Shown here piece after piece: positions 1-64,000 of a stretch of 64,000 nucleotides of DNA (position 1 is its first letter; every line of letters begins with the position of its first letter). The notes under the pieces are model-generated. The model saw only the letters and a list, made by a program, of their open reading frames with translations, made no database searches and was not told where the DNA came from. The DNA is taken from NCBI RefSeq assembly GCF_012863495.1, contig NZ_JAAVJL010000001.1, positions 2,104,001 to 2,168,000 on the forward strand, in the 5' to 3' direction. Both the position numbers and the translations under genes were made by a program. The DNA comes from Pseudanabaena yagii GIHE-NHR1 (GTDB lineage: Bacteria; Cyanobacteriota; Cyanobacteriia; Pseudanabaenales; Pseudanabaenaceae).

Positions 1-3000
1 ATTATCAGCGGACAAAAACAACTTTGTAGATACTTTTGCAACTGTGGCTTCAGGATTTTGTTTCGTCTGTAATTTACACTCTGCAATTTTCAAAGCAATA
101 GAAGCACTTCCTCCACACCAGTCTCCGTCATAGCCTTCAAACTTTTTTCTCCATAGTAATGGAAGATGGGCAAAAGGAGAATTTAACGAAAATTCCATTT
201 GAGAGTAGGATAACCACTCTTTATTTTTGTACCATCCAACCTGAGTGCCAAACTTATAATAAGTCTCAATACTCGTATCAGCCCTGTTAGAGCTACCTCC
301 AATACTATGCCAGACTAAGGTTTGTGAGCGAAAGCCAAAACGACCTCCACTATAGTACGACCATAACCAATCCAAGATTTGAAAATCCTCACAAGGCAAT
401 GATGTAACATCAGATCCACTTAACCATCCCCTTTCCTCATTCCCAGATAATTTGAGCAAAATAAATTTTGTTTCGCAATCTGCTCTTAACCAATTTTTAG
501 ATGATAGCAAATCTTTTAGTGTTGTATAGTCAATACCACTATTTGAAATAAATTCCAGATCGCAAGATCCTTCATATCTATCTAAATTGGTAAAATGATA
601 GTCATGCTTCCCAATATCCAGATAATTGTTAGCTTGATGCTGAACATTTATAGCTGTAATATATTGAGAAATTAACTCTTGAAATCTTAAATCAGAATAT
701 AAAAATCCAAAAGCTGGATCTAAATATATTAACTCGCAATATTCTTTAGTATTGAGATTTATAGCAATTTCAAGGTTTTCAAATATTTTGTCATAATTGC
801 ACTGAATAGCATAAATACTTGCTTTCTCATACCATGCAATATAGTAACGAGGATTAACTTCTATTGCTTTATTAAATGCAATAAGAGCTTCGTCATAGCG
901 ACCACGTATTCTTAAAGCAGTACCTCTATTGACCCATGATTCTTCAAATCTACCTATTCTTCTTAAGGCAGCACTACGATATAGCCATATTGTAGAAGGA
1001 TGGTTTTCATTAACTTTGTTGTATCTATCAATCCAAGGGTGAGGCAATTTAGGATCTATGTCTAGTAATTTATCATATACAGAGATTTCTTCTTCATATT
1101 TGTTTAAATGTCGAAGTATTCTAGCAATTTCGTACCAACAATATTTTAAGTCTGGATCGATCTCAGTAACTTTTACATAAGACATATAAGCGTCTTCATA
1201 TTTGCCTATAAACTCAAATGCTTTTCCTTTGTTAAACCAAGCTTTAAAGTTTGCAGGATCAGATTCAATTACTCTCTCATACGCTACTATTGCTTCTTCA
1301 TATCTGCTCTCTTCCTGAAGACTCACTCCTAAGCTAAGCCACATGTTAGAACTAACACTTGTATCCAGTTTTTCTTGATTTAGGTTTATTTTATTTCGCT
1401 CACGGTTTATCTCTGATAAATCATTATCTTCAAAGAAAGAGATTGTTTCATCATTTTCATCTGATTCGACATTAATAGGGTGCACAAATCTTGTTTTTGA
1501 CTCCAGCCTTTTTGTGTCATTTCCTATCTGAATTTCTAATTCAGATAATAATTTTGATGATTCGATAGAAATTTGTTCTATTGAATCAATGTCAGATGTT
1601 CCAGTATTTTCAATATAAGAAGATTTATTGTTTTTTAAACTATTTGTAAGGAACTGAAAGTCATTACTACTTAGGGATTTGTCTTTTGCCCATTCTAGAG
1701 AAAACAGAAGATCTTCTCCATGAAGCAGATATGAGTCATCAAGTTTACCAGATGTAAGCCAAGCAGACATTTTTTCAGAATAAGGGCAAGTTGCTACTAA
1801 GGTTTGGTCTATATTTGAGGAGGAAGTAATTTGATTAACGTTAATATCTGATCGTTGTAACTGTTCTGGATTAATATCAAGATAGTCATCTAGCCATTCG
1901 TATCCTTTTGCTAGAAGAAAATCTAAGTTTTGATCGGCAAATAAATCTGTCTCATCTGGGTGAGGCAAATATTCATCAAGATCATGCTCGTAACTTGCAC
2001 TTTTAAATGCTAAATCTTCATCTGCTAAATCCCAAAAGCGAAGTGTATTATCTGAGCCTCCAGAAACTAGTAATCGTCTATTAGGACTAAAAGACAAACT
2101 CCTAACTGTTTTTTCATGACCATTTAGATGAAACAAAATTTGACCAGAAATATCCCAAATTATAATTTTTCCTGATGTGTCACCCACAACAATTTGTTGA
2201 CTGTCTGAACTAAAACAGGCACTTGTTATCATATGAGGATAACATTCAAATTTCGCTAGTTCCTTACCATGTAAATCCCATAATCTTAACTTAAGATCCT
2301 GATTGATAGTTAACAATTTCTGGCTATCAGGGCTAAATATTATATTTTTAACCCAGTCTTGATGAGTTATCCACCGATCAAATCTTCGACCCTGAATTAA
2401 GCTTTTTAGGTAAACTAATCCCTTCTCAGAATTTGTTGCTACATATCTTCCATCTACACTAAAACTGATACCTCTGCCTCTGCCATGACTAGTATTCCAT
2501 TGCTCTAATTGTTGACCAGATCTATCCCAAAATCTTACTGTGGAATCTTCTCCCACTGTGACAACTTGTTGTCCATCTGCACTAAATGTCACATTCCAAA
2601 CTGACCCTTGATGCCCCCTAAATGAAGCAATTTGCTTCCCATTGAGATTCCATAAATAAACATCTCCATTCAAAAAGCCTGTTGAAGCTATACTCTTACC
2701 GTCAGGACTAAAACATAAGTCATTGACCTGTGTTTTATAGCAATTCCATTTAACAATTTTTTGCCCCGAAAGCTCCCATAGAACTATAGTTCCATCCCCT
2801 CCTCCTGTTGCTATTAGACTACCATCTGGGCTGAATTTAACAACATTAACTCCCTGCTTGTGGGCTTTAAGACAATTTCGCTCTTTGATGTTGCTTAGGA
2901 TCGTGTGTAAAACATAGCTAGGGGTAAAGGTAGGATAACTCTCAGGAGTAGCTTCTTTGTCAATTAGTGATCTTAGATTTTGAGCCACTTTCATGGCTAA

Positions 3001-4443
3001 GATTAACGATTCTAACTCATGCGAGTCAAACAATTCTAAAGCCCTATTAGCTTCTGCATCCAAAGCTTGAATTTCCGACTGTGTTGCTTTTCTCTTAACA
3101 TTCTGTTTTTGCTCAAATTTTTTAAATTTTTCTATAGTAGTCTCTAATTCCCTGCGAAGCGAGATTTTATCATGATTTTGGCTGGCAGTAAGGAACTGAA
3201 AGTCATTACCACTTAAGGCTTTGTCTTTTGTCCACTCTAGAGCTAATTGCAAATCTTCTCCATAAAGCAGATAAGAGTTATCAAGCTTGCTAGATGCAAG
3301 CCAAGCAGACATTTTTTCGGAATAGGGACAAAGAGATGCTAAGGCTCGATCTATCCAATTGAGGTTAAAAATTTCTCGATAAATGTGATTGTGCGAAATC
3401 AAGCGATTTTGATAGTTAATTACTAGACCAGACAGCCTTAGTTCCATTTGCTCTTGATTATTACCTTCAGCCACTACATCACAGGTTGTCAAAACCTTCC
3501 GATATAGTTCTAAAAGGCGGCTGGTACGATCGCTACGCCATAATAAGCGATCGCGAATTGTACGTAAATGTTCAGGAATATCTTGAGATTCCCAATTGTT
3601 GATAATCGCACATTTAACTAGATCTTTGACATATGTAGCTTCTGTATCTAGATCAATATATTGATCGCTAGTGAGAATTAATCGACAGATTTTTTGAGTC
3701 AAAAAGGGCTGTCCCTTTGTCCAATAGATAATTTGCCTCATTACTGCACGAGGATTAGCCGATTTAATTGCTAAGCCATTAGTCAGGGGCTGAGCTTCCT
3801 CAATTTCAAAACCTTTTAACTCGATCGCTCGACCGATATTAAAAGGTGTACTAATATGCTTGTTTTGGATTAAATCGGAGGGTGTAGCGACTCCAAGCAA
3901 AACAAAAGTTAATTGGTTAAACTTAGGTCGATCAGCGCGGCTATTGTAAAATGCACGAATTGCGGCAAAGAAATCATCAGCATTAAAAGGAAGACTGAGA
4001 ACACTATCAATCTCATCGATAAAAATGACAATCTTTTGAGAAATATTTTCTAATAGAACTTCTTCGATAAATTCGCTAAACCTCTGAACTGATGAAATGA
4101 GATCGTGATCGCGCCACCAAGTCCTTAAATTAAACCTATCGCTTAACTTAAAACCACTGACTAAATTTCGCACAATACTGGCATACCACTGATCGGCAGT
4201 GAGATTTTGGCTGCCAATAGAAGTCATATCAATCTCCACACAGGCAAAACCCTCCTCCTGCAATCTCTGCATTGTCTGTACTCGCAAGCTAGACTTACCC
4301 ATCTGTCTAGAATTCAGCACATAACAAAACTCTCCCGCCTTGATCCCCGCAAACAAGTCTTCGTCAGCTTGCCGCCGCACATAGGTAGGAGCATTTGCAG
4401 GGAGGCATCCTCCTGCTTGATAGGTATAGTTGCTACTGGTCAT
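1..4443 (-). CDS. AAA_35 ATPase-WD40-TPR-GUN4 signalling protein (partial, C-terminus off window)
   Basis: An uninterrupted minus-strand reading frame of 1481 codons starts at ATG 4443 and leaves the window at position 1. The N-terminus is an AAA_35 (STAND-like) ATPase with Walker A NSRQMGKSS near residue 45. Seven WD40 repeats follow (about 2870-2025, residues 525-806), enough for one closed propeller. About six TPR motifs come next (about 1360-800). A GUN4-like domain (about 530-200) carries LPCEDFQILDWLW and GGRFGFRSQ. A stretch of about 48 residues (MSAWLASSKLDNSYLLYGED and following) occurs on both sides of the propeller. The start overlaps the stop of the upstream kinase gene in an ATGA junction, so the two are probably translated together. 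GUN4 binds porphyrins in the chlorophyll branch; here it may act as a sensor input, which is inference. Confidence 0.88.
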   Translation of the reverse strand, partial: MTSSNYTYQAGGCLPANAPTYVRRQADEDLFAGIKAGEFCYVLNSRQMGKSSLRVQTMQRLQEEGFACVEIDMTSIGSQNLTADQWYASIVRNLVSGFKLSDRFNLRTWWRDHDLISSVQRFSEFIEEVLLENISQKIVIFIDEIDSVLSLPFNADDFFAAIRAFYNSRADRPKFNQLTFVLLGVATPSDLIQNKHISTPFNIGRAIELKGFEIEEAQPLTNGLAIKSANPRAVMRQIIYWTKGQPFLTQKICRLILTSDQYIDLDTEATYVKDLVKCAIINNWESQDIPEHLRTIRDRLLWRSDRTSRLLELYRKVLTTCDVVAEGNNQEQMELRLSGLVINYQNRLISHNHIYREIFNLNWIDRALASLCPYSEKMSAWLASSKLDNSYLLYGEDLQLALEWTKDKALSGNDFQFLTASQNHDKISLRRELETTIEKFKKFEQKQNVKRKATQSEIQALDAEANRALELFDSHELESLILAMKVAQNLRSLIDKEATPESYPTFTPSYVLHTILSNIKERNCLKAHKQGVNVVKFSPDGSLIATGGGDGTIVLWELSGQKIVKWNCYKTQVNDLCFSPDGKSIASTGFLNGDVYLWNLNGKQIASFRGHQGSVWNVTFSADGQQVVTVGEDSTVRFWDRSGQQLEQWNTSHGRGRGISFSVDGRYVATNSEKGLVYLKSLIQGRRFDRWITHQDWVKNIIFSPDSQKLLTINQDLKLRLWDLHGKELAKFECYPHMITSACFSSDSQQIVVGDTSGKIIIWDISGQILFHLNGHEKTVRSLSFSPNRRLLVSGGSDNTLRFWDLADEDLAFKSASYEHDLDEYLPHPDETDLFADQNLDFLLAKGYEWLDDYLDINPEQLQRSDINVNQITSSSNIDQTLVATCPYSEKMSAWLTSGKLDDSYLLHGEDLLFSLEWAKDKSLSSNDFQFLTNSLKNNKSSYIENTGTSDIDSIEQISIESSKLLSELEIQIGNDTKRLESKTRFVHPINVESDENDETISFFEDNDLSEINRERNKINLNQEKLDTSVSSNMWLSLGVSLQEESRYEEAIVAYERVIESDPANFKAWFNKGKAFEFIGKYEDAYMSYVKVTEIDPDLKYCWYEIARILRHLNKYEEEISVYDKLLDIDPKLPHPWIDRYNKVNENHPSTIWLYRSAALRRIGRFEESWVNRGTALRIRGRYDEALIAFNKAIEVNPRYYIAWYEKASIYAIQCNYDKIFENLEIAINLNTKEYCELIYLDPAFGFLYSDLRFQELISQYITAINVQHQANNYLDIGKHDYHFTNLDRYEGSCDLEFISNSGIDYTTLKDLLSSKNWLRADCETKFILLKLSGNEERGWLSGSDVTSLPCEDFQILDWLWSYYSGGRFGFRSQTLVWHSIGGSSNRADTSIETYYKFGTQVGWYKNKEWLSYSQMEFSLNSPFAHLPLLWRKKFEGYDGDWCGGSASIALKIAECKLQTKQNPEATVAKVSTKLFLSADN

Positions 4444-6356
4444 AGATGATCACCCACTTCTAGACGATCGCTAAAATAGATCTGATACAGATTACATCTT
4501 GGAATTACGTCATTACCTTGTCGCAAGGTTAAACCCATACTATCCAATTTAAAGGTTTCCTCAGAAGGTAATCTTACAGGAGCACTGCTGCTCACTACCT
4601 TTTTCATTGCTTTTGCTAGTTTAGGATTTTGCTCAAGGTTCCATAAATGACGACGGAGATGATCGCTGTAGATTCCTGCTTCCGTCGGCGCAGTACTTAA
4701 CATATAGTCAAGATTGGCACTGTTTCGGGCTATGTAATACAGCGCAACGCGCACCAGATAGGGATGTCCACCCAACATTGCCATTAGTTTTTCTATCTGA
4801 GCATCTGTCCAATCTAACCGATGTCGATCTACTAGATCGCTCACCTGTGCTTGAGAGAACTCGCGTAACTCGATCGGCAATCCTACATTAAATGGTGATT
4901 GATTGATATTGAGAGGAATATAAACTTCCTGAGAATGCACAACAATTAGGCGTAAACGCTTCCATAGATCATCACTTTTAGCAGCTTCGTGCCAAGCTCT
5001 AAGCAAGCCAAAGAAGTCCTCAGCGATCACGCGATATTGAAAGATTAGATCGACCTCATCGAGAGATAATGCCAAAGCTCCATCAATATTTGGTAGTACA
5101 AAATCCTCAAAATAAGCTGTACAATTATCTTTACTGCCAAAAATATCATCCCAAGAATCACTAATCTTTGTTTTTAGCTTGAGTTGCCTTCCCACATTTG
5201 CACAGAACCAACGCAAAAACTTATCGAGATCAGCAAATACCGAGCTATCTGCACTTTGAAAGTTGAGAGAAACAGCTTGACATCCCTTTTGGTTGGCATA
5301 ATGCAAGATTTTACACATCAACGACGATTTCCCCATCTGTCTTGGAGCCTTAATACGGATTAGTGCTCCATTCTTCTCAATTGCCTCATAACAGTCCTGC
5401 TCGACAGGAGGACGATTAACATAAAAAATCGAATTAGTTGCTACCTGTCCATCTGGTTCTTCTAAATGGTGCTGGAGATCGCTATTTCGCAAAATCGTAG
5501 TTTTGTTGCTATTACTCAACAAATTTGATAGGGCATCTAGAGCCGACGCTCCATCTTCATAACGCTGACGATAGTCATAGCGCACCATTTTATCTAATAG
5601 AGAAATTAGTTTGGGGCTAATGGAATCTACTAAATTTTGCCAGACGAGTTCATTTGTGTCTCTATCTTTAGGGATTTTGAGACAGTCCTTAATTCCCGTC
5701 AATGCTTGGATACAAACCATTCCTACGGCATAGATATCACTACTAAATTGAGGATGCCCTGCAATTTGTTCACAGGGCATATATCCGAGGGAGCCAATTA
5801 CCAAAGTTTGACTAGTTGTCTGAGCATCGCTGCCTTGGGGTGTTGTTTTTGTACCTAATGCTTTTACAGCGCCAAAGTCAATCAGAATAATTTTGCGATC
5901 GCTGTTTCGGCGCATTAAATTAGCAGGTTTAATATCGCGATGAATTACTTGCGATCGATGTACAAATGCAAGAACTTGCAAAATATCTTGCAGAAAGATC
6001 AAAACTTCATCTTGACTCCAAGGCTGTTCGTCTATTATTTCGTGATCGAGTGTGTGCCCATCCACAAGCTCTTGGACTAAATAGAACTCACCATTCTGTT
6101 CAAGGTGAGCAAATAAACGAGGGATTTGATCGTGGTTTCCTAAATAATGTAGAGTCTTGGCTTCTCGGTCAAATAGGCGTTTCGCAATTTCTAAATCCTG
6201 TGGGCTAGCAAATTTCGGTTTAAGTTGCTTCACCACACAAAGAGGGAAATCTGGTAGTTGATTATCCTTTGCCAAAAAAGTCTGACCAAAACCACCACCA
6301 CCTAGTGGGCTAATAATCTCATATCGTCCAGCAAGAACGGACTCATTATTAGTCAT
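4440..6356 (-). CDS. Serine/threonine protein kinase fused to AAA_35 ATPase
   Basis: This 638-aa protein has an N-terminal Hanks-type kinase domain (residues about 10-275). It shows a glycine loop GGGGFGQTF, catalytic loop HRDIKPAN and metal-binding DFGAVK. The usual APE/PPE motif of the activation segment reads PCEQ. The second half (about 305-610) is an AAA_35 ATPase with RQMGKSSLM as Walker A and LSLDEVDLIF as Walker B. No membrane segment or signal peptide is evident, so it is probably cytoplasmic. It overlaps the next gene by 4 bp, and that gene carries the same ATPase family, so they likely form one signalling unit. The substrate cannot be read from sequence. Confidence 0.9.
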   Translation of the reverse strand: MTNNESVLAGRYEIISPLGGGGFGQTFLAKDNQLPDFPLCVVKQLKPKFASPQDLEIAKRLFDREAKTLHYLGNHDQIPRLFAHLEQNGEFYLVQELVDGHTLDHEIIDEQPWSQDEVLIFLQDILQVLAFVHRSQVIHRDIKPANLMRRNSDRKIILIDFGAVKALGTKTTPQGSDAQTTSQTLVIGSLGYMPCEQIAGHPQFSSDIYAVGMVCIQALTGIKDCLKIPKDRDTNELVWQNLVDSISPKLISLLDKMVRYDYRQRYEDGASALDALSNLLSNSNKTTILRNSDLQHHLEEPDGQVATNSIFYVNRPPVEQDCYEAIEKNGALIRIKAPRQMGKSSLMCKILHYANQKGCQAVSLNFQSADSSVFADLDKFLRWFCANVGRQLKLKTKISDSWDDIFGSKDNCTAYFEDFVLPNIDGALALSLDEVDLIFQYRVIAEDFFGLLRAWHEAAKSDDLWKRLRLIVVHSQEVYIPLNINQSPFNVGLPIELREFSQAQVSDLVDRHRLDWTDAQIEKLMAMLGGHPYLVRVALYYIARNSANLDYMLSTAPTEAGIYSDHLRRHLWNLEQNPKLAKAMKKVVSSSAPVRLPSEETFKLDSMGLTLRQGNDVIPRCNLYQIYFSDRLEVGDHL

Positions 6357-6470
6357 ACTTTTGCCTAAATTGCCTAAATTATTTATGCAGAATTCATGCA
6401 GATTTATAAATTTTTAGATCTGTAGCTGAATAAATACTTGAGCGAGATTATAACTCTTTTCAAGCAAGTG

Positions 6471-6519
6471 AAGCACAGGTGTATTTCTTATTCTTTGGCA
6501 GAGAAATACACCTGTGCTT
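6471..6519. repeat. 18-bp inverted repeat upstream of kinase operon
   Basis: Arms of 18 bp (AAGCACAGGTGTATTTCT and its complement) flank a 13-nt loop. It lies upstream of the kinase gene start and has no clear T-run. It may be an old terminator of the gene that was here before the insertion sequence, or a regulatory hairpin. Confidence 0.6.
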
Positions 6520-6579
6520 TGCTCTATCTATAGTCAATTCAAATAAGAACCAGAGGGAAGAACGATGTGTTATAAATCC

Positions 6580-6655
6580 AACCCAAATTACTGTTTCATG
6601 CTGTACGTGCGAAACAGTAATTTGAATTTTAGGTTTACTTATGCCTAACTACTTG
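6580..6655. repeat. Dispersed palindromic repeat, copy 1
   Basis: The palindrome core (6584-6624, AATTACTGTTTC and GAAACAGTAATT) is followed by a conserved tail with TTATGCCTAACTA. The same element with a better-preserved stem lies at 33469-33545, also upstream of a kinase gene. The rest of 6357-6735 holds no gene I can support. Confidence 0.6.
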
Positions 6656-6735
6656 GGACTTTTACTAAAAAAGTGCTCTGACCTGCGATAAAACTGCATA
6701 GTTTAAAACGATCTAGTTATATTACAAAATCATGA

Positions 6736-7790
6736 GGCTTTGTTGCATGAATAAAAAGAAGCCAAAAGATGGAGGATCTTAGAAAATTAACGAACAACAG
6801 GAGAGGAGAGAGGTTTAGCCAGTTGAATCATGCGATTAAGAGCAGCACATTTGATGAACAACTCAACCGCCTGATTGTCAAATTTACGAGAACATAAAGT
6901 AGCACCAAAGATTTTTTTGAAACGAAACATCGTAGTTTCTGCCAAAGAGCGCCGATGATAACCTGAGTCACGTTTCCATTTTTTACGCCCATGTTTACGG
7001 ATATAACGGAGATTTTGGTCACGCGGATGTGGTGGAGCATTGGTATTGCCATGCTGCCAGATTTTGGCATCTTTGCGCGGAGGAATCACGGCTTTAGCAC
7101 CATGTTGGGCAATCTCGTCATAACAATGACGATGGTCATAAGCTCCATCTGCGGAAACTTGAGCAATTTCAGCATCAATCGCATCGAGAATATCGGCGAG
7201 TACTTCTCCATCGTGGCAATCATTCGTGGTGACGACCGCAGCCAGTATTTCTCCTGTTGATTCATCGGCTCCTAGGTGTAATTTGCGCCATGTCCGTCTC
7301 TTACTAATTCCATGCTGCCGTGTTTTCCATTCCCCTTCGCCGTATACTTTGATCCCTGTCGAATCAACTACTACATGCACTGCTCCCTGTTTCGGGATTA
7401 CTGGTAAGGTCACACTTAAACTTGCTGTCCGTCTTGACACGGTGCTGTGGTCTGGTACTGGTAAATCTATTCCCATCAAGGCAAATATTGACTCTAACAG
7501 TCCTTGCGTTTGTCTTCCTGCTTGCTGATATACCGCTTTGACCGTGATAAATGTCGCTATTGCTATATCACTGTAATCTTTGGAAGCTCCCCGTTTGCCA
7601 CTTAATGTTTGATTTAACCATCCTTCAATTACTTCTTCGCTCATCCAAAAAGTCAGGCTTCCTCTTTGTTTTAGCCCTGCGTTATACTCTGTCCAGTTGC
7701 GGATCTCATGTTTCTGTGTCATTTGCTGGGACTCCATCTCCTGATTTTTATCTAATTTACCTTCTCTTCCCCTTTTTATGCAACAACGCC
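6736..7790 (-). mobile_element. IS5-family insertion sequence, IS903 group
   Basis: The element is 1055 bp long. Its terminal repeats begin GGCTTTGTTGCAT (6736-6748) and, on the other strand, GGCGTTGTTGCAT (7778-7790). The host sequence AAATCATGA is duplicated on both sides (6727-6735 and 7791-7799), a 9-bp target duplication as expected for the IS903 group. One complete transposase is inside, so the copy looks intact and fairly recent. It sits between the kinase operon and the peptidase-like gene and does not disrupt a visible frame. Confidence 0.93.
6787..7722 (-). CDS. IS903-type DDE transposase
   Basis: This is a 311-aa transposase of the IS5 family. The N-terminal motif NWTEYNAGLKQRGSLTFW is characteristic of the IS903 group. 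DDE residues are visible in VVVDSTGIKVYG, SADGAYDH and the C-terminal RRSLAETTMFRFK. The open frame extends upstream to 7797, but that start lies in host target-site DNA outside the element. I prefer ATG 7722, which has GGAG nine bases upstream and gives a length close to other IS903 transposases. ATG 7737 is the alternative. Confidence 0.9.
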   Translation of the reverse strand: MTQKHEIRNWTEYNAGLKQRGSLTFWMSEEVIEGWLNQTLSGKRGASKDYSDIAIATFITVKAVYQQAGRQTQGLLESIFALMGIDLPVPDHSTVSRRTASLSVTLPVIPKQGAVHVVVDSTGIKVYGEGEWKTRQHGISKRRTWRKLHLGADESTGEILAAVVTTNDCHDGEVLADILDAIDAEIAQVSADGAYDHRHCYDEIAQHGAKAVIPPRKDAKIWQHGNTNAPPHPRDQNLRYIRKHGRKKWKRDSGYHRRSLAETTMFRFKKIFGATLCSRKFDNQAVELFIKCAALNRMIQLAKPLSSPVVR

Positions 7791-7841
7791 AAATCATGAG
7801 CTAAATGTTTTAAATCAGCATAGTTATATATTACAAAAGTC

Positions 7842-8591
7842 ATGAACGAAATTGATGTTCTCAAGCGATTTTTAGCAGTTCCATTAGGAAACTCAGATCC
7901 TATCTTTCAGTATTTCTCGAATCTACCAAATAGAGAGATTATTTTTCGTGGAGAACGACCTAAACGATTCCTTTATATTAGAGGGAAACGCCAAAATAAA
8001 GTTGTATTGGTGGCTCATGCCGATACGGTCTGGGATAGCTTGACAGGCAGGGATGAGGATACTAGACATGAATTAGTTTTTAGCAATGGAATATTTAGAT
8101 CTTCCAGTACCATCTGTGGAATTGGTGCAGATGATCGGGCTGGATGTGCCATGCTGTGGTTACTTAAAGATTTAGGGCACTCATTACTTATCACAGATGG
8201 CGAGGAAGTAGGAGGGATAGGAAGTAATTGGCTAATGGACGATCCAACAAATGCTGACATTGCTCAAGAAATAAATAGAGAACATCAGTTTATGGTTCAG
8301 TTGGATCGTCGTCATGGCAAAGATTTTAAGTGCTACTCTGTTGGCACAGATGCATTTCGTAACTATTTACTTCGGGTAACGGGATATACAGAGCCAGATC
8401 GTTTTTCTTTTACGGATATTGTGACATTATGCCGAGACATTACTGGAGTTAATCTCAGTATTGGATACCGTCACGAGCATTCATCACAAGAAAGCTTGTC
8501 CGTAGAGGAATGGCAAAATACTCTAAATCTATGTCGCAGATGGCTATCGAATGATTATTTGCCAAGGTTTTCGCTTACAAAGCCTAACTAA
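7842..8591 (+). CDS. M20/M28/M42-like metallopeptidase-fold protein
   Basis: This 249-aa protein has the dinuclear-zinc peptidase motif order: HADTVWD, GADDRAG, DGEEVGG and a late EHSSQE histidine. The aspartate in LDRR and the sequence TDAF fit between them. The length is short for M20/M28 enzymes and there is no lid domain. It has no signal peptide, so it is probably cytoplasmic. The substrate is unknown. The insertion sequence ends only about 50 bp upstream and may have displaced its native promoter. Confidence 0.7.
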   Translation: MNEIDVLKRFLAVPLGNSDPIFQYFSNLPNREIIFRGERPKRFLYIRGKRQNKVVLVAHADTVWDSLTGRDEDTRHELVFSNGIFRSSSTICGIGADDRAGCAMLWLLKDLGHSLLITDGEEVGGIGSNWLMDDPTNADIAQEINREHQFMVQLDRRHGKDFKCYSVGTDAFRNYLLRVTGYTEPDRFSFTDIVTLCRDITGVNLSIGYRHEHSSQESLSVEEWQNTLNLCRRWLSNDYLPRFSLTKPN

Positions 8592-8646
8592 CTGGCTAAA
8601 CCAGATTGCGATAAGATGGGCATAGTCCTCGTTTTGATAGAAAAGC

Positions 8647-10140
8647 ATGACCGCGATCGCTACTATTCCTCAAACCGCATCATCACAACCTATTGATTGG
8701 CAAGCGATCGCTAACGCCTTTATTGAGATTGTAGGCGATCGCTATGTTGTCCGTACTCGCGAGGAGTTACTCGCCTATGAATGTGACGGACTGACCAGCT
8801 ACAAACAACAACCTGCGATCGCTGTTTTGCCGAATACTACCGAGGAAGTAGCAGCAGTTGTAAAAATATGCGATCGCTACAAGCTTCCCTTTGTGGCGCG
8901 GGGTTCGGGTACAGGGCTATCAGGGGGCGCGTTACCCTTACCTGAATCAGTACTGATTATTACCTCACGGATGCGGAAGATCTTAGAGGTCGATCTCGAA
9001 AATCAGCGCGTCGTCGTGCAACCGGGGGTAATCAATAACTGGGTGACGCAAGCTGTCAGTGGTGCAGGATTCTACTATGCGCCCGATCCTTCTAGCCAAA
9101 TCATCTGCTCTATCGGTGGTAATGTCGCCGAAAACTCAGGGGGCGTACATTGCTTGAAATATGGGGTGACCACCAATCATGTGCTGGGGGCAAAAATAGT
9201 ATTACCCGATGGCTCAATTAAAGATATCGGCAGCAAAATTCCCGAAAGTCCGGGCTATGATCTCACAGGGCTTTTCGTTGGTTCTGAAGGAACCCTTGGC
9301 ATTACCACCGAAGTTACTCTAAAGATTCTCAAATCGGCGGAATCCATCCAAGTTCTCTTAGCAGACTTCACCACTGTAGAAGCCGCAGGCTCAACTGTGT
9401 CTGACGTGATCAGTGCTGGCATCATTCCGGGGGGCATGGAAATCATGGACAACATGAGTATCAATGCCGTAGAGGATACGGTTGCCACCAATTGCTATCC
9501 CCGTGATGCAGCATCCATTCTCTTAATTGAGATTGATGGCTTAGAGAGTGAAGTTGCTGAAAATGCAAAACGAGTCGAAGCCATTTGTTATCAAAATGGA
9601 GCTAGAAATGTGACTACGGCTAGCGATCCTGAACAAAGGCTCAGACTTTGGAAGGGTAGAAAGGCAGCCTTTGCGGCGATGGGTCGTCTCAGTCCTGACT
9701 ACTATGTGCAGGATGGTGTGATTCCTCGCACCAAGTTGACCTATGTGTTACAAGAGATTGCCAGACTGAGTGAAGAATATGGCTATTACGTTGCCAATGT
9801 CTTCCATGCAGGAGATGGGAACCTCCACCCATTAATTTTGTATAACAATGCCGAAGCTGGTGCTTTAGAAACCGTAGAAAAACTAGGCGGTGAGATCCTC
9901 AAACTCTGTGTGCGCGTAGGTGGCAGCATTTCGGGCGAACATGGCATCGGTGCGGATAAGAAATGCTATATGCCAGAGATGTTTAGCGAGTCAGACTTAG
10001 AAACGATGCAATGGGTGCGTGAGGCATTTGACCCACAAGGGATTGCTAATCCCACCAAAATTTTGCCAACTCCGCGCACCTGTGGAGAAGGCGCAAACCC
10101 GAATCATGATGCTAAGTATAAATTAGTTGATCGTTTCTAA
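8647..10140 (+). CDS. glcD: Glycolate oxidase/dehydrogenase subunit GlcD (FAD-linked)
   Basis: This 497-aa FAD-linked oxidase oxidises glycolate to glyoxylate in the photorespiratory pathway. The FAD-binding PP-loop region reads ARGSGTGLSGGALP (about residue 85), and SQIICSIGGNVAENSGG continues the FAD domain. The C-terminal substrate domain contains NVFHAGDGNLHPL and SGEHGIG, both family hallmarks. The length is normal. A lactate-type FAD dehydrogenase is the main alternative. A stem-loop with a T-run follows the stop directly. Confidence 0.92.
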   Translation: MTAIATIPQTASSQPIDWQAIANAFIEIVGDRYVVRTREELLAYECDGLTSYKQQPAIAVLPNTTEEVAAVVKICDRYKLPFVARGSGTGLSGGALPLPESVLIITSRMRKILEVDLENQRVVVQPGVINNWVTQAVSGAGFYYAPDPSSQIICSIGGNVAENSGGVHCLKYGVTTNHVLGAKIVLPDGSIKDIGSKIPESPGYDLTGLFVGSEGTLGITTEVTLKILKSAESIQVLLADFTTVEAAGSTVSDVISAGIIPGGMEIMDNMSINAVEDTVATNCYPRDAASILLIEIDGLESEVAENAKRVEAICYQNGARNVTTASDPEQRLRLWKGRKAAFAAMGRLSPDYYVQDGVIPRTKLTYVLQEIARLSEEYGYYVANVFHAGDGNLHPLILYNNAEAGALETVEKLGGEILKLCVRVGGSISGEHGIGADKKCYMPEMFSESDLETMQWVREAFDPQGIANPTKILPTPRTCGEGANPNHDAKYKLVDRF

Positions 10141-10185
10141 AACATAGAGATGCTCTCGAAGGCGTGGAAATATCTCTATGTTTTT
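10138..10185 (+). terminator. Intrinsic terminator after glcD
   Basis: Arms AAACATAGAGAT and ATCTCTATGTTT enclose about 20 nt and end in TTTTT. The stem begins at the glcD stop codon. Confidence 0.7.
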
Positions 10186-10201
10186 AAAAGCGCTATATAG
10201 C

Positions 10202-10256
10202 AAAACCCCAATAAGTAAAGGCGTTACGAAGTAACGCCTTTACTTATTGGGGTTTT
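10202..10256. repeat. Perfect 26-bp palindrome with GAA triloop
   Basis: Two perfect 26-bp arms (from AAAACCCCAATAAG) enclose the loop GAA closed by C-G. It is the longest of the three-base-loop hairpins in the window. Confidence 0.85.
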
Positions 10257-10277
10257 ATTTCGGGATAATTTGAAACG

Positions 10278-10320
10278 TTTTTTGAGAGAGGGGTTGCTAC
10301 GCAACCCCTCTCTCAAAAAA
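10278..10320. repeat. Perfect 20-bp palindrome with TAC triloop
   Basis: The arms TTTTTTGAGAGAGGGGTTGC and complement enclose TAC (GTA on the minus strand). It is preceded by GGATAATTTGAAACG, a tag that recurs beside similar hairpins at 15661 and 37265. Confidence 0.85.
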
Positions 10321-10368
10321 CAAAAGTAAAAGCCTTGCTTAGCAAGGCTTTTACTTTTGTTTTTTTTA
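10321..10368 (+). terminator. 18-bp hairpin with TTA loop and T-run
   Basis: The perfect arms CAAAAGTAAAAGCCTTGC and complement enclose TTA and are followed by a run of Ts. It abuts the previous palindrome. The AAAGCCTTGC-NTA-GCAAGGCTTT core recurs at 15586, 37178, 37314 and 38142. Confidence 0.75.
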
Positions 10369-10465
10369 AATTTGCCAACTTAACCCGAACTGGCGTTATA
10401 AAAATGAAAGTATCTTCGATACGCGATAATGAAAACATTGTCATCATTACAGGGTAGCAGTTGCC

Positions 10466-13400
10466 ATGAGTCAGCAATCTAGAGCCAAGTCCCTTAACAG
10501 CAAGAGAAATTACTTACACAACTTTCTTGCAGTCTCCATGATTACGACTACTTGCCTTTTGCCGTCGGTAATGATTGCGGCATCACCAACGATCGCCCAA
10601 ACAGCAACAACTCAAACAATTCAAAATGGGGAGTCCCGTAGTTTTCCGATCACTTTGCAGTCTGGGCAGTTTGTGAGGATTCTGGTACAACAGCAGGGAA
10701 TTGATCTAGTAGTGACGCTACTCAGCCCAGATGGGAAAGACATCGCTACTTCCGATAGTCCTAATGAAGATGAAGGTACAGAGGTGATCTCCGCGATCGC
10801 GAAGGTTTCAGGGGAATATAAACTAGTTATCAAGACTTTAGATCCGAAATCATCGGGGAAATTTAGCTTTACGATTGAGGACTTACGCACTGCCACCGAT
10901 GCGGATCGTAAATATATTGTGGCGGAAGTTGCTTTTATGGAAGCGACAAAAATTAGTGATGGGGATAATGAGAAGAAACAACAGGCGATCGCTAAATTTC
11001 TCGAAGCGTTACCTGTATTTAAAGCTATGGGGCGAACCTATTGGGAAGCACTTACACTGAAAACAGTTGGTGATATTTATAGTGATTTAGAGAAATATTC
11101 CGAATCCCTGAACTATCGCCAGCAAAGCCTAACACCTTTTAAGCAACTGGGGGATCTCAAACAATTAGGAAGAATACTCAATAATATTGGCAAAACCTAC
11201 GAAAAACTTGGAGACTTTCGCAGTGCGATCGCCTTTTATGAACAGGCAAGAACTGCGCGTAAATCCATTCGCGATCCTTGGGGTGAAGGGGTAACTTTGA
11301 ATAATCTTGGCTATGCCTACGATACACTTGGGCAACCGAAGGAGGCTTTAGCCTTTTATGAACAGGCTCTAAATATTTGGCGAGAACAAGGAAATCGTAA
11401 GGAGGAAGGGAATACTCTCCGCAATGTCGGGGCAGTCTATCGAAAGCTCAGCGACTATGCCAAGGCGCTCCAGTTCTATCAACAAGCCTTAGCAATTAAT
11501 CAAGAAATTGGCGATCGTTCCAATGAAGGCAGGACTCTCAATAGTATTGGACTACTCTATAACAACTTAGCTCAACCCAACAAAGCACTAGATTTTTTAC
11601 GTCGGTCATTGGCGATCGCCAAGCAAAGAAAAGATCTACGCGCTCAATCATCAATTCTCAGTAATATCGGTCTCGCCTATCGCCGCCTCAAGGAAATTGA
11701 CAAAGCCTTAGAATCATACTTCCAAGCTTTTCAATTAGCCTTAGATACAGGCGATCTCGGCTCCCAGTCTGTCACCCTCAATAACCTTGCTTCGATCGCT
11801 ATCGATCAAAAAAAGTATGCCGAAGCGATGGATTTCCTCCAAAAAGCTCTAGTAGTGGTCAGAAAAGTCGGCGATCGCGTCACTGAAGCCACAATTCTCA
11901 ATAATATTGGTCTAGTTTCCAAATACCAAGGCAAGCCCAACCAAGCCTTCGCCACCTATCAGCAATCCTTACAATTGGATCGCCAAACAGGAAATCGGCG
12001 TGGTGAAAGTATTGCCCTTGGGAATATGGGTGGTTTAATGGCAGAGCAGGGACGCATGGAATTTGCCATTTATTTCTATAAGCTGTCGGTAAATGTCCGT
12101 GAGTCAATTCGTAAAGATATTCGGAGTCTCTCCCGTGAAGATCAGAACGCATTTAAACAGTCCGTGTCTGACATCTATCGAGGTCTAGCAAGTATGCTGT
12201 TAGAACAAGGTCGAGTCATGGAAGCCTTACAGGTACTAGATCTGCTTAAAGTCCAAGAATTGCAAGACTATCTCCAAGATGTTAAGGGCAATGACATCAC
12301 CGCTCAGGGAATCGAACTATTGCCACAGGAACAGACTCTATCTAAACTAATTTCTGAAGTTGAATCCCAAGCCAATAGTTTTAATAATGAATTGGACTCA
12401 CTGCGTAAGCTGCCCAATCCCAATGACACCCAACAAGCAAGAATTGCGGAAATCAGCAAAATCCAACTAGAGGCTAATCAAAAATTGGTCAGTTTATTTG
12501 ATAGCAATAATGTGCAGACCATCGAGAAAAATCTGCAACAAAATGCGATCGCAGACAACCTCAAACTTAAGGCTTATCTCAGTCTCCAAGAGCGTTTAAA
12601 AAGCCTCATCCAAACCGCCCAGTTTCCCCAAAGGACAGCCTTATTTTATCCCTTGATTTTAGGTGATCGCCTCGAACTCGTTCTATTTATTCCCGATACT
12701 CCCCCCATCCATCGCACAATCAAAATTAGTCAAACTGATTTGCAAAGTGCGATCGCTACTTTTCGCAATGACCTCCAAGATGCCAATTCCTTTGACGTTC
12801 AAGATTCAGGCAAGAAACTTTATGAATGGATGATTAAGCCGATTGCCGCAGATCTGCAAAAACATCAAATCCAAACCATTATCTATGCCCCCGATGGACA
12901 GTTGCGCTATATTCCTCTAGCCGCTCTCTACGATGGCAAGCAATGGTTGATTGAGAATTATGCTATTAATCACATCACGGCAATTAATTTATTCCGCCTC
13001 GGTTCGCAAACTGCCTTCAAGCCCAATGTAATTGCGGCTGCCTTTAGTCAAGGCAAGTATGAGTTTAATGTCGGCGAACAAAAATTTGCATTCACAGGCT
13101 TACCCTTTGCGGGTAAGGAAGTTGAAAATTTAGGCGCAATTATTCCTAATACGACCAAGTTATTTAACTCATCGTTTCAACGCAATGAAATCATCGAACC
13201 CAAACGCAATTACAACATTATCCATCTCGCTACCCATGCAGCATTTGTCAGTGGCAAACCCGAAGAATCCTTTATTCTCCTCGGCAATGGCGATCGCCTC
13301 AGTCTCCGCGAAATCCAAAATCTGAAAATGCCTGCGGTGGATTTAGTGGTATTAAGCGCTTGCCAAACGGCTCTAGGCGGCGTAGTGGGCGGCGGCGAAG

Positions 13401-13648
13401 AGATTTTGGGCTTTGGGTATCAAATGCAAAGAACGGGGGCAAAAGCCGCGATCGCATCATTGTGGACTGTCTCCGATGGCGGTACTCAAGCCCTGATGGA
13501 TATTTTTTATGGGGAATTACAAAAGGAGCAGTTTTCTAAAGTGGAGAGCTTGCGTCAAGCGCAACTATCTTTGATTCGCAATCCCAAATCTGAATTCAAA
13601 CATCCCTATTATTGGTCAGCCTTTATTCTGATTGGCAATGGATTTTAA
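10466..13648 (+). CDS. Secreted PPC-TPR-CHAT domain protein
   Basis: This 1060-aa protein begins with a signal peptide ending near SPTIAQ (residue 45). A PPC (pre-peptidase C-terminal) beta-sandwich follows at about 55-135, with SFPITLQSGQFVRILV and GEYKLVI. At least ten TPR units fill about 170-570 (NNIGKTYEKLGDFRSAIAFY type). A coiled segment and a C-terminal CHAT domain (about 780-1060) complete it. The caspase-like dyad is visible as the His of HLATHA (about 921) and the Cys of LSACQTALGG (about 965). CHAT proteins of this layout are common in cyanobacteria and are caspase-like proteases. Export plus a peptidase-associated domain suggests extracytoplasmic action. The target is unknown. 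Confidence 0.9.
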   Translation: MSQQSRAKSLNSKRNYLHNFLAVSMITTTCLLPSVMIAASPTIAQTATTQTIQNGESRSFPITLQSGQFVRILVQQQGIDLVVTLLSPDGKDIATSDSPNEDEGTEVISAIAKVSGEYKLVIKTLDPKSSGKFSFTIEDLRTATDADRKYIVAEVAFMEATKISDGDNEKKQQAIAKFLEALPVFKAMGRTYWEALTLKTVGDIYSDLEKYSESLNYRQQSLTPFKQLGDLKQLGRILNNIGKTYEKLGDFRSAIAFYEQARTARKSIRDPWGEGVTLNNLGYAYDTLGQPKEALAFYEQALNIWREQGNRKEEGNTLRNVGAVYRKLSDYAKALQFYQQALAINQEIGDRSNEGRTLNSIGLLYNNLAQPNKALDFLRRSLAIAKQRKDLRAQSSILSNIGLAYRRLKEIDKALESYFQAFQLALDTGDLGSQSVTLNNLASIAIDQKKYAEAMDFLQKALVVVRKVGDRVTEATILNNIGLVSKYQGKPNQAFATYQQSLQLDRQTGNRRGESIALGNMGGLMAEQGRMEFAIYFYKLSVNVRESIRKDIRSLSREDQNAFKQSVSDIYRGLASMLLEQGRVMEALQVLDLLKVQELQDYLQDVKGNDITAQGIELLPQEQTLSKLISEVESQANSFNNELDSLRKLPNPNDTQQARIAEISKIQLEANQKLVSLFDSNNVQTIEKNLQQNAIADNLKLKAYLSLQERLKSLIQTAQFPQRTALFYPLILGDRLELVLFIPDTPPIHRTIKISQTDLQSAIATFRNDLQDANSFDVQDSGKKLYEWMIKPIAADLQKHQIQTIIYAPDGQLRYIPLAALYDGKQWLIENYAINHITAINLFRLGSQTAFKPNVIAAAFSQGKYEFNVGEQKFAFTGLPFAGKEVENLGAIIPNTTKLFNSSFQRNEIIEPKRNYNIIHLATHAAFVSGKPEESFILLGNGDRLSLREIQNLKMPAVDLVVLSACQTALGGVVGGGEEILGFGYQMQRTGAKAAIASLWTVSDGGTQALMDIFYGELQKEQFSKVESLRQAQLSLIRNPKSEFKHPYYWSAFILIGNGF

Positions 13649-13651
13649 GCA

Positions 13652-13688
13652 TAGATTCATCCTCCCGCGTAGCGGGAGGATGAATCTA
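13652..13688. terminator. Bidirectional hairpin between CHAT gene and dusA
   Basis: Perfect 17-bp arms (TAGATTCATCCTCCCGC) enclose GTA. The palindrome covers the last codons and stop of dusA on the minus strand and starts 3 bp after the CHAT gene stop. Confidence 0.8.
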
Positions 13689-14703
13689 AATCCGTAACTG
13701 CTCTAATTGCCTCGCGGATTACCTCCGAACCTGCTCCAACAATGCAGGATTTATCGGTGAGAATGCGTTTCCAAAAGCGGCTACCAGCTTGACCATGAAA
13801 CAGTTGCAACATATGGCGCGTGATTTTATTTAACTTCAATCCCCTACCAGTCCATGCATCGATATAGGGAATCATTGCCTCAGCAACTTCCAATCGATTA
13901 CGAATCGGTGACTCATCATCAAAGAACTCGCGATCGCTAGTTGCAAAGAGATAAGGATTGTCATAGGCAGCGCGACCAATCATCACCGCATCAACGTACT
14001 GCAACTGCTCATGGGCTTGATCTAGGGTCGTAAATCCACCATTAATTTCAATAAATAAATGTGGAAATTCTTGCTTTAATCGATGCACATCGGCATAACG
14101 CAAAGGTGGAATTTCTCGATTATCCTTGGGGCTAAGCCCCTGTAACCATGCCTTTCGCGCATGAACTGAGAAACGCTGACAACCAGCTTCTGAGAGAATG
14201 CGTACAAAATTTTGCATATCCTCATAGCTATCTAAATCATCAACCCCAATCCGATGTTTGACCGATACAGGAATCTGCGTCGCCGCAACCATTGCCTCAA
14301 TACATTTCGCGACTAAGTTGGGATTTTTCATTAAGCAAGCGCCAAAATGTCCACTTTGGACGCGATCGCTTGGGCATCCCACATTCAAATTAATTTCGTC
14401 ATAGCCCATCGCTGCGGCAATCCGCGCACATTCAGCGAGGTCTTGAGGATTGTCGCCGCCCACCTGCAATGCAAGGGGATTTTCCGCAGGCGAGAAGCCT
14501 AAGAGATAGTCCTTATCGCCATGCTTAATTGCGGCACTCGTCACCATTTCCGTATAGAGCAAAGTTCGTCGCGTAATCTGGCGCATGAAATATCGATAAT
14601 GGCGATCGGTGCGATCCATCATGGGCGCAATGCTGATGGGATAGGTAGGATGGCGATCGCCTAATTTCTGTGTAGAAATTGGCATTTCCGATAGGGTAGT
14701 CAT
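13657..14703 (-). CDS. dusA: tRNA-dihydrouridine(20/20a) synthase DusA
   Basis: This 348-aa flavin enzyme reduces uridine 20/20a in the tRNA D-loop using NADPH. Family motifs are SIAPMMDRTDRHYR at the N-terminus, NLNVGCPSDRVQSGHFGACL with the catalytic Cys, VSVKHRIGVDD and INGGFTT. The C-terminus ends SSSRYAGG, and those codons lie entirely within the palindrome at 13652-13688. The tail therefore appears to have been set by that hairpin rather than by family conservation. It is convergent with the CHAT gene. Confidence 0.93.
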   Translation of the reverse strand: MTTLSEMPISTQKLGDRHPTYPISIAPMMDRTDRHYRYFMRQITRRTLLYTEMVTSAAIKHGDKDYLLGFSPAENPLALQVGGDNPQDLAECARIAAAMGYDEINLNVGCPSDRVQSGHFGACLMKNPNLVAKCIEAMVAATQIPVSVKHRIGVDDLDSYEDMQNFVRILSEAGCQRFSVHARKAWLQGLSPKDNREIPPLRYADVHRLKQEFPHLFIEINGGFTTLDQAHEQLQYVDAVMIGRAAYDNPYLFATSDREFFDDESPIRNRLEVAEAMIPYIDAWTGRGLKLNKITRHMLQLFHGQAGSRFWKRILTDKSCIVGAGSEVIREAIRAVTDLDSSSRYAGG

Positions 14704-14770
14704 GGCAAGATCAAAGCGTTATAGTGGCGGCTCACAACGAAGCACTGCTCCTATATAGTACCAAAGCGAA

Positions 14771-14857
14771 TAGCAATCCTAAATGGTTTGTGGAAGCGCA
14801 CCCCGAAGGGGTGCGCTTCCACAAACCCCAAAACCTACAAATGATTTAGGACTGCTA
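14771..14857. repeat. Compound palindrome (TAGCAATCCTAAAT family)
   Basis: An inner perfect 20-bp stem (GGTTTGTGGAAGCGCACCCC) with loop GAA lies inside outer arms TAGCAATCCTAAAT and ATTTAGGACTGCTA. A related but degraded copy is at 16863-16957, and a half copy is at 41433. It lies upstream of dusA and purN, which diverge. Confidence 0.8.
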
Positions 14858-14871
14858 TAGGTTTGGTTTTT

Positions 14872-14905
14872 AATTCATGAAAGTGTGACCACACTTTCAT
14901 GAATT
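14872..14905. repeat. 16-bp palindrome upstream of purN
   Basis: The arms AATTCATGAAAGTGTG and complement are separated by only 2 bp. The spacing would also suit a dimeric regulator site. It lies about 60 bp before the purN start. Confidence 0.6.
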
Positions 14906-14963
14906 GGTATAAACTTGTGTCTGCGTTTTTTGTGTGGATTTGTTTTAGAGGCATCGAAGATTT

Positions 14964-15539
14964 GTGAGCGTAAAGGTGTTAGCCGTATTAGCTTCAGGAA
15001 GTGGCAGTAATTTGGAAGCGATCGCGCAAGCCATCCATGATGGAAAGCTGCAAGCTAAAATTGCTGTCGTGATCTATAACGAACCTGATGCTTTTGCGCG
15101 TCAACGTGCAGAAAAGTTTGGTATTCCTGCGATTCTAGTCAATCATCGCGATTACAAATCTCGCAAAGCTCTCGATCTGGCGATCATCGATATTCTCAAG
15201 CAGTACCATGTCGAGCTAGTAATCATGGCAGGCTGGATGCGAATCGTCACCCAAATTTTAATCGATGCCTTTCCCGAACGAATTCTCAATATTCATCCCA
15301 GTTTGTTACCGAGTTTCAAAGGTATTCATTCGATCGAGCAAGCTTTTAACTATGGGGTGAAAATAACGGGCTGTACGGTGCATTTGCTAAGCCTCGAAGT
15401 CGATAGTGGCAAAATCATCAAACAAGCGGCAGTTCCTGTACTACCTGAAGACTCTCTCGCAGATTTACAAAAACGTATCCAAGTTCAGGAACATATCATT
15501 TATCCAGAAGCGATCGCTGAATATATAAGCACCTTATAG
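14964..15539 (+). CDS. purN: Phosphoribosylglycinamide formyltransferase (purine synthesis)
   Basis: This 191-aa enzyme transfers a formyl group from 10-formyl-THF to GAR in the third step of purine synthesis. The phosphate-binding ASGSGSNLEAI lies at the N-terminus. The catalytic Asn-His pair is in ILNIHPSLLPSF, and the Asp is in LEVDSGKII. The start is GTG at 14964, which is the only start giving a normal N-terminus. The length is typical. It stands alone. Confidence 0.93.
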   Translation: MSVKVLAVLASGSGSNLEAIAQAIHDGKLQAKIAVVIYNEPDAFARQRAEKFGIPAILVNHRDYKSRKALDLAIIDILKQYHVELVIMAGWMRIVTQILIDAFPERILNIHPSLLPSFKGIHSIEQAFNYGVKITGCTVHLLSLEVDSGKIIKQAAVPVLPEDSLADLQKRIQVQEHIIYPEAIAEYISTL

Positions 15540-15585
15540 GTAGCTAACATCAGTTTGGTTTAAGCTAGCAAATTTTAAAAGACCA

Positions 15586-15620
15586 AAAGTAAAAGCCTTG
15601 CATAGCAAGGCTTTTACTTT
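15586..15620. repeat. Hairpin with ATA loop after purN
   Basis: The arms AAAGTAAAAGCCTTGC and complement enclose ATA. The left arm is preceded by AAGCTAGCAAATTTTAAAAG, a tag also seen near 37290. Confidence 0.75.
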
Positions 15621-15656
15621 GATAGAGGGGGGTGCGTAGCACCCCCCTCTATCAAA
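15618..15656. repeat. 18-bp palindrome with GTA loop
   Basis: The perfect arms TTTGATAGAGGGGGGTGC and complement enclose GTA. It overlaps the previous hairpin by 3 bp and is followed by the tag TTTCAAATTATCCTGAACTC. Confidence 0.8.
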
Positions 15657-15728
15657 GACCGTTTCAAATTATCCTGAACTCGCGTTAATTTATCGCGGCA
15701 GCACACTTTAATTGCTGCAAAAGTATTA

Positions 15729-15743
15729 TGATAATGATTATCA
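15729..15743. promoter_or_regulatory. Zur (zinc uptake regulator) box
   Basis: The sequence TGATAATGATTATCA is a perfect 7-1-7 palindrome matching the cyanobacterial Zur operator type. It lies 17 bp before the chosen start of the zinc-binding lipoprotein gene. A Fur-family iron site is possible but less likely, since the gene downstream is a zinc transporter component. Confidence 0.8.
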
Positions 15744-15759
15744 TTTTTATGGTACGCCC

Positions 15760-16830
15760 ATGTTTGCCAAAGCGCCCTTAAAATTAGCCTCAAGATCAAG
15801 TAAAACTGGATTAAGGCTTAAGGCGATCGCACCTTTATTAATAGCGATCGCTACCAGCATCAATGCTTGCACCATCAATACAAGTCCAACTGTCAGCAGT
15901 CCTAGTACCACCACTACCACTGCAAAAAATGAAAGTTTGCCCCTAGTTGTAGCGACTAATTCCGTGATCTGCGACATAGCTAAGCAAATCGCGGGGGAGA
16001 CGATAAATCTCAAATGTCTCATTGAAGCTGGTACTGACCCACACCTTTATCAACCAAAACCTGAAGACCGTAAAGCGATCGACTCTGCGAAGTTAGTTCT
16101 TTATGGTGGTTATGGCTTTGAGCCAAACCTAATCAAACTGATTCAAGCAAGTTCCAATACTGCACCCAAAATTGCGGTGAATGAGATTGCTATACCAACG
16201 CCTCTAATGTCCACTGAAGGACATGACCATGATCATAAGGAAGATCAAAAATCTGCTAAATCTGCAAAGGAAGCTGACCCCCATGTGTGGAACAATGCTC
16301 AAAATGGAATTAAAATTGCTCAAGCAATCAACAAAAATTTAATCACTCTCCGTCCTGATCAAGCAGATACCTACAATAAAAACACCACTAAACTAGTTAA
16401 TGAATTAGGACAAATTGATACTTGGATTAAGGCACAAATTGTGACAATTCCTGAAAGTTCACGCAAACTAGTCACTACTCACGATGCCCTCGGTTATTAT
16501 GCAAAAGCTTATGGAATTCCCATTGAAGGCGCTTTGAATGGTATTAGTACTGAGGAGCAACCTACACCAACCAGAGTTAAAGAACTTGTTGATGTAATTA
16601 AAACCAGTCAGGTTCCCACGATTTTTGCCGAAGTATCAATCAATCCCAAGTTGATTAATGCTGTTGCGAGGGAAGCAAATGTCAAGGTTAGCGATCGCGA
16701 AATTTATGCTGACGGACTAGGTGCAAAGGGTAGTGAAGCAGAAACCTATACTAGGATGCTGATTGCTAATACAAAAACAATTGTCGAGGGATTGGGCGGG
16801 AAATATAATCCCTTTCAATTGCAAAATTAA
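15760..16830 (+). CDS. znuA: Zinc ABC transporter substrate-binding lipoprotein (ZnuA-like)
   Basis: This 356-aa periplasmic metal-binding protein belongs to the cluster A-I family. A lipoprotein signal (LLIAIATSINAC) places the anchoring Cys near residue 37. Metal ligands are visible in GTDPHLYQPKPED, ADPHVWNN and VTTHDALGYYAKAYG, plus the acidic C-terminal DREIYADGLG. A His-rich loop (HDHDHKED) precedes the second ligand, as in zinc-specific members. The open frame extends to a TTG at 15712, but that would run through the Zur box; ATG 15760 is preferred. No znuB/znuC genes are adjacent. Confidence 0.88.
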   Translation: MFAKAPLKLASRSSKTGLRLKAIAPLLIAIATSINACTINTSPTVSSPSTTTTTAKNESLPLVVATNSVICDIAKQIAGETINLKCLIEAGTDPHLYQPKPEDRKAIDSAKLVLYGGYGFEPNLIKLIQASSNTAPKIAVNEIAIPTPLMSTEGHDHDHKEDQKSAKSAKEADPHVWNNAQNGIKIAQAINKNLITLRPDQADTYNKNTTKLVNELGQIDTWIKAQIVTIPESSRKLVTTHDALGYYAKAYGIPIEGALNGISTEEQPTPTRVKELVDVIKTSQVPTIFAEVSINPKLINAVAREANVKVSDREIYADGLGAKGSEAETYTRMLIANTKTIVEGLGGKYNPFQLQN

Positions 16831-16862
16831 TGATTCATCTCTAAAAATAACAAGAACGCATA

Positions 16863-16957
16863 TATAGCAGTCCTAAATCATTTGTAGATTTTTGGGTTTG
16901 TGGAGGATCACCCCTTCGGGTTGCGCCGCCTCCACAAAACATTTAGGATTGCTATAG
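16863..16957. repeat. Compound palindrome, second copy
   Basis: Outer arms TATAGCAGTCCTAAAT and ATTTAGGATTGCTATA flank an imperfect GGTTTGTGGAGG stem with a TTC loop. It is homologous to the element at 14771-14857, with a decayed inner stem. Confidence 0.7.
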
Positions 16958-17042
16958 CACTTTTCAATTAAGCGAGTTACAGAGATTTGTTTTCCCTCTT
17001 TCGGGGGGAAGTGCCCCCTAGAATGGGAAATGCTATATTCAG

Positions 17043-18068
17043 TTATTTGAACAGATTTTTGAGGAATAATTGCATTCTTACGAAAGCAGGTTTGAGTTTA
17101 GTTTTTACAGGAATTTGTAATTTATAAAATATTCTATCTAAGTAATGTTTTATTTTCTCTTTAAAGGATTGCCCTTGATAATAGTTAGGGATAAATTGCT
17201 TTGTCCATCCTTGAAAATGAATATTATGAAAAGGTATAGGAGCTTTATCCTTAGAGATTCCTAATAATTGATTATTTTGTAAGATCACCTTTTTGTGGTT
17301 ATGTTGCATTTCATATTCATCCTCTAAAAAATTAGACCGTGAATTAAAATTCATATCAAAATTCCCTTCGCGGTTACTGACTAATAGATTGATGACACGA
17401 TGACTATATTCGCGGCTAAACAGATATAAAGTTGTCATATCACAGATGCCCCCAGCAACTTTATGGTGAATGTGCCAATTCCACTTTTGATAATACATAT
17501 TCAGTAAATCTTGTTTATGAAAAGTATCAATTGTAAATTGGCAAAATTTGCGTAATGTTTCCTGTGTCCAATAGGAGATATGACCACCTGCACACCAATA
17601 ATATGAATCATGGGACTGCTGTGGAATTAAAAAAGCGCAGTTATCGGCAATTTCAGGATGCAGGCTGAGTATCCGTTCTGGCGAGGTAAAAATTAGTACA
17701 TCGGAGTCAAGATAAAATGCTTGCGAAATTCCTTTACTTTCCATATAGGCAAGTAGATAAAACCATCTCAGCCAGCAAAATATTTCATAATCTTGCGAGT
17801 TCGTAGAAATATGTTGATAGTTTTGATAAAACTCTTGAACTAGCTCAGTCTGTAAATCATCGATGGGACATACTTCTACGCCATCAATCTCTGAGTTATG
17901 AGTTTCATTACTGAGTAGAGCGACATCAGAATTGTGGTTAACTGCTAAAGCTTGTCGCAGCACATAGGGCAGATACCAACTATCCCCTTTATGGACAAAT
18001 ACAATTGGAATTGAGTGAGATAGATTATTTTGTTCTTTTGCTTTTTCAACCATAAACATCCTACTCAA
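17043..18068 (-). CDS. GT-A fold glycosyltransferase-like protein
   Basis: This 341-aa protein has the architecture of a nucleotide-sugar transferase. It shows a metal-binding DxD motif in AFYLDSDVLIF (about residue 120) and an aromatic acceptor region with WCAGGHISYW and KWNWHIHHKVAGG. No signal or membrane helix is evident. The donor and acceptor are not identifiable. The start could also be Met6 (MVEKAK). Base composition is more AT-rich than its neighbours and full HIP1 octamers are absent, so it may have been acquired. It is not in an operon. Confidence 0.6.
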   Translation of the reverse strand: MSRMFMVEKAKEQNNLSHSIPIVFVHKGDSWYLPYVLRQALAVNHNSDVALLSNETHNSEIDGVEVCPIDDLQTELVQEFYQNYQHISTNSQDYEIFCWLRWFYLLAYMESKGISQAFYLDSDVLIFTSPERILSLHPEIADNCAFLIPQQSHDSYYWCAGGHISYWTQETLRKFCQFTIDTFHKQDLLNMYYQKWNWHIHHKVAGGICDMTTLYLFSREYSHRVINLLVSNREGNFDMNFNSRSNFLEDEYEMQHNHKKVILQNNQLLGISKDKAPIPFHNIHFQGWTKQFIPNYYQGQSFKEKIKHYLDRIFYKLQIPVKTKLKPAFVRMQLFLKNLFK

Positions 18069-18079
18069 ATAACTTATAC

Positions 18080-18120
18080 GGCAGAAGATGAGCGGCGCAA
18101 AGCGCCGCTCATCTTCTGCC
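18080..18120. terminator. 19-bp hairpin between glycosyltransferase and gvpL/F
   Basis: The perfect arms GGCAGAAGATGAGCGGCGC and complement enclose AAA. It lies downstream of the gvpL/F-like gene on the minus strand. Confidence 0.75.
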
Positions 18121-18130
18121 TATTTAATAC

Positions 18131-18883
18131 TTAATCTCGATCAACCTTGACAAAATTATAGGGAGCAGTGAAGTCGTTGTAGCGGATTCTGAGGCGATTT
18201 TCAAATTGTTTGTCTAGATTCTCTACAGCCGATGCAAATTCAGGCTCTCGATCCCAATCAATCAGAAATGAACCGTTATAAATCATATTCTCAGTCATCA
18301 ATTCACCTTCAACATATTCATGGGATAGAGGCTTGAGGGTATTCAGAAAAGCATCCACAATGATTTGCTGGCGGTTTTCGATCGCAGCTTCTAGTTCTTG
18401 CCCGATCGCGATCGCCTCATCCATACTCAAAATCTTACCAATGAGAGCTTCGCGTCTTTGGCGTAATCCATCATTCTCAGCAACAGCAAGATTTAATTCT
18501 TCAGTTTGATTCCAAAATAGTTTGACACTGACTTCGCGCTTACTAATCAAGTTATTGATTAATCCCTTAAGTTGCTCTGCGTAGGGGATTAATAGATCAT
18601 TCTGGACTTCTTCCCAATCTTCCACCACTAGTCCAAACTGTAAAGGCAAAGGCACAGCTTTGTGTGGATCGATCGCTTTCATTAAGACTTCTAAAACGGT
18701 TTCATGGGCGAGGAGATTTGCCCGACTAGCAAGGTAACGATCCTGTTGAGATTCACTATAAACGATCGCAAAGGGGGGAATCGCATGAAACTGGACAGGT
18801 TGAGCATTCATACCCTTAAGATCTAGATGTTTAATCAAATCTAGATTTTCAGCTTGCAAAATCGCGTATAAGTATAAGCTCAT
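18131..18883 (-). CDS. GvpL/GvpF family gas vesicle protein
   Basis: This 250-aa protein shows the GvpL/F features: an N-terminal LYLYAILQAENL strand, an AIPPFAIVYSES segment, LAHETVLEVLMKA and PLPLQFGLVV. GvpF/L proteins are minor gas-vesicle components or assembly factors. No gvpA, gvpC or gvpN lies in the window, so this gene and the paralogue at 55359 are orphan copies here. It may serve a vesicle cluster elsewhere or have another role. The paralogue shares the architecture but is clearly diverged. Confidence 0.82.
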   Translation of the reverse strand: MSLYLYAILQAENLDLIKHLDLKGMNAQPVQFHAIPPFAIVYSESQQDRYLASRANLLAHETVLEVLMKAIDPHKAVPLPLQFGLVVEDWEEVQNDLLIPYAEQLKGLINNLISKREVSVKLFWNQTEELNLAVAENDGLRQRREALIGKILSMDEAIAIGQELEAAIENRQQIIVDAFLNTLKPLSHEYVEGELMTENMIYNGSFLIDWDREPEFASAVENLDKQFENRLRIRYNDFTAPYNFVKVDRD

Positions 18884-18922
18884 AGAAGTGAATAGGTTTA
18901 GTTAAATTGAGGGGCAAGATGG

Positions 18923-18963
18923 CATTAAGGATGGACGGCGCGAAGCGCCGTCCATCCTTAATG
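18923..18963. terminator. 19-bp hairpin with GAA loop
   Basis: The perfect arms CATTAAGGATGGACGGCGC and complement enclose GAA. It follows the phosphatase gene stop on the minus strand. Confidence 0.78.
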
Positions 18964-18970
18964 CTAGATT

Positions 18971-19957
18971 TTAGGCGATGGTTTTGGTGATGATAGAACG
19001 ATCAAATACTTTGCCATCGGTAGCGATCGCTTTGGTGATGATCTTATCTTGATAGACATCAAAAGTCATGAAGCTAAACTGCGAACTCACAAAAGCAGTT
19101 TGTGGCGATCGCCCAAATTTGTATAGTGGTGCACCGCCGCCGCCATTGACGATATAGGTAGTGCCATTGATCGCATTAAACCTTTCATAACCATGATCAT
19201 GTCCGCAGAGATATAAATGCACTTTATGCTTAGCAAAAATTGGTGCGAGTTTGGCGGCTAATTCGGGATTACTGCCATGTCTACCCGACGAATAGAGGGG
19301 ATGATGTCCATAGACAATTTTCCAAGGGGCAGTACTTTTAGCTAGTTGCTGATCGAGCCATGTCAGTTGCGCTTCCCAAGCAGCATTACTATTCGTATCA
19401 AGGGCAAAAAATTCTACGGTTCCTTCTTTGACATCACCTTGAGTAAAGGAATAGTAGCGATCGCTCATGTTAAAAGGTTTGTAATTAATCTGGTCGAGAC
19501 CATTATTAGATTTGATAATGTCGTGGTTGCCCAGCACTGCATAGAATTTCACATTCTCCTTGAGCAATGGTGCATAGGGTTCTTCAAAATATGCTTTAGC
19601 TAATTTAATTTCACCATAGGAGTAAATATTATCGCCTGCCATCAAGACAAAGGCATAGGGCTTTTGCTGATAGGTTTCCCACATAGCCTTAGCCACAGCA
19701 AATTGATCGGGGCTACCAAATCCGTTATCCGCGATCGCCGCAAAACGGAGTAATGGCTCCTCCGTGGTTTCAAGGCTGATTTCATTATTTGCGTCAGCAA
19801 GGTTATTGGAAGCAACCGATGTAGGAGATTGAGCGGCGGCTGGCTCATATGTGGTTTGGTTTTTCGATTTAGCGATCGCATCATAAATCAAAGCCCCAAT
19901 TACAGGAACTCCAATCAATGCCCCACCTATTGCGAATAAAAGCTGACGGCGTTTCAT
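18971..19957 (-). CDS. Purple-acid-type metallophosphoesterase, exported
   Basis: This 328-aa calcineurin-like phosphoesterase has an N-terminal KRRQLLF followed by a hydrophobic segment, suggesting export or membrane anchoring. Metal ligands occur in order: FAAIADNGFG, MAGDNIY, AVLGNHDI, YGHHPLYSSGRHGS and LCGHDHGYERF. This matches the acid phosphatase subgroup. Its likely role is phosphate scavenging from organic phosphate in the periplasm. The substrate is not known. No Pho box was identified. Confidence 0.85.
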   Translation of the reverse strand: MKRRQLLFAIGGALIGVPVIGALIYDAIAKSKNQTTYEPAAAQSPTSVASNNLADANNEISLETTEEPLLRFAAIADNGFGSPDQFAVAKAMWETYQQKPYAFVLMAGDNIYSYGEIKLAKAYFEEPYAPLLKENVKFYAVLGNHDIIKSNNGLDQINYKPFNMSDRYYSFTQGDVKEGTVEFFALDTNSNAAWEAQLTWLDQQLAKSTAPWKIVYGHHPLYSSGRHGSNPELAAKLAPIFAKHKVHLYLCGHDHGYERFNAINGTTYIVNGGGGAPLYKFGRSPQTAFVSSQFSFMTFDVYQDKIITKAIATDGKVFDRSIITKTIA

Positions 19958-20094
19958 AAAGTTCTTTCACCACATCCTACTTGTATCAATTCCAATTTAC
20001 CAAGAAATAAATTTTTTGGTGTAAAGCCTTAGATCAAGCGTTCATTCTAATTTTTGAGTAAACTTAAGATATTCGCCCATTTGCCTACGCCACC

Positions 20095-21174
20095 ATGACT
20101 GCCAATACCTTGCCAAACCCTTCGACTAAAGCCCTACCTCTGTTGGGGCGATCGCTCTCTGAACTAACAGAATGGGTCGAAGCACAAGGACAGCCTCGCT
20201 ACCGTGGTAAGCAGCTTTATGAATGGATATATACGAAAGGGGCAAGAAATTTAGAAGACATTACAGTTTTTCCTAAGGCATGGCGTGAGCAATTTGCGAC
20301 TCATCCGACGGTTGAGATGGGGCGATCGCAGATTCATCTCCATAAGCAAAGTCGTGACGGCACTGAGAAATTTCTACTACAACTAGCTGATGGTGAAATC
20401 GTGGAAACCGTTGGTATTCCCACCAGTAAGCGTTTGACGGTTTGTGTATCCACTCAAGTAGGTTGTCCGATGGCTTGTGATTTTTGTGCCACAGGCAAAG
20501 GGGGATTTCGGCGTAACTTAGCAAAGCATGAAATCATCGATCAAGTGCTAACTGTCCAAGAAGTCATGCAGCAACGTGTCAGCAATATTGTCTTCATGGG
20601 CATGGGCGAGCCATTGCTCAATTTTGAGAATCTCGTCGGGGCAATTCATGTCATCAATAAAGATATTGGCATCGGTCAACGCAATATCACTGTTTCCACT
20701 GTTGGTATTCCTAATCAAATTCCTAGATTCGCGAAGGAACATCTCCAAGTTACTCTCGCAGTCAGCCTCCATGCTCCCAATCAAAATATTCGTGCTCAAG
20801 TAATTCCTTCTGCCGATCGCTATCCGTTAGAAGCACTCATGGATGATTGCCGTGCCTATGTGGAAATCACTGGTCGAAGGATTAGTTTTGAATATACCTT
20901 GCTAGCGGGAGTGAATGACTCTGCGGCAAATGCACAGGAACTTGCTCACTTAATTCGCGGGTTCCAAAGTCATGTCAATTTGATTCCCTACAACCCCGTT
21001 AACGATGCGGATTACCAACGTCCTAGCGAGAGAGCAATTCAAACCTTTGTGCAAACTTTAGAAGATGCCAAAATCGCTGTAAGTGTACGCCGTACTAGAG
21101 GCTTAGAAGCCGATGCCGCTTGTGGACAACTTCGAGGACAGCATGAGAAAGCCTTAGCAAAACAAACATCCTAA
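20095..21174 (+). CDS. rlmN: 23S rRNA/tRNA adenine-C2 methyltransferase RlmN
   Basis: This 359-aa radical SAM enzyme methylates A2503 of 23S rRNA and A37 of some tRNAs. The cluster-binding motif is CPMACDFC (about residue 123). [19 protein letters not shown] and the C-terminal Cys of DAACGQLRG, which forms the methyl-enzyme intermediate, are present. The N-terminal [12 protein letters not shown] is characteristic. The length is normal. It is followed by an inverted repeat and cysA. Confidence 0.95.
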
Positions 21175-21215
21175 GCAGACGCAAGGGCTGTGGCAACTCA
21201 TCCATAATATGGTAT

Positions 21216-21275
21216 ATAATCAACGGTATCATCGCGAGCTATTAGTAGTTTATTGGGCGCGATACCGTTGATTAT
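21216..21275 (+). promoter_or_regulatory. 15-bp inverted repeat in cysA leader
   Basis: The arms ATAATCAACGGTATC and GATACCGTTGATTAT are perfect complements separated by about 30 nt, ending 28 bp before cysA. A second short pair, ATCGCG/CGCGAT, lies just inside. This may be an attenuator-like RNA stem or paired operators; no U-run follows. Confidence 0.55.
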
Positions 21276-21303
21276 TCCCAGATACTTTTGAGGCAAGAGC
21301 AGC

Positions 21304-22329
21304 GTGGGTATTGTTGTAGAAAATGTAAATAAAAAATTTGGCGATTATGTAGCTCTCGATAATATTAACCTTGAGGTCAAAACTGGATCTCTAGTTGCGC
21401 TGTTAGGTCCCTCTGGTTCTGGTAAATCCACATTATTACGAGTAATTGCAGGCTTAGAATCTCCCGATAGTGGCAAAATTTTCCTTACAGGTAAAGACGC
21501 AACCGATCAAGATGTCCGCGATCGCAATATTGGTTTTGTGTTTCAGCATTATGCGTTGTTCAAGCACATGACCATTCGCCAAAATATTGGCTTCGGATTA
21601 GAAGTCCGCAAAATGCCTAAGGCGAAAATAGCCGATCGTGTAGAGGAGCTACTCGAACTCATTCAACTCAAAGGACTTGGCAACCGCTATCCCTCACAAC
21701 TATCGGGTGGACAACGCCAAAGAGTCTCCCTTGCCCGCGCCCTTGCTGTACAACCTAGCGTATTGCTACTTGATGAGCCGTTTGGAGCGCTAGATGCTAA
21801 AGTCCGTAAAGAATTGCGTGCATGGCTACGCCGTCTCCATGATGAAGTCCATGTCACCAGTGTATTTGTGACCCACGACCAAGAAGAAGCGATGGAAGTA
21901 TCTGACCAAATCGTGGTGATGAATCAAGGTAAAATTGAGCAGATTGGCACACCTGCGGAAGTTTATGATAATCCTGCTACGCCTTTTGTGATGAGCTTTA
22001 TCGGTCCAGTGAATGTACTGCCAGTTAAAAGCGAGCAAGTTAGCAAATTCCAGCCAACTCACGAACAAAATGGGAAAGGCGATCTATATATTCGTCCTCG
22101 TGATATTTTGATTGAACTTGAGGCAACTACTACTTCTGTAGCAGCAAGGATTAATAGAATCATTAACCTTGGTTGGGAAGTTCAAGCTGAGCTAGTGCTA
22201 GATGATGGACAGGTATTAACTGCTCACCTCACCCGTGAACGTTTTAATGAGTTAGATTTACAACCGCAGCAAAAAGTTTATATTGAACCCAAGGACACCA
22301 AGTCTTTCTCGTTAGATTATTCAATCTAA
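21304..22329 (+). CDS. cysA: Sulfate/thiosulfate ABC transporter ATP-binding protein CysA
   Basis: This 341-aa ATPase has Walker [10 protein letters not shown] (about residue 36), signature LSGGQRQR, Walker [12 protein letters not shown] and the switch histidine in [11 protein letters not shown]-terminal regulatory TOBE-like region follows (about 235-341). The closest group is CysA, which energises the CysT/CysW sulfate permease. Those permease genes are not adjacent, so the specificity call rests on overall resemblance. The start is GTG. The SulP permease at 52280 is not linked. Confidence 0.82.
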
Positions 22330-22368
22330 TTTATACCCAAATCAATAAACATCTGTTATTTTTCGTTT

Positions 22369-22409
22369 CGTGGACATTCCACGCATATATTGCTAGTATG
22401 CAATATATG
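22369..22409. promoter_or_regulatory. Operator-like inverted repeats before toxin-antitoxin genes
   Basis: Two palindromes lie side by side: CGTGGA-CAT-TCCACG (22369-22383) and CATATATTGC-N6-GCAATATATG (22384-22409). The second overlaps the toxin start codon. This is the expected place for autoregulation by the HTH antitoxin. Binding is inferred. Confidence 0.55.
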
Positions 22410-22691
22410 GCAGCTATTTTGATTGCAAGAGCTAAAGAAGTCCGCGACGATGGTTCGATAATCGAAGTTGTGATTTGGGAAGTTCCTGAATCTATATTCC
22501 CATCTAAGCATAGATACAAGTACCGACTTTACTATGGTGCTTCTGGCATATGCCGAGTTCGTTACGATAATGAGCGTGGAAAAGGAGACCACCGCCATTA
22601 CGGAGATCAAGAGAAAGACTACAATTTCTCTACACTTGAACAACTTCTAGCCGATTTCGAGCAAGATGTGAACGAATGGAGTAACCTATGA
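22398..22691 (+). CDS. TumE-like toxin (DUF6516)
   Basis: This 97-aa protein resembles the DUF6516/TumE family, with the typical RYKYRLYYG, HYGDQEKDYNFSTLEQLLADF and a basic charged centre. The family is known as the toxin of a two-gene system whose partner is a small HTH protein. The next gene overlaps by 4 bp (ATGA) and fits that partner. The start could also be ATG 22407; both lie in the operator palindrome. Toxicity is inferred from family and gene order. Confidence 0.75.
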   Translation: MQYMAAILIARAKEVRDDGSIIEVVIWEVPESIFPSKHRYKYRLYYGASGICRVRYDNERGKGDHRHYGDQEKDYNFSTLEQLLADFEQDVNEWSNL

Positions 22692-23041
22692 AGGCAATTA
22701 TTGAATTAAGTCGTAATGGCTCCATCTTCGGGGCTGTTAAACAGCAAATTGCTAACTCTCAGCAAGGACAATCGCCTGACTACCATCTGAGTTTCGAGTC
22801 AGCTCGCGCTTTATTTTCCGAGTTGACACCAGCCCGCCTCGATTTACTCGATACACTTAGTCGTATTGGTTCTAGTAGCATGTATGCCCTTGCGAAAACT
22901 GCCGAACGTAACTACTCAAACGTTCATACTGATGTGTCACGTCTATGGGAACTGGGACTTATTGAAAGATCTGAAGACGGGATGGTTTCTGTACCCTTTG
23001 AATCAATCGAAATTCGTTTTCCTTTAGCACATGCTGCGTAG
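22688..23041 (+). CDS. TumA-like HTH antitoxin
   Basis: This 117-aa protein has a winged-helix DNA-binding region (about 50-105: LTPARLDLLDTLSRIGSSSM, SNVHTDVSRLWELGLIER). It matches the small MarR-like or HVO_A0114-type regulators that pair with DUF6516 toxins. It is translationally coupled to the toxin. It probably neutralises the toxin and represses the operon through the palindromes at 22369-22409, which is inference. Confidence 0.75.
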   Translation: MKAIIELSRNGSIFGAVKQQIANSQQGQSPDYHLSFESARALFSELTPARLDLLDTLSRIGSSSMYALAKTAERNYSNVHTDVSRLWELGLIERSEDGMVSVPFESIEIRFPLAHAA

Positions 23042-23128
23042 ATTTAGGCGTACTTCACCGTTGAGTTCTACGCTACTCAAAAAATTTGATATAGACTAGT
23101 AGGTAGATGTTATCAAGGAGCTAAAACG

Positions 23129-23467
23129 ATGATTGGTAAGACCATTTCTGTAGTTGCGACAAGTTTAGTCTCAGCCACAATATTTGCTTCGGCTGGAGCG
23201 ATCGCTCAAGTCAACACCGCTACCACATTGTCTGAGCAAACTCTACGGGAAGCACAGCAGCAAGAAAAGGGTTCAATGAATATTGGCGGTAGTAATCTCA
23301 ACTTATTGCAATTAATGAATAGTATTAATCTCGCTGGTGGTAAATCTCCTGAACAGTTTCGGGCTAGCCAAAGTGAATCGTTAGATGATGCTGTTTCTAA
23401 CTTTAAGAATCAACAACGTCGTGAAGTTAAGTTTTCGATTCCCGCAACCAATCCTGCAACTAATTAA
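23129..23467 (+). CDS. Small secreted protein of unknown function
   Basis: This 112-aa protein has a signal peptide (MIGKTISVVATSLVSATIFA, cleavage near AIAQ, residue 27). The mature part is polar and rich in Gln, Asn and Ser, with no Cys and no recognised domain. AAGGAG lies eight bases before the start and an intrinsic terminator follows the stop, so it looks like a genuine single-gene unit. I do not recognise a family. Confidence 0.7.
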   Translation: MIGKTISVVATSLVSATIFASAGAIAQVNTATTLSEQTLREAQQQEKGSMNIGGSNLNLLQLMNSINLAGGKSPEQFRASQSESLDDAVSNFKNQQRREVKFSIPATNPATN

Positions 23468-23469
23468 AT

Positions 23470-23502
23470 AAAAAAAGCGGCATAAGTGCCGCTTTTTTTA
23501 TT
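23470..23502. terminator. Bidirectional intrinsic terminator
   Basis: The GCGGCA-TAAG-TGCCGC stem is flanked by A7 and T7 tracts. It serves the secreted protein gene and the convergent TPR gene, whose stop lies at its right end. Confidence 0.85.
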
Positions 23503-24313
23503 TTAAGGTGAGAAATTTTTCGAGGGCATCAACTAGGGATGGGGGCCAGCGACGAATATTTTTAACCCAATTAATATCTCGGTAGCGTGGATCAAGATTT
23601 TCTACAGATACCCAATTACTTTCTGCTTCGCCCTGTTTCTTATCAGCCCAGAGAGCCGCAGTGAGAGCCGCCCGCACATCGGTGAAATTAGGATATTTGC
23701 GGAGGATCGTTTTCATTGCCTTGATTGCGGTATCGGTATCGCCAGTTTGAGCGCCGACCTCGTACAACGCGATCGCATTATTACCAAAGGCAGTACTAAA
23801 TCGCGAATTAACCTGCATCGCTTTTTGATAATCAGCGATCGCCTCTTGCCATTTACCTAAACCAGCCTTAGCATTGCCACGATTGTTGTAGGCAGCCGCA
23901 TCTTGGGGATCGATCTTAAGCACACGATCATAATCGGCGATCGCCTCCTCCCATTTGCCCAAACTTTCTAAAGCTGCCCCACGATTGAGGTAAGGATCGG
24001 GAAAATCTGGTGCAAGCTCTACGGATTTGTTGTAATCTTCGAGCGCTTCCTGTGGTCGATTTTGGCTCATTTTCGAGTTTCCACGATTGCTCCAACCTGC
24101 GGCATTATTAGGATAGAGTTTGATTAAATCCGTCCAATACCATTCAGCCTTGGGAAATTCACCTGCATCCGTGGCAGCAAAAGCTTTTTTAACAAGGTCA
24201 TCCAGTTGATTAGATTCTGCTTCGGTAATATTCAGTTGCGCCTGTACTGGTGCGATCGCTGCGGGATGAAAAAATAAAAATAAAGTAAGAAAAATTGCAA
24301 ATATCGAACGCAT
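23498..24313 (-). CDS. Secreted TPR protein
   Basis: This 271-aa protein has a signal peptide (MRSIFAIFLTLFLFFHPAAI, cleavage near VQAQ). Four to five TPR motifs follow at about 35-200 (AAGWSNRGNSKMSQNRPQEA, PYLNRGAALESLGKWEEAIA, AAYNNRGNAKAGLGKWQEAI). Such proteins act as scaffolds in the periplasm or thylakoid lumen in cyanobacteria. No enzyme domain is visible. It lies downstream of the cupredoxin gene on the same strand with a 46-bp gap, so co-transcription is possible. Confidence 0.82.
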   Translation of the reverse strand: MRSIFAIFLTLFLFFHPAAIAPVQAQLNITEAESNQLDDLVKKAFAATDAGEFPKAEWYWTDLIKLYPNNAAGWSNRGNSKMSQNRPQEALEDYNKSVELAPDFPDPYLNRGAALESLGKWEEAIADYDRVLKIDPQDAAAYNNRGNAKAGLGKWQEAIADYQKAMQVNSRFSTAFGNNAIALYEVGAQTGDTDTAIKAMKTILRKYPNFTDVRAALTAALWADKKQGEAESNWVSVENLDPRYRDINWVKNIRRWPPSLVDALEKFLTLK

Positions 24314-24359
24314 GAGGATTTAATCCTGTAGTGAAACAAACGCGAGTTCGTTCCCTATT

Positions 24360-24845
24360 CTAAACGCTTGGCTGAATCGTGATGCTGCCACGCATTCCTG
24401 CTTCGGTGTGACCAGCGATCGCACAATGCAGTTCATAGGTTCCTGATTTAATTGGCACAAAAGTCCATTCAGCAGTGGCATTAGGCTTTAGTTCTAATTC
24501 GCGGACATTGCCCTTAATTTCCACATTGCCAGCCACGACATTTTGCGTCCAGACCGCATCAGCAAAATCTTTGCTAGTGAAATAATGTTTCATGCCGCTA
24601 GGATTACTGAGGATGAGTTTGTAACGCTTGCCTGCGTTAAAAGTAAAGCGATCGGGCGTAAATTTTAATTCGTTAGCGGCATTACTGAGACTGACATTAA
24701 CTGCGATCGCCTGTTGCTTCGTAAAATCAACCGAGGCTTGTTTGGTAGTTGTGCTGACTTGAGAGGCGATCGCAAGATGGGGACTAATTACCATACACAA
24801 AATCCCCAATATGCCAATTAGCAAAATTTTCAAGGTGCGACGCAT
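24360..24845 (-). CDS. Exported cupredoxin (plastocyanin-like copper protein)
   Basis: This 161-aa protein has a signal peptide ending near HLAIAS. The cupredoxin fold (about 50-160) carries probable type-1 copper ligands: His of MKHYF, then Cys, His and Met of HCAIAGHTEAGMRG. The spacing C-x4-H-x4-M is compatible with a blue copper site. It is longer than plastocyanin and lacks its usual acidic or hydrophobic patch motifs, so the electron-transfer partner is uncertain. It could also serve in copper handling. Confidence 0.8.
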   Translation of the reverse strand: MRRTLKILLIGILGILCMVISPHLAIASQVSTTTKQASVDFTKQQAIAVNVSLSNAANELKFTPDRFTFNAGKRYKLILSNPSGMKHYFTSKDFADAVWTQNVVAGNVEIKGNVRELELKPNATAEWTFVPIKSGTYELHCAIAGHTEAGMRGSITIQPSV

Positions 24846-24872
24846 AAGATCCCTCTTAATTCCATAAATTTA

Positions 24873-24900
24873 GAGAAGGGTGCTTTTGCACCCTTCTCTA
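24873..24900. terminator. Hairpin between fabG and cupredoxin gene
   Basis: The AGAGAAGGGTGC-TTTT-GCACCCTTCTCT stem (12 bp) lies right after fabG on the minus strand. Confidence 0.7.
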
Positions 24901-24902
24901 AT

Positions 24903-25688
<786 letters not shown>

Positions 25689-25714
25689 TTAGCGAGTTGA
25701 GTGACACTAAATAT

Positions 25715-25749
25715 AAAAAGAGACTGTGCAAAGCACAGTCTCTTTTTTA
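25715..25749. terminator. Hairpin with AAA loop downstream of TPR gene
   Basis: The perfect arms AAAAAGAGACTGTGC and complement enclose AAA, with T-runs at both ends. It lies at the 3' end of the TPR gene on the minus strand. Confidence 0.8.
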
Positions 25750-27336
25750 TGTAATTCCTTGTAAGGCTTGGATTGCTTGTCTTGTGCGTTTAATCCACTC
25801 AGCATCACGATTTTCTTCGTAGAGCTTGAGCGCTTCTTGGTAAGAGCGAATCGCGTTACTCACCTCACCTTTGAGGGTATATAAAGCACCTAAGCCAAAA
25901 TGCGCCTTAGCAAACTTAGGGTTAAGAGATAGCGCTTTGAAATAGGCGTTTTGTGCGTCACCAAGTCTACCGCGATCGGCATAGGCAAGCCCTAAACTGG
26001 TGTAGTCCACCCAAAGATCTTCTTTGCCAATCTCAATGGTTTTTTGGAAAGCATTGATCGCTTCATCACTATCTCCCTGAGCACGTAAGAGATTCCCCAG
26101 ATTGCTATAGGCAACTGCATTTCTAGGATCTAGGGTGATCGCTCGACGAAATGCGTTAACTGCCTCAACATTACGATTTTGATCAGATAGAACACGCCCA
26201 AGATTATTATAGGCAGCCGCATAACTAGGGTTAATAGCGATCGATTTCTCATAGGCAGCGATCGCGCCATCGAAATCACCTTGGCGACGGAGCGCTAAAC
26301 CTAAACCATTAAAGTTACTTGCTACCTTAGGATTAATTTCTGTACTACGTCTGAAGGCTTCGGCAGCCTCAGGAATATTATCCTCACGTAACAGTGCACT
26401 ACCTAATGCGGCATAAATATCGGCATTACGCGGATCTTGCTCGATCGCTTTGCGAAAAGTCAAAATTGTATTTTGCTGATCGCCTAATTGGTTATAGGTT
26501 AGTCCGAGATTGTAATAAACATTCGGAAAATTAGGATCGAGCGCAATTACTCGCTTATAGGATTCAATTGAGCCTATGTAGTCCCGTTCTTCATATAGAG
26601 AAATCCCCAACGCAAAATGGGCAACTGCATACTGTGGGGCAAGCTCAATCGCACGACGATAAGCCGCGATCGCTTCTTGGCGATTGCCTTGCCGTCGCAG
26701 CACCGTACCTAAGCCGTTATGGGCAAGGGCATATTTCGGATCAAATTCAATTGCTTTGCGAAAAGCAGCGATCGCCCCCTCAATATTATTGCGCCTCTCA
26801 TGGGCAAGCCCCAAATTATAATATACAGGAGCCAGATTGGTATCCGCTTTACTGAGTTGAATAAATTGGTTATATGCCTCGATCGCGCCATTCGTATCCC
26901 CTTTCTGATACAGCGCAATCCCTAGTCCGTAATAGGCAGGCGTATAGTTTTTATCGATTGTAATTGCTTGGCGATGAGCATCGATCGCGCCTTGAATGTC
27001 GCCTTTTTGACGTAAAGTCACCCCCAAGCCATAGTAAGCGGGTACAAATTCGGGACTCGTCGCGATCGCTTGGCGATACAAAGCTAAAGCCCGATCCAGT
27101 TGATTTTGCTCCCTGAAAGAATTTGCCTGTTCTACTAACTTAATCGGTGTATTGGGGTCTCCCTGAGCAATTAGGGGGATAACCCGACTCGTAGGATTTG
27201 GCAACTTTTGGGCTAAGGCGATCGTGTCAAGAGCAGGAGCGAGGCTACACATTAGCGGGAAAGCCCCTACTAGTGCGATCTTCGTAATTGCGGTTTTGAT
27301 CATAGTTACACAGTGCTTATAGCTTGTTTCTGCCAT
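25747..27336 (-). CDS. Secreted multi-TPR protein
   Basis: This 529-aa protein consists of about 12 consecutive TPR repeats (residues about 65-510), each close to A-Y-NLG-L-GD-AI-A-KAI-P. A hydrophobic N-terminal segment (about 15-40) is probably a signal peptide or anchor; the true start may be Met12 (MIKTAITKIALVG). No catalytic domain is visible. It is similar in style to the TPR protein at 23498 but longer. It is a likely protein-interaction scaffold. Confidence 0.85.
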   Translation of the reverse strand: MAETSYKHCVTMIKTAITKIALVGAFPLMCSLAPALDTIALAQKLPNPTSRVIPLIAQGDPNTPIKLVEQANSFREQNQLDRALALYRQAIATSPEFVPAYYGLGVTLRQKGDIQGAIDAHRQAITIDKNYTPAYYGLGIALYQKGDTNGAIEAYNQFIQLSKADTNLAPVYYNLGLAHERRNNIEGAIAAFRKAIEFDPKYALAHNGLGTVLRRQGNRQEAIAAYRRAIELAPQYAVAHFALGISLYEERDYIGSIESYKRVIALDPNFPNVYYNLGLTYNQLGDQQNTILTFRKAIEQDPRNADIYAALGSALLREDNIPEAAEAFRRSTEINPKVASNFNGLGLALRRQGDFDGAIAAYEKSIAINPSYAAAYNNLGRVLSDQNRNVEAVNAFRRAITLDPRNAVAYSNLGNLLRAQGDSDEAINAFQKTIEIGKEDLWVDYTSLGLAYADRGRLGDAQNAYFKALSLNPKFAKAHFGLGALYTLKGEVSNAIRSYQEALKLYEENRDAEWIKRTRQAIQALQGIT

Positions 27337-28193
27337 GAAGAATTTAGTGAATTGGCAAAAGCAGAAATGAAAAGAGCAGTCAGCTTACCCTTTTAGTTGA
27401 GCATTAAAAACTCTTTTTTAGAAGAGTTTGTCCTTAATCCGTCGCACCACATCCTTGTTATTTTGTTATTTTGCCCTAATTTGATGGTTATCGCTATAGC
27501 CACTTGTATTAAGACATAAAAAACAACGCAATAAAAAATCCATGAAAATATAGGGTGTGATTGCTTCTGCTGGCTGAAAATTTTAATGTTAGCGATCACC
27601 ATCAAGTATCACGCACAAGCGATCGCTTCTAATCAAGGATCATATAGATGGAGTCTTTTTCTTACCTAAGCCCTTATGAGGTCTTACCCATATTTGGAAG
27701 TTGTCATGAATTTTCCACTTTACTCTGATGTCTTTCTATTACTGGAGTTTAGACTAAGTTGATTAGGGCAACGAGAAAAAGAACAAGAAGAAATAAGCGA
27801 GCAAATATATAACTGAGTAGAGCCAAGAGAATGAGATAGAAAGTAATTGAAATTAGGAATTAGAAGATTCCTTGTGACCCTTCGTGCATGTAACCCTTTC
27901 TCCACACATGTCCGTTTCCATTCCTAATTAAACTTTCTGCTTTTCATGCTGATCTATTAAAGTAGTTGGTAGTCCTAAAAAGGAAAGTATTTATTTTGGT
28001 AAGGATGGGCGGCGCGAAGCGCCGCCCATCCTTACCTATAAGGTGCAATCACTGTTGGTGATGTGGGGCAATATTTACTTGCTAGTCAAGGAATAGGCTT
28101 ACTCTAAAATGCAGCATCTAAAAAATGCTAGAGGATGCGATCGCGATAACATGAAAAAAGCTATGTTACCAAAGTCAAGTTAGAACTTAATTT
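27337..28193. other. Long intergenic region with a single hairpin
   Basis: These 857 bp lie between divergent genes and hold no convincing gene. A 70-codon minus-strand frame at 27393-27605 lacks a family match and a ribosome-binding site. The only structure is the palindrome at 27998-28036. HIP1-like GCGATCGC sites are sparse. Confidence 0.5.
27998..28036. repeat. 18-bp hairpin with GAA loop
   Basis: The perfect arms GGTAAGGATGGGCGGCGC and complement enclose GAA. Its arm resembles that at 18923 (AAGGATGG-CGGCGC), so the two may be related copies. Confidence 0.78.
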
Positions 28194-29045
28194 ATGTCGA
28201 AAATTTGGGAGTTAGATTTTTATTCCCGTCCTGTACTGGATGCTAATAATAAAAAGGTTTGGGAATTGCTGATCTGCGATCGCGATCGTCAGTTTGAATG
28301 GGTACGTGAATGTCCATCCAATGAAGTTAACTCCGAATGGTTAGCCAAACAACTTACAGAATGTGTGGAAACAACGGGACAGACTCCGATTAAAATCCGT
28401 TTCTTCCGTCCAAGCATGACCAACATCATTATTCGGGGTTGTACACTCGCAGGCATCACAGGACAAGCCTCACGGCGCGTCTTTACGATGTCCTCATGGC
28501 TCGCCGAGAGAATGGCAAGCATTTATCCTAACCGTGAGGGTTTTCAGGCAGTTGATCCCAACCCCTTGCCCCTAAAAGTATTAGCAGCTCAAGATCCCAA
28601 GCCCATCCCCGATGCCCTGATGGGTGAGAGTTGGATTTTAGTATCTCTTAAGGCAGGAGACTTTGCCGAAGCAAACGAATGGTCGATGGACTTTAGTGAA
28701 CTCCTCGATATTAGCCAGCTCGATCCCGAAACCATTGTCTCAGGGATTATCATCATCTCCTCAAGAGCAACGGCTTTGGCAGCTTGGATGTCGGGGGTTG
28801 ATCCCGTGTTTATCAAGTTTGAGCGCTTACTAGGCGAGCGCACCCAAATGCAGTTAGAAGCTAGTGCTGATGCGCGATGGGTATTAGCAAATTTACAAGC
28901 CCCAAAGGATAAAAATGCGATCGCTCAAGGCGCAACTTTTGAACAATCCAAACAAAACTCTCAAGGATTTCATTTCTTAGCAGTGCAAAATAAACCTGAA
29001 GAAGAACATTTTGCGGGATTTTGGATGCTGAAAGAGGTGATTTAA
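28194..29045 (+). CDS. Tab2/Atab2-family RNA-binding protein
   Basis: This 283-aa protein begins IWELDFYSRPVLDANNKKVW, the signature of the Tab2/Atab2 family. Its plant and algal members bind RNA and promote translation of photosystem I mRNAs (psaB). Other conserved segments are KIRFFRPSMTNII, GESWILVSLKAGD and a C-terminal HFLAVQNKPEEEHFAGFWML. The cyanobacterial function is presumed to relate to photosystem biogenesis. It is cytoplasmic, with normal length. Confidence 0.88.
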   Translation: MSKIWELDFYSRPVLDANNKKVWELLICDRDRQFEWVRECPSNEVNSEWLAKQLTECVETTGQTPIKIRFFRPSMTNIIIRGCTLAGITGQASRRVFTMSSWLAERMASIYPNREGFQAVDPNPLPLKVLAAQDPKPIPDALMGESWILVSLKAGDFAEANEWSMDFSELLDISQLDPETIVSGIIIISSRATALAAWMSGVDPVFIKFERLLGERTQMQLEASADARWVLANLQAPKDKNAIAQGATFEQSKQNSQGFHFLAVQNKPEEEHFAGFWMLKEVI

Positions 29046-29086
29046 GCGATAAAATAAAATCCTTCTGATAGTTTAAGGTAAATTAG

Positions 29087-31003
29087 ATGCAAGGCAGTTG
29101 GCTATTACAGAGAGGGATTTTTAGATTTGCCATTCTCAACCTGTTAGTAGCTATTGCCTATGCGATCGGGGTACAACTCAGTCATCAATTTGCCACTTTA
29201 CCTGGTACTGTTGCCTCTGTTTGGTTTCCCTCAGGAATTACCTTAGCGCTAGTTTTTCGGCTAGGTTGGCGGGTATCTATAGGAATTATTTGCGGATCGA
29301 CCTTCGCTATAATCTTCGGTCTATTGCAGATAGACCCACCCTTATCACTGTTTCATATTTCATTAATTCTGGTAGCCTGCGCTTGTGGCAACGTTTTTCA
29401 GCCATTAATAGCCACCTACATAATCAAGAGATTTTCACACCATAAAAATATTTTTAGCCATGTCAAAACTGTAGTTTTGTATATTGGCGCAGCCGTTGTA
29501 TCACCGATGATTTCTGCAACATTTGGCATTGCCAGTCTATGTATCAGTGGGGTAATTACATGGGAAGGTTTCGGAATTAGTTGGTTGACTTGGTGGCTCG
29601 CGAGTGCAATGCCACACTTGATTTTTACACCCACATTATTACTCTGGAAAGATTTTCGTCAAACCTATCAACAGAAAAATTTAGCAGAAATAGTTGGAGT
29701 TCTCGGGCTATTCTTGTTAATTAGTTGGATTGCCTTTATCCAGAGCTATCCATTAGCCTATATGCTGCTGCCAGTATTGATTTGGACAGCCTTTCGTTTT
29801 GGTAAATTCACCTCCAGTTTATTAGTGAGCTTGATTTCCCTAATTGCAATTCTGTCAACATCGCAGGGATATGGGCTATATGTTAAAAATTCTCCTAATG
29901 ATTCACTGCTAATTTTGCAATCCTTTATGGCAGTGTTTTCTTTAACATCTCTGATTCTCTCGGCGATTCTCGATGAGCGCACTGTAGCCCAATTATCGCT
30001 CAAGCAGGCGATGGAAAGTCTGGAAGTGCAAGTAACCGAGAGAACCGCAGAACTGGAATTGAGTAAGGCTCAACTTAGTGCTTTTTTTAATTCTGCGCCC
30101 GTAGGAATGGGAATTGTCGATCACCAGCTACGGTATATAAGAGTAAATCAAGTACTAGCAGAGATTAATGGAAAGTCCGTTGAGGAGCACTTAAATCGCA
30201 CTGTTCAGGAAGTATTGGGTGACTTCAACCCCATTATTGAAAAATACTTTCAGAAAGTTTTAAAAACAGGAGAACCATTACTAAATCAAGAAAATACAAG
30301 TAATGTACTAAGTAAAAATGGTATTGAGCAGACTTGGCTATCTTCATATTTCCCGATCTTCAATGTCGAGCATATTCCCTTTAGTGTGGGGTTTGTGGTG
30401 ATTGATATTAGCGATCGCAAAAAAGCCGAGGCGGATATGAAGTATGCCGAATCAATTCTCAGAAAGGCAAATTTGGAACTAGAGAAACTGGTGAATATCG
30501 ATGGCTTGACCCAAGTTGCTAATCGTCGCTGCTTTGATGAGCGCCTTGTGCTTGAATGGGAACGCCTATCTAGAGAGCAACAGCCATTATCGTTATTATT
30601 ATTTGATATTGACTATTTCAAACTTTATAACGATTACTATGGACATCAAATGGGTGATGATTGCTTAACAAACATTGCCCAGACTGTGAAAAAAACTCTC
30701 TGTCGTCCTGCCGATCTTGTAGCTCGTTATGGAGGTGAAGAATTTGCAATCATTTTGCCGAATACTGATATTAATGGTGCAGCTACTGTGGCGGAGCAGA
30801 TTCGGGTAGCCATTATTAACTTAGCGATCGCTCACCAAAAGTCGGGGATCAAAGAGCTAGCAATCGTCACGATCAGTCTCGGAGTAGCGAGACTCTTTCC
30901 CAATTCCATGCAAGAGCCATCGCTCCTCGTCAAGCAAGCAGATATCGCACTCTATCGCGCTAAGCAACAGGGACGAAATCGATCTATAGTTTTTGTGGAA
31001 TAA
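29087..31003 (+). CDS. MASE1-PAS-GGDEF diguanylate cyclase
   Basis: This 638-aa membrane sensor has an N-terminal MASE1 domain with about eight membrane helices (residues 10-300) and a short coiled linker. A PAS domain follows at about 330-450 ([20 protein letters not shown]), then a GGDEF domain at about 470-635. The active site is GGEEF, a functional variant. RPAD five residues earlier is an intact inhibitory I-site, so product feedback is expected. It should make cyclic di-GMP in response to an unknown signal. galT follows after only 13 bp. Confidence 0.9.
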
Positions 31004-31016
31004 CTCGTAAACCGCT

Positions 31017-32024
31017 ATGTCTCACCTTCGTCAAAACGTGATTACTAAGGATTGGGTGATCTTTGCTACTGAGCGGGCAAAGCGTCCCCATGAGTTTGCG
31101 CGATCGCAGGAAGACACACCGCCCGAATTACCCAGTTATAAGCATAGCTGTCCTTTTTGTCAGGGCAATGAAAATGCTACGGAACCTGAATACTTACGCA
31201 TAGAAGATGATCGCGGCTGGCGCGTGAGGATTATTCCCAATAAATATCCTGCACTATCACCAATTGGGGAACGTATTCGTCATAGTGAAGGGATTCATCG
31301 ATCCATTACAGGTGTGGGCTATCACGAGGTGTTGATCGAGCATCCCGATCATAATGCGACGCTTGCTCTGATGGAACTCGATGATGTGATAAATGTTTTC
31401 CGAGCCTATCGTCAGCGCTATAGAGTGATTAGCCATGACCAACGCATCGAGAGTATCATTATCTTTAAAAATCATGGCGAGGGAGCAGGTACTTCCCTAG
31501 AGCATCCCCATTCCCAAATCACGGCAACGCCTGTTGTTCCTTCCCAAATTCGTTATCGCTTAATTGAGGCAACTAATTATTTCGATGATATCGGCGAGTG
31601 TTTATTTTGCCATACCCTCCGTGATGAACTCAATGCTAAGGAACGCATTGTTTTAGAAACTGAGCATTTTGTAACATTCATGCCCTATGCGGCTTTGTCC
31701 CCTTTCCATATGTGGGTATTTCCGCGTCGGCATAGCTCCTGCTTTAGTGAGATTACCGATCCTGAGTTAGCAGATCTTGCCTACAATCTCAAAACGGTGC
31801 TTGCCAAGCTATTCTATGGACTTAATAATCCTGCTTACAATTACACTATTCGCTCGATGCCTACCGATGAAAAACAATCGGATTACTTCCATTGGTATTT
31901 AGCGATCGTGCCGCGTGTCTCTAAGGCAGCAGGTTTCGAGTTAGGGAGCGGTATGTATATCAATACAGCGATGCCTGAGGATAGTGCGAGTTTTTTGCGC
32001 GAGATCGAGATTCCTAAGTTTTAA
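31017..32024 (+). CDS. galT: Galactose-1-phosphate uridylyltransferase
   Basis: This 335-aa HIT-superfamily enzyme exchanges UMP between UDP-glucose and galactose-1-phosphate. Zinc-binding cysteines appear in CPFCQGNE and CLFCHT. The active-site triad HPH is in LEHPHSQITATP. It lies 13 bp after the diguanylate cyclase and may share its transcript. Its last three codons AAG TTT TAA lie in the palindrome at 32016-32066 and are mirrored by the convergent protease gene. An ADP-glucose phosphorylase-like member is a possible alternative. Confidence 0.87.
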   Translation: MSHLRQNVITKDWVIFATERAKRPHEFARSQEDTPPELPSYKHSCPFCQGNENATEPEYLRIEDDRGWRVRIIPNKYPALSPIGERIRHSEGIHRSITGVGYHEVLIEHPDHNATLALMELDDVINVFRAYRQRYRVISHDQRIESIIIFKNHGEGAGTSLEHPHSQITATPVVPSQIRYRLIEATNYFDDIGECLFCHTLRDELNAKERIVLETEHFVTFMPYAALSPFHMWVFPRRHSSCFSEITDPELADLAYNLKTVLAKLFYGLNNPAYNYTIRSMPTDEKQSDYFHWYLAIVPRVSKAAGFELGSGMYINTAMPEDSASFLREIEIPKF

Positions 32025-32066
32025 AGTTGTGATACCTGCGTAGCAGGTATCACAACTTTAAAACTT
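32016..32066. terminator. 24-bp bidirectional palindrome between galT and protease gene
   Basis: The perfect 24-bp arms begin AAGTTTTAAAGTTGTG and enclose GTA. Both arms include the final Lys-Phe-stop codons of the convergent genes. Confidence 0.88.
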
Positions 32067-33071
32067 AATTTGATAATTAGTAATTCCTGTATTTCTAGCT
32101 ACGGTCAATAATGCTTCGGATGGTCGCTGAGAGAGGTAATTGATGATTTGCTTGGCATCACTAATTGGTGTGCCATTTAAACTCACAAGGCGATCGCCTT
32201 TTTGTAAACCCATCCGACTCGCAAGAGAATTGGGGCGTACTTCGTAAATGGTGAGGCTATTGGTCAGCACCACTCCTAGCAAATGTCTTTCTGTTGTGGG
32301 AGTTGCTGGTGATGTAATAGCAGTTTGAGGAGAGATTGAAGATGTAATCGTTGATTGAGGATTAGGAAGAGTCGCAATAGAATTTCTATTCGTGGGGATG
32401 AAGGCAGCACTGCGGGTGATGAATTCCTTAGCAATGGGGGCACTAGTAGCAAAGCCAATGCCTGTATTCGATCGCCCATCGGGACTAAGAATAGATTTGT
32501 TCACGCCAATAATTTCGCCATGGGAGTTGAGCAAAGGACCTCCCGAATTGCCGGGGTTTAGTCTGGCATCGGTTTGGAGATCGCCATTAGATGCGACACG
32601 GCTGAGAATGCCTGTAGTGAGGGTTCCCGACAAACCAAAGGGACTACCGATCGCAAATACTTTTTGTCCGACCAGAATGCTACCTTGATCGGCAAATGAC
32701 AATGCTGAGAAGCGATCGCTACTGATAATCCTAACCAGTGCTAAATCATTTTTTCGATCTATGGTCAAAACCTGTCCATCGTAGGTTTTGCCATCGGTAT
32801 TAATGATTTTGACATTGCCATTTTTGGCTTCGCGAATGACATGTTCGTTAGTAATTACTAAGCCTTCAGGGGTAATGATGCTACCTGAGCCAGTGCTAGT
32901 TGTTGTTTTAATCGTTACTACCGCAGGATTTGATGAACGATAGACTTCCATCGTAATTTTTTCTTCGGGATCAAAGTCCTTAGGAGTAGCAGCAAGAGAT
33001 GCCTTACTAAAACTAGGAATGCTAACTAGTATGGCGGATACAAGGCTTAAGGCGATCGCGGTAGTTTTCAT
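32058..33071 (-). CDS. HtrA/Deg-type serine protease with PDZ domain
   Basis: This 337-aa S1C protease is probably exported (signal MKTTAIALSLVSAILV). The catalytic triad is visible as His in TNEHVI, Asp in RKNDLALVR and Ser in NPGNSGGPLL. One PDZ domain (about 250-335) has GVVLTNSLTIYEVRPNSLAS and GDRLVSLNG. It is shorter than HhoA/HhoB/HtrA of model cyanobacteria and has a Ser/Thr/Pro-rich linker before the PDZ. It is expected to degrade damaged periplasmic proteins. The frame extends to 33143, but ATG 33071 gives a proper signal peptide. Confidence 0.86.
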   Translation of the reverse strand: MKTTAIALSLVSAILVSIPSFSKASLAATPKDFDPEEKITMEVYRSSNPAVVTIKTTTSTGSGSIITPEGLVITNEHVIREAKNGNVKIINTDGKTYDGQVLTIDRKNDLALVRIISSDRFSALSFADQGSILVGQKVFAIGSPFGLSGTLTTGILSRVASNGDLQTDARLNPGNSGGPLLNSHGEIIGVNKSILSPDGRSNTGIGFATSAPIAKEFITRSAAFIPTNRNSIATLPNPQSTITSSISPQTAITSPATPTTERHLLGVVLTNSLTIYEVRPNSLASRMGLQKGDRLVSLNGTPISDAKQIINYLSQRPSEALLTVARNTGITNYQIKF

Positions 33072-33189
33072 GGTTGGCTGTCTGCATAATTCCTGTGATG
33101 CCAAATCTGACGGGAGGAGCGATCGCACAGTTCCAGCCAGCATCTACGCTATTTGTCGTAAGTGACTTGCTATTAATTAAAGTACCTGT

Positions 33190-33312
33190 GGCTTCGACTC
33201 CGCTCAGCCAACGTTAGCTTCGACTTCGCTCAGCTATAGATAATTCAAATAAAAAATAGGGCTTCGACTCCGCTCAGCCAACGTATATAGATGGCTGAGC
33301 GGAGTCGAAGCC
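33190..33312. repeat. Dispersed CTTCGACTCCGCTCAGC repeats, direct and inverted
   Basis: Two identical 25-bp copies (33190-33214 and 33270-33294) and one variant (33216-33235) of GGCTTCGACTCCGCTCAGCC are followed by an inverted copy at 33292-33312. The last two form a 21-bp hairpin. This sequence is a familiar dispersed intergenic repeat in cyanobacterial genomes. The rest of 33072-33583 holds no gene I can support. Confidence 0.75.
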
Positions 33313-33468
33313 TCTTTTAACTTATTTAGAACTGCTATAACGTTGATGGGACATTTTTTATCCGCAAGAGCCTAAGTATTGGGCTGCTCCTGTAGCGAGC
33401 AGACCAAAGCGCTGGATTAGAAGTCCTATGTTGCCTCTTGAGGGTTATAAGTAGCTCAGCATAAACCA

Positions 33469-33545
33469 AACCCAAATTGCTGTTTCGCACGCTATGCGTG
33501 CGAAACAGCAATTTGGGTTTTAGGTATACTTATGCCTAACTATTT
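33469..33545. repeat. Dispersed palindromic repeat, copy 2
   Basis: A perfect palindrome (AACCCAAATTGCTGTTTCGC and complement, 33469-33519) is followed by TTATGCCTAACTA. It is homologous to the copy at 6580-6655. Confidence 0.7.
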
Positions 33546-33583
33546 AGAAGGTAAAATGTTTTTGCCGCTAACAAAGTTTTATT

Positions 33584-34663
33584 ATGCGACTTTGCATCAA
33601 TCCCAATTGCAATAACCAAAATCAAGACATTGTAGAGCTTTGTCAACAATGTGGCTCAGAGTTACTGATTGATCGCACCTATGTCGTAAAGCGGTTGCTC
33701 AGTGACAAAAGTGGGTTTGGCACGATTTATGAAGTAGAAGATCCCAAACAACATCCTAAGGTACTCAAAATCCTTAAACCTGAGTTTAACGATCAACCAA
33801 AAACGATCTCACTCTTTGAACAAGAAGCTTTTTTGTTAGGCAGAATTGAATCCAAGGGATTACCCAAAATTGACGCTTATATCCATCATTATTTACCTGA
33901 TCAAAAAATGCTCTATGGCATTGTCATGGAAAAGATTGAAGGGAGCAATCTGTATGAATGGATACATAGCCATAAGCCACTCTCCGAAAAAATGGCAATT
34001 GGTTGGATGCGGCAAATTGTGCGCGTATTGCAAATCGTGCATCAAAATGGATATTTCCATCGCGATATCAAACCTTCCAATATCATGCTCAGACCATCAG
34101 GTCAACTTGCTCTAATTGACTTTGGTACAGCAAGGGAAGCAACTTTTACATATTTAGCCAAGATTGGTGGTGTTGGGGGCGTGACCCAAATCTCTTCTGC
34201 GGGTTACACCGCTTCAGAACAGGAACGAGGCTTTGCGATTCCCCAATCTGATTTCTATTCATTAGGGATGACATTTATCCATTTAGTGACAGGTACTTAT
34301 CCCCTTGATATGCATGATCCCATGACAGATATTTACCATTGGCGCAAATTGGCTCCTCAAATCTCCGATGATTTTGCACAGCTACTAGAACGACTGATCG
34401 CCAAAAGACCAGTTGATCGGCCACCTGACTGCGCGGCAATTTTACATAGTCTCGATGAACTCGATCGCCATGCCAAAGAACTACAAACTGAGCATCAACT
34501 CCAAGCAAAACGCCAGATCCAGCAAGCAGAAAAGAATCGTCAGCGTATCTGGCTCGGCTTAGCGATCGCCTTAATCGGATTGGTTGGTTATGCGATCGCT
34601 ATTGCTAGGCGAATTATTCCTTCACCAATTCCATTGCCACCATCCATCGTGCAGCCTAAATAA
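33584..34663 (+). CDS. Serine/threonine protein kinase with zinc ribbon and C-terminal anchor
   Basis: This 359-aa protein starts with a zinc-ribbon-like segment (CINPNCNN and CQQCG). A Hanks-type kinase domain (about 30-290) follows with HRDIKPSN and LIDFGTAREA. The glycine loop is degenerate (LLSDKSGFGTIYEV). A basic coiled stretch and one membrane helix near the C-terminus (IWLGLAIALIGLVGYAIAIA) suggest membrane tethering with the kinase in the cytoplasm. This zinc-ribbon kinase form is common in cyanobacteria. The target is unknown. It is 55 bp from the amidase gene, so co-transcription is possible. Confidence 0.88.
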   Translation: MRLCINPNCNNQNQDIVELCQQCGSELLIDRTYVVKRLLSDKSGFGTIYEVEDPKQHPKVLKILKPEFNDQPKTISLFEQEAFLLGRIESKGLPKIDAYIHHYLPDQKMLYGIVMEKIEGSNLYEWIHSHKPLSEKMAIGWMRQIVRVLQIVHQNGYFHRDIKPSNIMLRPSGQLALIDFGTAREATFTYLAKIGGVGGVTQISSAGYTASEQERGFAIPQSDFYSLGMTFIHLVTGTYPLDMHDPMTDIYHWRKLAPQISDDFAQLLERLIAKRPVDRPPDCAAILHSLDELDRHAKELQTEHQLQAKRQIQQAEKNRQRIWLGLAIALIGLVGYAIAIARRIIPSPIPLPPSIVQPK

Positions 34664-34718
34664 ATTTCGATCAGTTTCCAGAAGTTTCGAGAAGTGAAAA
34701 AGTTATTATTAAACGACT

Positions 34719-35714
34719 ATGCAGATGAAAAGATTATTAGCGATCGCTATTTTTTTACTGACCTTGATGGGTTTTATCCTCTTAGCGGAACCAGCAAAAA
34801 CGAAAGTAGTCGCCGATGCTAAGTTTACAGAAACTAGTCCCCAAGGAACTTCAGTTAAACTCTCAAAACCGACAAAGCCGCAAAAAATCGCTCAGGATTT
34901 TCCATCTTTTAACTTGTCTCCAGAAATCAACCAATTTGCACCAGTCCAAGGCTGTGATATTCAACCGCCAGCAAATCCCCCTAATCCTTCATTACCTGCG
35001 GCTCTCACGGCAACTCCCATTACCCTAGAGCGATTTCGGAAAGCGAATATTGCCCAAGTAAATCCCACCGCCGCTCAAAAGGCACTTACCTACAACCCTA
35101 GAGAAATTATTGCTTTGGCAGCATCCTCTAACTATGGCGATCGCTATCTCAAGGATCTATCAGGCAAACCTGTGAATAATCAACCAATTATTGTTCTCCA
35201 TGAGACTGTTGGCTCTGCTAATAGTGTGATTAATTTTTTCCAAGATTTCCATTATGACGAAGATAATCAAGCGAGTTATCACACCCTAATTGCCCTTGAT
35301 GGAACGATTATTTACTTTGTACCACCAGACAAACGTGCCTTTGGGGCAGGTAATTCTGTATTTGTCAGTTCGCTTGGACAAGAGGCAGTCCAGACCAATC
35401 CTCGCTATCCTAGCTCGGTGAATAACTTTGCTTATCACATTTCTCTTGAGACTCCTGAGGATGGAATGCACAATGGTTATACCCATAGCGGTTATACAGA
35501 TGCTCAATATCAATCTCTGGCATGGTTAGTTTCTAAAACTGATGTCCCTTTAGAACGCATCACTACCCATAGAATTGTCGATCTCTCTGGCTCTCGCATC
35601 GATCCCCGCAGCTTTGACTTTAATCTGTTTAAAAAGCTCCTCAGTACCTATCCTAGAAATAATGAAATTGCGATCGGCTGTGTTTTGCCTGTTCCAGAAA
35701 AAAAGAAAGTATAA
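34719..35714 (+). CDS. N-acetylmuramoyl-L-alanine amidase (Amidase_2), exported
   Basis: This 331-aa protein has an N-terminal hydrophobic signal (LLAIAIFLLTLMGFILLAEP). The Amidase_2 domain (about 150-320) shows a zinc-ligand His in IIVLHETVG, ASYHTLIALDGTIIYFVP and THRIVDLSGSRIDP with the second His. It cleaves the amide between MurNAc and the peptide stem, consistent with cell-wall turnover. Two palindromes follow the stop. Confidence 0.86.
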   Translation: MQMKRLLAIAIFLLTLMGFILLAEPAKTKVVADAKFTETSPQGTSVKLSKPTKPQKIAQDFPSFNLSPEINQFAPVQGCDIQPPANPPNPSLPAALTATPITLERFRKANIAQVNPTAAQKALTYNPREIIALAASSNYGDRYLKDLSGKPVNNQPIIVLHETVGSANSVINFFQDFHYDEDNQASYHTLIALDGTIIYFVPPDKRAFGAGNSVFVSSLGQEAVQTNPRYPSSVNNFAYHISLETPEDGMHNGYTHSGYTDAQYQSLAWLVSKTDVPLERITTHRIVDLSGSRIDPRSFDFNLFKKLLSTYPRNNEIAIGCVLPVPEKKKV

Positions 35715-35717
35715 ACC

Positions 35718-35798
35718 TAAAGATAGGCGGAGCGATGAGCCGCCTATCTTTATTTCAGAATACAAATAGCGGTGCGATGCGCCGCTATTTGTATTTTT
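35718..35798. repeat. Two tandem hairpins after amidase gene
   Basis: The first is AAAGATAGGCGG...CCGCCTATCTTT. The second is AAATACAAATAGCGG...CCGCTATTTGTATT. Both have a central GAT that could form a C-GAT-G loop with mismatched inner pairs. They are probably terminators. Confidence 0.65.
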
Positions 35799-35931
35799 GG
35801 GGTTGAGCAATACGCTCTTAAATTTGTCAAAGTTCAGGCAAATAGCGCTCTATTTTTAACCTTTTATTTGCTATAGGTAGTTGATTGGTCAGTTTTACAG
35901 CATCACTTAGTCATTGGCAAGGCTCGCACAT

Positions 35932-37089
35932 ATGAATCAGCCCAAGCAGCCAAAACCTCAGTTTATTCGCTTTGATCGTGGCATTAGTCAGTATAACCAC
36001 GACTATTATGCTGCCTTGGGCTTACCGATTGTGAGTAATCCAATGTACATTCGCAATGTCTATTTGCGAATCGCCCGTATCCTGCACCCCGATGTCTATG
36101 GCTTTTCGGCAGATGAGAAAATCATTGCCACGCATTATCTTGCCAAATTGGTCAATCCTGCCTATAACGCACTGATGAGCGAGCAGGATCGCAAGGCATA
36201 TCAAGGAATATTTAAGCTACTTGCTAAGCGGCTCATGCAAAGGTCACGCAATATCCAAATTCACTCAGAGAGTGCCTGTGAGTTGCTCATAACTCCTAGT
36301 GATGATGTTTATGAGCGCTTAGTTACAGAGATTGCGAAAGTCCAATATCAATCTTTAAACCAAATTCTCGATTTTACAGCCCAGATTAGCGAACTAAATT
36401 TGGTTTATATCCTTTACCAAGAGGGGTATCGGCATGGAGCCGCCAATATGCCACCTGTACTTGCGCCAATGTTAACTCCTAAAAGCACTAAATCGCATAC
36501 CAAAAACTTCCTTCCTCCACCCTCTAAACCAAGTTATGCCTATAGCCTTCAGTATTCATCCGAGTTATACGCTCTTAATTCGCCATCAAAGTCTGATGAG
36601 ACGGTAATGCAGGCAAGGAATGATGGGAATGACACTGTAATTCAATTCAGAGAAGATGAGACAGTACTTCAATCCAGAAATGAGGTTCACAACATTGAGT
36701 CTGAGAAGATTAATGCGCGGATCAAAATTTGCGAAGTCTACATCTTGCAGAGTAATTGGAAAGCCGCACTCCAAGATTTGCGAGCAATTTTGCGAGAGGA
36801 TGCAAACAATAGTAAATGTCTAGCCATGCTAGGGGTGGTTTATACAAATACTAATCAACTCCAAATGGCGAAGGCAAGCTTTAAGCGATCGCTGTATATT
36901 AATCCTCAGGAAGCTCTAGCCCTGAAGTATCTTTTGGAATTGAATGAAACTGGTAATCCAAGCATTTCTCCTCAAAATAACAGCAAAAAATCTTCCCACC
37001 CCAATTCCTCTACTAAGAAATCTGTTTTATCACCAAAGCAAGGCTGGCTAAACCATTTACTTTCATGGTTTTCCTCCCAAAAATCCTAA
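35932..37089 (+). CDS. J-domain protein with C-terminal TPR
   Basis: This 385-aa protein has an N-terminal DnaJ-like domain (about 20-95) with the HPD motif in RILHPDVYG and NPAYNALMSEQDRKAY. A polar linker of about 130 residues follows, then a TPR-like pair (WKAALQDLRAILREDANNSK, MAKASFKRSLYINPQEAL). There is no zinc-finger or C-terminal DnaJ peptide-binding domain. It may recruit Hsp70 to a specific client, which is inference. The frame opens at TTG 35914, but ATG 35932 is the better start. Confidence 0.82.
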   Translation: MNQPKQPKPQFIRFDRGISQYNHDYYAALGLPIVSNPMYIRNVYLRIARILHPDVYGFSADEKIIATHYLAKLVNPAYNALMSEQDRKAYQGIFKLLAKRLMQRSRNIQIHSESACELLITPSDDVYERLVTEIAKVQYQSLNQILDFTAQISELNLVYILYQEGYRHGAANMPPVLAPMLTPKSTKSHTKNFLPPPSKPSYAYSLQYSSELYALNSPSKSDETVMQARNDGNDTVIQFREDETVLQSRNEVHNIESEKINARIKICEVYILQSNWKAALQDLRAILREDANNSKCLAMLGVVYTNTNQLQMAKASFKRSLYINPQEALALKYLLELNETGNPSISPQNNSKKSSHPNSSTKKSVLSPKQGWLNHLLSWFSSQKS

Positions 37090-37093
37090 AAGA

Positions 37094-37138
37094 AACAGAT
37101 TTTTATGGCGTGGCTTTTCCACGCCATAAAAATCTGTT
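37094..37138. terminator. 20-bp hairpin after J-domain gene
   Basis: The arms AACAGATTTTTATGGCGTGG and complement enclose a 5-nt loop. Confidence 0.78.
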
Positions 37139-37177
37139 CTGTATTTTAACTTCATCTCAGGTTAAGCTTGCAAATTA

Positions 37178-37264
37178 AGCCCGAAATCAAAAGCCTTGCG
37201 TAGCAAGGCTTTTGATTTCGGGCTTTGAGAGAGGGTTTGCGTAGCAAACCCTCTCTCAAAGCCC
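37178..37264. repeat. Overlapping 22-bp and 21-bp palindromes with GTA loops
   Basis: The first palindrome (37178-37224) has the AAAGCCTTGC-GTA-GCAAGGCTTT core. The second (37220-37264) has GAGGGTTTGC-GTA-GCAAACCCTC. They overlap by 5 bp and carry the same flanking tags as the pairs at 10278 and 15586. Confidence 0.85.
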
Positions 37265-37313
37265 ATTTTAAATTATCCCAAACTCGTATTAGGTTAAGCT
37301 TGCAAATTTTATA

Positions 37314-37360
37314 AGTCCAGAAAGAAAAGCCTTGCTTAGCAAGGCTTTTCTTTCTGGACT
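37314..37360. repeat. 22-bp palindrome with TTA loop
   Basis: The perfect arms begin AGTCCAGAAAGAAAAGCC and enclose TTA. It is preceded by GGTTAAGCTTGCAAATTTTA, repeating the tag before the palindrome at 37178. Confidence 0.83.
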
Positions 37361-37452
37361 TTGACCGATATTTTGCGTAACTTGGGAACAAAGTCAACTA
37401 TGGATTAGTCTATAGTTTAGATAGAACTCTATTGGCATCGCCAGAGGCATTT

Positions 37453-38139
37453 ATGAGCGCTAAACATACTACAAAATTGGCAATAGTATCATCGGTAAGT
37501 ATGGTACTCAGCTTAGCTGTAACATCTCTCATTTCTCCCCCTAGTGATGCGTATCAAAAGTTTCAATCACAATCAGCACAGACCGCATCGCAGCAAAATC
37601 AAATAGCACAGGTATTTCGCTCTACCTATAACTTACCTGTTGGTCAAGCGATCGCTACAAAAATCAATCGCCAAGATACCCTCTACATTGCTAAGGGCGA
37701 AACCGTTAACGCGAGTCTTCTAGTTGCCCAAGATATTGCTGCTAACAATGGCACTGTTTTAATCCCTTCAGGTGCAGTCATTGAAGGGCAATTTGTGCCT
37801 GTGGAAGGTGGCTCCAAGTTTGTCGCCCAAAAATTGACGAGTCGTGGGGCAACGGTCAGTCTTCAAGCAGAATCAGCATTAATTAATGATATGAAAGATC
37901 CTCGTGAGACTAATGCAGGCTCAATCTTGACTGATGCTGGCATTGGTGGAGCCGCAGGTGCGGTGCTTGGTGGCGTATTGCGTGGTGGTATCCGCATTGA
38001 AGATATTCTCGGTGGTGCGGCGGCTGGAGCCGTAATTGGAAATGTGACTGCGCCTCAGGTAACGGTCATTGAACCTAATACTGCTATCAATATCATGACT
38101 AAACAAACCCTCACTTTTGCGACCCGTGATGATTATTAA
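37453..38139 (+). CDS. Exported protein with glycine-zipper region
   Basis: This 228-aa protein has a signal peptide (about 1-35). The central beta-rich part contains LPVGQAIATKINRQDTLYIA and GTVLIPSGAVIEGQF, resembling the conserved cyanobacterial family with a conjugal-transfer TrbI-like fold. A glycine-zipper (GIGGAAGAVLGGVLRGG and LGGAAAGAVIGNV) may insert in a membrane. The frame opens at TTG 37432, but ATG 37453 is preferred. Function unknown. Confidence 0.7.
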   Translation: MSAKHTTKLAIVSSVSMVLSLAVTSLISPPSDAYQKFQSQSAQTASQQNQIAQVFRSTYNLPVGQAIATKINRQDTLYIAKGETVNASLLVAQDIAANNGTVLIPSGAVIEGQFVPVEGGSKFVAQKLTSRGATVSLQAESALINDMKDPRETNAGSILTDAGIGGAAGAVLGGVLRGGIRIEDILGGAAAGAVIGNVTAPQVTVIEPNTAINIMTKQTLTFATRDDY

Positions 38140-38141
38140 GA

Positions 38142-38184
38142 TCTAGAATTAAAAGCCTTGCGTAGCAAGGCTTTTAATTCTAGA
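38142..38184 (+). terminator. 20-bp palindrome with GTA loop
   Basis: The arms TCTAGAATTAAAAGCCTTGC and complement enclose GTA just after the stop of the glycine-zipper protein gene. Confidence 0.8.
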
Positions 38185-38315
38185 CTGACGCTGTTTTATT
38201 TCAGGTGTTAAAATTGGCAGGTAGCTGTAGCTGTCACCACAATATTTAAGCCAGAAAGCCACAGTTATAAAATCAATTTTGAGATAATTCAAGATATAGA
38301 GCGTTTGTTGTAGAT

Positions 38316-38624
38316 ATGGCTATTTTTGCTGCTGTTCAAACTCCCGAAAAAGTTAAAGATACCGTAAGGGAAGTAGTACGCAAACCTTACCCCAAGTATA
38401 AGGTCATTGTGTTAGACGATGATTTCAATACTTTTGAGCATGTTTCTAATTGCCTGATGAAATATATTCCCCACATGACCGAAGAGCTAGCATGGGAGTT
38501 GACTAATCAAGTGCATTATCAAGGCTTAGCGATCGTTTGGGTGGGACCGATGGAGCAGGCTGAGCTTTATCACGCGCAATTAAAACAAGCTGGGCTAACG
38601 ATGGCTCCCCTTGAACCTGAATAA
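38316..38624 (+). CDS. clpS: ATP-dependent Clp protease adaptor ClpS
   Basis: This 102-aa protein has the ClpS core KVIVLDDDFNTFEHVSNCLM and the MTEELAWELTNQVHYQGLAI region. ClpS binds N-degron substrates and delivers them to ClpC/ClpP in cyanobacteria. The length is typical. It is convergent with the DUF29 gene 34 bp away. Confidence 0.93.
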   Translation: MAIFAAVQTPEKVKDTVREVVRKPYPKYKVIVLDDDFNTFEHVSNCLMKYIPHMTEELAWELTNQVHYQGLAIVWVGPMEQAELYHAQLKQAGLTMAPLEPE

Positions 38625-38658
38625 GTATTGCGGTTTTCATTTTGCCGTAGGCAAGTGG

Positions 38659-39135
38659 CTAGTTCGGATAAAAGTCTTGATTAAGAATTTGCACAGTGTT
38701 ATAGGGACATCTTGATGGTAAGTCCTTCTTATCGAAAGGGGTTTCTTTAACAACAATGGCGATCGCCTGTTTGTAGGATCTCGCGATCGCTTCTTCGGTA
38801 TAGGGCTTGAGACTAGGGTTATCAACTAAAAGCTCTTGAATTTCCTCGCGCTGTAAGTCAATGGTGATGCGCCAACTTTTGCCTCGTAGTTGGGGTTGGT
38901 ATTCCCACTTTAGTAAATGTCCAATCAAAACTCCAAAGCGATTGCGTAATTCCTGTTGCTGTTGCTTACCCAAGGATTCAATCTCCTCCGCCAAATTCTC
39001 CAAATCTAAACCCTGTAATTTGCCGAGACGTAGCAATTTTGCTTGTTCCTGTGTCCATCCGTAAAAGTCTTGCTCGTAACTATTGACAGAGTTATGAGAA
39101 GTCAGATTAGGCAAATCACTTGTATTTAGCATCAT
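38659..39135 (-). CDS. DUF29 family protein
   Basis: This 158-aa protein has typical DUF29 motifs: YEQDFYGWTQEQAKLLR, LDLENLAEEIESLGK and HLLKWEYQP. The family is abundant and multicopy in cyanobacteria, with no known function. The frame extends to 39186, but ATG 39135 with GAGG upstream matches family N-termini. The following region (39187-39576) holds only repeats and gene remnants. Confidence 0.85.
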   Translation of the reverse strand: MMLNTSDLPNLTSHNSVNSYEQDFYGWTQEQAKLLRLGKLQGLDLENLAEEIESLGKQQQQELRNRFGVLIGHLLKWEYQPQLRGKSWRITIDLQREEIQELLVDNPSLKPYTEEAIARSYKQAIAIVVKETPFDKKDLPSRCPYNTVQILNQDFYPN

Positions 39136-39195
39136 GACACCTCTACTAGTCGATTTTTGGCTGAGATTGCGAGAAACACCACCCATACTTATATT

Positions 39196-39270
39196 CTAAG
39201 GACTTTGTAGAACTTGGTGAGCAGTTAACTGAAGATTAGGAAATATCACTGAAGCGATCGCCTGATCATT
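39196..39270 (-). pseudogene. Remnant of a Uma2-family nuclease gene 3' end
   Basis: In one minus frame the sequence reads QAIASVIFPNLQLTAHQVLQ and ends soon after at TAG, with an in-frame stop just upstream. This matches the typical C-terminus of Uma2 (DUF820) proteins. A longer relic with the same ending lies at 48115-48285. Confidence 0.55.
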
Positions 39271-39349
39271 CTAACCTTATCGCTTATAATTTTTTTGGAC
39301 TCAAAAAAATCTAATCATTTTTCTCAGGAGAGCAGTGGCGATCAATCAT

Positions 39350-39480
39350 ATGTTCAAAAGTTGAAAGCGATCACTACCAGTGTATTTAAACGCGATCGCT
39401 TAATAATTATTTGTCTTTGCGATCGCCAATAACTTCTCTAGACTCAATGACGAAGCGAACCATTTTTGATGGCACAATCT
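39350..39480. repeat. Imperfect direct repeat flanking phosphodiesterase gene, copy 1
   Basis: The segment with CACTACCAGTGTATTTAAAC and TATTTGTCTTTGCG recurs at 41122-41290 with about 85 percent identity over the best 85 bp. A minus-strand frame (KWFASSLSLEKLLAIAKTN) is partly conserved in both, so the repeat may descend from a decayed gene. Confidence 0.6.
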
Positions 39481-39576
39481 CGGATAGAAACAGACAACTT
39501 TAACGGGCGTGAAGATTAGGGGAGGAGGCGATCACGCTACAATGGTCAATATGGTGAATCCATTCTAAAAATAGCC

Positions 39577-40983
39577 ATGGCAAATTCTTCGTTTCCCAAT
39601 GTGACCGCTCTTGCTGAAGCTGCTTTGCTCGAAAGACAATCGCTACCACCTGAATTGTTGGAAGCAGAGACAGTCCGTCCTAGCTATGATGGCTTGGGAC
39701 TGGCGAATGTGCCCGCCTTAGCGATGCATTGGTTGGGTGTCGATATGATGCCAACTTCTATCACTGCGTTGCCACCATTCAATCCATTGCTGTTGGAGAA
39801 TCCAGCCGTAACTGAGGCGTGGGAAGCTTGGCAACAGCAGGATGAAATCAATCATGTGGTTCTATTGATCGTGGATGCCTTTGGTTATGATCAACTCCAA
39901 ACTGTAATGGCAGACGGTGATGCTCCTGGACTAGCGATCGCCTGCGGCAGTCCCCAAGCTTTTTTCATGCCTGCGACTTCAGTCTTTCCAAGCACCACCG
40001 CCACTGCTCTCACTAGCGCCGCCACTGCCCACGCTCCTGCTCAACATGGCATCATGGGGACAAGAGCCTATGTCCGAGAAGTGGGAAACATTGTCAATTT
40101 TCTACGGTGGACACCAGGCTTATCCCCCACATCGACCCCCTATCCAGATTCACAACTTAATCCAGACACATTTGTCCCCGTCCCGAATTTATATTTGACC
40201 TTGGAGGATGCTGGGGTCGATGTGGGAATTGTCAACTGGCGCAACTTTCGAGGATCTAGCGTCAGCAGGTTCACCACAGGCGGTGCACAAGCGGGTAAAC
40301 AAGGGTATGTTGATTATCTGACGGCAAGCGATGGATTTGTTCAGCTTCGAGATCGTCTGCTCAGCCTTCAAGAGAAAAGCCTTCAAGAGAAAACTAAGAG
40401 TTTTACACACCTCTATATTCCGAATTTAGACAGTGCAGCCCATCGGTATGGTCCCCTGAGTCCTTGTTACCGAGCAGAGGTTGCGACGCTAGATTTTGCG
40501 TTGAAGCGGGAGTTGTTCGAGCCATTGCGGGGTCGATCAGACATTGTGTTATTACTGGTCGCCGATCATGGACAACGAACGATCGCCCCAGATAAAGTAC
40601 TGTGGTTGAATCACCATCCTGAGTTAACAAAATGCCTATGCGCTCCCGCAACGGGTGAGTCGCAAGCTCGATTTTTGCATGTTAGATCGGGACAAGAAGC
40701 ATCAGCGATCGCCTATATTCAGACCCATTTGAGAGATCAGTTTTTAGTAATTCCCAAAGATAAAGCAATCCATCTTGGATTATTTGGATTACCCGAACAG
40801 CCACCTACTGAGGAAATTGGCGATCGCATGGGAGATTTGATTTTAATTCCCCAAAATGGCTGGTCTTGTTTTCAGCATGTGGGAGAGACGAAACCAGAGG
40901 ATTGTCAAACGACGCTCTTAGGTATTCATGGTGGTGTGACCCGTGCTGAAATGCTGATTCCGTTCTTAGCCTATCGATTTTAG
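39577..40983 (+). CDS. Alkaline-phosphatase-superfamily phosphodiesterase/pyrophosphatase
   Basis: This 468-aa protein has the type I phosphodiesterase/nucleotide pyrophosphatase fold. Key features are a metal-binding Asp in HVVLLIVDAFGYDQL (about 95), the nucleophile Thr region SVFPSTTATALTS, YIPNLDSAAHRYGP and VADHGQRTI with metal ligands. It has no signal peptide. The substrate is unknown; nucleotide sugars or phosphonates are hydrolysed by relatives. It is flanked by the direct repeats at 39350 and 41122, which suggests it may have been inserted or duplicated as a block. Confidence 0.8.
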   Translation: MANSSFPNVTALAEAALLERQSLPPELLEAETVRPSYDGLGLANVPALAMHWLGVDMMPTSITALPPFNPLLLENPAVTEAWEAWQQQDEINHVVLLIVDAFGYDQLQTVMADGDAPGLAIACGSPQAFFMPATSVFPSTTATALTSAATAHAPAQHGIMGTRAYVREVGNIVNFLRWTPGLSPTSTPYPDSQLNPDTFVPVPNLYLTLEDAGVDVGIVNWRNFRGSSVSRFTTGGAQAGKQGYVDYLTASDGFVQLRDRLLSLQEKSLQEKTKSFTHLYIPNLDSAAHRYGPLSPCYRAEVATLDFALKRELFEPLRGRSDIVLLLVADHGQRTIAPDKVLWLNHHPELTKCLCAPATGESQARFLHVRSGQEASAIAYIQTHLRDQFLVIPKDKAIHLGLFGLPEQPPTEEIGDRMGDLILIPQNGWSCFQHVGETKPEDCQTTLLGIHGGVTRAEMLIPFLAYRF

Positions 40984-41121
40984 GCTGATCGCAATCCCTA
41001 TCCATTCTGTGCTGTTATTGCTAATTAGCACGCTAAAGAATAGATAGATTTCTCTCTAAAAGTGGATTACATATTCTTGTTGAGCATTAAAGCAAGATTG
41101 CTAATTTATTCATGCAATCGC

Positions 41122-41290
41122 ATGTCCAAAAATTGAAGGCGATCGCTACCAGTTTATTTAAACGCGATCGCTTAACAATCTATTTGTCTTTGCAGCGAGA
41201 CGTATCCTGAAAGCGATCGCCAATGATTTCTCCGAACTAAGCAGTGAAATCAACCAATTTTTGTTTGCCAAATCTTGGCTAAAAATAGAT
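41122..41290. repeat. Imperfect direct repeat flanking phosphodiesterase gene, copy 2
   Basis: It is homologous to 39350-39480, with an extra 20-bp stretch (GCGAGACGTATCCTGAAA). The minus-strand frame encodes NWLISLLSSEKSLAIAF, parallel to the first copy. The remaining intergenic DNA (40984-41526) shows a half copy of the TAGCAATCC repeat at 41433 and nothing else I can support. Confidence 0.6.
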
Positions 41291-41956
41291 AATCTTGCAT
41301 AATCTCCTGTTCATTGGTATTTGGATATCAGTTCAAGTGCAGCACAAAAGCTGTTGCGTCTATTTAATAAAGCTCTGATTTATTTTCACAACACTCAATG
41401 AATTTTTCAATCCTATTTCTCAAGAGAGCTACTATAGCAATCCGAAATCATTTGTAATTGGATAACGATTATTTTGGGCGTTTTTAGATAAATGCTTAAA
41501 GCTATGGCTCACGTCGGATCGTACTACTAGATTTTTTGACACTGCGTAAACGGTTCTCGGATGAAGTAGAGAGCATCTCGCCCTTGAACTTCTATACCAC
41601 CTTTATTAGGAGTTCCCCAACGAGTTACAAATTTTTTCCCATTGCGACGCTCAACAGCAACAGTAAAGTTATTGCGTAACTCCCGATAGCAACCTTCTAG
41701 ATTAGATAATGTTAAATCAAGTACAGGAATATCAATTTTATCAAGTCCTTTATTTTCAACAAAAAAACCTTCTGCACCTCTCTCCATCATCAAAGCAGTT
41801 TGACGATTGATAACTCTTAAAATGTTTTCTTTAACATTCTTTCCATCCTTACCACGCTGAGTCATAATCTGACGGAATTTAACTCCAAACGGAATATAAG
41901 CAGAATTAAGATTATCGGCATTGAAGACTAGAGGTGTTCCTCCCTCTCTCGCTAAC

Positions 41957-43374
41957 CAGCAATTCTCATTATGAAAAATTAACTACTGTTGGGAGGGAGA
42001 TCTAACTCCAAACCTTGAATCATAAAAGTCAAAAGATGATCCCAACTATCAAAAACAAGATATCGAGTCAAGGCGCGTAAATCGTTAAAAAAGGTTTTGC
42101 GGGTTGGCAAATGAGAGCGCAATAACTGGTACTTGTCATCGACCAATTCCAATAACGTGTGAAATAGTAGGGACAAAATATTGAGGGTGGCTAGGAATGA
42201 AGCAAGATGCTCCTTGCCATGTCCAAAGTTGTGTTCTAGGTTGTAGCCCTTAGTTTTGAGAGTATTGTTATTCTCATTTTCCACTTTCCAACGAGTACGA
42301 CCAGCCAGCACGATTTCCACCACTGTTTGCTCAGTAATCAGGTGATTGGTGGCAAAAGAGTTTTTGTAAACTACCTTGCCATCAGGTCTAGTCACAGTTA
42401 GTTCACACCAGTTAACCAGCAAAGCATCGTCACCATCTTTGATAGGTAGCCCATTGACATATTGGTAGGTATAGGTCTCTTGAACTTTCCCTGTCCACTT
42501 ATTGACAACCACCGTTGGCAAAGCAATCCCTTCTATATGCTCATAGATAGTGGGGTGAGATTCGGGGCGGCAGACTAAGATGAAGTTGAACTGTTGCTCT
42601 AATAGCATTTGGCAGAGGGGTTGGCGAGAATAAAGGTCATCACCCAAAACAGTTACCTTGAATGCACTGTACTTACTGCCATGTTGTAACAACCATCTTT
42701 TGGCGGCTGTATTCTCACAGTCTTGCTTGTCATTTCCATCCTGCGGCACAATAAATTCTGGTACTAGGGGAATCACTTGCGATTGATGTGGACTGACGAT
42801 AACTGGCGTAACTACGCTATGAAAATAATGAATTTCTCCTGATTTCATTTTCCTACTCGAACAATGGTGACAGTGTATTTGTTTTGAACTAAAGTACTCT
42901 GTCCCATCTAGCGCCATTAATAGATTGTTGGCGAATCCTCGAAATCCTTGCAGTTTCCCCTTTTGCTCTATCGTCTCCAAGATTGTCTCGAACACTGGAA
43001 ACATTTCTTTAGGTTGCACTGGGTCTAGCAAGTCTCGGATATGGTTATCCGTTGGTATTTTATGCACCCCAAATAAACTTTGGGCGTTGCTTCGCCCTTT
43101 TGTCTGCTCCATTGTCCGCTGGTAAGACAAGAATGATGGACTTTGAGTGAAAAATACACTGAATGCACTCATGGCTGCATCTTCCATGCCATAGCGACTA
43201 TTTTTGCCTGTCCGCTTGTCTGGCAATGATTCTAGTTGTTGTCGGAAAATTTCTACAATTCTGTCGAATGAGCCTTGTGCTTTCAAAGCTCTTCCCCTAA
43301 ATCAATCATCATGTTATTTACAATATCCCTATATCAACGGTTTGACTAGCCTTCGTTCATAATGAGAATTGCTG
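41957..43374 (-). mobile_element. Complete insertion sequence (ISNCY-like) in alpha-amylase gene
   Basis: The element is 1418 bp long and has perfect 19-bp terminal inverted repeats CAGCAATTCTCATTATGAA (41957-41975 and 43356-43374). The host sequence CTCGCTAAC is duplicated at 41948-41956 and 43375-43383. One full transposase gene lies inside. Perfect ends and duplication suggest a recent and possibly active copy. Confidence 0.95.
41979..43286 (-). CDS. DDE transposase of the ISNCY-like element
   Basis: This 435-aa transposase has an N-terminal DDE_Tnp-like region (PDKRTGKNSRYGMEDAAMSA). Probable catalytic Asps lie in MALDGTEYF and LGDDLYSRQP. A late Glu is in RWKVENENNNTLKTKGY, which matches the YREK-like C1 signature position of IS4-type enzymes. 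I recall highly similar cyanobacterial proteins annotated as ISNCY family. The start at 43286 lies 88 bp inside the right end. Confidence 0.88.
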   Translation of the reverse strand: MKAQGSFDRIVEIFRQQLESLPDKRTGKNSRYGMEDAAMSAFSVFFTQSPSFLSYQRTMEQTKGRSNAQSLFGVHKIPTDNHIRDLLDPVQPKEMFPVFETILETIEQKGKLQGFRGFANNLLMALDGTEYFSSKQIHCHHCSSRKMKSGEIHYFHSVVTPVIVSPHQSQVIPLVPEFIVPQDGNDKQDCENTAAKRWLLQHGSKYSAFKVTVLGDDLYSRQPLCQMLLEQQFNFILVCRPESHPTIYEHIEGIALPTVVVNKWTGKVQETYTYQYVNGLPIKDGDDALLVNWCELTVTRPDGKVVYKNSFATNHLITEQTVVEIVLAGRTRWKVENENNNTLKTKGYNLEHNFGHGKEHLASFLATLNILSLLFHTLLELVDDKYQLLRSHLPTRKTFFNDLRALTRYLVFDSWDHLLTFMIQGLELDLPPNSS

Positions 43375-43907
43375 CTCGCTAACACATATGCTGTCGCAAG
43401 ATAGGAATCAGTGGTATCGTCATAGGGACTATATGCGTCTTTCTTCGCTTTTCTAATTTCTACCACTGAATCGTGATTTCTGCCAAAGGTAACACTACGA
43501 GAATCATTTACGGCATTACTTGGTAGCGATCGCAAATCCCCACCGAAAGAGAATGCACCTTTCATGGAGTTGTAAAGGAGAAAATCTGTGACCACAGCAA
43601 TCCAATTGTAATCTTCTGCTTTCGTATCATTGTCTTCTATGACTTCAAGATAATTCCAAGTATTTCCTTTACTTTCGGCATCAATAAAGTCAATGTACTC
43701 TTTCTGGACATTAGCAGGCATATGCTTAGAGGCATCAAAACGAAATCCATCAATCCCTAAGTCAAGTAATTTCTTGAGATGTGCTTTTTGGATGCGTTTG
43801 ACATTGGGAGTGAATTTGAGATCTGGAAGGCTGGCGAGCCAACAGTTAAGTTCCGAGTCCCTGTTGCCATCGTTATAGCCATTTCTATTTATACCTTCTC
43901 AAATTAT

Positions 43908-44007
43908 CGAAAGCTTCATCCAGTAAAGCTTTCATCGAATCGACTCAAAAGTTATTTCCTAGTTTTCGTTAATTCAGGTCATAATCATTGAGTGAATTCG
44001 ATGAAAG
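43908..44007. repeat. Inverted repeats at alpha-amylase/peptide-cluster junction
   Basis: The sequence CTTTCATCGAATCGACTCA (43929-43947) pairs with TGAGTGAATTCGATGAAAG (43989-44007), with 17 of 19 matches. A second short pair CGAAAGCTT/AAGCTTTC overlaps it (43908-43936). It marks the point where the truncated amylase stops. It may be a leftover element end or a terminator of the peptide array. Confidence 0.5.
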
Positions 44008-44034
44008 ATATGCTAGACAAGGATTTTGGTGATT

Positions 44035-44104
44035 TCAAAAGATATCATATAGAGGTCGCACCCCCAGTACAATCCCAGAAGCAAAGACATCTAAAAATGC
44101 TGCG
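44035..44104 (-). pseudogene. Degenerate sixth precursor core
   Basis: In one minus frame this region reads CLCFWDCTGGATSI and a stop, closely paralleling the tail CVCFYDCTGGATWQY of the intact precursor at 44115. The 21-bp segment GGTCGCACCCCCAGTACAATC is identical in both. No leader is left, so it is a relic of a further array member. Confidence 0.6.
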
Positions 44105-44114
44105 ATCGCGGCGA

Positions 44115-44333
44115 TTAATACTGCCAGGTCGCACCCCCAGTACAATCATAAAAGCAAACACATCCGCCGTCTTGCCAACAGTGACACGTAGGTATGCACT
44201 CTCTACGCAATTGAGGAACAATTAAGTTTGGTGATACTAGCATTTCTTTCAATGTTACAACTGTTTGGTGGTATTCACTGGACTCATTAAATGCTCTCTC
44301 TGCAGTAAACCCAGGCATTTTCATTGTGCTCAT
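44115..44333 (-). CDS. MPGFTAE-leader cysteine-rich precursor peptide 5
   Basis: This 72-aa peptide has the shared leader KMPGFTAE at residues 5-12 and a PQLR motif at 40-43. The core is RECIPTCHCWQDGGCVCFYD and following, with six Cys; the leader has none. It is the most distal and most diverged array member. Unlike the others it lacks a GGAG ribosome-binding site before the first ATG, so expression may be weak or start at Met4. It is probably cleaved after the leader by the PatA-like protease, which is inference. Confidence 0.78.
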   Translation of the reverse strand: MSTMKMPGFTAERAFNESSEYHQTVVTLKEMLVSPNLIVPQLRRECIPTCHCWQDGGCVCFYDCTGGATWQY

Positions 44334-44353
44334 TTTGTTTTGGTTGGTTAGAT

Positions 44354-44455
44354 TTAACGGTCATAGTACTGTGACAATTTAGTCACCAAGAACGGAAACT
44401 CCTCAGTCACATCAACACGCACATGGCTAAACTCTCAATAGTCAGCACCCAGCAG
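44354..44455 (-). pseudogene. PatG-like gene 3' fragment before precursor 5
   Basis: The frame encodes VRVDVTEEFPFLVTKLSQYY and stops as in the intact gene at 45867. Directly upstream lies a scrap of the middle of that gene (WVLTIESLA), so an internal deletion joined the two parts. The GTGAC-N6-GTCAC inverted repeat is kept. Confidence 0.75.
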
Positions 44456-44479
44456 AGCTGAGCCTACCCTGCTTTCTCA

Positions 44480-44704
44480 TCAGCATTGGTTAATACAAAC
44501 CCCGCAACAGTATTCACCTCCGGTATTGGCGCAACAAGTACAATTTGCTGCGCAACCCCTTTCACTCCTCAGGCTAGCTACTACTGTTGCTTTCCCGGTA
44601 ATACCATCTGCTGTGATTTTGGAAGCCTCAGCCATGTGGTATTGCCCACTTGCTTTGTAAAATGATGACTCTGCGGTAAACCCAGGCATTTTTGTACTAT
44701 TCAT
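44480..44704 (-). CDS. MPGFTAE-leader cysteine-rich precursor peptide 4
   Basis: This 74-aa peptide has leader MNSTKMPGFTAESSFYKASG, a longer spacer with ITADGITGKATV, and an ASLR motif where the others have PQLR. The core GCAANCTCCANTGGEYCCGV and following contains eight Cys, the most of the set. AAAGGAG lies 7 bases before the start. The Ser/Thr-poor, Cys/Gly-rich core suggests disulfides rather than lanthionines. No modifying enzyme is nearby. Confidence 0.82.
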   Translation of the reverse strand: MNSTKMPGFTAESSFYKASGQYHMAEASKITADGITGKATVVASLRSERGCAANCTCCANTGGEYCCGVCINQC

Positions 44705-44748
44705 TTTGTATCTCCTTTTAGCTGGTTAGTTAGATTTAACGATCATAG

Positions 44749-44861
44749 TTAAGGTGACAATTTAGTCACCAAGAACGGAAATTCCTCGGTCACATCCACG
44801 CGTACAAAGAACTCTTCTGTGAAATCGGTGTTGCGTTTTGTGGTGGCTTTTTTCTATGCCA
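44749..44861 (-). pseudogene. PatG-like gene 3' fragment before precursor 4
   Basis: The frame reads RNTDFTEEFFVRVDVTEEFP then FLVTKLSP and a premature stop. It is homologous to the last 38 codons of the gene at 45867. The stem GGTGACAATTTAGTCACC is retained although the final codons are lost. Confidence 0.8.
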
Positions 44862-44871
44862 GCATGATTCA

Positions 44872-45078
44872 TTAGCAATTACTATAAAATTGATAACAAC
44901 TCATCTCATCTCCTCTTAAGCAGCGTGAAAGCCAATTTCCGCATCTATCAGTTGGCCGAAGTTGAGGAATAATCTGGTTACTATCGTTGCCATTAGAAAT
45001 TACCAATCTTTGGTAATGATTGCGTTTGATGTTAAGAGAAGCCTCTGCGGTAAATCCTGGCATTTTCGTTGTTTTCAT
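44872..45078 (-). CDS. MPGFTAE-leader cysteine-rich precursor peptide 3
   Basis: This 68-aa peptide has leader MKTTKMPGFTAEASLNIKRN and IIPQLRPTD before the core CGNWLSRCLRGDEMSCYQFY and following, with four Cys. The leader DNA and upstream region (161 bp, 44934-45094) are identical to precursor 2. The core differs at 11 codons, with 13 non-silent and one silent base change. GGAG lies before the start. It is co-directional with the protease genes. Confidence 0.85.
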   Translation of the reverse strand: MKTTKMPGFTAEASLNIKRNHYQRLVISNGNDSNQIIPQLRPTDRCGNWLSRCLRGDEMSCYQFYSNC

Positions 45079-45105
45079 TTCACATCTCCTTTGGGTTGTT
45101 TAGGT

Positions 45106-45232
45106 TTAGCGGTCATAATACGGTGACAACTTAGTCACCAAGAACGGAAATTCCTCTGTCACATCCAAGCGCACAAAGAACTCTTCTGTGAAATCGGTGT
45201 TGCGTTTTGTGGTGGCTTTTTTCTGTGTCAGC
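45106..45232 (-). pseudogene. PatG-like gene 3' fragment before precursor 3
   Basis: The frame encodes KRNTDFTEEFFVRLDVTEEF followed by PFLVTKLSPYYDR and the same stop as the complete gene at 45867. It starts abruptly near the repeated KATTKRN segment, which differs from the intact gene. The GGTGAC-N6-GTCACC palindrome variant is present. Confidence 0.82.
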
Positions 45233-45243
45233 ATGATTCACCA

Positions 45244-45450
45244 TCAGCAATTGCTAAAAAATAGATCACAACACCTCCCATCTCCTTTTAAGCAGCATGC
45301 AGCTAAATTTCCGCATCTATCAGTTGGCCGAAGTTGAGGAATAATCTGGTTACTATCGTTGCCATTAGAAATTACCAATCTTTGGTAATGATTGCGTTTG
45401 ATGTTAAGAGAAGCCTCTGCGGTAAATCCTGGCATTTTCGTTGTTTTCAT
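45244..45450 (-). CDS. MPGFTAE-leader cysteine-rich precursor peptide 2
   Basis: This 68-aa peptide has a leader identical to precursor 3. The core is CGNLAACCLKGDGRCCDLFF and following, with six Cys in single and paired positions. The PQLRP motif marks the probable leader-core border. AAAGGAG precedes the start. Compared with precursor 3, changes are confined to the core and are almost all amino-acid altering. Its upstream spacer lacks the PatG-like tail remnant found before precursors 3 to 5. Confidence 0.85.
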   Translation of the reverse strand: MKTTKMPGFTAEASLNIKRNHYQRLVISNGNDSNQIIPQLRPTDRCGNLAACCLKGDGRCCDLFFSNC

Positions 45451-45522
45451 TTCACATCTCCTTTGGATTGTTTAGATTTAGCGCTTAATACCGCTATGAT
45501 TTGGTGCGATCTGATGTTGCAA

Positions 45523-45626
45523 GGCATCAGATCGGGTAAGCTTACGCGATCTGACACGATTGATTGTAAAAGCAAGGTCAGTGCTGAATGGATGTTAGGT
45601 TGTGTATATCAATCCAACCTAAAAGA
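45523..45626. repeat. Two short hairpins between precursors 1 and 2
   Basis: One is CGATCTGATG...CATCAGATCG (about 45509-45538). The other is TTAGGTTG...CAACCTAA (about 45597-45624), directly after the precursor 1 stop on the minus strand. The second could attenuate transcription into the distal array. Confidence 0.5.
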
Positions 45627-45839
45627 TTAGGGAACACACCAGCATATCATTCCGGCATCATTACCTCCAGCTGTGCACATTATGCCTTTACACATTCCCC
45701 CTCCATCAACAGGTCTCAATTGTGGTAAAACTCCTTGATGTTCAGCTACATCATAGAGATCTCTATTCATTTCGTAGCGCTCGCGAGCCATATAGATCGA
45801 AGATTCTGCGGTAAATCCTGGCATTTTCGTGGTTTTCAT
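45627..45839 (-). CDS. MPGFTAE-leader cysteine-rich precursor peptide 1
   Basis: This 70-aa peptide lies nearest the processing genes, 27 bp after the PatG-like gene, with AAAAGGAGATG before the start. The leader is MKTTKMPGFTAESSIYMARE. VLPQLRPVD precedes a Gly-rich core MCKGIMCTAGG...MICWCVP with four Cys. Its promoter is probably that of the protease operon. As with the others, cysteine is confined to the tail. Cleavage after QLR or RP is a guess from conservation. Confidence 0.85.
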   Translation of the reverse strand: MKTTKMPGFTAESSIYMARERYEMNRDLYDVAEHQGVLPQLRPVDGGGMCKGIMCTAGGNDAGMICWCVP

Positions 45840-45866
45840 TTCACATCTCCTTTTGGTTGTTTAGGT

Positions 45867-46790
45867 TTAGCGGTCATAATACGGTGACAATTTAGTCACC
45901 AAGAACGGAAACTCCTCAGTCACATCCACACGAACAAAGAACTTCTCTGTGAAATCGGTGTTGCGATTTGTGTAGGAGAAGATGACAGCGACGATCTTGC
46001 GGGTGCTACTGAGAGAGGAAGGACGGACTTCCACGCCAGTTAAGGCACAGCTTTGACCATAAGCTTCGGCTGCCTTCGCGTAGATCGCATGATAGCGAAC
46101 TGCCAAATAGTTCAAAGCACGATGCTCATCTGTTGCGCCTGCATTATCAGCCATTTGCATAATGCGATCGAACAATTCCTCAGCAGCATGGGTAAATCGT
46201 TCTGCCTCAATGTTCTCTGGACAGGGAATTGAGCCGATCAGCATATTCCGATCGAAGGAATAGATTTGGTCGAAAACCACAATTGGCAACATTAGCCCAT
46301 TGCATAGCTCTGGTGGTGCGATCGGACCTCGCATACCAATGATGATATCCACATCCGCAGGACTGGGGGCAGGACGAACAGCTTCTACCAATAGGTCTAA
46401 GTCCGCAGGGTCACGCGGAGCTAAAATGTAAGTGGCTAAACCCTCAATAGTCAGCACCCAGCACATTTGACGTACCAAATATCGGTTTTGCCTCTGGGTT
46501 AGAACTGTATAAACAGCCTCTCGGTCAGTCTGACCAGAGGTTTCTGTCCGTCCAGTAGCTTGGGCAAATTCCTTTTCCACTGATTGCTTTGGAAAACGCC
46601 ACTCAACCTTGCCCAAAGCATAGACATAGGAAGGAGGAGATGAATTAGAACCTGAGCCTCCACAAGAACATCCCTCACCTCCAGATTGAAGGATTACAGA
46701 TGTGTTAATAGGATTATTAGAAAATGAGGTCATCGTTGGTAAATCGTTCATGTCTGTAGTTTGCGGAGATAAACTTTCCGTTTGATCCAT
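45867..46790 (-). CDS. PatG C-terminal-like maturation protein without protease domain
   Basis: This 307-aa protein resembles the C-terminal part of PatG, the cyanobactin maturation protease/macrocyclase. Recognisable segments are YVYALGKVEWRFPKQSVEKE, RQMCWVLTIEGLATYIL and the final DVTEEFPFLVTKLSPYYDR. The subtilisin domain of PatG is missing; the separate protease gene upstream may supply that function. A short Cys/Gly motif GGEGCSCGGSGS lies near the N-terminus. ATG 46790, with AAGGA upstream, is preferred over 46844, which would overlap the protease gene. Its 3' end has been copied three times into the peptide array. Confidence 0.78.
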   Translation of the reverse strand: MDQTESLSPQTTDMNDLPTMTSFSNNPINTSVILQSGGEGCSCGGSGSNSSPPSYVYALGKVEWRFPKQSVEKEFAQATGRTETSGQTDREAVYTVLTQRQNRYLVRQMCWVLTIEGLATYILAPRDPADLDLLVEAVRPAPSPADVDIIIGMRGPIAPPELCNGLMLPIVVFDQIYSFDRNMLIGSIPCPENIEAERFTHAAEELFDRIMQMADNAGATDEHRALNYLAVRYHAIYAKAAEAYGQSCALTGVEVRPSSLSSTRKIVAVIFSYTNRNTDFTEKFFVRVDVTEEFPFLVTKLSPYYDR

Positions 46791-46804
46791 AAAATTATTG
46801 TCCT

Positions 46805-47689
46805 TTAAGCATGAGACTTTGCCATGATTTGGTACGCTGCCCAAGCATCCAACAACGGGGGGACAACTGTGGTTCGTCGAGACCCATGGCTCTGCGTGAC
46901 AGCGAGTTGTATCTCAGTAGCCGTGGCGGTCGGAAATTGTGACCACAACAGCGCGATCGCACCTGTGACGAAGGGAACAGCAACGCTTGTTCCACCTAAA
47001 GTTAAAGTTAAGGTTTTCTCATCAGTGCCAAGGCTAGTAATCTGATCTCCAGGAGCGCTCAGTCCTCTTCTGCCGATAGAACTGCCCAAATTTGAGTAAC
47101 TAACCAGTCTTCCTTGTAAGTCACAAGCTACAACTGGAATCACCCACGGATGCCGAGTAATTGCAGAACTACCCAGCGTTCCCTGATTTCCTGATGCTAC
47201 TACAGCAATGACTCCACGACTAATGGCATAGTCTAAGGCTTCCTGTAGCTCACGCTCACCTTGAGATGAAGGTTGGGCGATCGCTACGCTCATATTCAGT
47301 ATTCGAGCGCCAGCATCAATACTCTCAATGATTGCCGTTGCCAAATCGGAAGGAGTTGCACTGGGCATCTGTTCCTTCCCTGACAAAGTCTCGGCAAAAA
47401 TAGGGCGTACTAGCAGAGTGCAGTTGGAACAGATCGCCGGGGCTAAGGAATTCCTCGTCCCAACCAAAATACCTGCTACAAATGTCCCGTGGATACAGGC
47501 AGTACTGCTAGCTTGAACACATTGACCACTCAGATTACCAGAAACCTCACGGATATTTGCACTCACCAATTCAGGGTGTTGCTTTAATACAGACCCATCA
47601 ATTAAACCAACTACGACTTCTGGTCTGCCGCTTGTGAGTTCCATCAATGGTGTGAGTTTAACCAAATCTAGAGGGTTTATTTGCTTCAC
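46805..47689 (-). CDS. PatA-like subtilisin-family (S8) peptidase
   Basis: This 294-aa protease has the S8 triad: Asp in VVVGLIDGSV, His in CIHGTFVAGIL and Ser in GGTSVAVPF. The oxyanion Asn is in VVASGNQG. The region TSGRPEVVVGLIDG is typical of the PatA/PatG cyanobactin group. It lacks a signal peptide and prodomain, so it probably works in the cytoplasm on a leader peptide. The PatG-like gene follows within 15 bp, then five precursor peptides, so it is the likely leader protease. Four to five Cys in the loops are unusual for the family. Confidence 0.85.
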   Translation of the reverse strand: MKQINPLDLVKLTPLMELTSGRPEVVVGLIDGSVLKQHPELVSANIREVSGNLSGQCVQASSTACIHGTFVAGILVGTRNSLAPAICSNCTLLVRPIFAETLSGKEQMPSATPSDLATAIIESIDAGARILNMSVAIAQPSSQGERELQEALDYAISRGVIAVVASGNQGTLGSSAITRHPWVIPVVACDLQGRLVSYSNLGSSIGRRGLSAPGDQITSLGTDEKTLTLTLGGTSVAVPFVTGAIALLWSQFPTATATEIQLAVTQSHGSRRTTVVPPLLDAWAAYQIMAKSHA

Positions 47690-48114
47690 AGAAACTCAGG
47701 GGTTAATGATTGATGAAACCCACATTAGCTATGCTAATTGGCTGGCTAACCATTTTTCGTAGTCATGTTGGTTCCACAGACTTGATCTATACGCTGCGCT
47801 TAATGAACTTATCAAATGAAGCAAGCGATAGAATTAAAAAATTATTTGGAAAATTTCGGGATGACAACCAAGATTTTGATAACTATACAGAAACTTTCTG
47901 GATAATGCAACTATTTTTTGTGATATACGCAATTTGTCTGAGCAACATCCTATGTTAGCTAATTTGTTCAGAAACATCAGATTAATATCACAGAACAAAA
48001 GCAAAAAAAAATCTAGCCTGATCGCACAACAATTCACATTAAACATGAAATAAAGCTAGACATTCTTATATTTTTGGGGCAATAGTTTCGCGATCGCTGT
48101 AATATCGTTGACCA
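47690..48114. other. Upstream region of peptide operon, no supported gene
   Basis: This stretch should hold the promoter of the PatA-like operon. A plus-strand frame of 82 codons (47710-47958) has no ribosome-binding site or recognisable domain and is not called. No clear operator was found. Confidence 0.45.
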
Positions 48115-48285
48115 TTAACAGTTTTGTAAAACTTGAGCAGCCGTTAACTGAAGTTCGGGAAATATCGGCGAAGCGATCGCCTGCTCACCTTCATAAACTC
48201 TCTCTTCATAAAAACCTTCCACCCATTCCAATACCGTTACTTTTTGGGCGATCGCATCGATAGTTGTTGTCCTCAAAATGGTATG
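48115..48285 (-). pseudogene. Uma2-family (DUF820) nuclease fragment
   Basis: About 55 codons remain of a C-terminal region: KVTVLEWVEGFYEERVYEGE then QAIASPIFPELQLTAAQVLQ and a stop. An in-frame stop lies just upstream and no start is available. The ending matches Uma2 proteins, which are multicopy PD-(D/E)XK proteins in cyanobacteria. A shorter relic is at 39196. Confidence 0.7.
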
Positions 48286-48357
48286 TTAATGAGCCTGCCT
48301 CTTTTGTCTTTTAAATGCAATTAACTCGCCAGAATTCTCTTTCAGTCATGGAGCATC

Positions 48358-49137
48358 ATGGCTGATCAAAATCATCAAGTTTATATCGCTCGTGAGATTG
48401 TTCATCACTACAGCCAATTACGCCAATTACAACCTGCTGAACAAACCATTCTCAATCTATTTCGTAATCAATGGTCAAATATGAAAATGTTAGATATTGG
48501 TGTCGGGGGCGGACGTACTACTCAATATTTTTCTAGAATTGTTCAGGAATATAAGGGGATTGATTATTCAGAAGAGATGATTGCGGCTTGTCAGCAGCGC
48601 TTTCGTAGTCAATCACAAATGTTTGAAGTGGTTGATGCTAGAGACATGAGCCAGTTTCCCGATAATTCCTTCGACTTTATTCTGTTTAGCTTTAATGGTA
48701 TTGATGTTGTCTCCCATTGCGATCGCTTACAAGTGCTGCAAGAAATCAGCCGAATTGGTAAATCGGGAGGATATTTTTTCTTCTCCAGCCATAGTCTCCA
48801 AGGGCTAGAAAGAGAATTTAACTGGAAAACTCACATTAGCTTTAATCCCTTCAAAACCTATGTCAATATGATTATGTTTACATTGTTACGCTTCTTCAAT
48901 CGTTCAATTTCGCCGCATCAGATCAAGTCTTCTGATTATGCAATTGTTCAAGATGAGTCCCACAATTTCCGTTTAAAGCAGTATTACGTGAGACCACAGG
49001 AACAACTTAATCAATTACAATCCAATTTCGACAATATCAGAATGTTTTCTTGGCAAAGTGGGTTAGAACTAATTACGCAACAAGATTTGAGTGCTAACAC
49101 GGATATGTGGCTGTATTATCTCTGTCAGATTAAGTAA
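48358..49137 (+). CDS. Class I SAM-dependent methyltransferase
   Basis: This 259-aa protein has a Rossmann SAM-binding motif MLDIGVGGGRTTQYF (about 43), an acidic post-I loop EYKGIDYSEEM, and SFDFILFSFNGIDVV as motif IV. The acceptor-binding C-terminal part (about 150-259) is not recognisable. It is not adjacent to a biosynthetic operon; the peptide cluster is divergent on the other side of a gene remnant. The substrate is unknown. Confidence 0.83.
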   Translation: MADQNHQVYIAREIVHHYSQLRQLQPAEQTILNLFRNQWSNMKMLDIGVGGGRTTQYFSRIVQEYKGIDYSEEMIAACQQRFRSQSQMFEVVDARDMSQFPDNSFDFILFSFNGIDVVSHCDRLQVLQEISRIGKSGGYFFFSSHSLQGLEREFNWKTHISFNPFKTYVNMIMFTLLRFFNRSISPHQIKSSDYAIVQDESHNFRLKQYYVRPQEQLNQLQSNFDNIRMFSWQSGLELITQQDLSANTDMWLYYLCQIK

Positions 49138-49151
49138 AGCGTAAATGGCTA

Positions 49152-49194
49152 CCCAATAAGAGAAGCAGAACAAAGTTCTGCTTCTCTTATTGGG
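49152..49194. terminator. 20-bp bidirectional hairpin with AAA loop
   Basis: The perfect arms CCCAATAAGAGAAGCAGAAC and complement enclose AAA. It lies between the convergent methyltransferase and beta-helix genes. Confidence 0.83.
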
Positions 49195-49195
49195 A

Positions 49196-50716
49196 TTAGC
49201 GAAATGGAATAATCTCGGCATTAACACCTGACTGCGCTAATTTCTCGACTAACTGATTCGCCGCAGGGCGATCGCTATAGGCTCCTACTTGCAACATCAT
49301 TCTGCCACTACGCGATAGGCGAAACGCATCGGGCACGATCGCTTTCACCTTTTGCGTAACTGATGTAGAAGTATTAGGTACAATCACACGATATTGGAAG
49401 GGCTTACCCGTCGTAGGATCAAGCATTGCGGGAGGTAATGTGGCGACACGAGGAGTAGTTGAGCTATATTCGCGCTCAATGGTGATCGTGGTTGGTGAAG
49501 TATTACTCGCACTAGGATTAGTCTTAATCACAGGGCTGGGTAATGACTGATTCGAGCTAGGAGGCTTAGCAGGTACAAATATTGTGGATGGAGTAGTGGT
49601 TGTTTTGGGTTCAATCGGAAGAGCAACGGTTGGTGCTGTCGATACTGACGGGGGAGTTTTAGGAACAGTAGCGACAGGAATAGATGGAAGTGGAGGAAGA
49701 GCAGGACTAGTTGCAATGGGATTAGTAACAGGTGATCGCGAAGCGGTGAGATCGAGTAAACCCTTCACCTTGGTGCGGTTAACTTGATTACCTACAGCCG
49801 CTATAGGAATAGTGGTGGCATTGTTAATATCAAATTCGCGATTGTTAAAAAAGGTATTATTCCCTTGTGAAACTGTTGTTCCCAAATCAGGACGAGGAGA
49901 ACTGCTGGCATTACTGAGAATGACAACTCCATTGCGTTGATTTTCCGCGATCGCATTGCCGCGTAGGGTTGGCTGAGCCGTATTAGAAATGACGATACCA
50001 TCAACATTACGAGCGATTTGATTGTTAATCAGAGCAACTTGAGAGGATTGTCCAATTGATAATCCAAAGCCAGTATTTTCAAAGCGATTATTCCGAATTT
50101 CGCCTGTACTTGTGCCCAGAGCGGAGATGCCACTGCCTGTATTACCTGTGAATAGATTATTGCTAATTAAAGCATTGGCACTACCTGTGAGGAAAATGCC
50201 ATCGTGGGTATTGCGAACGAAGTTACTATTGCTAACCACGACATTACGGCTGGATTCTAGCCATAGTCCATAACCGCGAGGATTGCTATTGGTAACGGTG
50301 ATGCCTTCGATGCGGGAGTCATTGGCGGCGGAGATCGCAATATTTTGGCTAGCAAAGGTAGGACTGACAAAGCGCCCGCCGCCACTAATAATTACATTAT
50401 TCCCATTGACATTGGGATTACCGCGTAAAACTGCTCCCTTGGGCAAGCGAATCGGAAAATTTTCACCAGTAGCTTCGCTATAAGTACCTGCACCTAATTG
50501 GAAGATCGTGCCTTCTTGAGGATTGGCGGCGATCGCGGCGGTGAGGGTACGAAAAGCTTGGTTTTCTGTACCTGCGCCAACGTTGTCAGCGCCTTGGGGT
50601 GAGACAAAAACTATTTTTTGAGGAGCATTTTGGGCAAAGGCGAGCGATGGTATACCTAGGGCGATCGCTAAGGAGATACTAGAAGTGAGAGTAATAAGAC
50701 AGGGAAACTTATTCAT
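49196..50716 (-). CDS. Secreted DUF1565 parallel beta-helix protein with SPOR-like C-terminus
   Basis: This 506-aa protein has a signal peptide (cleavage near SLAFAQ) and a DUF1565 start (IVFVSPQGADNVGAGTENQA). A right-handed beta-helix (about 60-300) is made of NN-F-NT-GI-type turns. A Pro/Ser/Thr-rich linker (about 320-440) follows. The C-terminal segment MMLQVGAYSDRPAANQLVEK resembles a SPOR domain, which binds denuded peptidoglycan. It is probably anchored to the cell wall. The ligand of the beta-helix is unknown. Confidence 0.85.
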   Translation of the reverse strand: MNKFPCLITLTSSISLAIALGIPSLAFAQNAPQKIVFVSPQGADNVGAGTENQAFRTLTAAIAANPQEGTIFQLGAGTYSEATGENFPIRLPKGAVLRGNPNVNGNNVIISGGGRFVSPTFASQNIAISAANDSRIEGITVTNSNPRGYGLWLESSRNVVVSNSNFVRNTHDGIFLTGSANALISNNLFTGNTGSGISALGTSTGEIRNNRFENTGFGLSIGQSSQVALINNQIARNVDGIVISNTAQPTLRGNAIAENQRNGVVILSNASSSPRPDLGTTVSQGNNTFFNNREFDINNATTIPIAAVGNQVNRTKVKGLLDLTASRSPVTNPIATSPALPPLPSIPVATVPKTPPSVSTAPTVALPIEPKTTTTPSTIFVPAKPPSSNQSLPSPVIKTNPSASNTSPTTITIEREYSSTTPRVATLPPAMLDPTTGKPFQYRVIVPNTSTSVTQKVKAIVPDAFRLSRSGRMMLQVGAYSDRPAANQLVEKLAQSGVNAEIIPFR

Positions 50717-50800
50717 GGATCGATATCCTCAAGACATCTTGCAAACATGCACCCTTAGACTAGCAGGAAGTTGGTTTTGTTTCTAGAATTCGTTAGTAAT

Positions 50801-50877
50801 GTGAGGCTCACCCAGACGGGTGAGCCTCACATGAACCAGAATTTTTAGGATAGTTGCTCTGCAACTATCCTAAAAAT
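50801..50877. terminator. Two adjacent hairpins downstream of pyrB
   Basis: GTGAGGCTCACCC-AGAC-GGGTGAGCCTCAC (50801-50830) is followed by ATTTTTAGGATAGTTGC-TCT and complement (50841-50877). The second lies just after the pyrB stop on the minus strand. Confidence 0.78.
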
Positions 50878-50882
50878 AGAAC

Positions 50883-51851
50883 TTAAATTGCTGTACCCAG
50901 CAAATATAACAAACTCATCCGAATTGCTACTCCATTTGTGACCTGTTTATCGATTAAGCTCAGGCGTGGATCGTCCATCAAGTCAGAACTAATTTCCACA
51001 CCACGATTTACTGGACCAGGGTGTAAGACTTGAACATTGGGCGCACATTTGGCAAGGCGATCGCGAGTGATGCCATACTTCGCATGATATTCGCGCAAAC
51101 TGGGAATCAGGAATTGTCCCATCCGTTCCATTTGTAAACGCAGAGTCATTACAAAATCAGCATCCTCAAGGGCTGGCTCTAGGGAATAATGAATTTTTGC
51201 GCCATATTCCGCAAATTCTGGGGGTAATAATGTCGGTGGTGCGGCAAGGTGGACATCTGCGCCATTGGTGAGCAGACTCCAAAGATTTGATCGCGCTACC
51301 CGTGAATGCAGAATATCGCCAACGATCGCTACTTTTTTGCCCTTGAGATCCTTTGCCGTGGGAGCCGTGGGATTGAGATACATGCAGAAGGTCAGCAAAT
51401 CGAGCAAAGCTTGAGATGGATGCTCATGCTTGCCATCCCCTGCATTGAGAATCGCGACTTTACCACTGAGGGCATCCATATCTTTGGCGATCGCTAAGGG
51501 TACACCCGCCGATTGATGGCGAATCACCATGATGTCCGTTCCCATCGCCAGAAATGTTCGCGCCGTATCGAGAATCGTTTCTCCTTTAGAAAGAGAGGAA
51601 GTTCCGGGGGCAAAATTGAGCGTATCCGCCGAGAGACGCTTAGCTGCAAGCTCAAAACTATTGCGCGTGCGCGTGGAGGACTCAAAAAATAAGTTAGCAA
51701 CAACTTTGCTCTGCAAGGTTGGTACTTTTTTGTTGCGGCGCGACAGAACTTCTAAGAAGCTAACGGCTGTCTGCAAAACCGTTTCGTAATCGTTCGGCGT
51801 AAAATCAGACAGCGAGATCACATGTCGTCGCTGCCAAGTAAGTTCAGTCAT
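50883..51851 (-). CDS. pyrB: Aspartate carbamoyltransferase catalytic subunit
   Basis: This 322-aa enzyme condenses carbamoyl phosphate and aspartate in the second step of pyrimidine synthesis. The carbamoyl-phosphate site [10 protein letters not shown] (about 54), the HQSAGVP region and the late [11 protein letters not shown] are present. The length is standard. A 50-aa membrane peptide gene ends 12 bp upstream and is likely in the same transcript. Confidence 0.95.
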
Positions 51852-51863
51852 GGTGCGTTGCAG

Positions 51864-52016
51864 CTAGGAAATAAAGCGATGAGATAACATTGCGCCAACA
51901 GGGGCAGGGGCAACCATATCGTTAGGCAAGAAGGCACGGGAGCTAACTAGTACTAGCGTAAACAGGAAGATTGCAAAAATAATAAATGGTGCAATGTACT
52001 GGCGAAAGAAAGGCAC
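51864..52016 (-). CDS. Small single-pass membrane protein
   Basis: This 50-aa frame starts at GTG 52016. It encodes VPFFRQYIAPFIIFAIFLFT and a continuing hydrophobic helix, then SSRAFLPNDMVAPAPVGAML. The one-helix plan with a basic N-terminus and a Pro-rich tail resembles small thylakoid or plasma-membrane subunits, but I cannot name it. No strong ribosome-binding site precedes the GTG. The coding look of the sequence and its proximity to pyrB support it. Confidence 0.55.
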   Translation of the reverse strand: MPFFRQYIAPFIIFAIFLFTLVLVSSRAFLPNDMVAPAPVGAMLSHRFIS

Positions 52017-52083
52017 GGTTGTAGCGATGTATATGACTACTACATTGTAATCTGCGATTCTACCTTTGTAAGTAGCTGGTGAT

Positions 52084-52137
52084 AATTAAAATTTTGGATG
52101 GCTCGGCAAAGCCGAGCCATCCAAAATTTGGTTAATT
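52084..52137. terminator. Long hairpin with AAA loop upstream of small ORF
   Basis: The core arms ATTTTGGATGGCTCGGC and complement enclose AAA and extend imperfectly outward. Confidence 0.75.
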
Positions 52138-52154
52138 ACTGATGTTACTTGGAA

Positions 52155-52253
52155 CCCTCATCCCCCAACCCCTTCTCCCGCAGGAGAAGGGGAGCAAAAC
52201 CTCTATTATTTTCTTGTTCCCCTCTCCTGCGGGAGAGGGGCTAGGGGTGAGGG
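52155..52253. repeat. Inverted CCCCTCTCCTGCGGGAG-type dispersed repeat
   Basis: Two opposed copies of a GC-rich repeat (CCCTCATCCCCCAACCCCTT and AGAGGGGCTAGGGGTGAGGG) form a large imperfect hairpin. It is a common intergenic repeat in cyanobacteria and lies downstream of sulP. Confidence 0.75.
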
Positions 52254-52279
52254 CTTTACAGCCTTCCACGTAACACCAG

Positions 52280-53944
52280 TTAATTATGAATATTTGGCAT
52301 GATCTTTTGCAAAGCCTCATCGGTGGAATTAAAGCTATTGTCATGTCCAATTTCCTGAAGTAGTCCACTGCGATCTAAAAGTTGCTCGACCTCAAGACGC
52401 AACCCACTCAAAATTAGTTGGCAATTATGACGCTGCAAATCGTGATAAATCTCTTCGAGGGCAACTAAGCCCGTTGTGTCCATACTCGGTACATAGCGCA
52501 TTCTCAAAATTAAGAACTTGACTTCAGGAGCATCACGCAAGAAACTGACAAATCTCTCGGCTGCACCGAAGAACATTGGCCCGTCAATCCGATAGATGGC
52601 GATTTGTTTGCCAAATTCTAGGGGGATACCAGAGAGAAACGCACTATCTTCAGGCATTTTCACGAGACTAAGTTCGCTCATGCGCTTGATAAAGAGAATC
52701 CCTGCGGCAATCAATCCCACTTCTACGGCTAGGACGAGGTCAAAGCAGACCGTCACTAACCAAGTCAGCAGCATCACCCCAAAATCCGCATAGGTGGTAT
52801 GAATCAATAACCCGATCGCTTTCCATTCCATCATGCGGATACTGGTAATCATCAGGATGCCTGCAAGGGCAGCGAGGGGAACCTGTGAAGCGAGGGGCGC
52901 AAATATTAAGACGATTAGGGCGAGGGCGATTCCATGAATCACTCCCGATAGCCGAGTTTTACCGCCAGCACGGACATTGACCGCAGTACGCGCGATCGCA
53001 CCCGTTGCAGGAATCCCGCCAAAGAACGGCACGACCATATTCGCTAAGCCTTGACCGATTAATTCCCGATCGCTATTGTGGCGATCGCTGACACTCATGC
53101 CATCGGCAACCACGGCGGCTAATAATGATTCGATGCTGCCTAGGGCGGCTAAGGCGATCGCAGGATTAATGAGTTCTCTGATTAATTTAAAGTCATTCCA
53201 ATGGGGAATCCCTTGCAGCATCGGCAAAGATTGGGGAATGATACCAATGGTTGGTACTTCGAGCTGCCATTGGGATTTAGCCCAGACGGCGGCGAGGGTG
53301 GCGACGATTAACCCAACTAAGGAACCGGGGATCGATTGATTAATGCGATTCCATAATAGTTTTGTGCCGATGGTGAGCAGGGCTAAGGCGATCGCTAACC
53401 AGTTATAGGCTTCTAAATTCGTGGTAGTTTGCCAAAGGGTTTGGAGGAAATGCTCTTGATTCGGTAAATGTAATCCGAAGAAATTATTTAACTGACCACA
53501 GAAAATAATTACAGCGATCCCGTTGGTAAAGCCTGCGGTGACGGGGTAGGGAATGAATTTGACTAAGCGTCCTAATTTGGCAACACCGAGGGCAATCTGG
53601 ATGATCCCCGCCATCACACCCGCGATCCAAACTTTTTCAATGCCGTACTTAGCGACAATGCCTACTAAGACTACTGCCATCGCTCCCGTGGGACCTGTAA
53701 TCTGCACAGGTGATCCCCCAAATATGGCGGCGACTACTCCTGCCACGATCGCCGTATAAAGTCCTGCTTTCGGCTCTACACCACTGGCGACCGCAAAGGC
53801 AAGGGCTAAGGGTAGTGCTACGACTGCGGCGGTCAGTCCTCCCGTCAAGTCTCCACGAAAATTCGTAAATAGTCCCTTAAATGGATTATTGAATGGATTA
53901 TTTTTAGGACTTTGGATGTGATCTAAGCTGCCTACTTGTGTCAT
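52280..53944 (-). CDS. SulP-family anion permease with STAS domain
   Basis: This 554-aa membrane protein has 10-14 helices with SulP hallmarks: AVVALPLALAFAVASGV, GGSPVQITGPTGAMA and GGIPATGAIARTAVNVRAGG. A cytoplasmic STAS domain follows (about 425-545: YRIDGPMFFGAAERFVSFL). Cyanobacterial members transport sulfate or sodium-coupled bicarbonate (BicA), and the substrate cannot be decided here. The frame extends to 53989, but ATG 53944 gives a normal N-terminus and lies 11 bp after the ArsR gene, so the two form an operon. Confidence 0.87.
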   Translation of the reverse strand: MTQVGSLDHIQSPKNNPFNNPFKGLFTNFRGDLTGGLTAAVVALPLALAFAVASGVEPKAGLYTAIVAGVVAAIFGGSPVQITGPTGAMAVVLVGIVAKYGIEKVWIAGVMAGIIQIALGVAKLGRLVKFIPYPVTAGFTNGIAVIIFCGQLNNFFGLHLPNQEHFLQTLWQTTTNLEAYNWLAIALALLTIGTKLLWNRINQSIPGSLVGLIVATLAAVWAKSQWQLEVPTIGIIPQSLPMLQGIPHWNDFKLIRELINPAIALAALGSIESLLAAVVADGMSVSDRHNSDRELIGQGLANMVVPFFGGIPATGAIARTAVNVRAGGKTRLSGVIHGIALALIVLIFAPLASQVPLAALAGILMITSIRMMEWKAIGLLIHTTYADFGVMLLTWLVTVCFDLVLAVEVGLIAAGILFIKRMSELSLVKMPEDSAFLSGIPLEFGKQIAIYRIDGPMFFGAAERFVSFLRDAPEVKFLILRMRYVPSMDTTGLVALEEIYHDLQRHNCQLILSGLRLEVEQLLDRSGLLQEIGHDNSFNSTDEALQKIMPNIHN

Positions 53945-53954
53945 GAAATTTTCG

Positions 53955-54275
53955 TTACTCCAATTTTTGCAGTGATTCCCGCATTTCAATGACGTGATTG
54001 TGAAAAAGCTCTAGGGCTGCATCCAATACCTTAAAAATCGTGGCATCGCCGACGGAATAGTAGACAAAGTTGCCTTGCTTTCGCGATCGCACCAAGTTAT
54101 AACGGCGCATTACGGCAAGCTGTTGGGAAACTGCCGATGGTTCTGCCTCAATTTGTTGGGCGATCGAGTTAACGCTTTGTTCGCTGACGCGGAGGGCATC
54201 GAGGATTTGGATTCTGACGGGGTTGGATAAAACTTTAAACAAATCAGCCTTGAAGTAGCTCGGTTCAAATGCCAT
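53955..54275 (-). CDS. ArsR-family transcriptional regulator
   Basis: This 106-aa winged-helix protein contains FKVLSNPVRIQILDALRVSE, the recognition helix SAVSQQLAVMRRYNLV and the wing RSRKQGNFVYYSV. It has no cysteine, so it cannot use the classic ArsR or SmtB thiol metal site. It precedes sulP in an operon and probably controls it. The ligand is unknown. Confidence 0.88.
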   Translation of the reverse strand: MAFEPSYFKADLFKVLSNPVRIQILDALRVSEQSVNSIAQQIEAEPSAVSQQLAVMRRYNLVRSRKQGNFVYYSVGDATIFKVLDAALELFHNHVIEMRESLQKLE

Positions 54276-54309
54276 ATAAATGACCTCTAAATGACCTCAT
54301 ATAGCGAAG

Positions 54310-54342
54310 GTTTGTGTCCCCGCCGAAGGCGGGGACACAAAC
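54310..54342. repeat. 15-bp palindrome with GAA loop
   Basis: GTTTGTGTCCCCGCC-GAA and complement lie upstream of the ArsR gene. The rest of 54276-54520 shows only the terminator at 54467. Confidence 0.8.
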
Positions 54343-54466
54343 TACAACCTCATCACTTTACGAGATTGGGTTACAAGGACAAAGGTACATTAAGCAAATT
54401 CTATATACTTAAAGATATAAATATTATAACCTATATATATTCAAAGTATTGCGGATGATTTTAATC

Positions 54467-54502
54467 AAAAAATGTGGTGCAGCCTGCACCACATTTTTTT
54501 TG
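54467..54502. terminator. Intrinsic terminator of acyltransferase gene
   Basis: AAAAAATGTGGTGCA-GCC-TGCACCACATTTTTTTT has a T-run on one side and an A-run on the other. It is downstream of the acyltransferase gene on the minus strand. Confidence 0.82.
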
Positions 54503-54520
54503 GTTTTATATTTTTTATAT

Positions 54521-55144
54521 TTAATTGGCGCTAGCTAATGCGTCTAAATCAGCGCTGACTATGCGATCAAGATTGCGAGTAATTTTCTCAATATCCCAAT
54601 TCCACCATGCGACTTCGAGTAACTTAGCGATCGCCCGATCATCAAATCTCTGACGGATAACAGTCGCAGGATTACCACCAACGATTGCATAGGGAGGGAC
54701 ATCCTTGGTCACAACGGATTTAGAAGCAATAATTGCCCCATCTCCAATCTTTACCCCAGCCATAATCACAGCTTCGTAGCCGATCCATACATCATTGCCA
54801 ATGACAGTATCGCCTTTGTAGGGAAATTCTAGATTTTGGGGCTTCCACTCATTCCAAAATATTTGAAATGGATAGGTAGAGATGCCTGACATACTATGAT
54901 TTGCGCCATTCATAATAAATTTCACTCCCCTGGCGATCGCGCAAAATTTACCGATAATCAGTTTGTCGCCAATGAAGGGAAAGTGATACAGGACATTACG
55001 TTCAAAGTTTTCTGAGTCCTCTGGATCGTCGTAATAGGTATAGTCACCGATGATGATATTCGGATTGGTAACTGTATTTTGAATAAAGCAGACTTGAGGA
55101 AATCCTATCATCGGGTGAGGATTTTTAGGATCGGGATAATGCAT
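54521..55144 (-). CDS. CatB/Vat-like hexapeptide acetyltransferase
   Basis: This 207-aa left-handed beta-helix acyltransferase belongs to the xenobiotic acetyltransferase type. Family signs are [32 protein letters not shown] with the catalytic His, [20 protein letters not shown] and [17 protein letters not shown]. Relatives acetylate chloramphenicol, streptogramins or unknown hydroxyl substrates. It uses acetyl-CoA in the cytoplasm. Resistance function is not shown. Confidence 0.86.
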
Positions 55145-55279
55145 GGAGGCTTATTAATCAGATTTAGATGAAATTAGACATATTATGAAATAGAAAAGGA
55201 TTTTTGCTTATATTTTAATGATTGCATAATTATTCAAGATACCCTCACTTATTACAGCCTTTTGAGGCTTTAAGTATTA

Positions 55280-55355
55280 CAGAAATATTTTTGAAAGCGG
55301 CGCAAAGCGCCGCTTTCAAAAATATTTCTGGGTTTTAAATCAGCGCAAAGCGCTG
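55280..55355. repeat. 24-bp palindrome and short hairpin, both with AAA loops
   Basis: The first (55280-55330) has perfect 24-bp arms ending GCGGCGC-AAA. The second (55341-55355, CAGCGC-AAA-GCGCTG) lies beside the gvpL/F stop. Confidence 0.82.
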
Positions 55356-55358
55356 TAG

Positions 55359-56069
55359 CTAGGCATCCAAAAAATGATAGGGAGGCAAAGCCTGACTCCA
55401 AGCGATTTGCCAATGGGGATGTTGTGCCTCCCACGATCGCAAAGCCTCTTGCAGATACTCAACCTGCGATCGCGGCAATAAGGCATAAACACGCACATCC
55501 TCTGAACCTTGCGTTTCCACATGCTGAAATGCAGGTGGATATTCGGGATTTAAATTATCAGGATTTAAATGGTCAGTAATGGTCTGACGATAGTCCAGAA
55601 CCTCCTTTTGTAGTTGCGATCGCCATTGTTCCTGTTGTAAATATTGCGATCGCTTCGCGAGTAGATAGTCTTTACCCTTGAGATTTGTCGCTACCTCCAG
55701 CTTAGGCGCGATCGCATTGCCCGTAATCAAATATTCGGCATAGCCATCTAGTCTCTGTAAACTGGCGAATAACCTCTCACCCTCCGTTTGTAGATATGTC
55801 TCTAAAGCCGCAATGGAAACAAAGGCTGTACCGAAGCGTAAAGGTAAAAGTGTGCGCTGGTTAAACAGTTCACAAATCAAGCGATCGTGATGAATAATCG
55901 CCTGCATCAAAGATTGCTCAGGCAATAGCTTCATCGCTTCGATATCTACATCTGGTTCAATTGCGGCAATCAGGCGATCGCATTGCAAATATTCAATGGG
56001 CTTGCCCGTAATTCCCAACGGTTGCTCATCTGGTGCTGGCGCAAGCAAAATCGCAAAAGTATAAAGCAT
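55359..56069 (-). CDS. GvpL/GvpF family gas vesicle protein (second copy)
   Basis: This 236-aa GvpL/F protein has LYTFAILLAPAPDEQPLGIT, AIIHHDRLICELFNQRTLLP and LRFGTAFVS as conserved segments, with the C-terminal RVYALLPRSQVEYLQEAL. It is more typical of the family than the copy at 18131. No other gas vesicle gene is in the window. It is followed on the same strand, upstream, by a DUF1997 gene only 38 bp away, which may be co-transcribed. Confidence 0.85.
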   Translation of the reverse strand: MLYTFAILLAPAPDEQPLGITGKPIEYLQCDRLIAAIEPDVDIEAMKLLPEQSLMQAIIHHDRLICELFNQRTLLPLRFGTAFVSIAALETYLQTEGERLFASLQRLDGYAEYLITGNAIAPKLEVATNLKGKDYLLAKRSQYLQQEQWRSQLQKEVLDYRQTITDHLNPDNLNPEYPPAFQHVETQGSEDVRVYALLPRSQVEYLQEALRSWEAQHPHWQIAWSQALPPYHFLDA

Positions 56070-56107
56070 TTTTCTCTTTTCCTTTCTCCTTTTTTCTTGG
56101 ACAAAGG

Positions 56108-56926
56108 CTATCTTCTGAGCTTAATTTGTTTCGGAACCTTGATGGCGTGGGTTTTATGGAAGTCGTCTTGCACCTTAGCTGTCAGACTTTTAGAAACACG
56201 CTGGACAATGAAACCGAGAACGCTATCACCCGTTTTCTGGATCATATCCCTCGATAACTTCTGGATAAAGGCAGGAAAGTGAAGGGAAACCGTCAGATTC
56301 AAGTCCCATTCAATCGATGTAATTAAGGGATCATTACCGAGTTTTTCCCCAGCCCGTAATTCCAAAGTTTTTTCCTCCAAGCGCATTTCTGCCTGAAAAT
56401 CCACTTCATAGCCCTGCGGTTTCTGATCGGGAATGGGAATAGTCACAATCCGATAAACACAGTTTGCATCGGGAGGCAACAAATTTAGCCCCACCCTTGC
56501 ATCTACCTGAAAGCCTAAGGCTCCCACCTTACCAATCCCCATCGCATAGCCAGTTTCTCCGATCGGATCAGCTTTAAAGGGATGGGCACAGCGTCGAAAC
56601 CAACCCTGATGGGCATCTAAATATTTCATTACCGTTTGCTTATCGGCAAACAGATCCATATTGCCAATGTAATGATTATGAAAATGTCTCATTTCAGAGT
56701 TAGGATCAGCACCCTGCAATAAGTCCTTGGACTGAGCTAAGTGATCTGCATTTGCATTTTCAGCATCGGGATCTTGGAGATCGTCGGCAGAATCATCACC
56801 AGTGCCATATTCCGAGAACATGGCGGCTTCCTGTGCAGGCGTTAATACAAATGCAGAGTCATCATCCCCCGTTGTCTCTGAAGTGAAATCTAGATTTGCA
56901 GGCGATCGCATTGGTTCTTGCTGCAT
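56108..56926 (-). CDS. DUF1997 family protein
   Basis: This 272-aa protein has an acidic low-complexity N-terminus (about 1-80). The DUF1997 domain (about 95-265) includes MKYLDAHQGWFRRCAHPFKA and LNLTVSLHFPAFIQKLSRDM. The family is widespread in cyanobacteria and plastids and has no assigned function; it resembles START-like lipid-binding folds. It lies immediately upstream of the second gvpL/F gene. Confidence 0.82.
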   Translation of the reverse strand: MQQEPMRSPANLDFTSETTGDDDSAFVLTPAQEAAMFSEYGTGDDSADDLQDPDAENANADHLAQSKDLLQGADPNSEMRHFHNHYIGNMDLFADKQTVMKYLDAHQGWFRRCAHPFKADPIGETGYAMGIGKVGALGFQVDARVGLNLLPPDANCVYRIVTIPIPDQKPQGYEVDFQAEMRLEEKTLELRAGEKLGNDPLITSIEWDLNLTVSLHFPAFIQKLSRDMIQKTGDSVLGFIVQRVSKSLTAKVQDDFHKTHAIKVPKQIKLRR

Positions 56927-56997
56927 GACAAATACCTTAAAAACTGCTGTTGGATATCTGAGATGAGAATATAACGCATCTCAGATTTTGCTTACTA

Positions 56998-57028
56998 GAG
57001 GGTATCCTGCCGAAGGCAAGACACCCTC
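56998..57028. repeat. Imperfect palindrome with GAA loop
   Basis: GAGGGTATCCTGCC-GAA-GGCAAGACACCCTC has two mismatches. It lies between divergent genes. Confidence 0.65.
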
Positions 57029-57089
57029 TTAATTTAAAAAAGCTATATTTCAATCATAATAGTGCTAGCAGTTAGATTAGTGAAAGCCT

Positions 57090-58379
57090 ATGGCAACTCG
57101 TACAGCAGTAATGGAAGCCGTCGAAAAGCTCAACTATCGGGTCACGATAGGGGATGTGGCGGCACAGTCTGGACTTGATTTAAATACCGCTCAACGGGAA
57201 ATATTAGCCCTTGCCTCGGAAACAGGTGGCAATCTCCAAGTTGCCGAGTCGGGCGAGATCGCCTATAAATTTGCTCCGAATTTCCGCCAAATCCTAGTCA
57301 GTCGTTCATTTTGGCTACAGGTCAAGGAATGGCTTAAAGGTGTTTGGAAATGGGTGTTTTACGGAATTCGGATTTCTTTTGGCATTTTGCTAATTGTCTC
57401 GATCATTATCGTGGTGCTAGGCATTATTGCTGCCACGATCGCTTTAAATAGTCAGCGTAGTGGCAATGATCGTGATGATCGTCGGAGCGATAATCGTGGT
57501 GGCGGAGGATTTATCTGGCTGGGGGGCTGGGGCAATCCCTTTGGCAATCCGTTTATCATGTTCGATCCCTACTACTACGAGCCAGAGCGTATCCGCCAAA
57601 GAGATCCCGATGAAATGGGCTTTTTAGAAAGTGTATTTTCATTTTTATTTGGTGATGGTAATCCTAACGCTGATCTCGAAGAGCGTCGTTGGCGAGAGAT
57701 TGCAGCGATGATCCGTAGTAATAATGGTGTCGTCGTCGCTGAACAAATTGCGCCCTATCTCGATGAAACTAGCCGTCTAGAGGGTGATGAATATTTTGTG
57801 ATTCCCGTCTTATCCAAATTTAACGGTTTCCCTGAAGTTAGTGATGCGGGAACCCTTGCCTATAAGTTTCCTGACTTACAAAAAGTTGCCTCGGAGCGCA
57901 AAGCCAAGGTTAACCATTCCTATTTGCAAGAAAAACTTTGGAAATTCAGCCAAGCGTCTCAAGGCAAGATTGCCCTAGCGATCGGTTTAGGTGTTTTCTA
58001 TCTAGTTGCCTCGCTCTATTTGGGCAGTTTGTTAGGTAATCCCAGATTAGCCACATCTCTGGTTGGATTTTTAGGATTTATCAAAGCCGCCTATGGATTT
58101 TTGCTAGGTTATGCCGTTTTGTTCCTATCTACGCCTTTGGTGCGCTATTTTGTCTTGCAGTACTTAAATGGTGGAATTGGCGATCGCAATCAAAAACGTG
58201 CCGCTCGTGCTGAGCAACTCCAAAAGCCCTCATCGACTCTGCGCGAAAAGCTGAACTTTGCCAAAACTTTTGCCACTAAGCAAGAGGTAATCGATCAAAA
58301 TAATCTTGCCTACACTACTGAGCAAGATTTGACGGATCAAGAATATGCAAAGTTACTCAAGGAAAACAAAGAGCAATAA
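57090..58379 (+). CDS. Conserved cyanobacterial membrane protein with N-terminal HTH-like region
   Basis: The first 75 residues of this 429-aa protein resemble a winged-helix fold (NYRVTIGDVAAQSGLDLNTA), repeated in part near residues 210-275 (NNGVVVAEQIAPYLDETSRL). Membrane helices lie at about 95-125 (SFGILLIVSIIIVVLGIIAA), 300-320 and 335-360. A Gly/Asp/Arg-rich loop follows the first helix. I recall similar unnamed proteins in cyanobacteria and plastids. Function unknown. It stands alone upstream of ileS. Confidence 0.75.
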   Translation: MATRTAVMEAVEKLNYRVTIGDVAAQSGLDLNTAQREILALASETGGNLQVAESGEIAYKFAPNFRQILVSRSFWLQVKEWLKGVWKWVFYGIRISFGILLIVSIIIVVLGIIAATIALNSQRSGNDRDDRRSDNRGGGGFIWLGGWGNPFGNPFIMFDPYYYEPERIRQRDPDEMGFLESVFSFLFGDGNPNADLEERRWREIAAMIRSNNGVVVAEQIAPYLDETSRLEGDEYFVIPVLSKFNGFPEVSDAGTLAYKFPDLQKVASERKAKVNHSYLQEKLWKFSQASQGKIALAIGLGVFYLVASLYLGSLLGNPRLATSLVGFLGFIKAAYGFLLGYAVLFLSTPLVRYFVLQYLNGGIGDRNQKRAARAEQLQKPSSTLREKLNFAKTFATKQEVIDQNNLAYTTEQDLTDQEYAKLLKENKEQ

Positions 58380-58395
58380 GCCTTAGCAATGTCAA

Positions 58396-58426
58396 ATGAG
58401 TAGCGGCGCTTTGCGCCGCTACTCAT
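58396..58426. terminator. 14-bp hairpin with TTT loop
   Basis: ATGAGTAGCGGCGC-TTT and complement follow the membrane protein gene. Confidence 0.78.
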
Positions 58427-58566
58427 CAATAGCCTTTTTGCAGAACTGAAATTAAGACTGTGCAGAGAAAGTTTTAGAAACAGGAAGAGAGACTTCAAAG
58501 CTATATACCCGATCCTGTTGCATAATGGGGGGTAAACCTTAGCAAAATTTGACCTAGTTTAGAACA

Positions 58567-61500
58567 ATGACCTCTGCTCCTAAAGCCAAATCTAAGAATC
58601 TCGCGGATAGTCCAGCCGAATCAAGTGAATATAAGGACACCGTTAACTTGCCCCAAACTGACTTTTCGATGCGGGCAAATGCAATTATTCGTGAACCAGA
58701 GATTCAAAAGTTTTGGCAAGAGCAAGGGATTTTTGAAGACCTCTCCCACAATAATAAAGGTGATGTGTTTACCCTCCATGATGGCCCCCCCTACGCCAAC
58801 GGCACATTACACATGGGTCATGCCTTAAACAAAGTTTTAAAAGATATTATTAATCGCTATAAGTTATTGCGTGGCTACAAAGTTCGCTATGTGCTGGGTT
58901 GGGACTGCCACGGCTTACCAATCGAACTTAAAGTTTTACAAAATATCAAAGCCGAAGAACGTGCTAATTTAACGCCTTTGCAATTGCGGAAAAAAGCCAA
59001 GGAATTTGCTTTGCAAACAATTAACGAACAGGCGACAGGCTTCAAGCGTTGGGGTGTTTGGGGTGACTATGAGAATGCTTACTACACGCTGAAACCTGAA
59101 TATGAAGCCGCCCAAATCGGTGTATTCGGGAAGATGGCACTTAAAGGCTATATCTATCGCGGTTTGAAACCTGTATATTGGTCGCCTAGTTCCCATACTG
59201 CCCTCGCGGAAGCCGAATTGGAATATCCCGAAAATCATGTTTCGCGCAGTATTTACGTTGCCTTCCCAGTAACTCAATCTAGCGATAAATTAAAGGCGAT
59301 CACTGATCTAACCAATCTCCATGCCGTAATCTGGACAACGACACCTTGGACAATTCCCGCTAACTTGGGAATTAGCGCTAATCCCCATCTGAGTTACAGC
59401 ATTGTCGCGGCTGGTGACAAAAACTACATCGTCGCTACGGAACTAGTTGAGAAGTTAGCTGCTACTTTTGAGCAAGCTTTGGAAGTGAAATATACCTTCA
59501 AGGGTGATGTTCTCGAAGGAGCGATCGCTAAGCATCCCATCGCCGATCGTCCTAGTCCGATTGTCTTAGGAGATCACGTCACTGCTGAATCTGGTACGGG
59601 CTTAGTGCATACGGCTCCTAATCATGGTCAAGATGACTTTATCGTCGGCAAAAAATATCATTTGGGCATGATTTCCCTTGTGGACGATCGCGGTATTTTC
59701 AATGAAGATGCTGGCGAAGAACTCGCAGGTTTGAGTGTTCTCAAAGAAGGCAATGCCAAGGTTGTGGAAATCTTGACTGCTAATGGAACCCTGATTAAAG
59801 AAGAAGCCTATAACCACAAATATCCCTACGATTGGCGCACCAAGAAGCCTGTGATTGTTCGCGCCACTGAGCAGTGGTTTGCCTCCGTTGATGGTTTCCG
59901 CGAAGAAGCATTGAAATCGATCAAGGAAGTTAACTGGATTCCTGCGATCGGTGAGAATCGGATTACCTCAATGGTGCAAGAGCGATCGGACTGGTGTATC
60001 TCCCGTCAGCGCACTTGGGGCGTACCGATTCCCGTATTCTATGATGAAGAAACCAATGAGCCTTTGCTCACGGAAGAAACCGTTACCCATATTCAAGAAC
60101 TCATTCGTGAGCATGGTTCTGATGTGTGGTGGGAAAGGGAAGTTGAAGAATTGCTTCCTGAAGCCTATAAAAATAATGGTCGTAAGTATCGCAAAGGCAC
60201 AGACACGATGGATGTCTGGTTTGACTCTGGTTCTTCATGGGCTGGCGTACTTGGTGGCGAAAGTCATAATTCGTGCACCGTTCCCTATGCGATGAACTAT
60301 CCTGCGGATATGTATCTGGAAGGTTCCGATCAACATCGTGGCTGGTTCCAATCTTCTCTCCTTACTAGCGTGGCAACGAATGGCTATGCACCTTACAAGA
60401 CTGTGTTAACCCACGGCTTTGTCCTCGATGAAAAGGGACAGAAAATGAGTAAATCTCTCGGTAACATCGTCGATCCGATGGTGGTGATCAATGGTGGAAA
60501 AGACCAAAAGAAAGAGCCTCCCTATGGTGCGGATGTAATCCGTCTCTGGGCGGCGAGTGTCGATTACAACGGAGATGTTCCCATTGGCAAAACCATCTTG
60601 GCACAGATGTCCGATGTGTCGCGCAAGATTCGCAATACGGCTAGATTTTTACTCAGTAATCTCTTTGACTTCCAACCTGCGGAACATCTAGTTCCCTATG
60701 CCGATCTCACGGAAAGCGATCGCTATATCCTGCATCGTCTCGCCGAAGTCACCAAGGACATCACTGAGGCATACGAGAAATTCCAATTCTCGCGCTTCTT
60801 CCAAACCATCCAGAACTTCTGCACCGTCGATTTATCAAACTTCTATTTAGACATCGCTAAAGATCGCCTCTATATCAGTGCGCCTAATGCTGCCCGTCGC
60901 CGCAGTTGCCAAACCGTGTTGATGTATTGCTTAGAGACTATTGCCAAGGCGATCGCCCCAGTGCTTGCCCATACTGCCGAGGATATCTGGCAGCACTTGC
61001 CCTATCCTGCACCCACCAAGTCCGTATTCCAATCGGGTTGGTTTATTGTGCATACTGAATGGTACAAGCCCGAATTGGCAACTAAGTGGAAACGCCTAGC
61101 AATTCTCCGTTCTGAAGTAAATAAAAGGATGGAAGACAAGCGTAGAGAGAAACTAATAGGTGCATCACTTGAAGCAAAAGTCAAAATTGAGATTACATCT
61201 GGTGTGGTTAAACAAGATTTGGAATCTTTGAACAAAGATCATCAATTAGAGGATCTATTTATTTGCTCTCAAGTTGAGTTCCTTATTGGCTTACCTGAAG
61301 ATTCGCGTGATTTTGCATTTTTTACTAATGAAAATGGAGAAATTCGTGGATTTGATATTGATAATCAAGGTCAAGAATCCAATCATGCAATTTATAGAGG
61401 TGATTTAAATTCAAGGCGTGATTTCTGGGAACCACTTTTTGATCCTCTAAGAAGTGAAAACATGGTAGCTGATGAAAAATATCAAATTGAGGGAGTAAAA

Positions 61501-61629
61501 ATTGTTGTAGAACGTGCTAACGGGGAAAAATGTCCTCGATGCTATAACTACTCCACCCATATTGGTGAGTCTACCGAGCATCCTCATATCTGCGATCGCT
61601 GCGTCAGCGCATTAGCAGGTACTTTTTAG
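58567..61629 (+). CDS. ileS: Isoleucyl-tRNA synthetase
   Basis: This 1020-aa class I synthetase charges tRNA-Ile. HMGH (HIGH motif) lies in PPYANGTLHMGHALNK near residue 81, the editing domain at about 210-400 and KMSKS in GQKMSKSLGN near 625. A C-terminal zinc site CPRC...CDRC lies near 988-1012. From about codon 845 (61100) to the end, the DNA turns AT-rich and lacks HIP1 sites, and the protein sequence is less typical. A second copy of its last 17 codons lies at 63325. The 3' part appears to have been replaced by foreign DNA without loss of function. Confidence 0.95.
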   Translation: MTSAPKAKSKNLADSPAESSEYKDTVNLPQTDFSMRANAIIREPEIQKFWQEQGIFEDLSHNNKGDVFTLHDGPPYANGTLHMGHALNKVLKDIINRYKLLRGYKVRYVLGWDCHGLPIELKVLQNIKAEERANLTPLQLRKKAKEFALQTINEQATGFKRWGVWGDYENAYYTLKPEYEAAQIGVFGKMALKGYIYRGLKPVYWSPSSHTALAEAELEYPENHVSRSIYVAFPVTQSSDKLKAITDLTNLHAVIWTTTPWTIPANLGISANPHLSYSIVAAGDKNYIVATELVEKLAATFEQALEVKYTFKGDVLEGAIAKHPIADRPSPIVLGDHVTAESGTGLVHTAPNHGQDDFIVGKKYHLGMISLVDDRGIFNEDAGEELAGLSVLKEGNAKVVEILTANGTLIKEEAYNHKYPYDWRTKKPVIVRATEQWFASVDGFREEALKSIKEVNWIPAIGENRITSMVQERSDWCISRQRTWGVPIPVFYDEETNEPLLTEETVTHIQELIREHGSDVWWEREVEELLPEAYKNNGRKYRKGTDTMDVWFDSGSSWAGVLGGESHNSCTVPYAMNYPADMYLEGSDQHRGWFQSSLLTSVATNGYAPYKTVLTHGFVLDEKGQKMSKSLGNIVDPMVVINGGKDQKKEPPYGADVIRLWAASVDYNGDVPIGKTILAQMSDVSRKIRNTARFLLSNLFDFQPAEHLVPYADLTESDRYILHRLAEVTKDITEAYEKFQFSRFFQTIQNFCTVDLSNFYLDIAKDRLYISAPNAARRRSCQTVLMYCLETIAKAIAPVLAHTAEDIWQHLPYPAPTKSVFQSGWFIVHTEWYKPELATKWKRLAILRSEVNKRMEDKRREKLIGASLEAKVKIEITSGVVKQDLESLNKDHQLEDLFICSQVEFLIGLPEDSRDFAFFTNENGEIRGFDIDNQGQESNHAIYRGDLNSRRDFWEPLFDPLRSENMVADEKYQIEGVKIVVERANGEKCPRCYNYSTHIGESTEHPHICDRCVSALAGTF

Positions 61630-61762
61630 TAAATTGAGATTAATTAGCGATCACCTATATCTATACATTCTGATAAGTTATGGGTGATCACTATTTTTAG
61701 AAGCTCAATAAATATAAAGTTGTTATATATATTAATTTCGGCATGTAAATGGTCATTTTCCT

Positions 61763-63181
61763 ATGATTACTCTGGAAATCCTTGAAAAATGGCTTCTTCT
61801 TCCTACGGAAACAGAAAAGCTTGAATTTAAAGAAGCTAAATCTCAATTTGATAGGGCTAAACTTCTTAAATATTGTGTAGGACTAGCTAACGAAGGTGGT
61901 GGACACATCATTTTAGGTGTGACTGATAAGCGCCCTCGCCAAGTAGTAGGTTCTCTAGCTTGGGCAAATCCATCAGAACTCAATAGTATCAAAGCTTATA
62001 TAGTAGAACAACTTGGATTTCGAGTAGACGCTATAGAATTACAGCATCCTAATGGACGAGTTCTCGTTTTTGAAGTACCAACTAGACCTCTGGGACAACC
62101 GATCTCACTTGACGGAGCATACTGGATGAGAGCTGGAGAAGATCTAGTTCCTATGACACCAGATGTACTTAAAAGTATTTTTGCAGAAGATAAGCAAGAC
62201 TGGTTTTCGCAATCGGCAAAATCAGATGTAAGTCCAGATGATGTAATTGCTTTACTAGATACCCAAACCTTCTTTGAACTTCTACAAATTCCTTATCCAA
62301 CTACTCGTGAAGTCGTTTTAGAGCGATTACAGAGTCAAGACTTAATCACACCAACATCTCAGGGTTGGACAATCACTAATCTTGCCGCCTTACTTTTAGC
62401 AAAGAAACTTGATGCTTTTTCCTCTGCTTTGGCGCGTAAAGCTCCTCGCGTTATTATCTACGAAGGCATAAATAAACTCCAAACTCGTGATGATAAAAAG
62501 GGCAACCGAGGATATGCGGTTAGCTTCAATAAATTAGTTAGTTTTGTGTACTCAGCAGCGCCACAAAACCGTTTTATTGAAGAAGCTATACGGAAAGAAG
62601 TCAAGATGTTTCCGATGCAAGCGCTAAGAGAACTGATTGCTAATGCCTTAGTGCATCAGGATTTTCTAGCCACAGGTGCTTCTGTAATGATTGAAATGTA
62701 CAGCGATCGTGTAGAAATTTCTAATCCTGGTATTCCCCCTATTCCAGTTGATCGCTTCATTGACGAATATCGCTCTCGCAATGAGCAACTCGCTGATCTA
62801 ATGCGTCGTTTCGGTATATGCGAAGAAAAAGGCAGTGGCATTGACAAAGTTGTGAGCGCAGCAGAAGTCTACCAATTACCCGCGCCAGATTTTCGAGTAG
62901 GGGAAACTCGTACAACAACAGTTTTATTTGCTTACCAAACTTTTGATGACATGAGTAAATCGGATCGCATTCGAGCCTGTTATCAGCATTGCTGTTTGCT
63001 ATACGTCAGTAACAGGCAGATGTCTAATCAGACTTTACGTGAGAGATTCCATTTAAGTGAGTCCAAGACAGCCACAGTTTCTTTGATTATAGGAGCTACG
63101 AAAGAAGCTGGCTTGATTAAGACCGATGACTCTGAATCTACCTCTACCCGTTATGCACGCTATCTCCCTTTTTGGGCATAA
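61763..63181 (+). CDS. Schlafen AlbA_2 / GHKL-like ATPase protein
   Basis: This 472-aa protein has an N-terminal AlbA_2 (Schlafen-type) domain at about 10-130, with ETEKLEFKEAKSQFDRAKLL and NEGGGHIILGVTD. A C-terminal HATPase_c_4-like region has MQALRELIANALVHQDFLAT, SDRVEISNPGIPP and EEKGSGIDKV. A winged-helix end (about 400-472) probably binds DNA. Such proteins are mobile accessory genes, often linked to defence or regulation. It has no HIP1 octamer and is bracketed by two copies of the ileS 3' end, so it was probably imported. Function unknown. Confidence 0.85.
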   Translation: MITLEILEKWLLLPTETEKLEFKEAKSQFDRAKLLKYCVGLANEGGGHIILGVTDKRPRQVVGSLAWANPSELNSIKAYIVEQLGFRVDAIELQHPNGRVLVFEVPTRPLGQPISLDGAYWMRAGEDLVPMTPDVLKSIFAEDKQDWFSQSAKSDVSPDDVIALLDTQTFFELLQIPYPTTREVVLERLQSQDLITPTSQGWTITNLAALLLAKKLDAFSSALARKAPRVIIYEGINKLQTRDDKKGNRGYAVSFNKLVSFVYSAAPQNRFIEEAIRKEVKMFPMQALRELIANALVHQDFLATGASVMIEMYSDRVEISNPGIPPIPVDRFIDEYRSRNEQLADLMRRFGICEEKGSGIDKVVSAAEVYQLPAPDFRVGETRTTTVLFAYQTFDDMSKSDRIRACYQHCCLLYVSNRQMSNQTLRERFHLSESKTATVSLIIGATKEAGLIKTDDSESTSTRYARYLPFWA

Positions 63182-63324
63182 AAGTGCTTTAACGCAAAAC
63201 CAAATCAACAGCCTTTGCTTGCTGAAACCCTCATGAAATCTACTAAAAAGTGCTTTAATGCAAACCCAAAAAGATAAAATAAAGATGAAAACACCTTGTT
63301 GAGTTAGTGTTGATTTTGTCGGTT
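63182..63324. repeat. Tandem AAAAGTGCTTTAA repeats downstream of ATPase gene
   Basis: AAAAGTGCTTTAACGCAAAA (63180) recurs as AAAAGTGCTTTAATGCAAAC (about 63246) with 66-bp spacing. No coding region is visible. This may be part of the imported segment's border. Confidence 0.55.
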
Positions 63325-63378
63325 GAGCATCCCCATATTTGTGATCGCTGCGTCAGTGCATTAGCAGGTACTTTCTAA
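63325..63378 (+). pseudogene. Orphan second copy of ileS 3' end
   Basis: The 54 bp encode EHPHICDRCVSALAGTF and a stop, the same as 61576-61629, with six base differences that are all silent. No coding sequence continues upstream beyond a few codons. A strong hairpin follows, as expected for the original ileS terminator. It is best read as the residue of the native ileS tail. Confidence 0.85.
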
Positions 63379-63392
63379 ATCTAGTCACATAA

Positions 63393-63431
63393 CACAAAGA
63401 AGGGCTTGGCAATGCCAAGCCCTTCTTTGTG
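63393..63431 (+). terminator. 18-bp hairpin with AAT loop (probable original ileS terminator)
   Basis: The perfect arms CACAAAGAAGGGCTTGGC and complement enclose AAT, 15 bp after the orphan ileS stop. Confidence 0.8.
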
Positions 63432-63546
63432 CATACCTCTTTGTATAGGTGCAACTAACCTAGCATCCATGCCTTTAGCTAGATTAACAACTTGAAATAT
63501 TTTGTTATATTTCTTTACATAAGGAACTAACACACAGGTTAAAGCA

Positions 63547-63756
63547 ATGGCTAACAGTTACAGAGTTGATGAAAGAGGTGTTCTCAACAACTTCGCAGTC
63601 GAACCAAAGATGTATGTCGAAGAAAGCGACAAAGCTGGTTTCACACCTTATGCAGAATTACTAAATGGCAGACTCGCCATGATCGGTTTCGTCTCTCTCC
63701 TTATTCTTGAAGTATCTACGGGGCATGGGTTGATTTGGTGGTTGGGGAATCTATAA
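63547..63756 (+). CDS. hli: High-light-inducible chlorophyll a/b-binding-like protein
   Basis: This 69-aa protein has the single chlorophyll-binding helix motif [20 protein letters not shown], with the Glu, Asn and Arg ligands and Met of the ExxNGRxAMxG signature. HLIPs protect photosystem II assembly and chlorophyll recycling in thylakoids under light stress. It has AAGGA about 15 bases before the start. A terminator follows. Confidence 0.93.
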
Positions 63757-63818
63757 ATCTCGCCTGTTTCCTATGTTTCCTATCAAAGTGTTTAAGACAA
63801 AGTAAAAACGATATCTTT

Positions 63819-63846
63819 AACCCTACCCAAGAGGTAGGGTTTTTTA
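63819..63846 (+). terminator. Intrinsic terminator after hli
   Basis: AACCCTACC-CAAGA-GGTAGGGTT is followed by TTTTT. Confidence 0.88.
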
Positions 63847-63855
63847 TTGCTTTAT

Positions 63856-63900
63856 CCCAGAATTGATTGGCGGCGCAGCGAGCCGCCAATCAATTCTGGG
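63856..63900. terminator. 19-bp palindrome at the end of the edge gene
   Basis: The perfect arms CCCAGAATTGATTGGCGGC and complement enclose a 7-nt loop. Its right arm includes the stop codon of the minus-strand gene at the window edge. Confidence 0.8.
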
Positions 63901-64000
63901 GTTTTGTATTTAATTGTGCCGAGTTGCTTAACAAGCGATCGCATATTGTCTGTAAAACCTTCGCCTCATCTTCGGAGATGTGACTAGCAAAATGCTCAGA
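63890..64000 (-). CDS. C-terminal part of an unidentified protein (possibly MarR-like)
   Basis: An open minus frame enters from the right edge and encodes SEHFASHISEDEAKVLQTIC then DRLLSNSAQLNTKPQN and a stop. The pattern F-x-H-I-S-x-x-E...VL-x-x-I is like the C-terminal helix of MarR regulators, but 36 residues are too few to decide. The stop lies inside the palindrome at 63856. Confidence 0.55.
   Translation of the reverse strand, partial: SEHFASHISEDEAKVLQTICDRLLSNSAQLNTKPQN

Follow-up and report, generated by a model that had tools for sequence, protein, structure and literature searches.

A PatA-type subtilase, a stand-alone PatG DUF protein and an array of leader-bearing cysteine-rich peptides in Pseudanabaena yagii: an apparently undescribed peptide-making system

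Five short tandem genes of Pseudanabaena yagii GIHE-NHR1 raise the question of why a PatA-type subtilase and a PatG-like protein should lie next to a row of small, cysteine-rich peptides. The initial annotation of the 64,000-nucleotide stretch of DNA analysed here (the window) had read them as one protease with many exchangeable cores. The locus appears to be an undescribed system for making peptides; judged by sequence, its short genes resemble RiPP precursors, with a conserved leader and a variable core beside putative processing genes. It is composed of the following genes:

46805 to 47689, minus strand: PatA-type subtilase (S8), 294 aa, GTG start, no fused DUF (Pfam Peptidase_S8, 3.3e-26)
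45867 to 46790, minus strand: stand-alone PatG DUF protein, 307 aa, ATG at 46790 (PatG_D 4.5e-33 and PatG_C 9.7e-36, above Pfam cut-offs)
45627 to 45839, minus strand: precursor peptide 1, 70 aa, 4 Cys; leader HMM match; AAAAGGAG 5' of the ATG
45244 to 45450, minus strand: precursor peptide 2, 68 aa, 6 Cys
44872 to 45078, minus strand: precursor peptide 3, 68 aa, 4 Cys
44480 to 44704, minus strand: precursor peptide 4, 74 aa, 8 Cys; VVASLR is a motif variant; leader HMM match
44115 to 44333, minus strand: precursor peptide 5, 72 aa, 6 Cys; leader HMM match

All five open reading frames annotated as sharing an MPGFTAE leader were present in tandem (44115-45839, minus strand) on the 3' side of the enzyme genes, and K5, M6, P7, G8, F9, T10, A11, E12, L41 and R42 are invariant in their alignment. 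The QLR motif attributed to all five is exact in four, whereas 44480-44704 reads SLR. The tails differ and are rich in cysteine as described, and the counts are even in every peptide (4, 6, 4, 8 and 6). AAAGGAG lies 5' of the ATG in four of the five genes; the exception is peptide 5 (44115-44333), where no Shine-Dalgarno-like sequence was seen. Conservation, ribosome sites and homologues rule out that these are chance open reading frames. Genome-wide searches with the leader found these five genes only in the whole 5.57-Mb genome, and there were weak leader matches in two other cyanobacteria, G142 (E 0.004) and G169 (E 0.008).

The gene annotated as a PatA-like subtilase carries D31, H67, N168 and S235, and the catalytic residues are invariant in an alignment of eight sequences. 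Its best solved relative among the best 60 of 157 structure matches was the PatA protease 4h6w (6.7e-29), and the PatG macrocyclase was a weaker match in the same structure-sequence comparison. In a comparison with defence proteins, the S8 domain matched subtilases and IetS only, and there was no match for the DUF protein, peptide 1 or the small gene.

The neighbouring protein had been called PatG C-terminal-like, which its PatG_D and PatG_C matches bear out. It begins with an N-terminal tail of about 50 residues ending in a CxC motif (VILQSGGEGCSCGGSG). The full-length AlphaFold model had a pLDDT of 54, and a trimmed model with a pLDDT of 78 was used for fold matching. The predicted fold of residues 55-307 corresponds to the PatG DUF fold 4uvq (VIA-align Z 20.4 over 241 residues; Foldseek 2.8e-13 for the trimmed model); matches ranked below 4uvq had Z 5.6 or less and were disregarded. 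The DUF protein and the protease are separate open reading frames in the window, in loci L036, L037 and L038 and in homologues, and 38 of the 41 PatG_D matches in other cyanobacterial genomes sit in open frames longer than 600 aa. In 21 of 28 DUF tails, xPQ occurs within nine residues of a cysteine (a looser tally that admitted xPQ/AQ gave 25 of 28 and was judged too generous); the tail of the window protein has ILQS instead. The tree was made without L151, a plasmid locus of Sinorhizobium mexicanum. PMC4259220 describes the DUF that PatA shares with PatG as kept in cyanobactin pathways, with a solved fold and a role not known, and reports no precursor binding by the PatG DUF in NMR.

These relationships bring up the possibility that the locus is a divergent cyanobactin pathway, with cores excised and macrocyclised or heterocyclised as in patellamides. 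The PatA relationship and the PatG DUF speak for this, as do short precursors with a leader and a variable core. However, the protease and the DUF are two genes here, the cores are rich in cysteines of paired number, and the hosts are mostly outside cyanobacteria. Against the cyanobactin model TIGR03895, the subtilase scored 95 bits and the DUF protein 30 bits, below the curated cut-off of 421.05, and the PatG macrocyclase was a much weaker match to the protease than PatA. YcaO typifies the heterocycle-bearing branch of cyanobactins and is absent in some cyanobactins; none was found in the whole Pseudanabaena genome. Neither G(L/V)E(A/P)S nor an AYDG-like site, the recognition sites whose consensus is given in PMC10885120, occurred in any of the 112 peptides collected below (0 of 112), and no shared C-terminal follower was seen. 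Since there is no YcaO, no known site and no shared follower, and since protease and DUF are separate, we conclude that this is not a cyanobactin, and regard a divergent form of that pathway as very unlikely. A secretion-linked set, in which the subtilase is an enzyme like the mycosins of type VII secretion, is extremely improbable: TIGR03921 gave the best NCBIfam E-value for the subtilase, but its 117 bits are below the curated cut-off of 278.75, PatA-type proteases were the best solved matches, and no mycosin-named chain was among the best 60 of 157.

A DNA pattern of the leader alone was scanned across about 85,000 species and was found in cyanobacteria, beta-, gamma- and deltaproteobacteria, Nitrospirota, Brocadia, Acidobacteriota and a single Methanoperedens MAG. 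Loci on plasmids extend the range to rhizobia and Streptomyces, and viral contigs and phages gave no match. Of the 31 loci that the scan yielded, 26 contain a genuine leader gene. Loci L062, L065, L075, L077 and L078 were judged spurious (L077: E 1.7e-4, no nearby start codon; L075: genome match with E 2.6e-4 in a 15-aa frame). The enzymes were checked in 27 genomes, which stand behind 28 of the 31 loci; L067 and L074, with the same strain name as L056, and L055, which is the contig of L036 (genome G299), were left out. Leader genes were present in 22 of the 27 genomes and a PatG-like gene in 20 of those 22, including G404, where the contig ends within it. In G392 all that is left of the PatG-like gene is 3' remnants, and in G393 there is nothing. 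All five checked genomes devoid of leader genes also lacked the PatG-like gene.

The association was most evident in the family of Nitrosomonas Nm166, where 16 of 120 genomes had both leader and PatG-like gene, one had the leader only, none the PatG-like gene only and 103 neither (Fisher p 5e-19). The subtilase adjoins the PatG-like gene in all 16, all of them among the 17 leader-positive genomes. An acidobacterial locus found with the DUF profile alone (L155) also has a subtilase and four leader genes. The pairing has exceptions in both directions: the Streptomyces xanthophaeus plasmid L153 has a DUF gene but no subtilase or leader gene in the 12.8 kb covered, G244 encodes both enzymes (DUF truncated) with no leader match in its genome, and G434 and G393 are leader genomes without a partner gene. 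When 20 loci, picked because they hold subtilase and DUF, were compared, these two were the only open reading frames of at least 90 aa common to all, and no exporter or thiol oxidase of that size was shared. The reading of the initial annotation, one protease with exchangeable cores, is supported by the homologous loci in many phyla, the co-occurrence within one family, the division into leader and core, and the lack of a third shared gene of at least 90 aa. Its claim that the window holds no radical SAM enzyme or exporter was loose: 20095-21174 is presumably an RlmN-like radical SAM gene and 21568-22329 presumably an ABC ATPase gene (neither identity is confirmed in the Pfam tally of the window, in which 25 of 65 families are listed), and both lie more than 20 kb off with no link to the array.

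To describe the peptides, we used a discovery set of 58, from which 23 of 81 leader matches had been excluded (E above 1e-9, a length below 50 aa, or a motif or start that could not be read), and a further set of 54, obtained from 61 matches after six were dropped and one duplicate was removed. Profile A4 was built from 54 of the 58 discovery peptides, and the family scans took 56 of the 58. The leader pattern is PGFTAE.SLY, followed after about 29 residues by [VI]xP[QA]. This motif was found at that distance in 80 of the 112 peptides (43/58 discovery, 37/54 further), compared with 2.4-2.6 expected after shuffling; the strict form is missing in 15 discovery and 17 further peptides. In the motif-bearing peptides, cysteine made up 310 of 2338 residues after the motif vs 7 of 1636 before it in the discovery set, and 346 of 2428 vs 3 of 1416 in the further set. 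Core cysteine counts were even in 41/43 and 33/37 of these peptides, respectively; the motif and parity statistics treat related sequences as independent, an effect that clustering eases rather than removes. Clustering of whole peptides lumped 72 of the 112 by leader (27 clusters; core parity 14/15, whole-peptide parity only 20/27), and the cores were clustered in its place. By majority, with ties counted as even, 62 of 66 core clusters were even, the pairing expected of disulfide-rich secreted peptides. Mean identity among the 58 discovery peptides was 0.16 in cores vs 0.37 in leaders. A Shine-Dalgarno-like 4-mer precedes an in-frame ATG in 56 of the 58, compared with a fraction of 0.14 of random 15-mers.

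The peptides might also be explained without maturation. Their tails could bind metals, in a metallothionein-like or regulatory capacity, with the protease merely turning them over. Nitrifiers and anammox bacteria are metal-rich, and by organism names they are among many of the hosts; moreover, the loci share no exporter, and the leaders, read by eye, show no evident signal peptide. An even number of cysteines, as in 62 of the 66 core clusters, is, however, the expectation for disulfides and not for metal clusters, and cores diverge more than leaders, making metal binding unlikely. The leader could instead direct the peptides towards secretion or into a complex; they would then act whole, and the subtilase and the DUF would be neighbours with another task. 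This would suit the leader proteins of 231-235 aa and the orphan leader genes located at a great distance from the two enzyme genes in several Nitrosomonas-family genomes. The initial annotation had counted leader homologues without linked proteases against a processing pathway; such orphans do exist, but the DUF gene is present in their genomes too, except in G434, in G392, where remnants are all that is left of it, and in G393, which has nothing. Because the leader closely tracks the DUF protein in 120 genomes of one family, and the motif lies at a near-fixed distance where cysteine density changes abruptly, we consider the targeting explanation quite unlikely.

We favour leader-directed maturation as the probable explanation, in which the subtilase and the DUF protein release variable cysteine-rich cores that fold with disulfides. 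Each short gene would encode a precursor with a conserved, nearly cysteine-free leader and a variable cysteine-rich core. The leader would be recognised by the PatA-type subtilase, presumably in the cytoplasm, with the adjoining DUF protein as a putative helper. The subtilase most probably cuts the leader off at or near [VI]xP[QA], and the core so set free would leave the reducing cytoplasm and then fold, its cysteines joining in pairs as disulfides. A single pair of enzymes could serve several substrates, both nearby and scattered in the genome. The activity of the released peptides is perhaps bacteriocin-like.

Prochlorosins have Nif11-type leaders and one promiscuous ProcM. The present system is similar to them in that many precursors would be served by one enzyme, a trait stated in PMC10783134, but the cysteine parity favours disulfides over thioethers, and since no other enzyme of at least 90 aa is common to the loci, there is no common lanthionine synthetase. 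The S8 leader peptidases NisP, ElxP and AmyP of lanthipeptides are likewise described, in PMC10885120, as cutting at a short motif; compared by description, they resemble the subtilase in protease type and in leader removal, whereas what accompanies the subtilase across the loci is a PatG DUF protein and no synthetase. In line with the earlier failure to recognise a described class, no Pfam or NCBIfam model matched the 56 discovery peptides, no description of leader or locus was among the literature matches listed, and a search for the exact leader returned no paper from a literature in which subscription journals are thinly covered.

With its many natural cores, the system would be a further, as yet unnamed class of peptides in nitrifiers, anammox bacteria, cyanobacteria and plasmids of rhizobia and Streptomyces. 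It may also help to explain the PatG DUF, a puzzling domain of cyanobactins: here the DUF is a separate gene product, with the protease alongside in nearly every locus seen (the exception is L153) and many substrates, so that deletion and reconstitution can reveal its role. If one protease accepts widely different cysteine-rich cores, it could become a practical tool for peptide production.

The array contains repeated units in which the 3' end of the PatG-like gene recurs:

45109 to 45210, minus strand: remnant of the PatG-like gene 3' end (tblastn 91% over 34 aa), 40 nt before the peptide 3 leader match
44752 to 44841, minus strand: remnant of the PatG-like gene 3' end (tblastn 93% over 30 aa), 57 nt before the peptide 4 leader match
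44357 to 44443, minus strand: remnant of the PatG-like gene 3' end (tblastn 79% over 29 aa), 33 nt before the peptide 5 leader match

The array may have grown by duplication of a unit consisting of this 3' end, a spacer and a peptide. A bolder proposal, which is tentative and which we are inclined to doubt, is that a new ribosomal peptide class extends from cyanobacteria to an archaeal MAG, with the DUF as a leader-binding and oxidative-folding partner whose N-terminal tail (mostly xPQ, then CxC or CxxC) mimics the precursor and carries a redox or cleavage signal, and with cores captured by recombination at the 3' end of the DUF gene, giving a fast-changing disulfide repertoire from one enzyme pair. 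Peptides 2 and 3, with 6 and 4 cysteines, differ at 0 of the first 138 nucleotides (the leader) vs 15 of 69 in the core, where pN was 0.22 and pS 0.17 (p=1). Hypermutation or positive selection in the cores was rejected as a claim, as pN is close to pS and the synonymous sites of the leader are identical too; for the latter reason, this pair is more simply explained by recombination or gene conversion.

The ORF listing and alignment confirmed that the five reading frames with a common leader and cysteine-rich tails, which had been proposed in the initial annotation, are real, and the two PatA/PatG-like genes were likewise found on the strand of the array and upstream of it. The locus, in a host genome of 5.57 Mb, contains the following features.

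46805-47689, minus strand: PatA-type S8 protease (subtilase)
45867-46790, minus strand: stand-alone PatG domain-of-unknown-function (DUF) protein, PatG_D/PatG_C
44115-45839, minus strand: five tandem KMPGFTAE-leader genes with differing Cys-rich cores, peptides 1-5 numbered from 45839 down
44045-44110, minus strand: frame ending CLCFWDCTGGATSI, which resembles the core end of peptide 5 (CVCFYDCTGGATWQY); probably a decayed sixth unit of the array
41527-43721, adjoining the array: pieces of a gene, presumably amylase-like, flanking an ORF (41979-43286) that we take to be transposase-like; the homologue L037:2860-4317 is a single long ORF

The subtilase retains D31, H67, N168 and S235, and its nearest relative was the PatA protease 4h6w (6.7e-29), with the PatG macrocyclase 4h6x far behind (1.8e-12). 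The DUF gene starts 14 bases past the subtilase stop codon. When the DUF protein was compared with solved sequences up to an E-value of 1, the sole match was the PatG DUF 4uvq (1.1e-5), and its trimmed predicted structure (pLDDT 78) matched 4uvq with a Z score of 20.4 over 241 residues. Five subtilase cysteines (C57, C65, C87, C90 and C189) were invariant in an alignment of eight sequences, apparently an uncommon feature in this protease family.

A DNA-level search of 84,980 species used a pattern encoding PGFTAE.S[LIMF]Y (S or T) and free of any enzyme sequence. The pattern matched 31 stretches, 26 of which held a real leader gene. Of these 26 stretches, each up to 8 kb long, 17 also contained subtilase and DUF, whole or partial, one had DUF without subtilase at a contig start, and in eight neither was clearly seen, one of these (L079) showing a weak subtilase match only. 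The titles included Nitrosospira, Nitrosomonas, Nitrosovibrio, Nitrotoga, Brocadia, Nitrospira, Methylococcales, Ectothiorhodospiraceae, a deltaproteobacterium, Edaphobacter, Bryobacterales, Pyrinomonadaceae, Calothrix and a Methanoperedens MAG, among others. Of the 31 loci, 28 come from 27 genomes. Leader genes were present in 22 of these genomes, and 20 of the 22 also had DUF, which in one case runs off the end of a contig; the exceptions were G392, with DUF remnants only, and G393, with no DUF at all. The DUF gene was absent from all five of the 27 genomes that had no leader genes.

The association was also seen within lineages. Of 120 genomes from the family to which Nitrosomonas Nm166 belongs, 16 had DUF, 17 had the leader and 16 had both (Fisher 5e-19), and the subtilase adjoined DUF in 16/16. 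Since six of the 16 (G389, G390, G391, G396, G397 and G412) were already known from the leader scan, ten cases are new. DUF was found in 2/199 genomes of the phylum of Edaphobacter and in 1/34 of the Methanoperedens family, each count including the genome used as search centre. The other of the two genomes in the Edaphobacter phylum (L155), reached through the DUF profile alone, carried four leader genes together with subtilase, DUF and a small gene. In genome G465, a second DUF copy lies in separate pieces (G465:C1:739205-739697, L109-L111), distant from the intact one, with no subtilase match in the stretches searched.

PatG_D was present in 32 of 388 cyanobacterial genomes, the best scores being those of the window, the same-genus relative Pseudanabaena sp. 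lw0831 (G023), which has a like array (L080), and genomes G244 and G299, as open frames of 275-348 aa apart from the protease. Strong leader-profile matches (E < 1e-7) occurred in 3/388, all among these four, and two more genomes matched weakly (E 0.004 and 0.008); G244 had no match to the leader profile, though subtilase and a truncated DUF are present. Between the window and lw0831, 5/308 DUF codons differed non-synonymously; in the best-matching peptide pair the figure was 11/47 in the leader, and the cores were strongly different by eye.

Excluding lw0831, DUF proteins were 60-79% identical to that of the window over the aligned parts, and in the DUF tree, where good support was limited to 3 of 20 inner branches, different phyla stood next to each other. 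This identity across phyla and the mixing in the tree are naturally read as patchy spread through horizontal transfer; binning errors could account for some MAG cases. DUF genes, annotated 'hypothetical protein', also occur on plasmids of Mesorhizobium, Sinorhizobium and two Streptomyces. A subtilase accompanies DUF on three of the four, and there leader genes fall where the incomplete plasmid gene table lists no gene. On the Streptomyces xanthophaeus plasmid the DUF gene (L153:5887-6765, 47% identical) is more divergent, and neither subtilase nor leader gene was detected within 12.8 kb. In Sinorhizobium, an omptin-family outer membrane protease gene (L151:9274-10425) follows the array; none was noted at the other loci. 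Cores, like the enzymes, seem to move between phyla, because the type AIP.CGNCD.IL..C or close to it occurs in L059:1108-1377 (Chromatiales MAG), L083:998-1270 (Pyrinomonadaceae MAG) and L084:5194-5463 (Methanoperedens MAG).

In the discovery set, the strict motif [VI]xP[QA], taken as the border between leader and core, was found in 43/58 peptides (approximately 2.5 expected after shuffling), 20-33 residues past PGF (median 29); in these 43, cysteine made up 0.43% of residues before it and 13.3% after. In the further set, most of it from the Nitrosomonas family, 37/54 had the motif, with cysteine at 3/1416 residues before and 346/2428 after. Pairs of discovery-set peptides shared on average 0.16 identity in their cores and 0.37 in their leaders, and 0/56 peptides matched Pfam or NCBIfam at 0.01. 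Core cysteine counts were even in 41/43 and 33/37 motif-bearing peptides, respectively. With the cores of all 112 peptides clustered at 50% identity and ties scored as even, 62/66 clusters were even by majority (79/86 and 39/41 at other thresholds). Mainly because of this parity, we expect the core cysteines to form disulfides.

Peptides 2 and 3 differ at 0/138 leader bases and 15/69 core bases (6 vs 4 Cys). The identity extends to synonymous sites of the leader, which makes leader-side recombination or conversion likelier than selection alone. Three DUF-gene 3' end remnants lie 33-57 nt ahead of the leader matches of peptides 3, 4 and 5, and more, some short or weak, were found in L036, L037, L059, L072, L083 and L155, matches at the edges of short extracts being taken as cut genes. 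As the remnants precede leader genes, the array seems to grow in units made up of DUF 3' end, spacer and peptide. In the short extracts, no remnant was reported ahead of leader genes distant from the DUF gene.

In 20 loci picked for having both enzymes, subtilase and DUF were the only ORFs of at least 90 aa common to all. Between them, many non-cyanobacterial loci have a small third gene of approximately 65-75 aa (consensus LPGFI..EEIGLGD..KR...GIKPCGGC.RRAA.LNRW), among others at:

L081:1834-2037
L151:5598-5819
L155:2466-2675

A motif search picked it up neither in the cyanobacterial loci nor in L054, L066, L069, L071, L073 or L084. Neither Pfam nor NCBIfam has a model for it, and its weak PHROG match is itself of unknown function.

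The system's enzymes resemble those of cyanobactin maturation, whereas several features of that family are missing from it. The view that it belongs to no described class is supported in that the literature, among the matches listed, gave no account of it; a subscription paper may yet do so. The leader would be recognised and cleaved by the subtilase at a presumed site, with DUF as a putative helper, and cleavage would free the core. The freed core may then be exported and form disulfides, export and function both being presumed. Macrocyclisation is unlikely, judging from the sequences, because the peptides share no C-terminal signal.

Among 28 different DUF tails, 27 had CxC or CxxC and 21 had xPQ no more than 9 residues from a Cys (the window tail has ILQS in place of xPQ), so that most look like a miniature precursor. 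Such a tail may be cut, dock on the protease or shuttle disulfides. Two large leader proteins, L036:2276-2971 (231 aa, cyanobacterial MAG) and L070:5209-5910 (233 aa, Brocadia), have in common a long Cys-rich tail with CC pairs, which we take, by eye, to be granulin-like.
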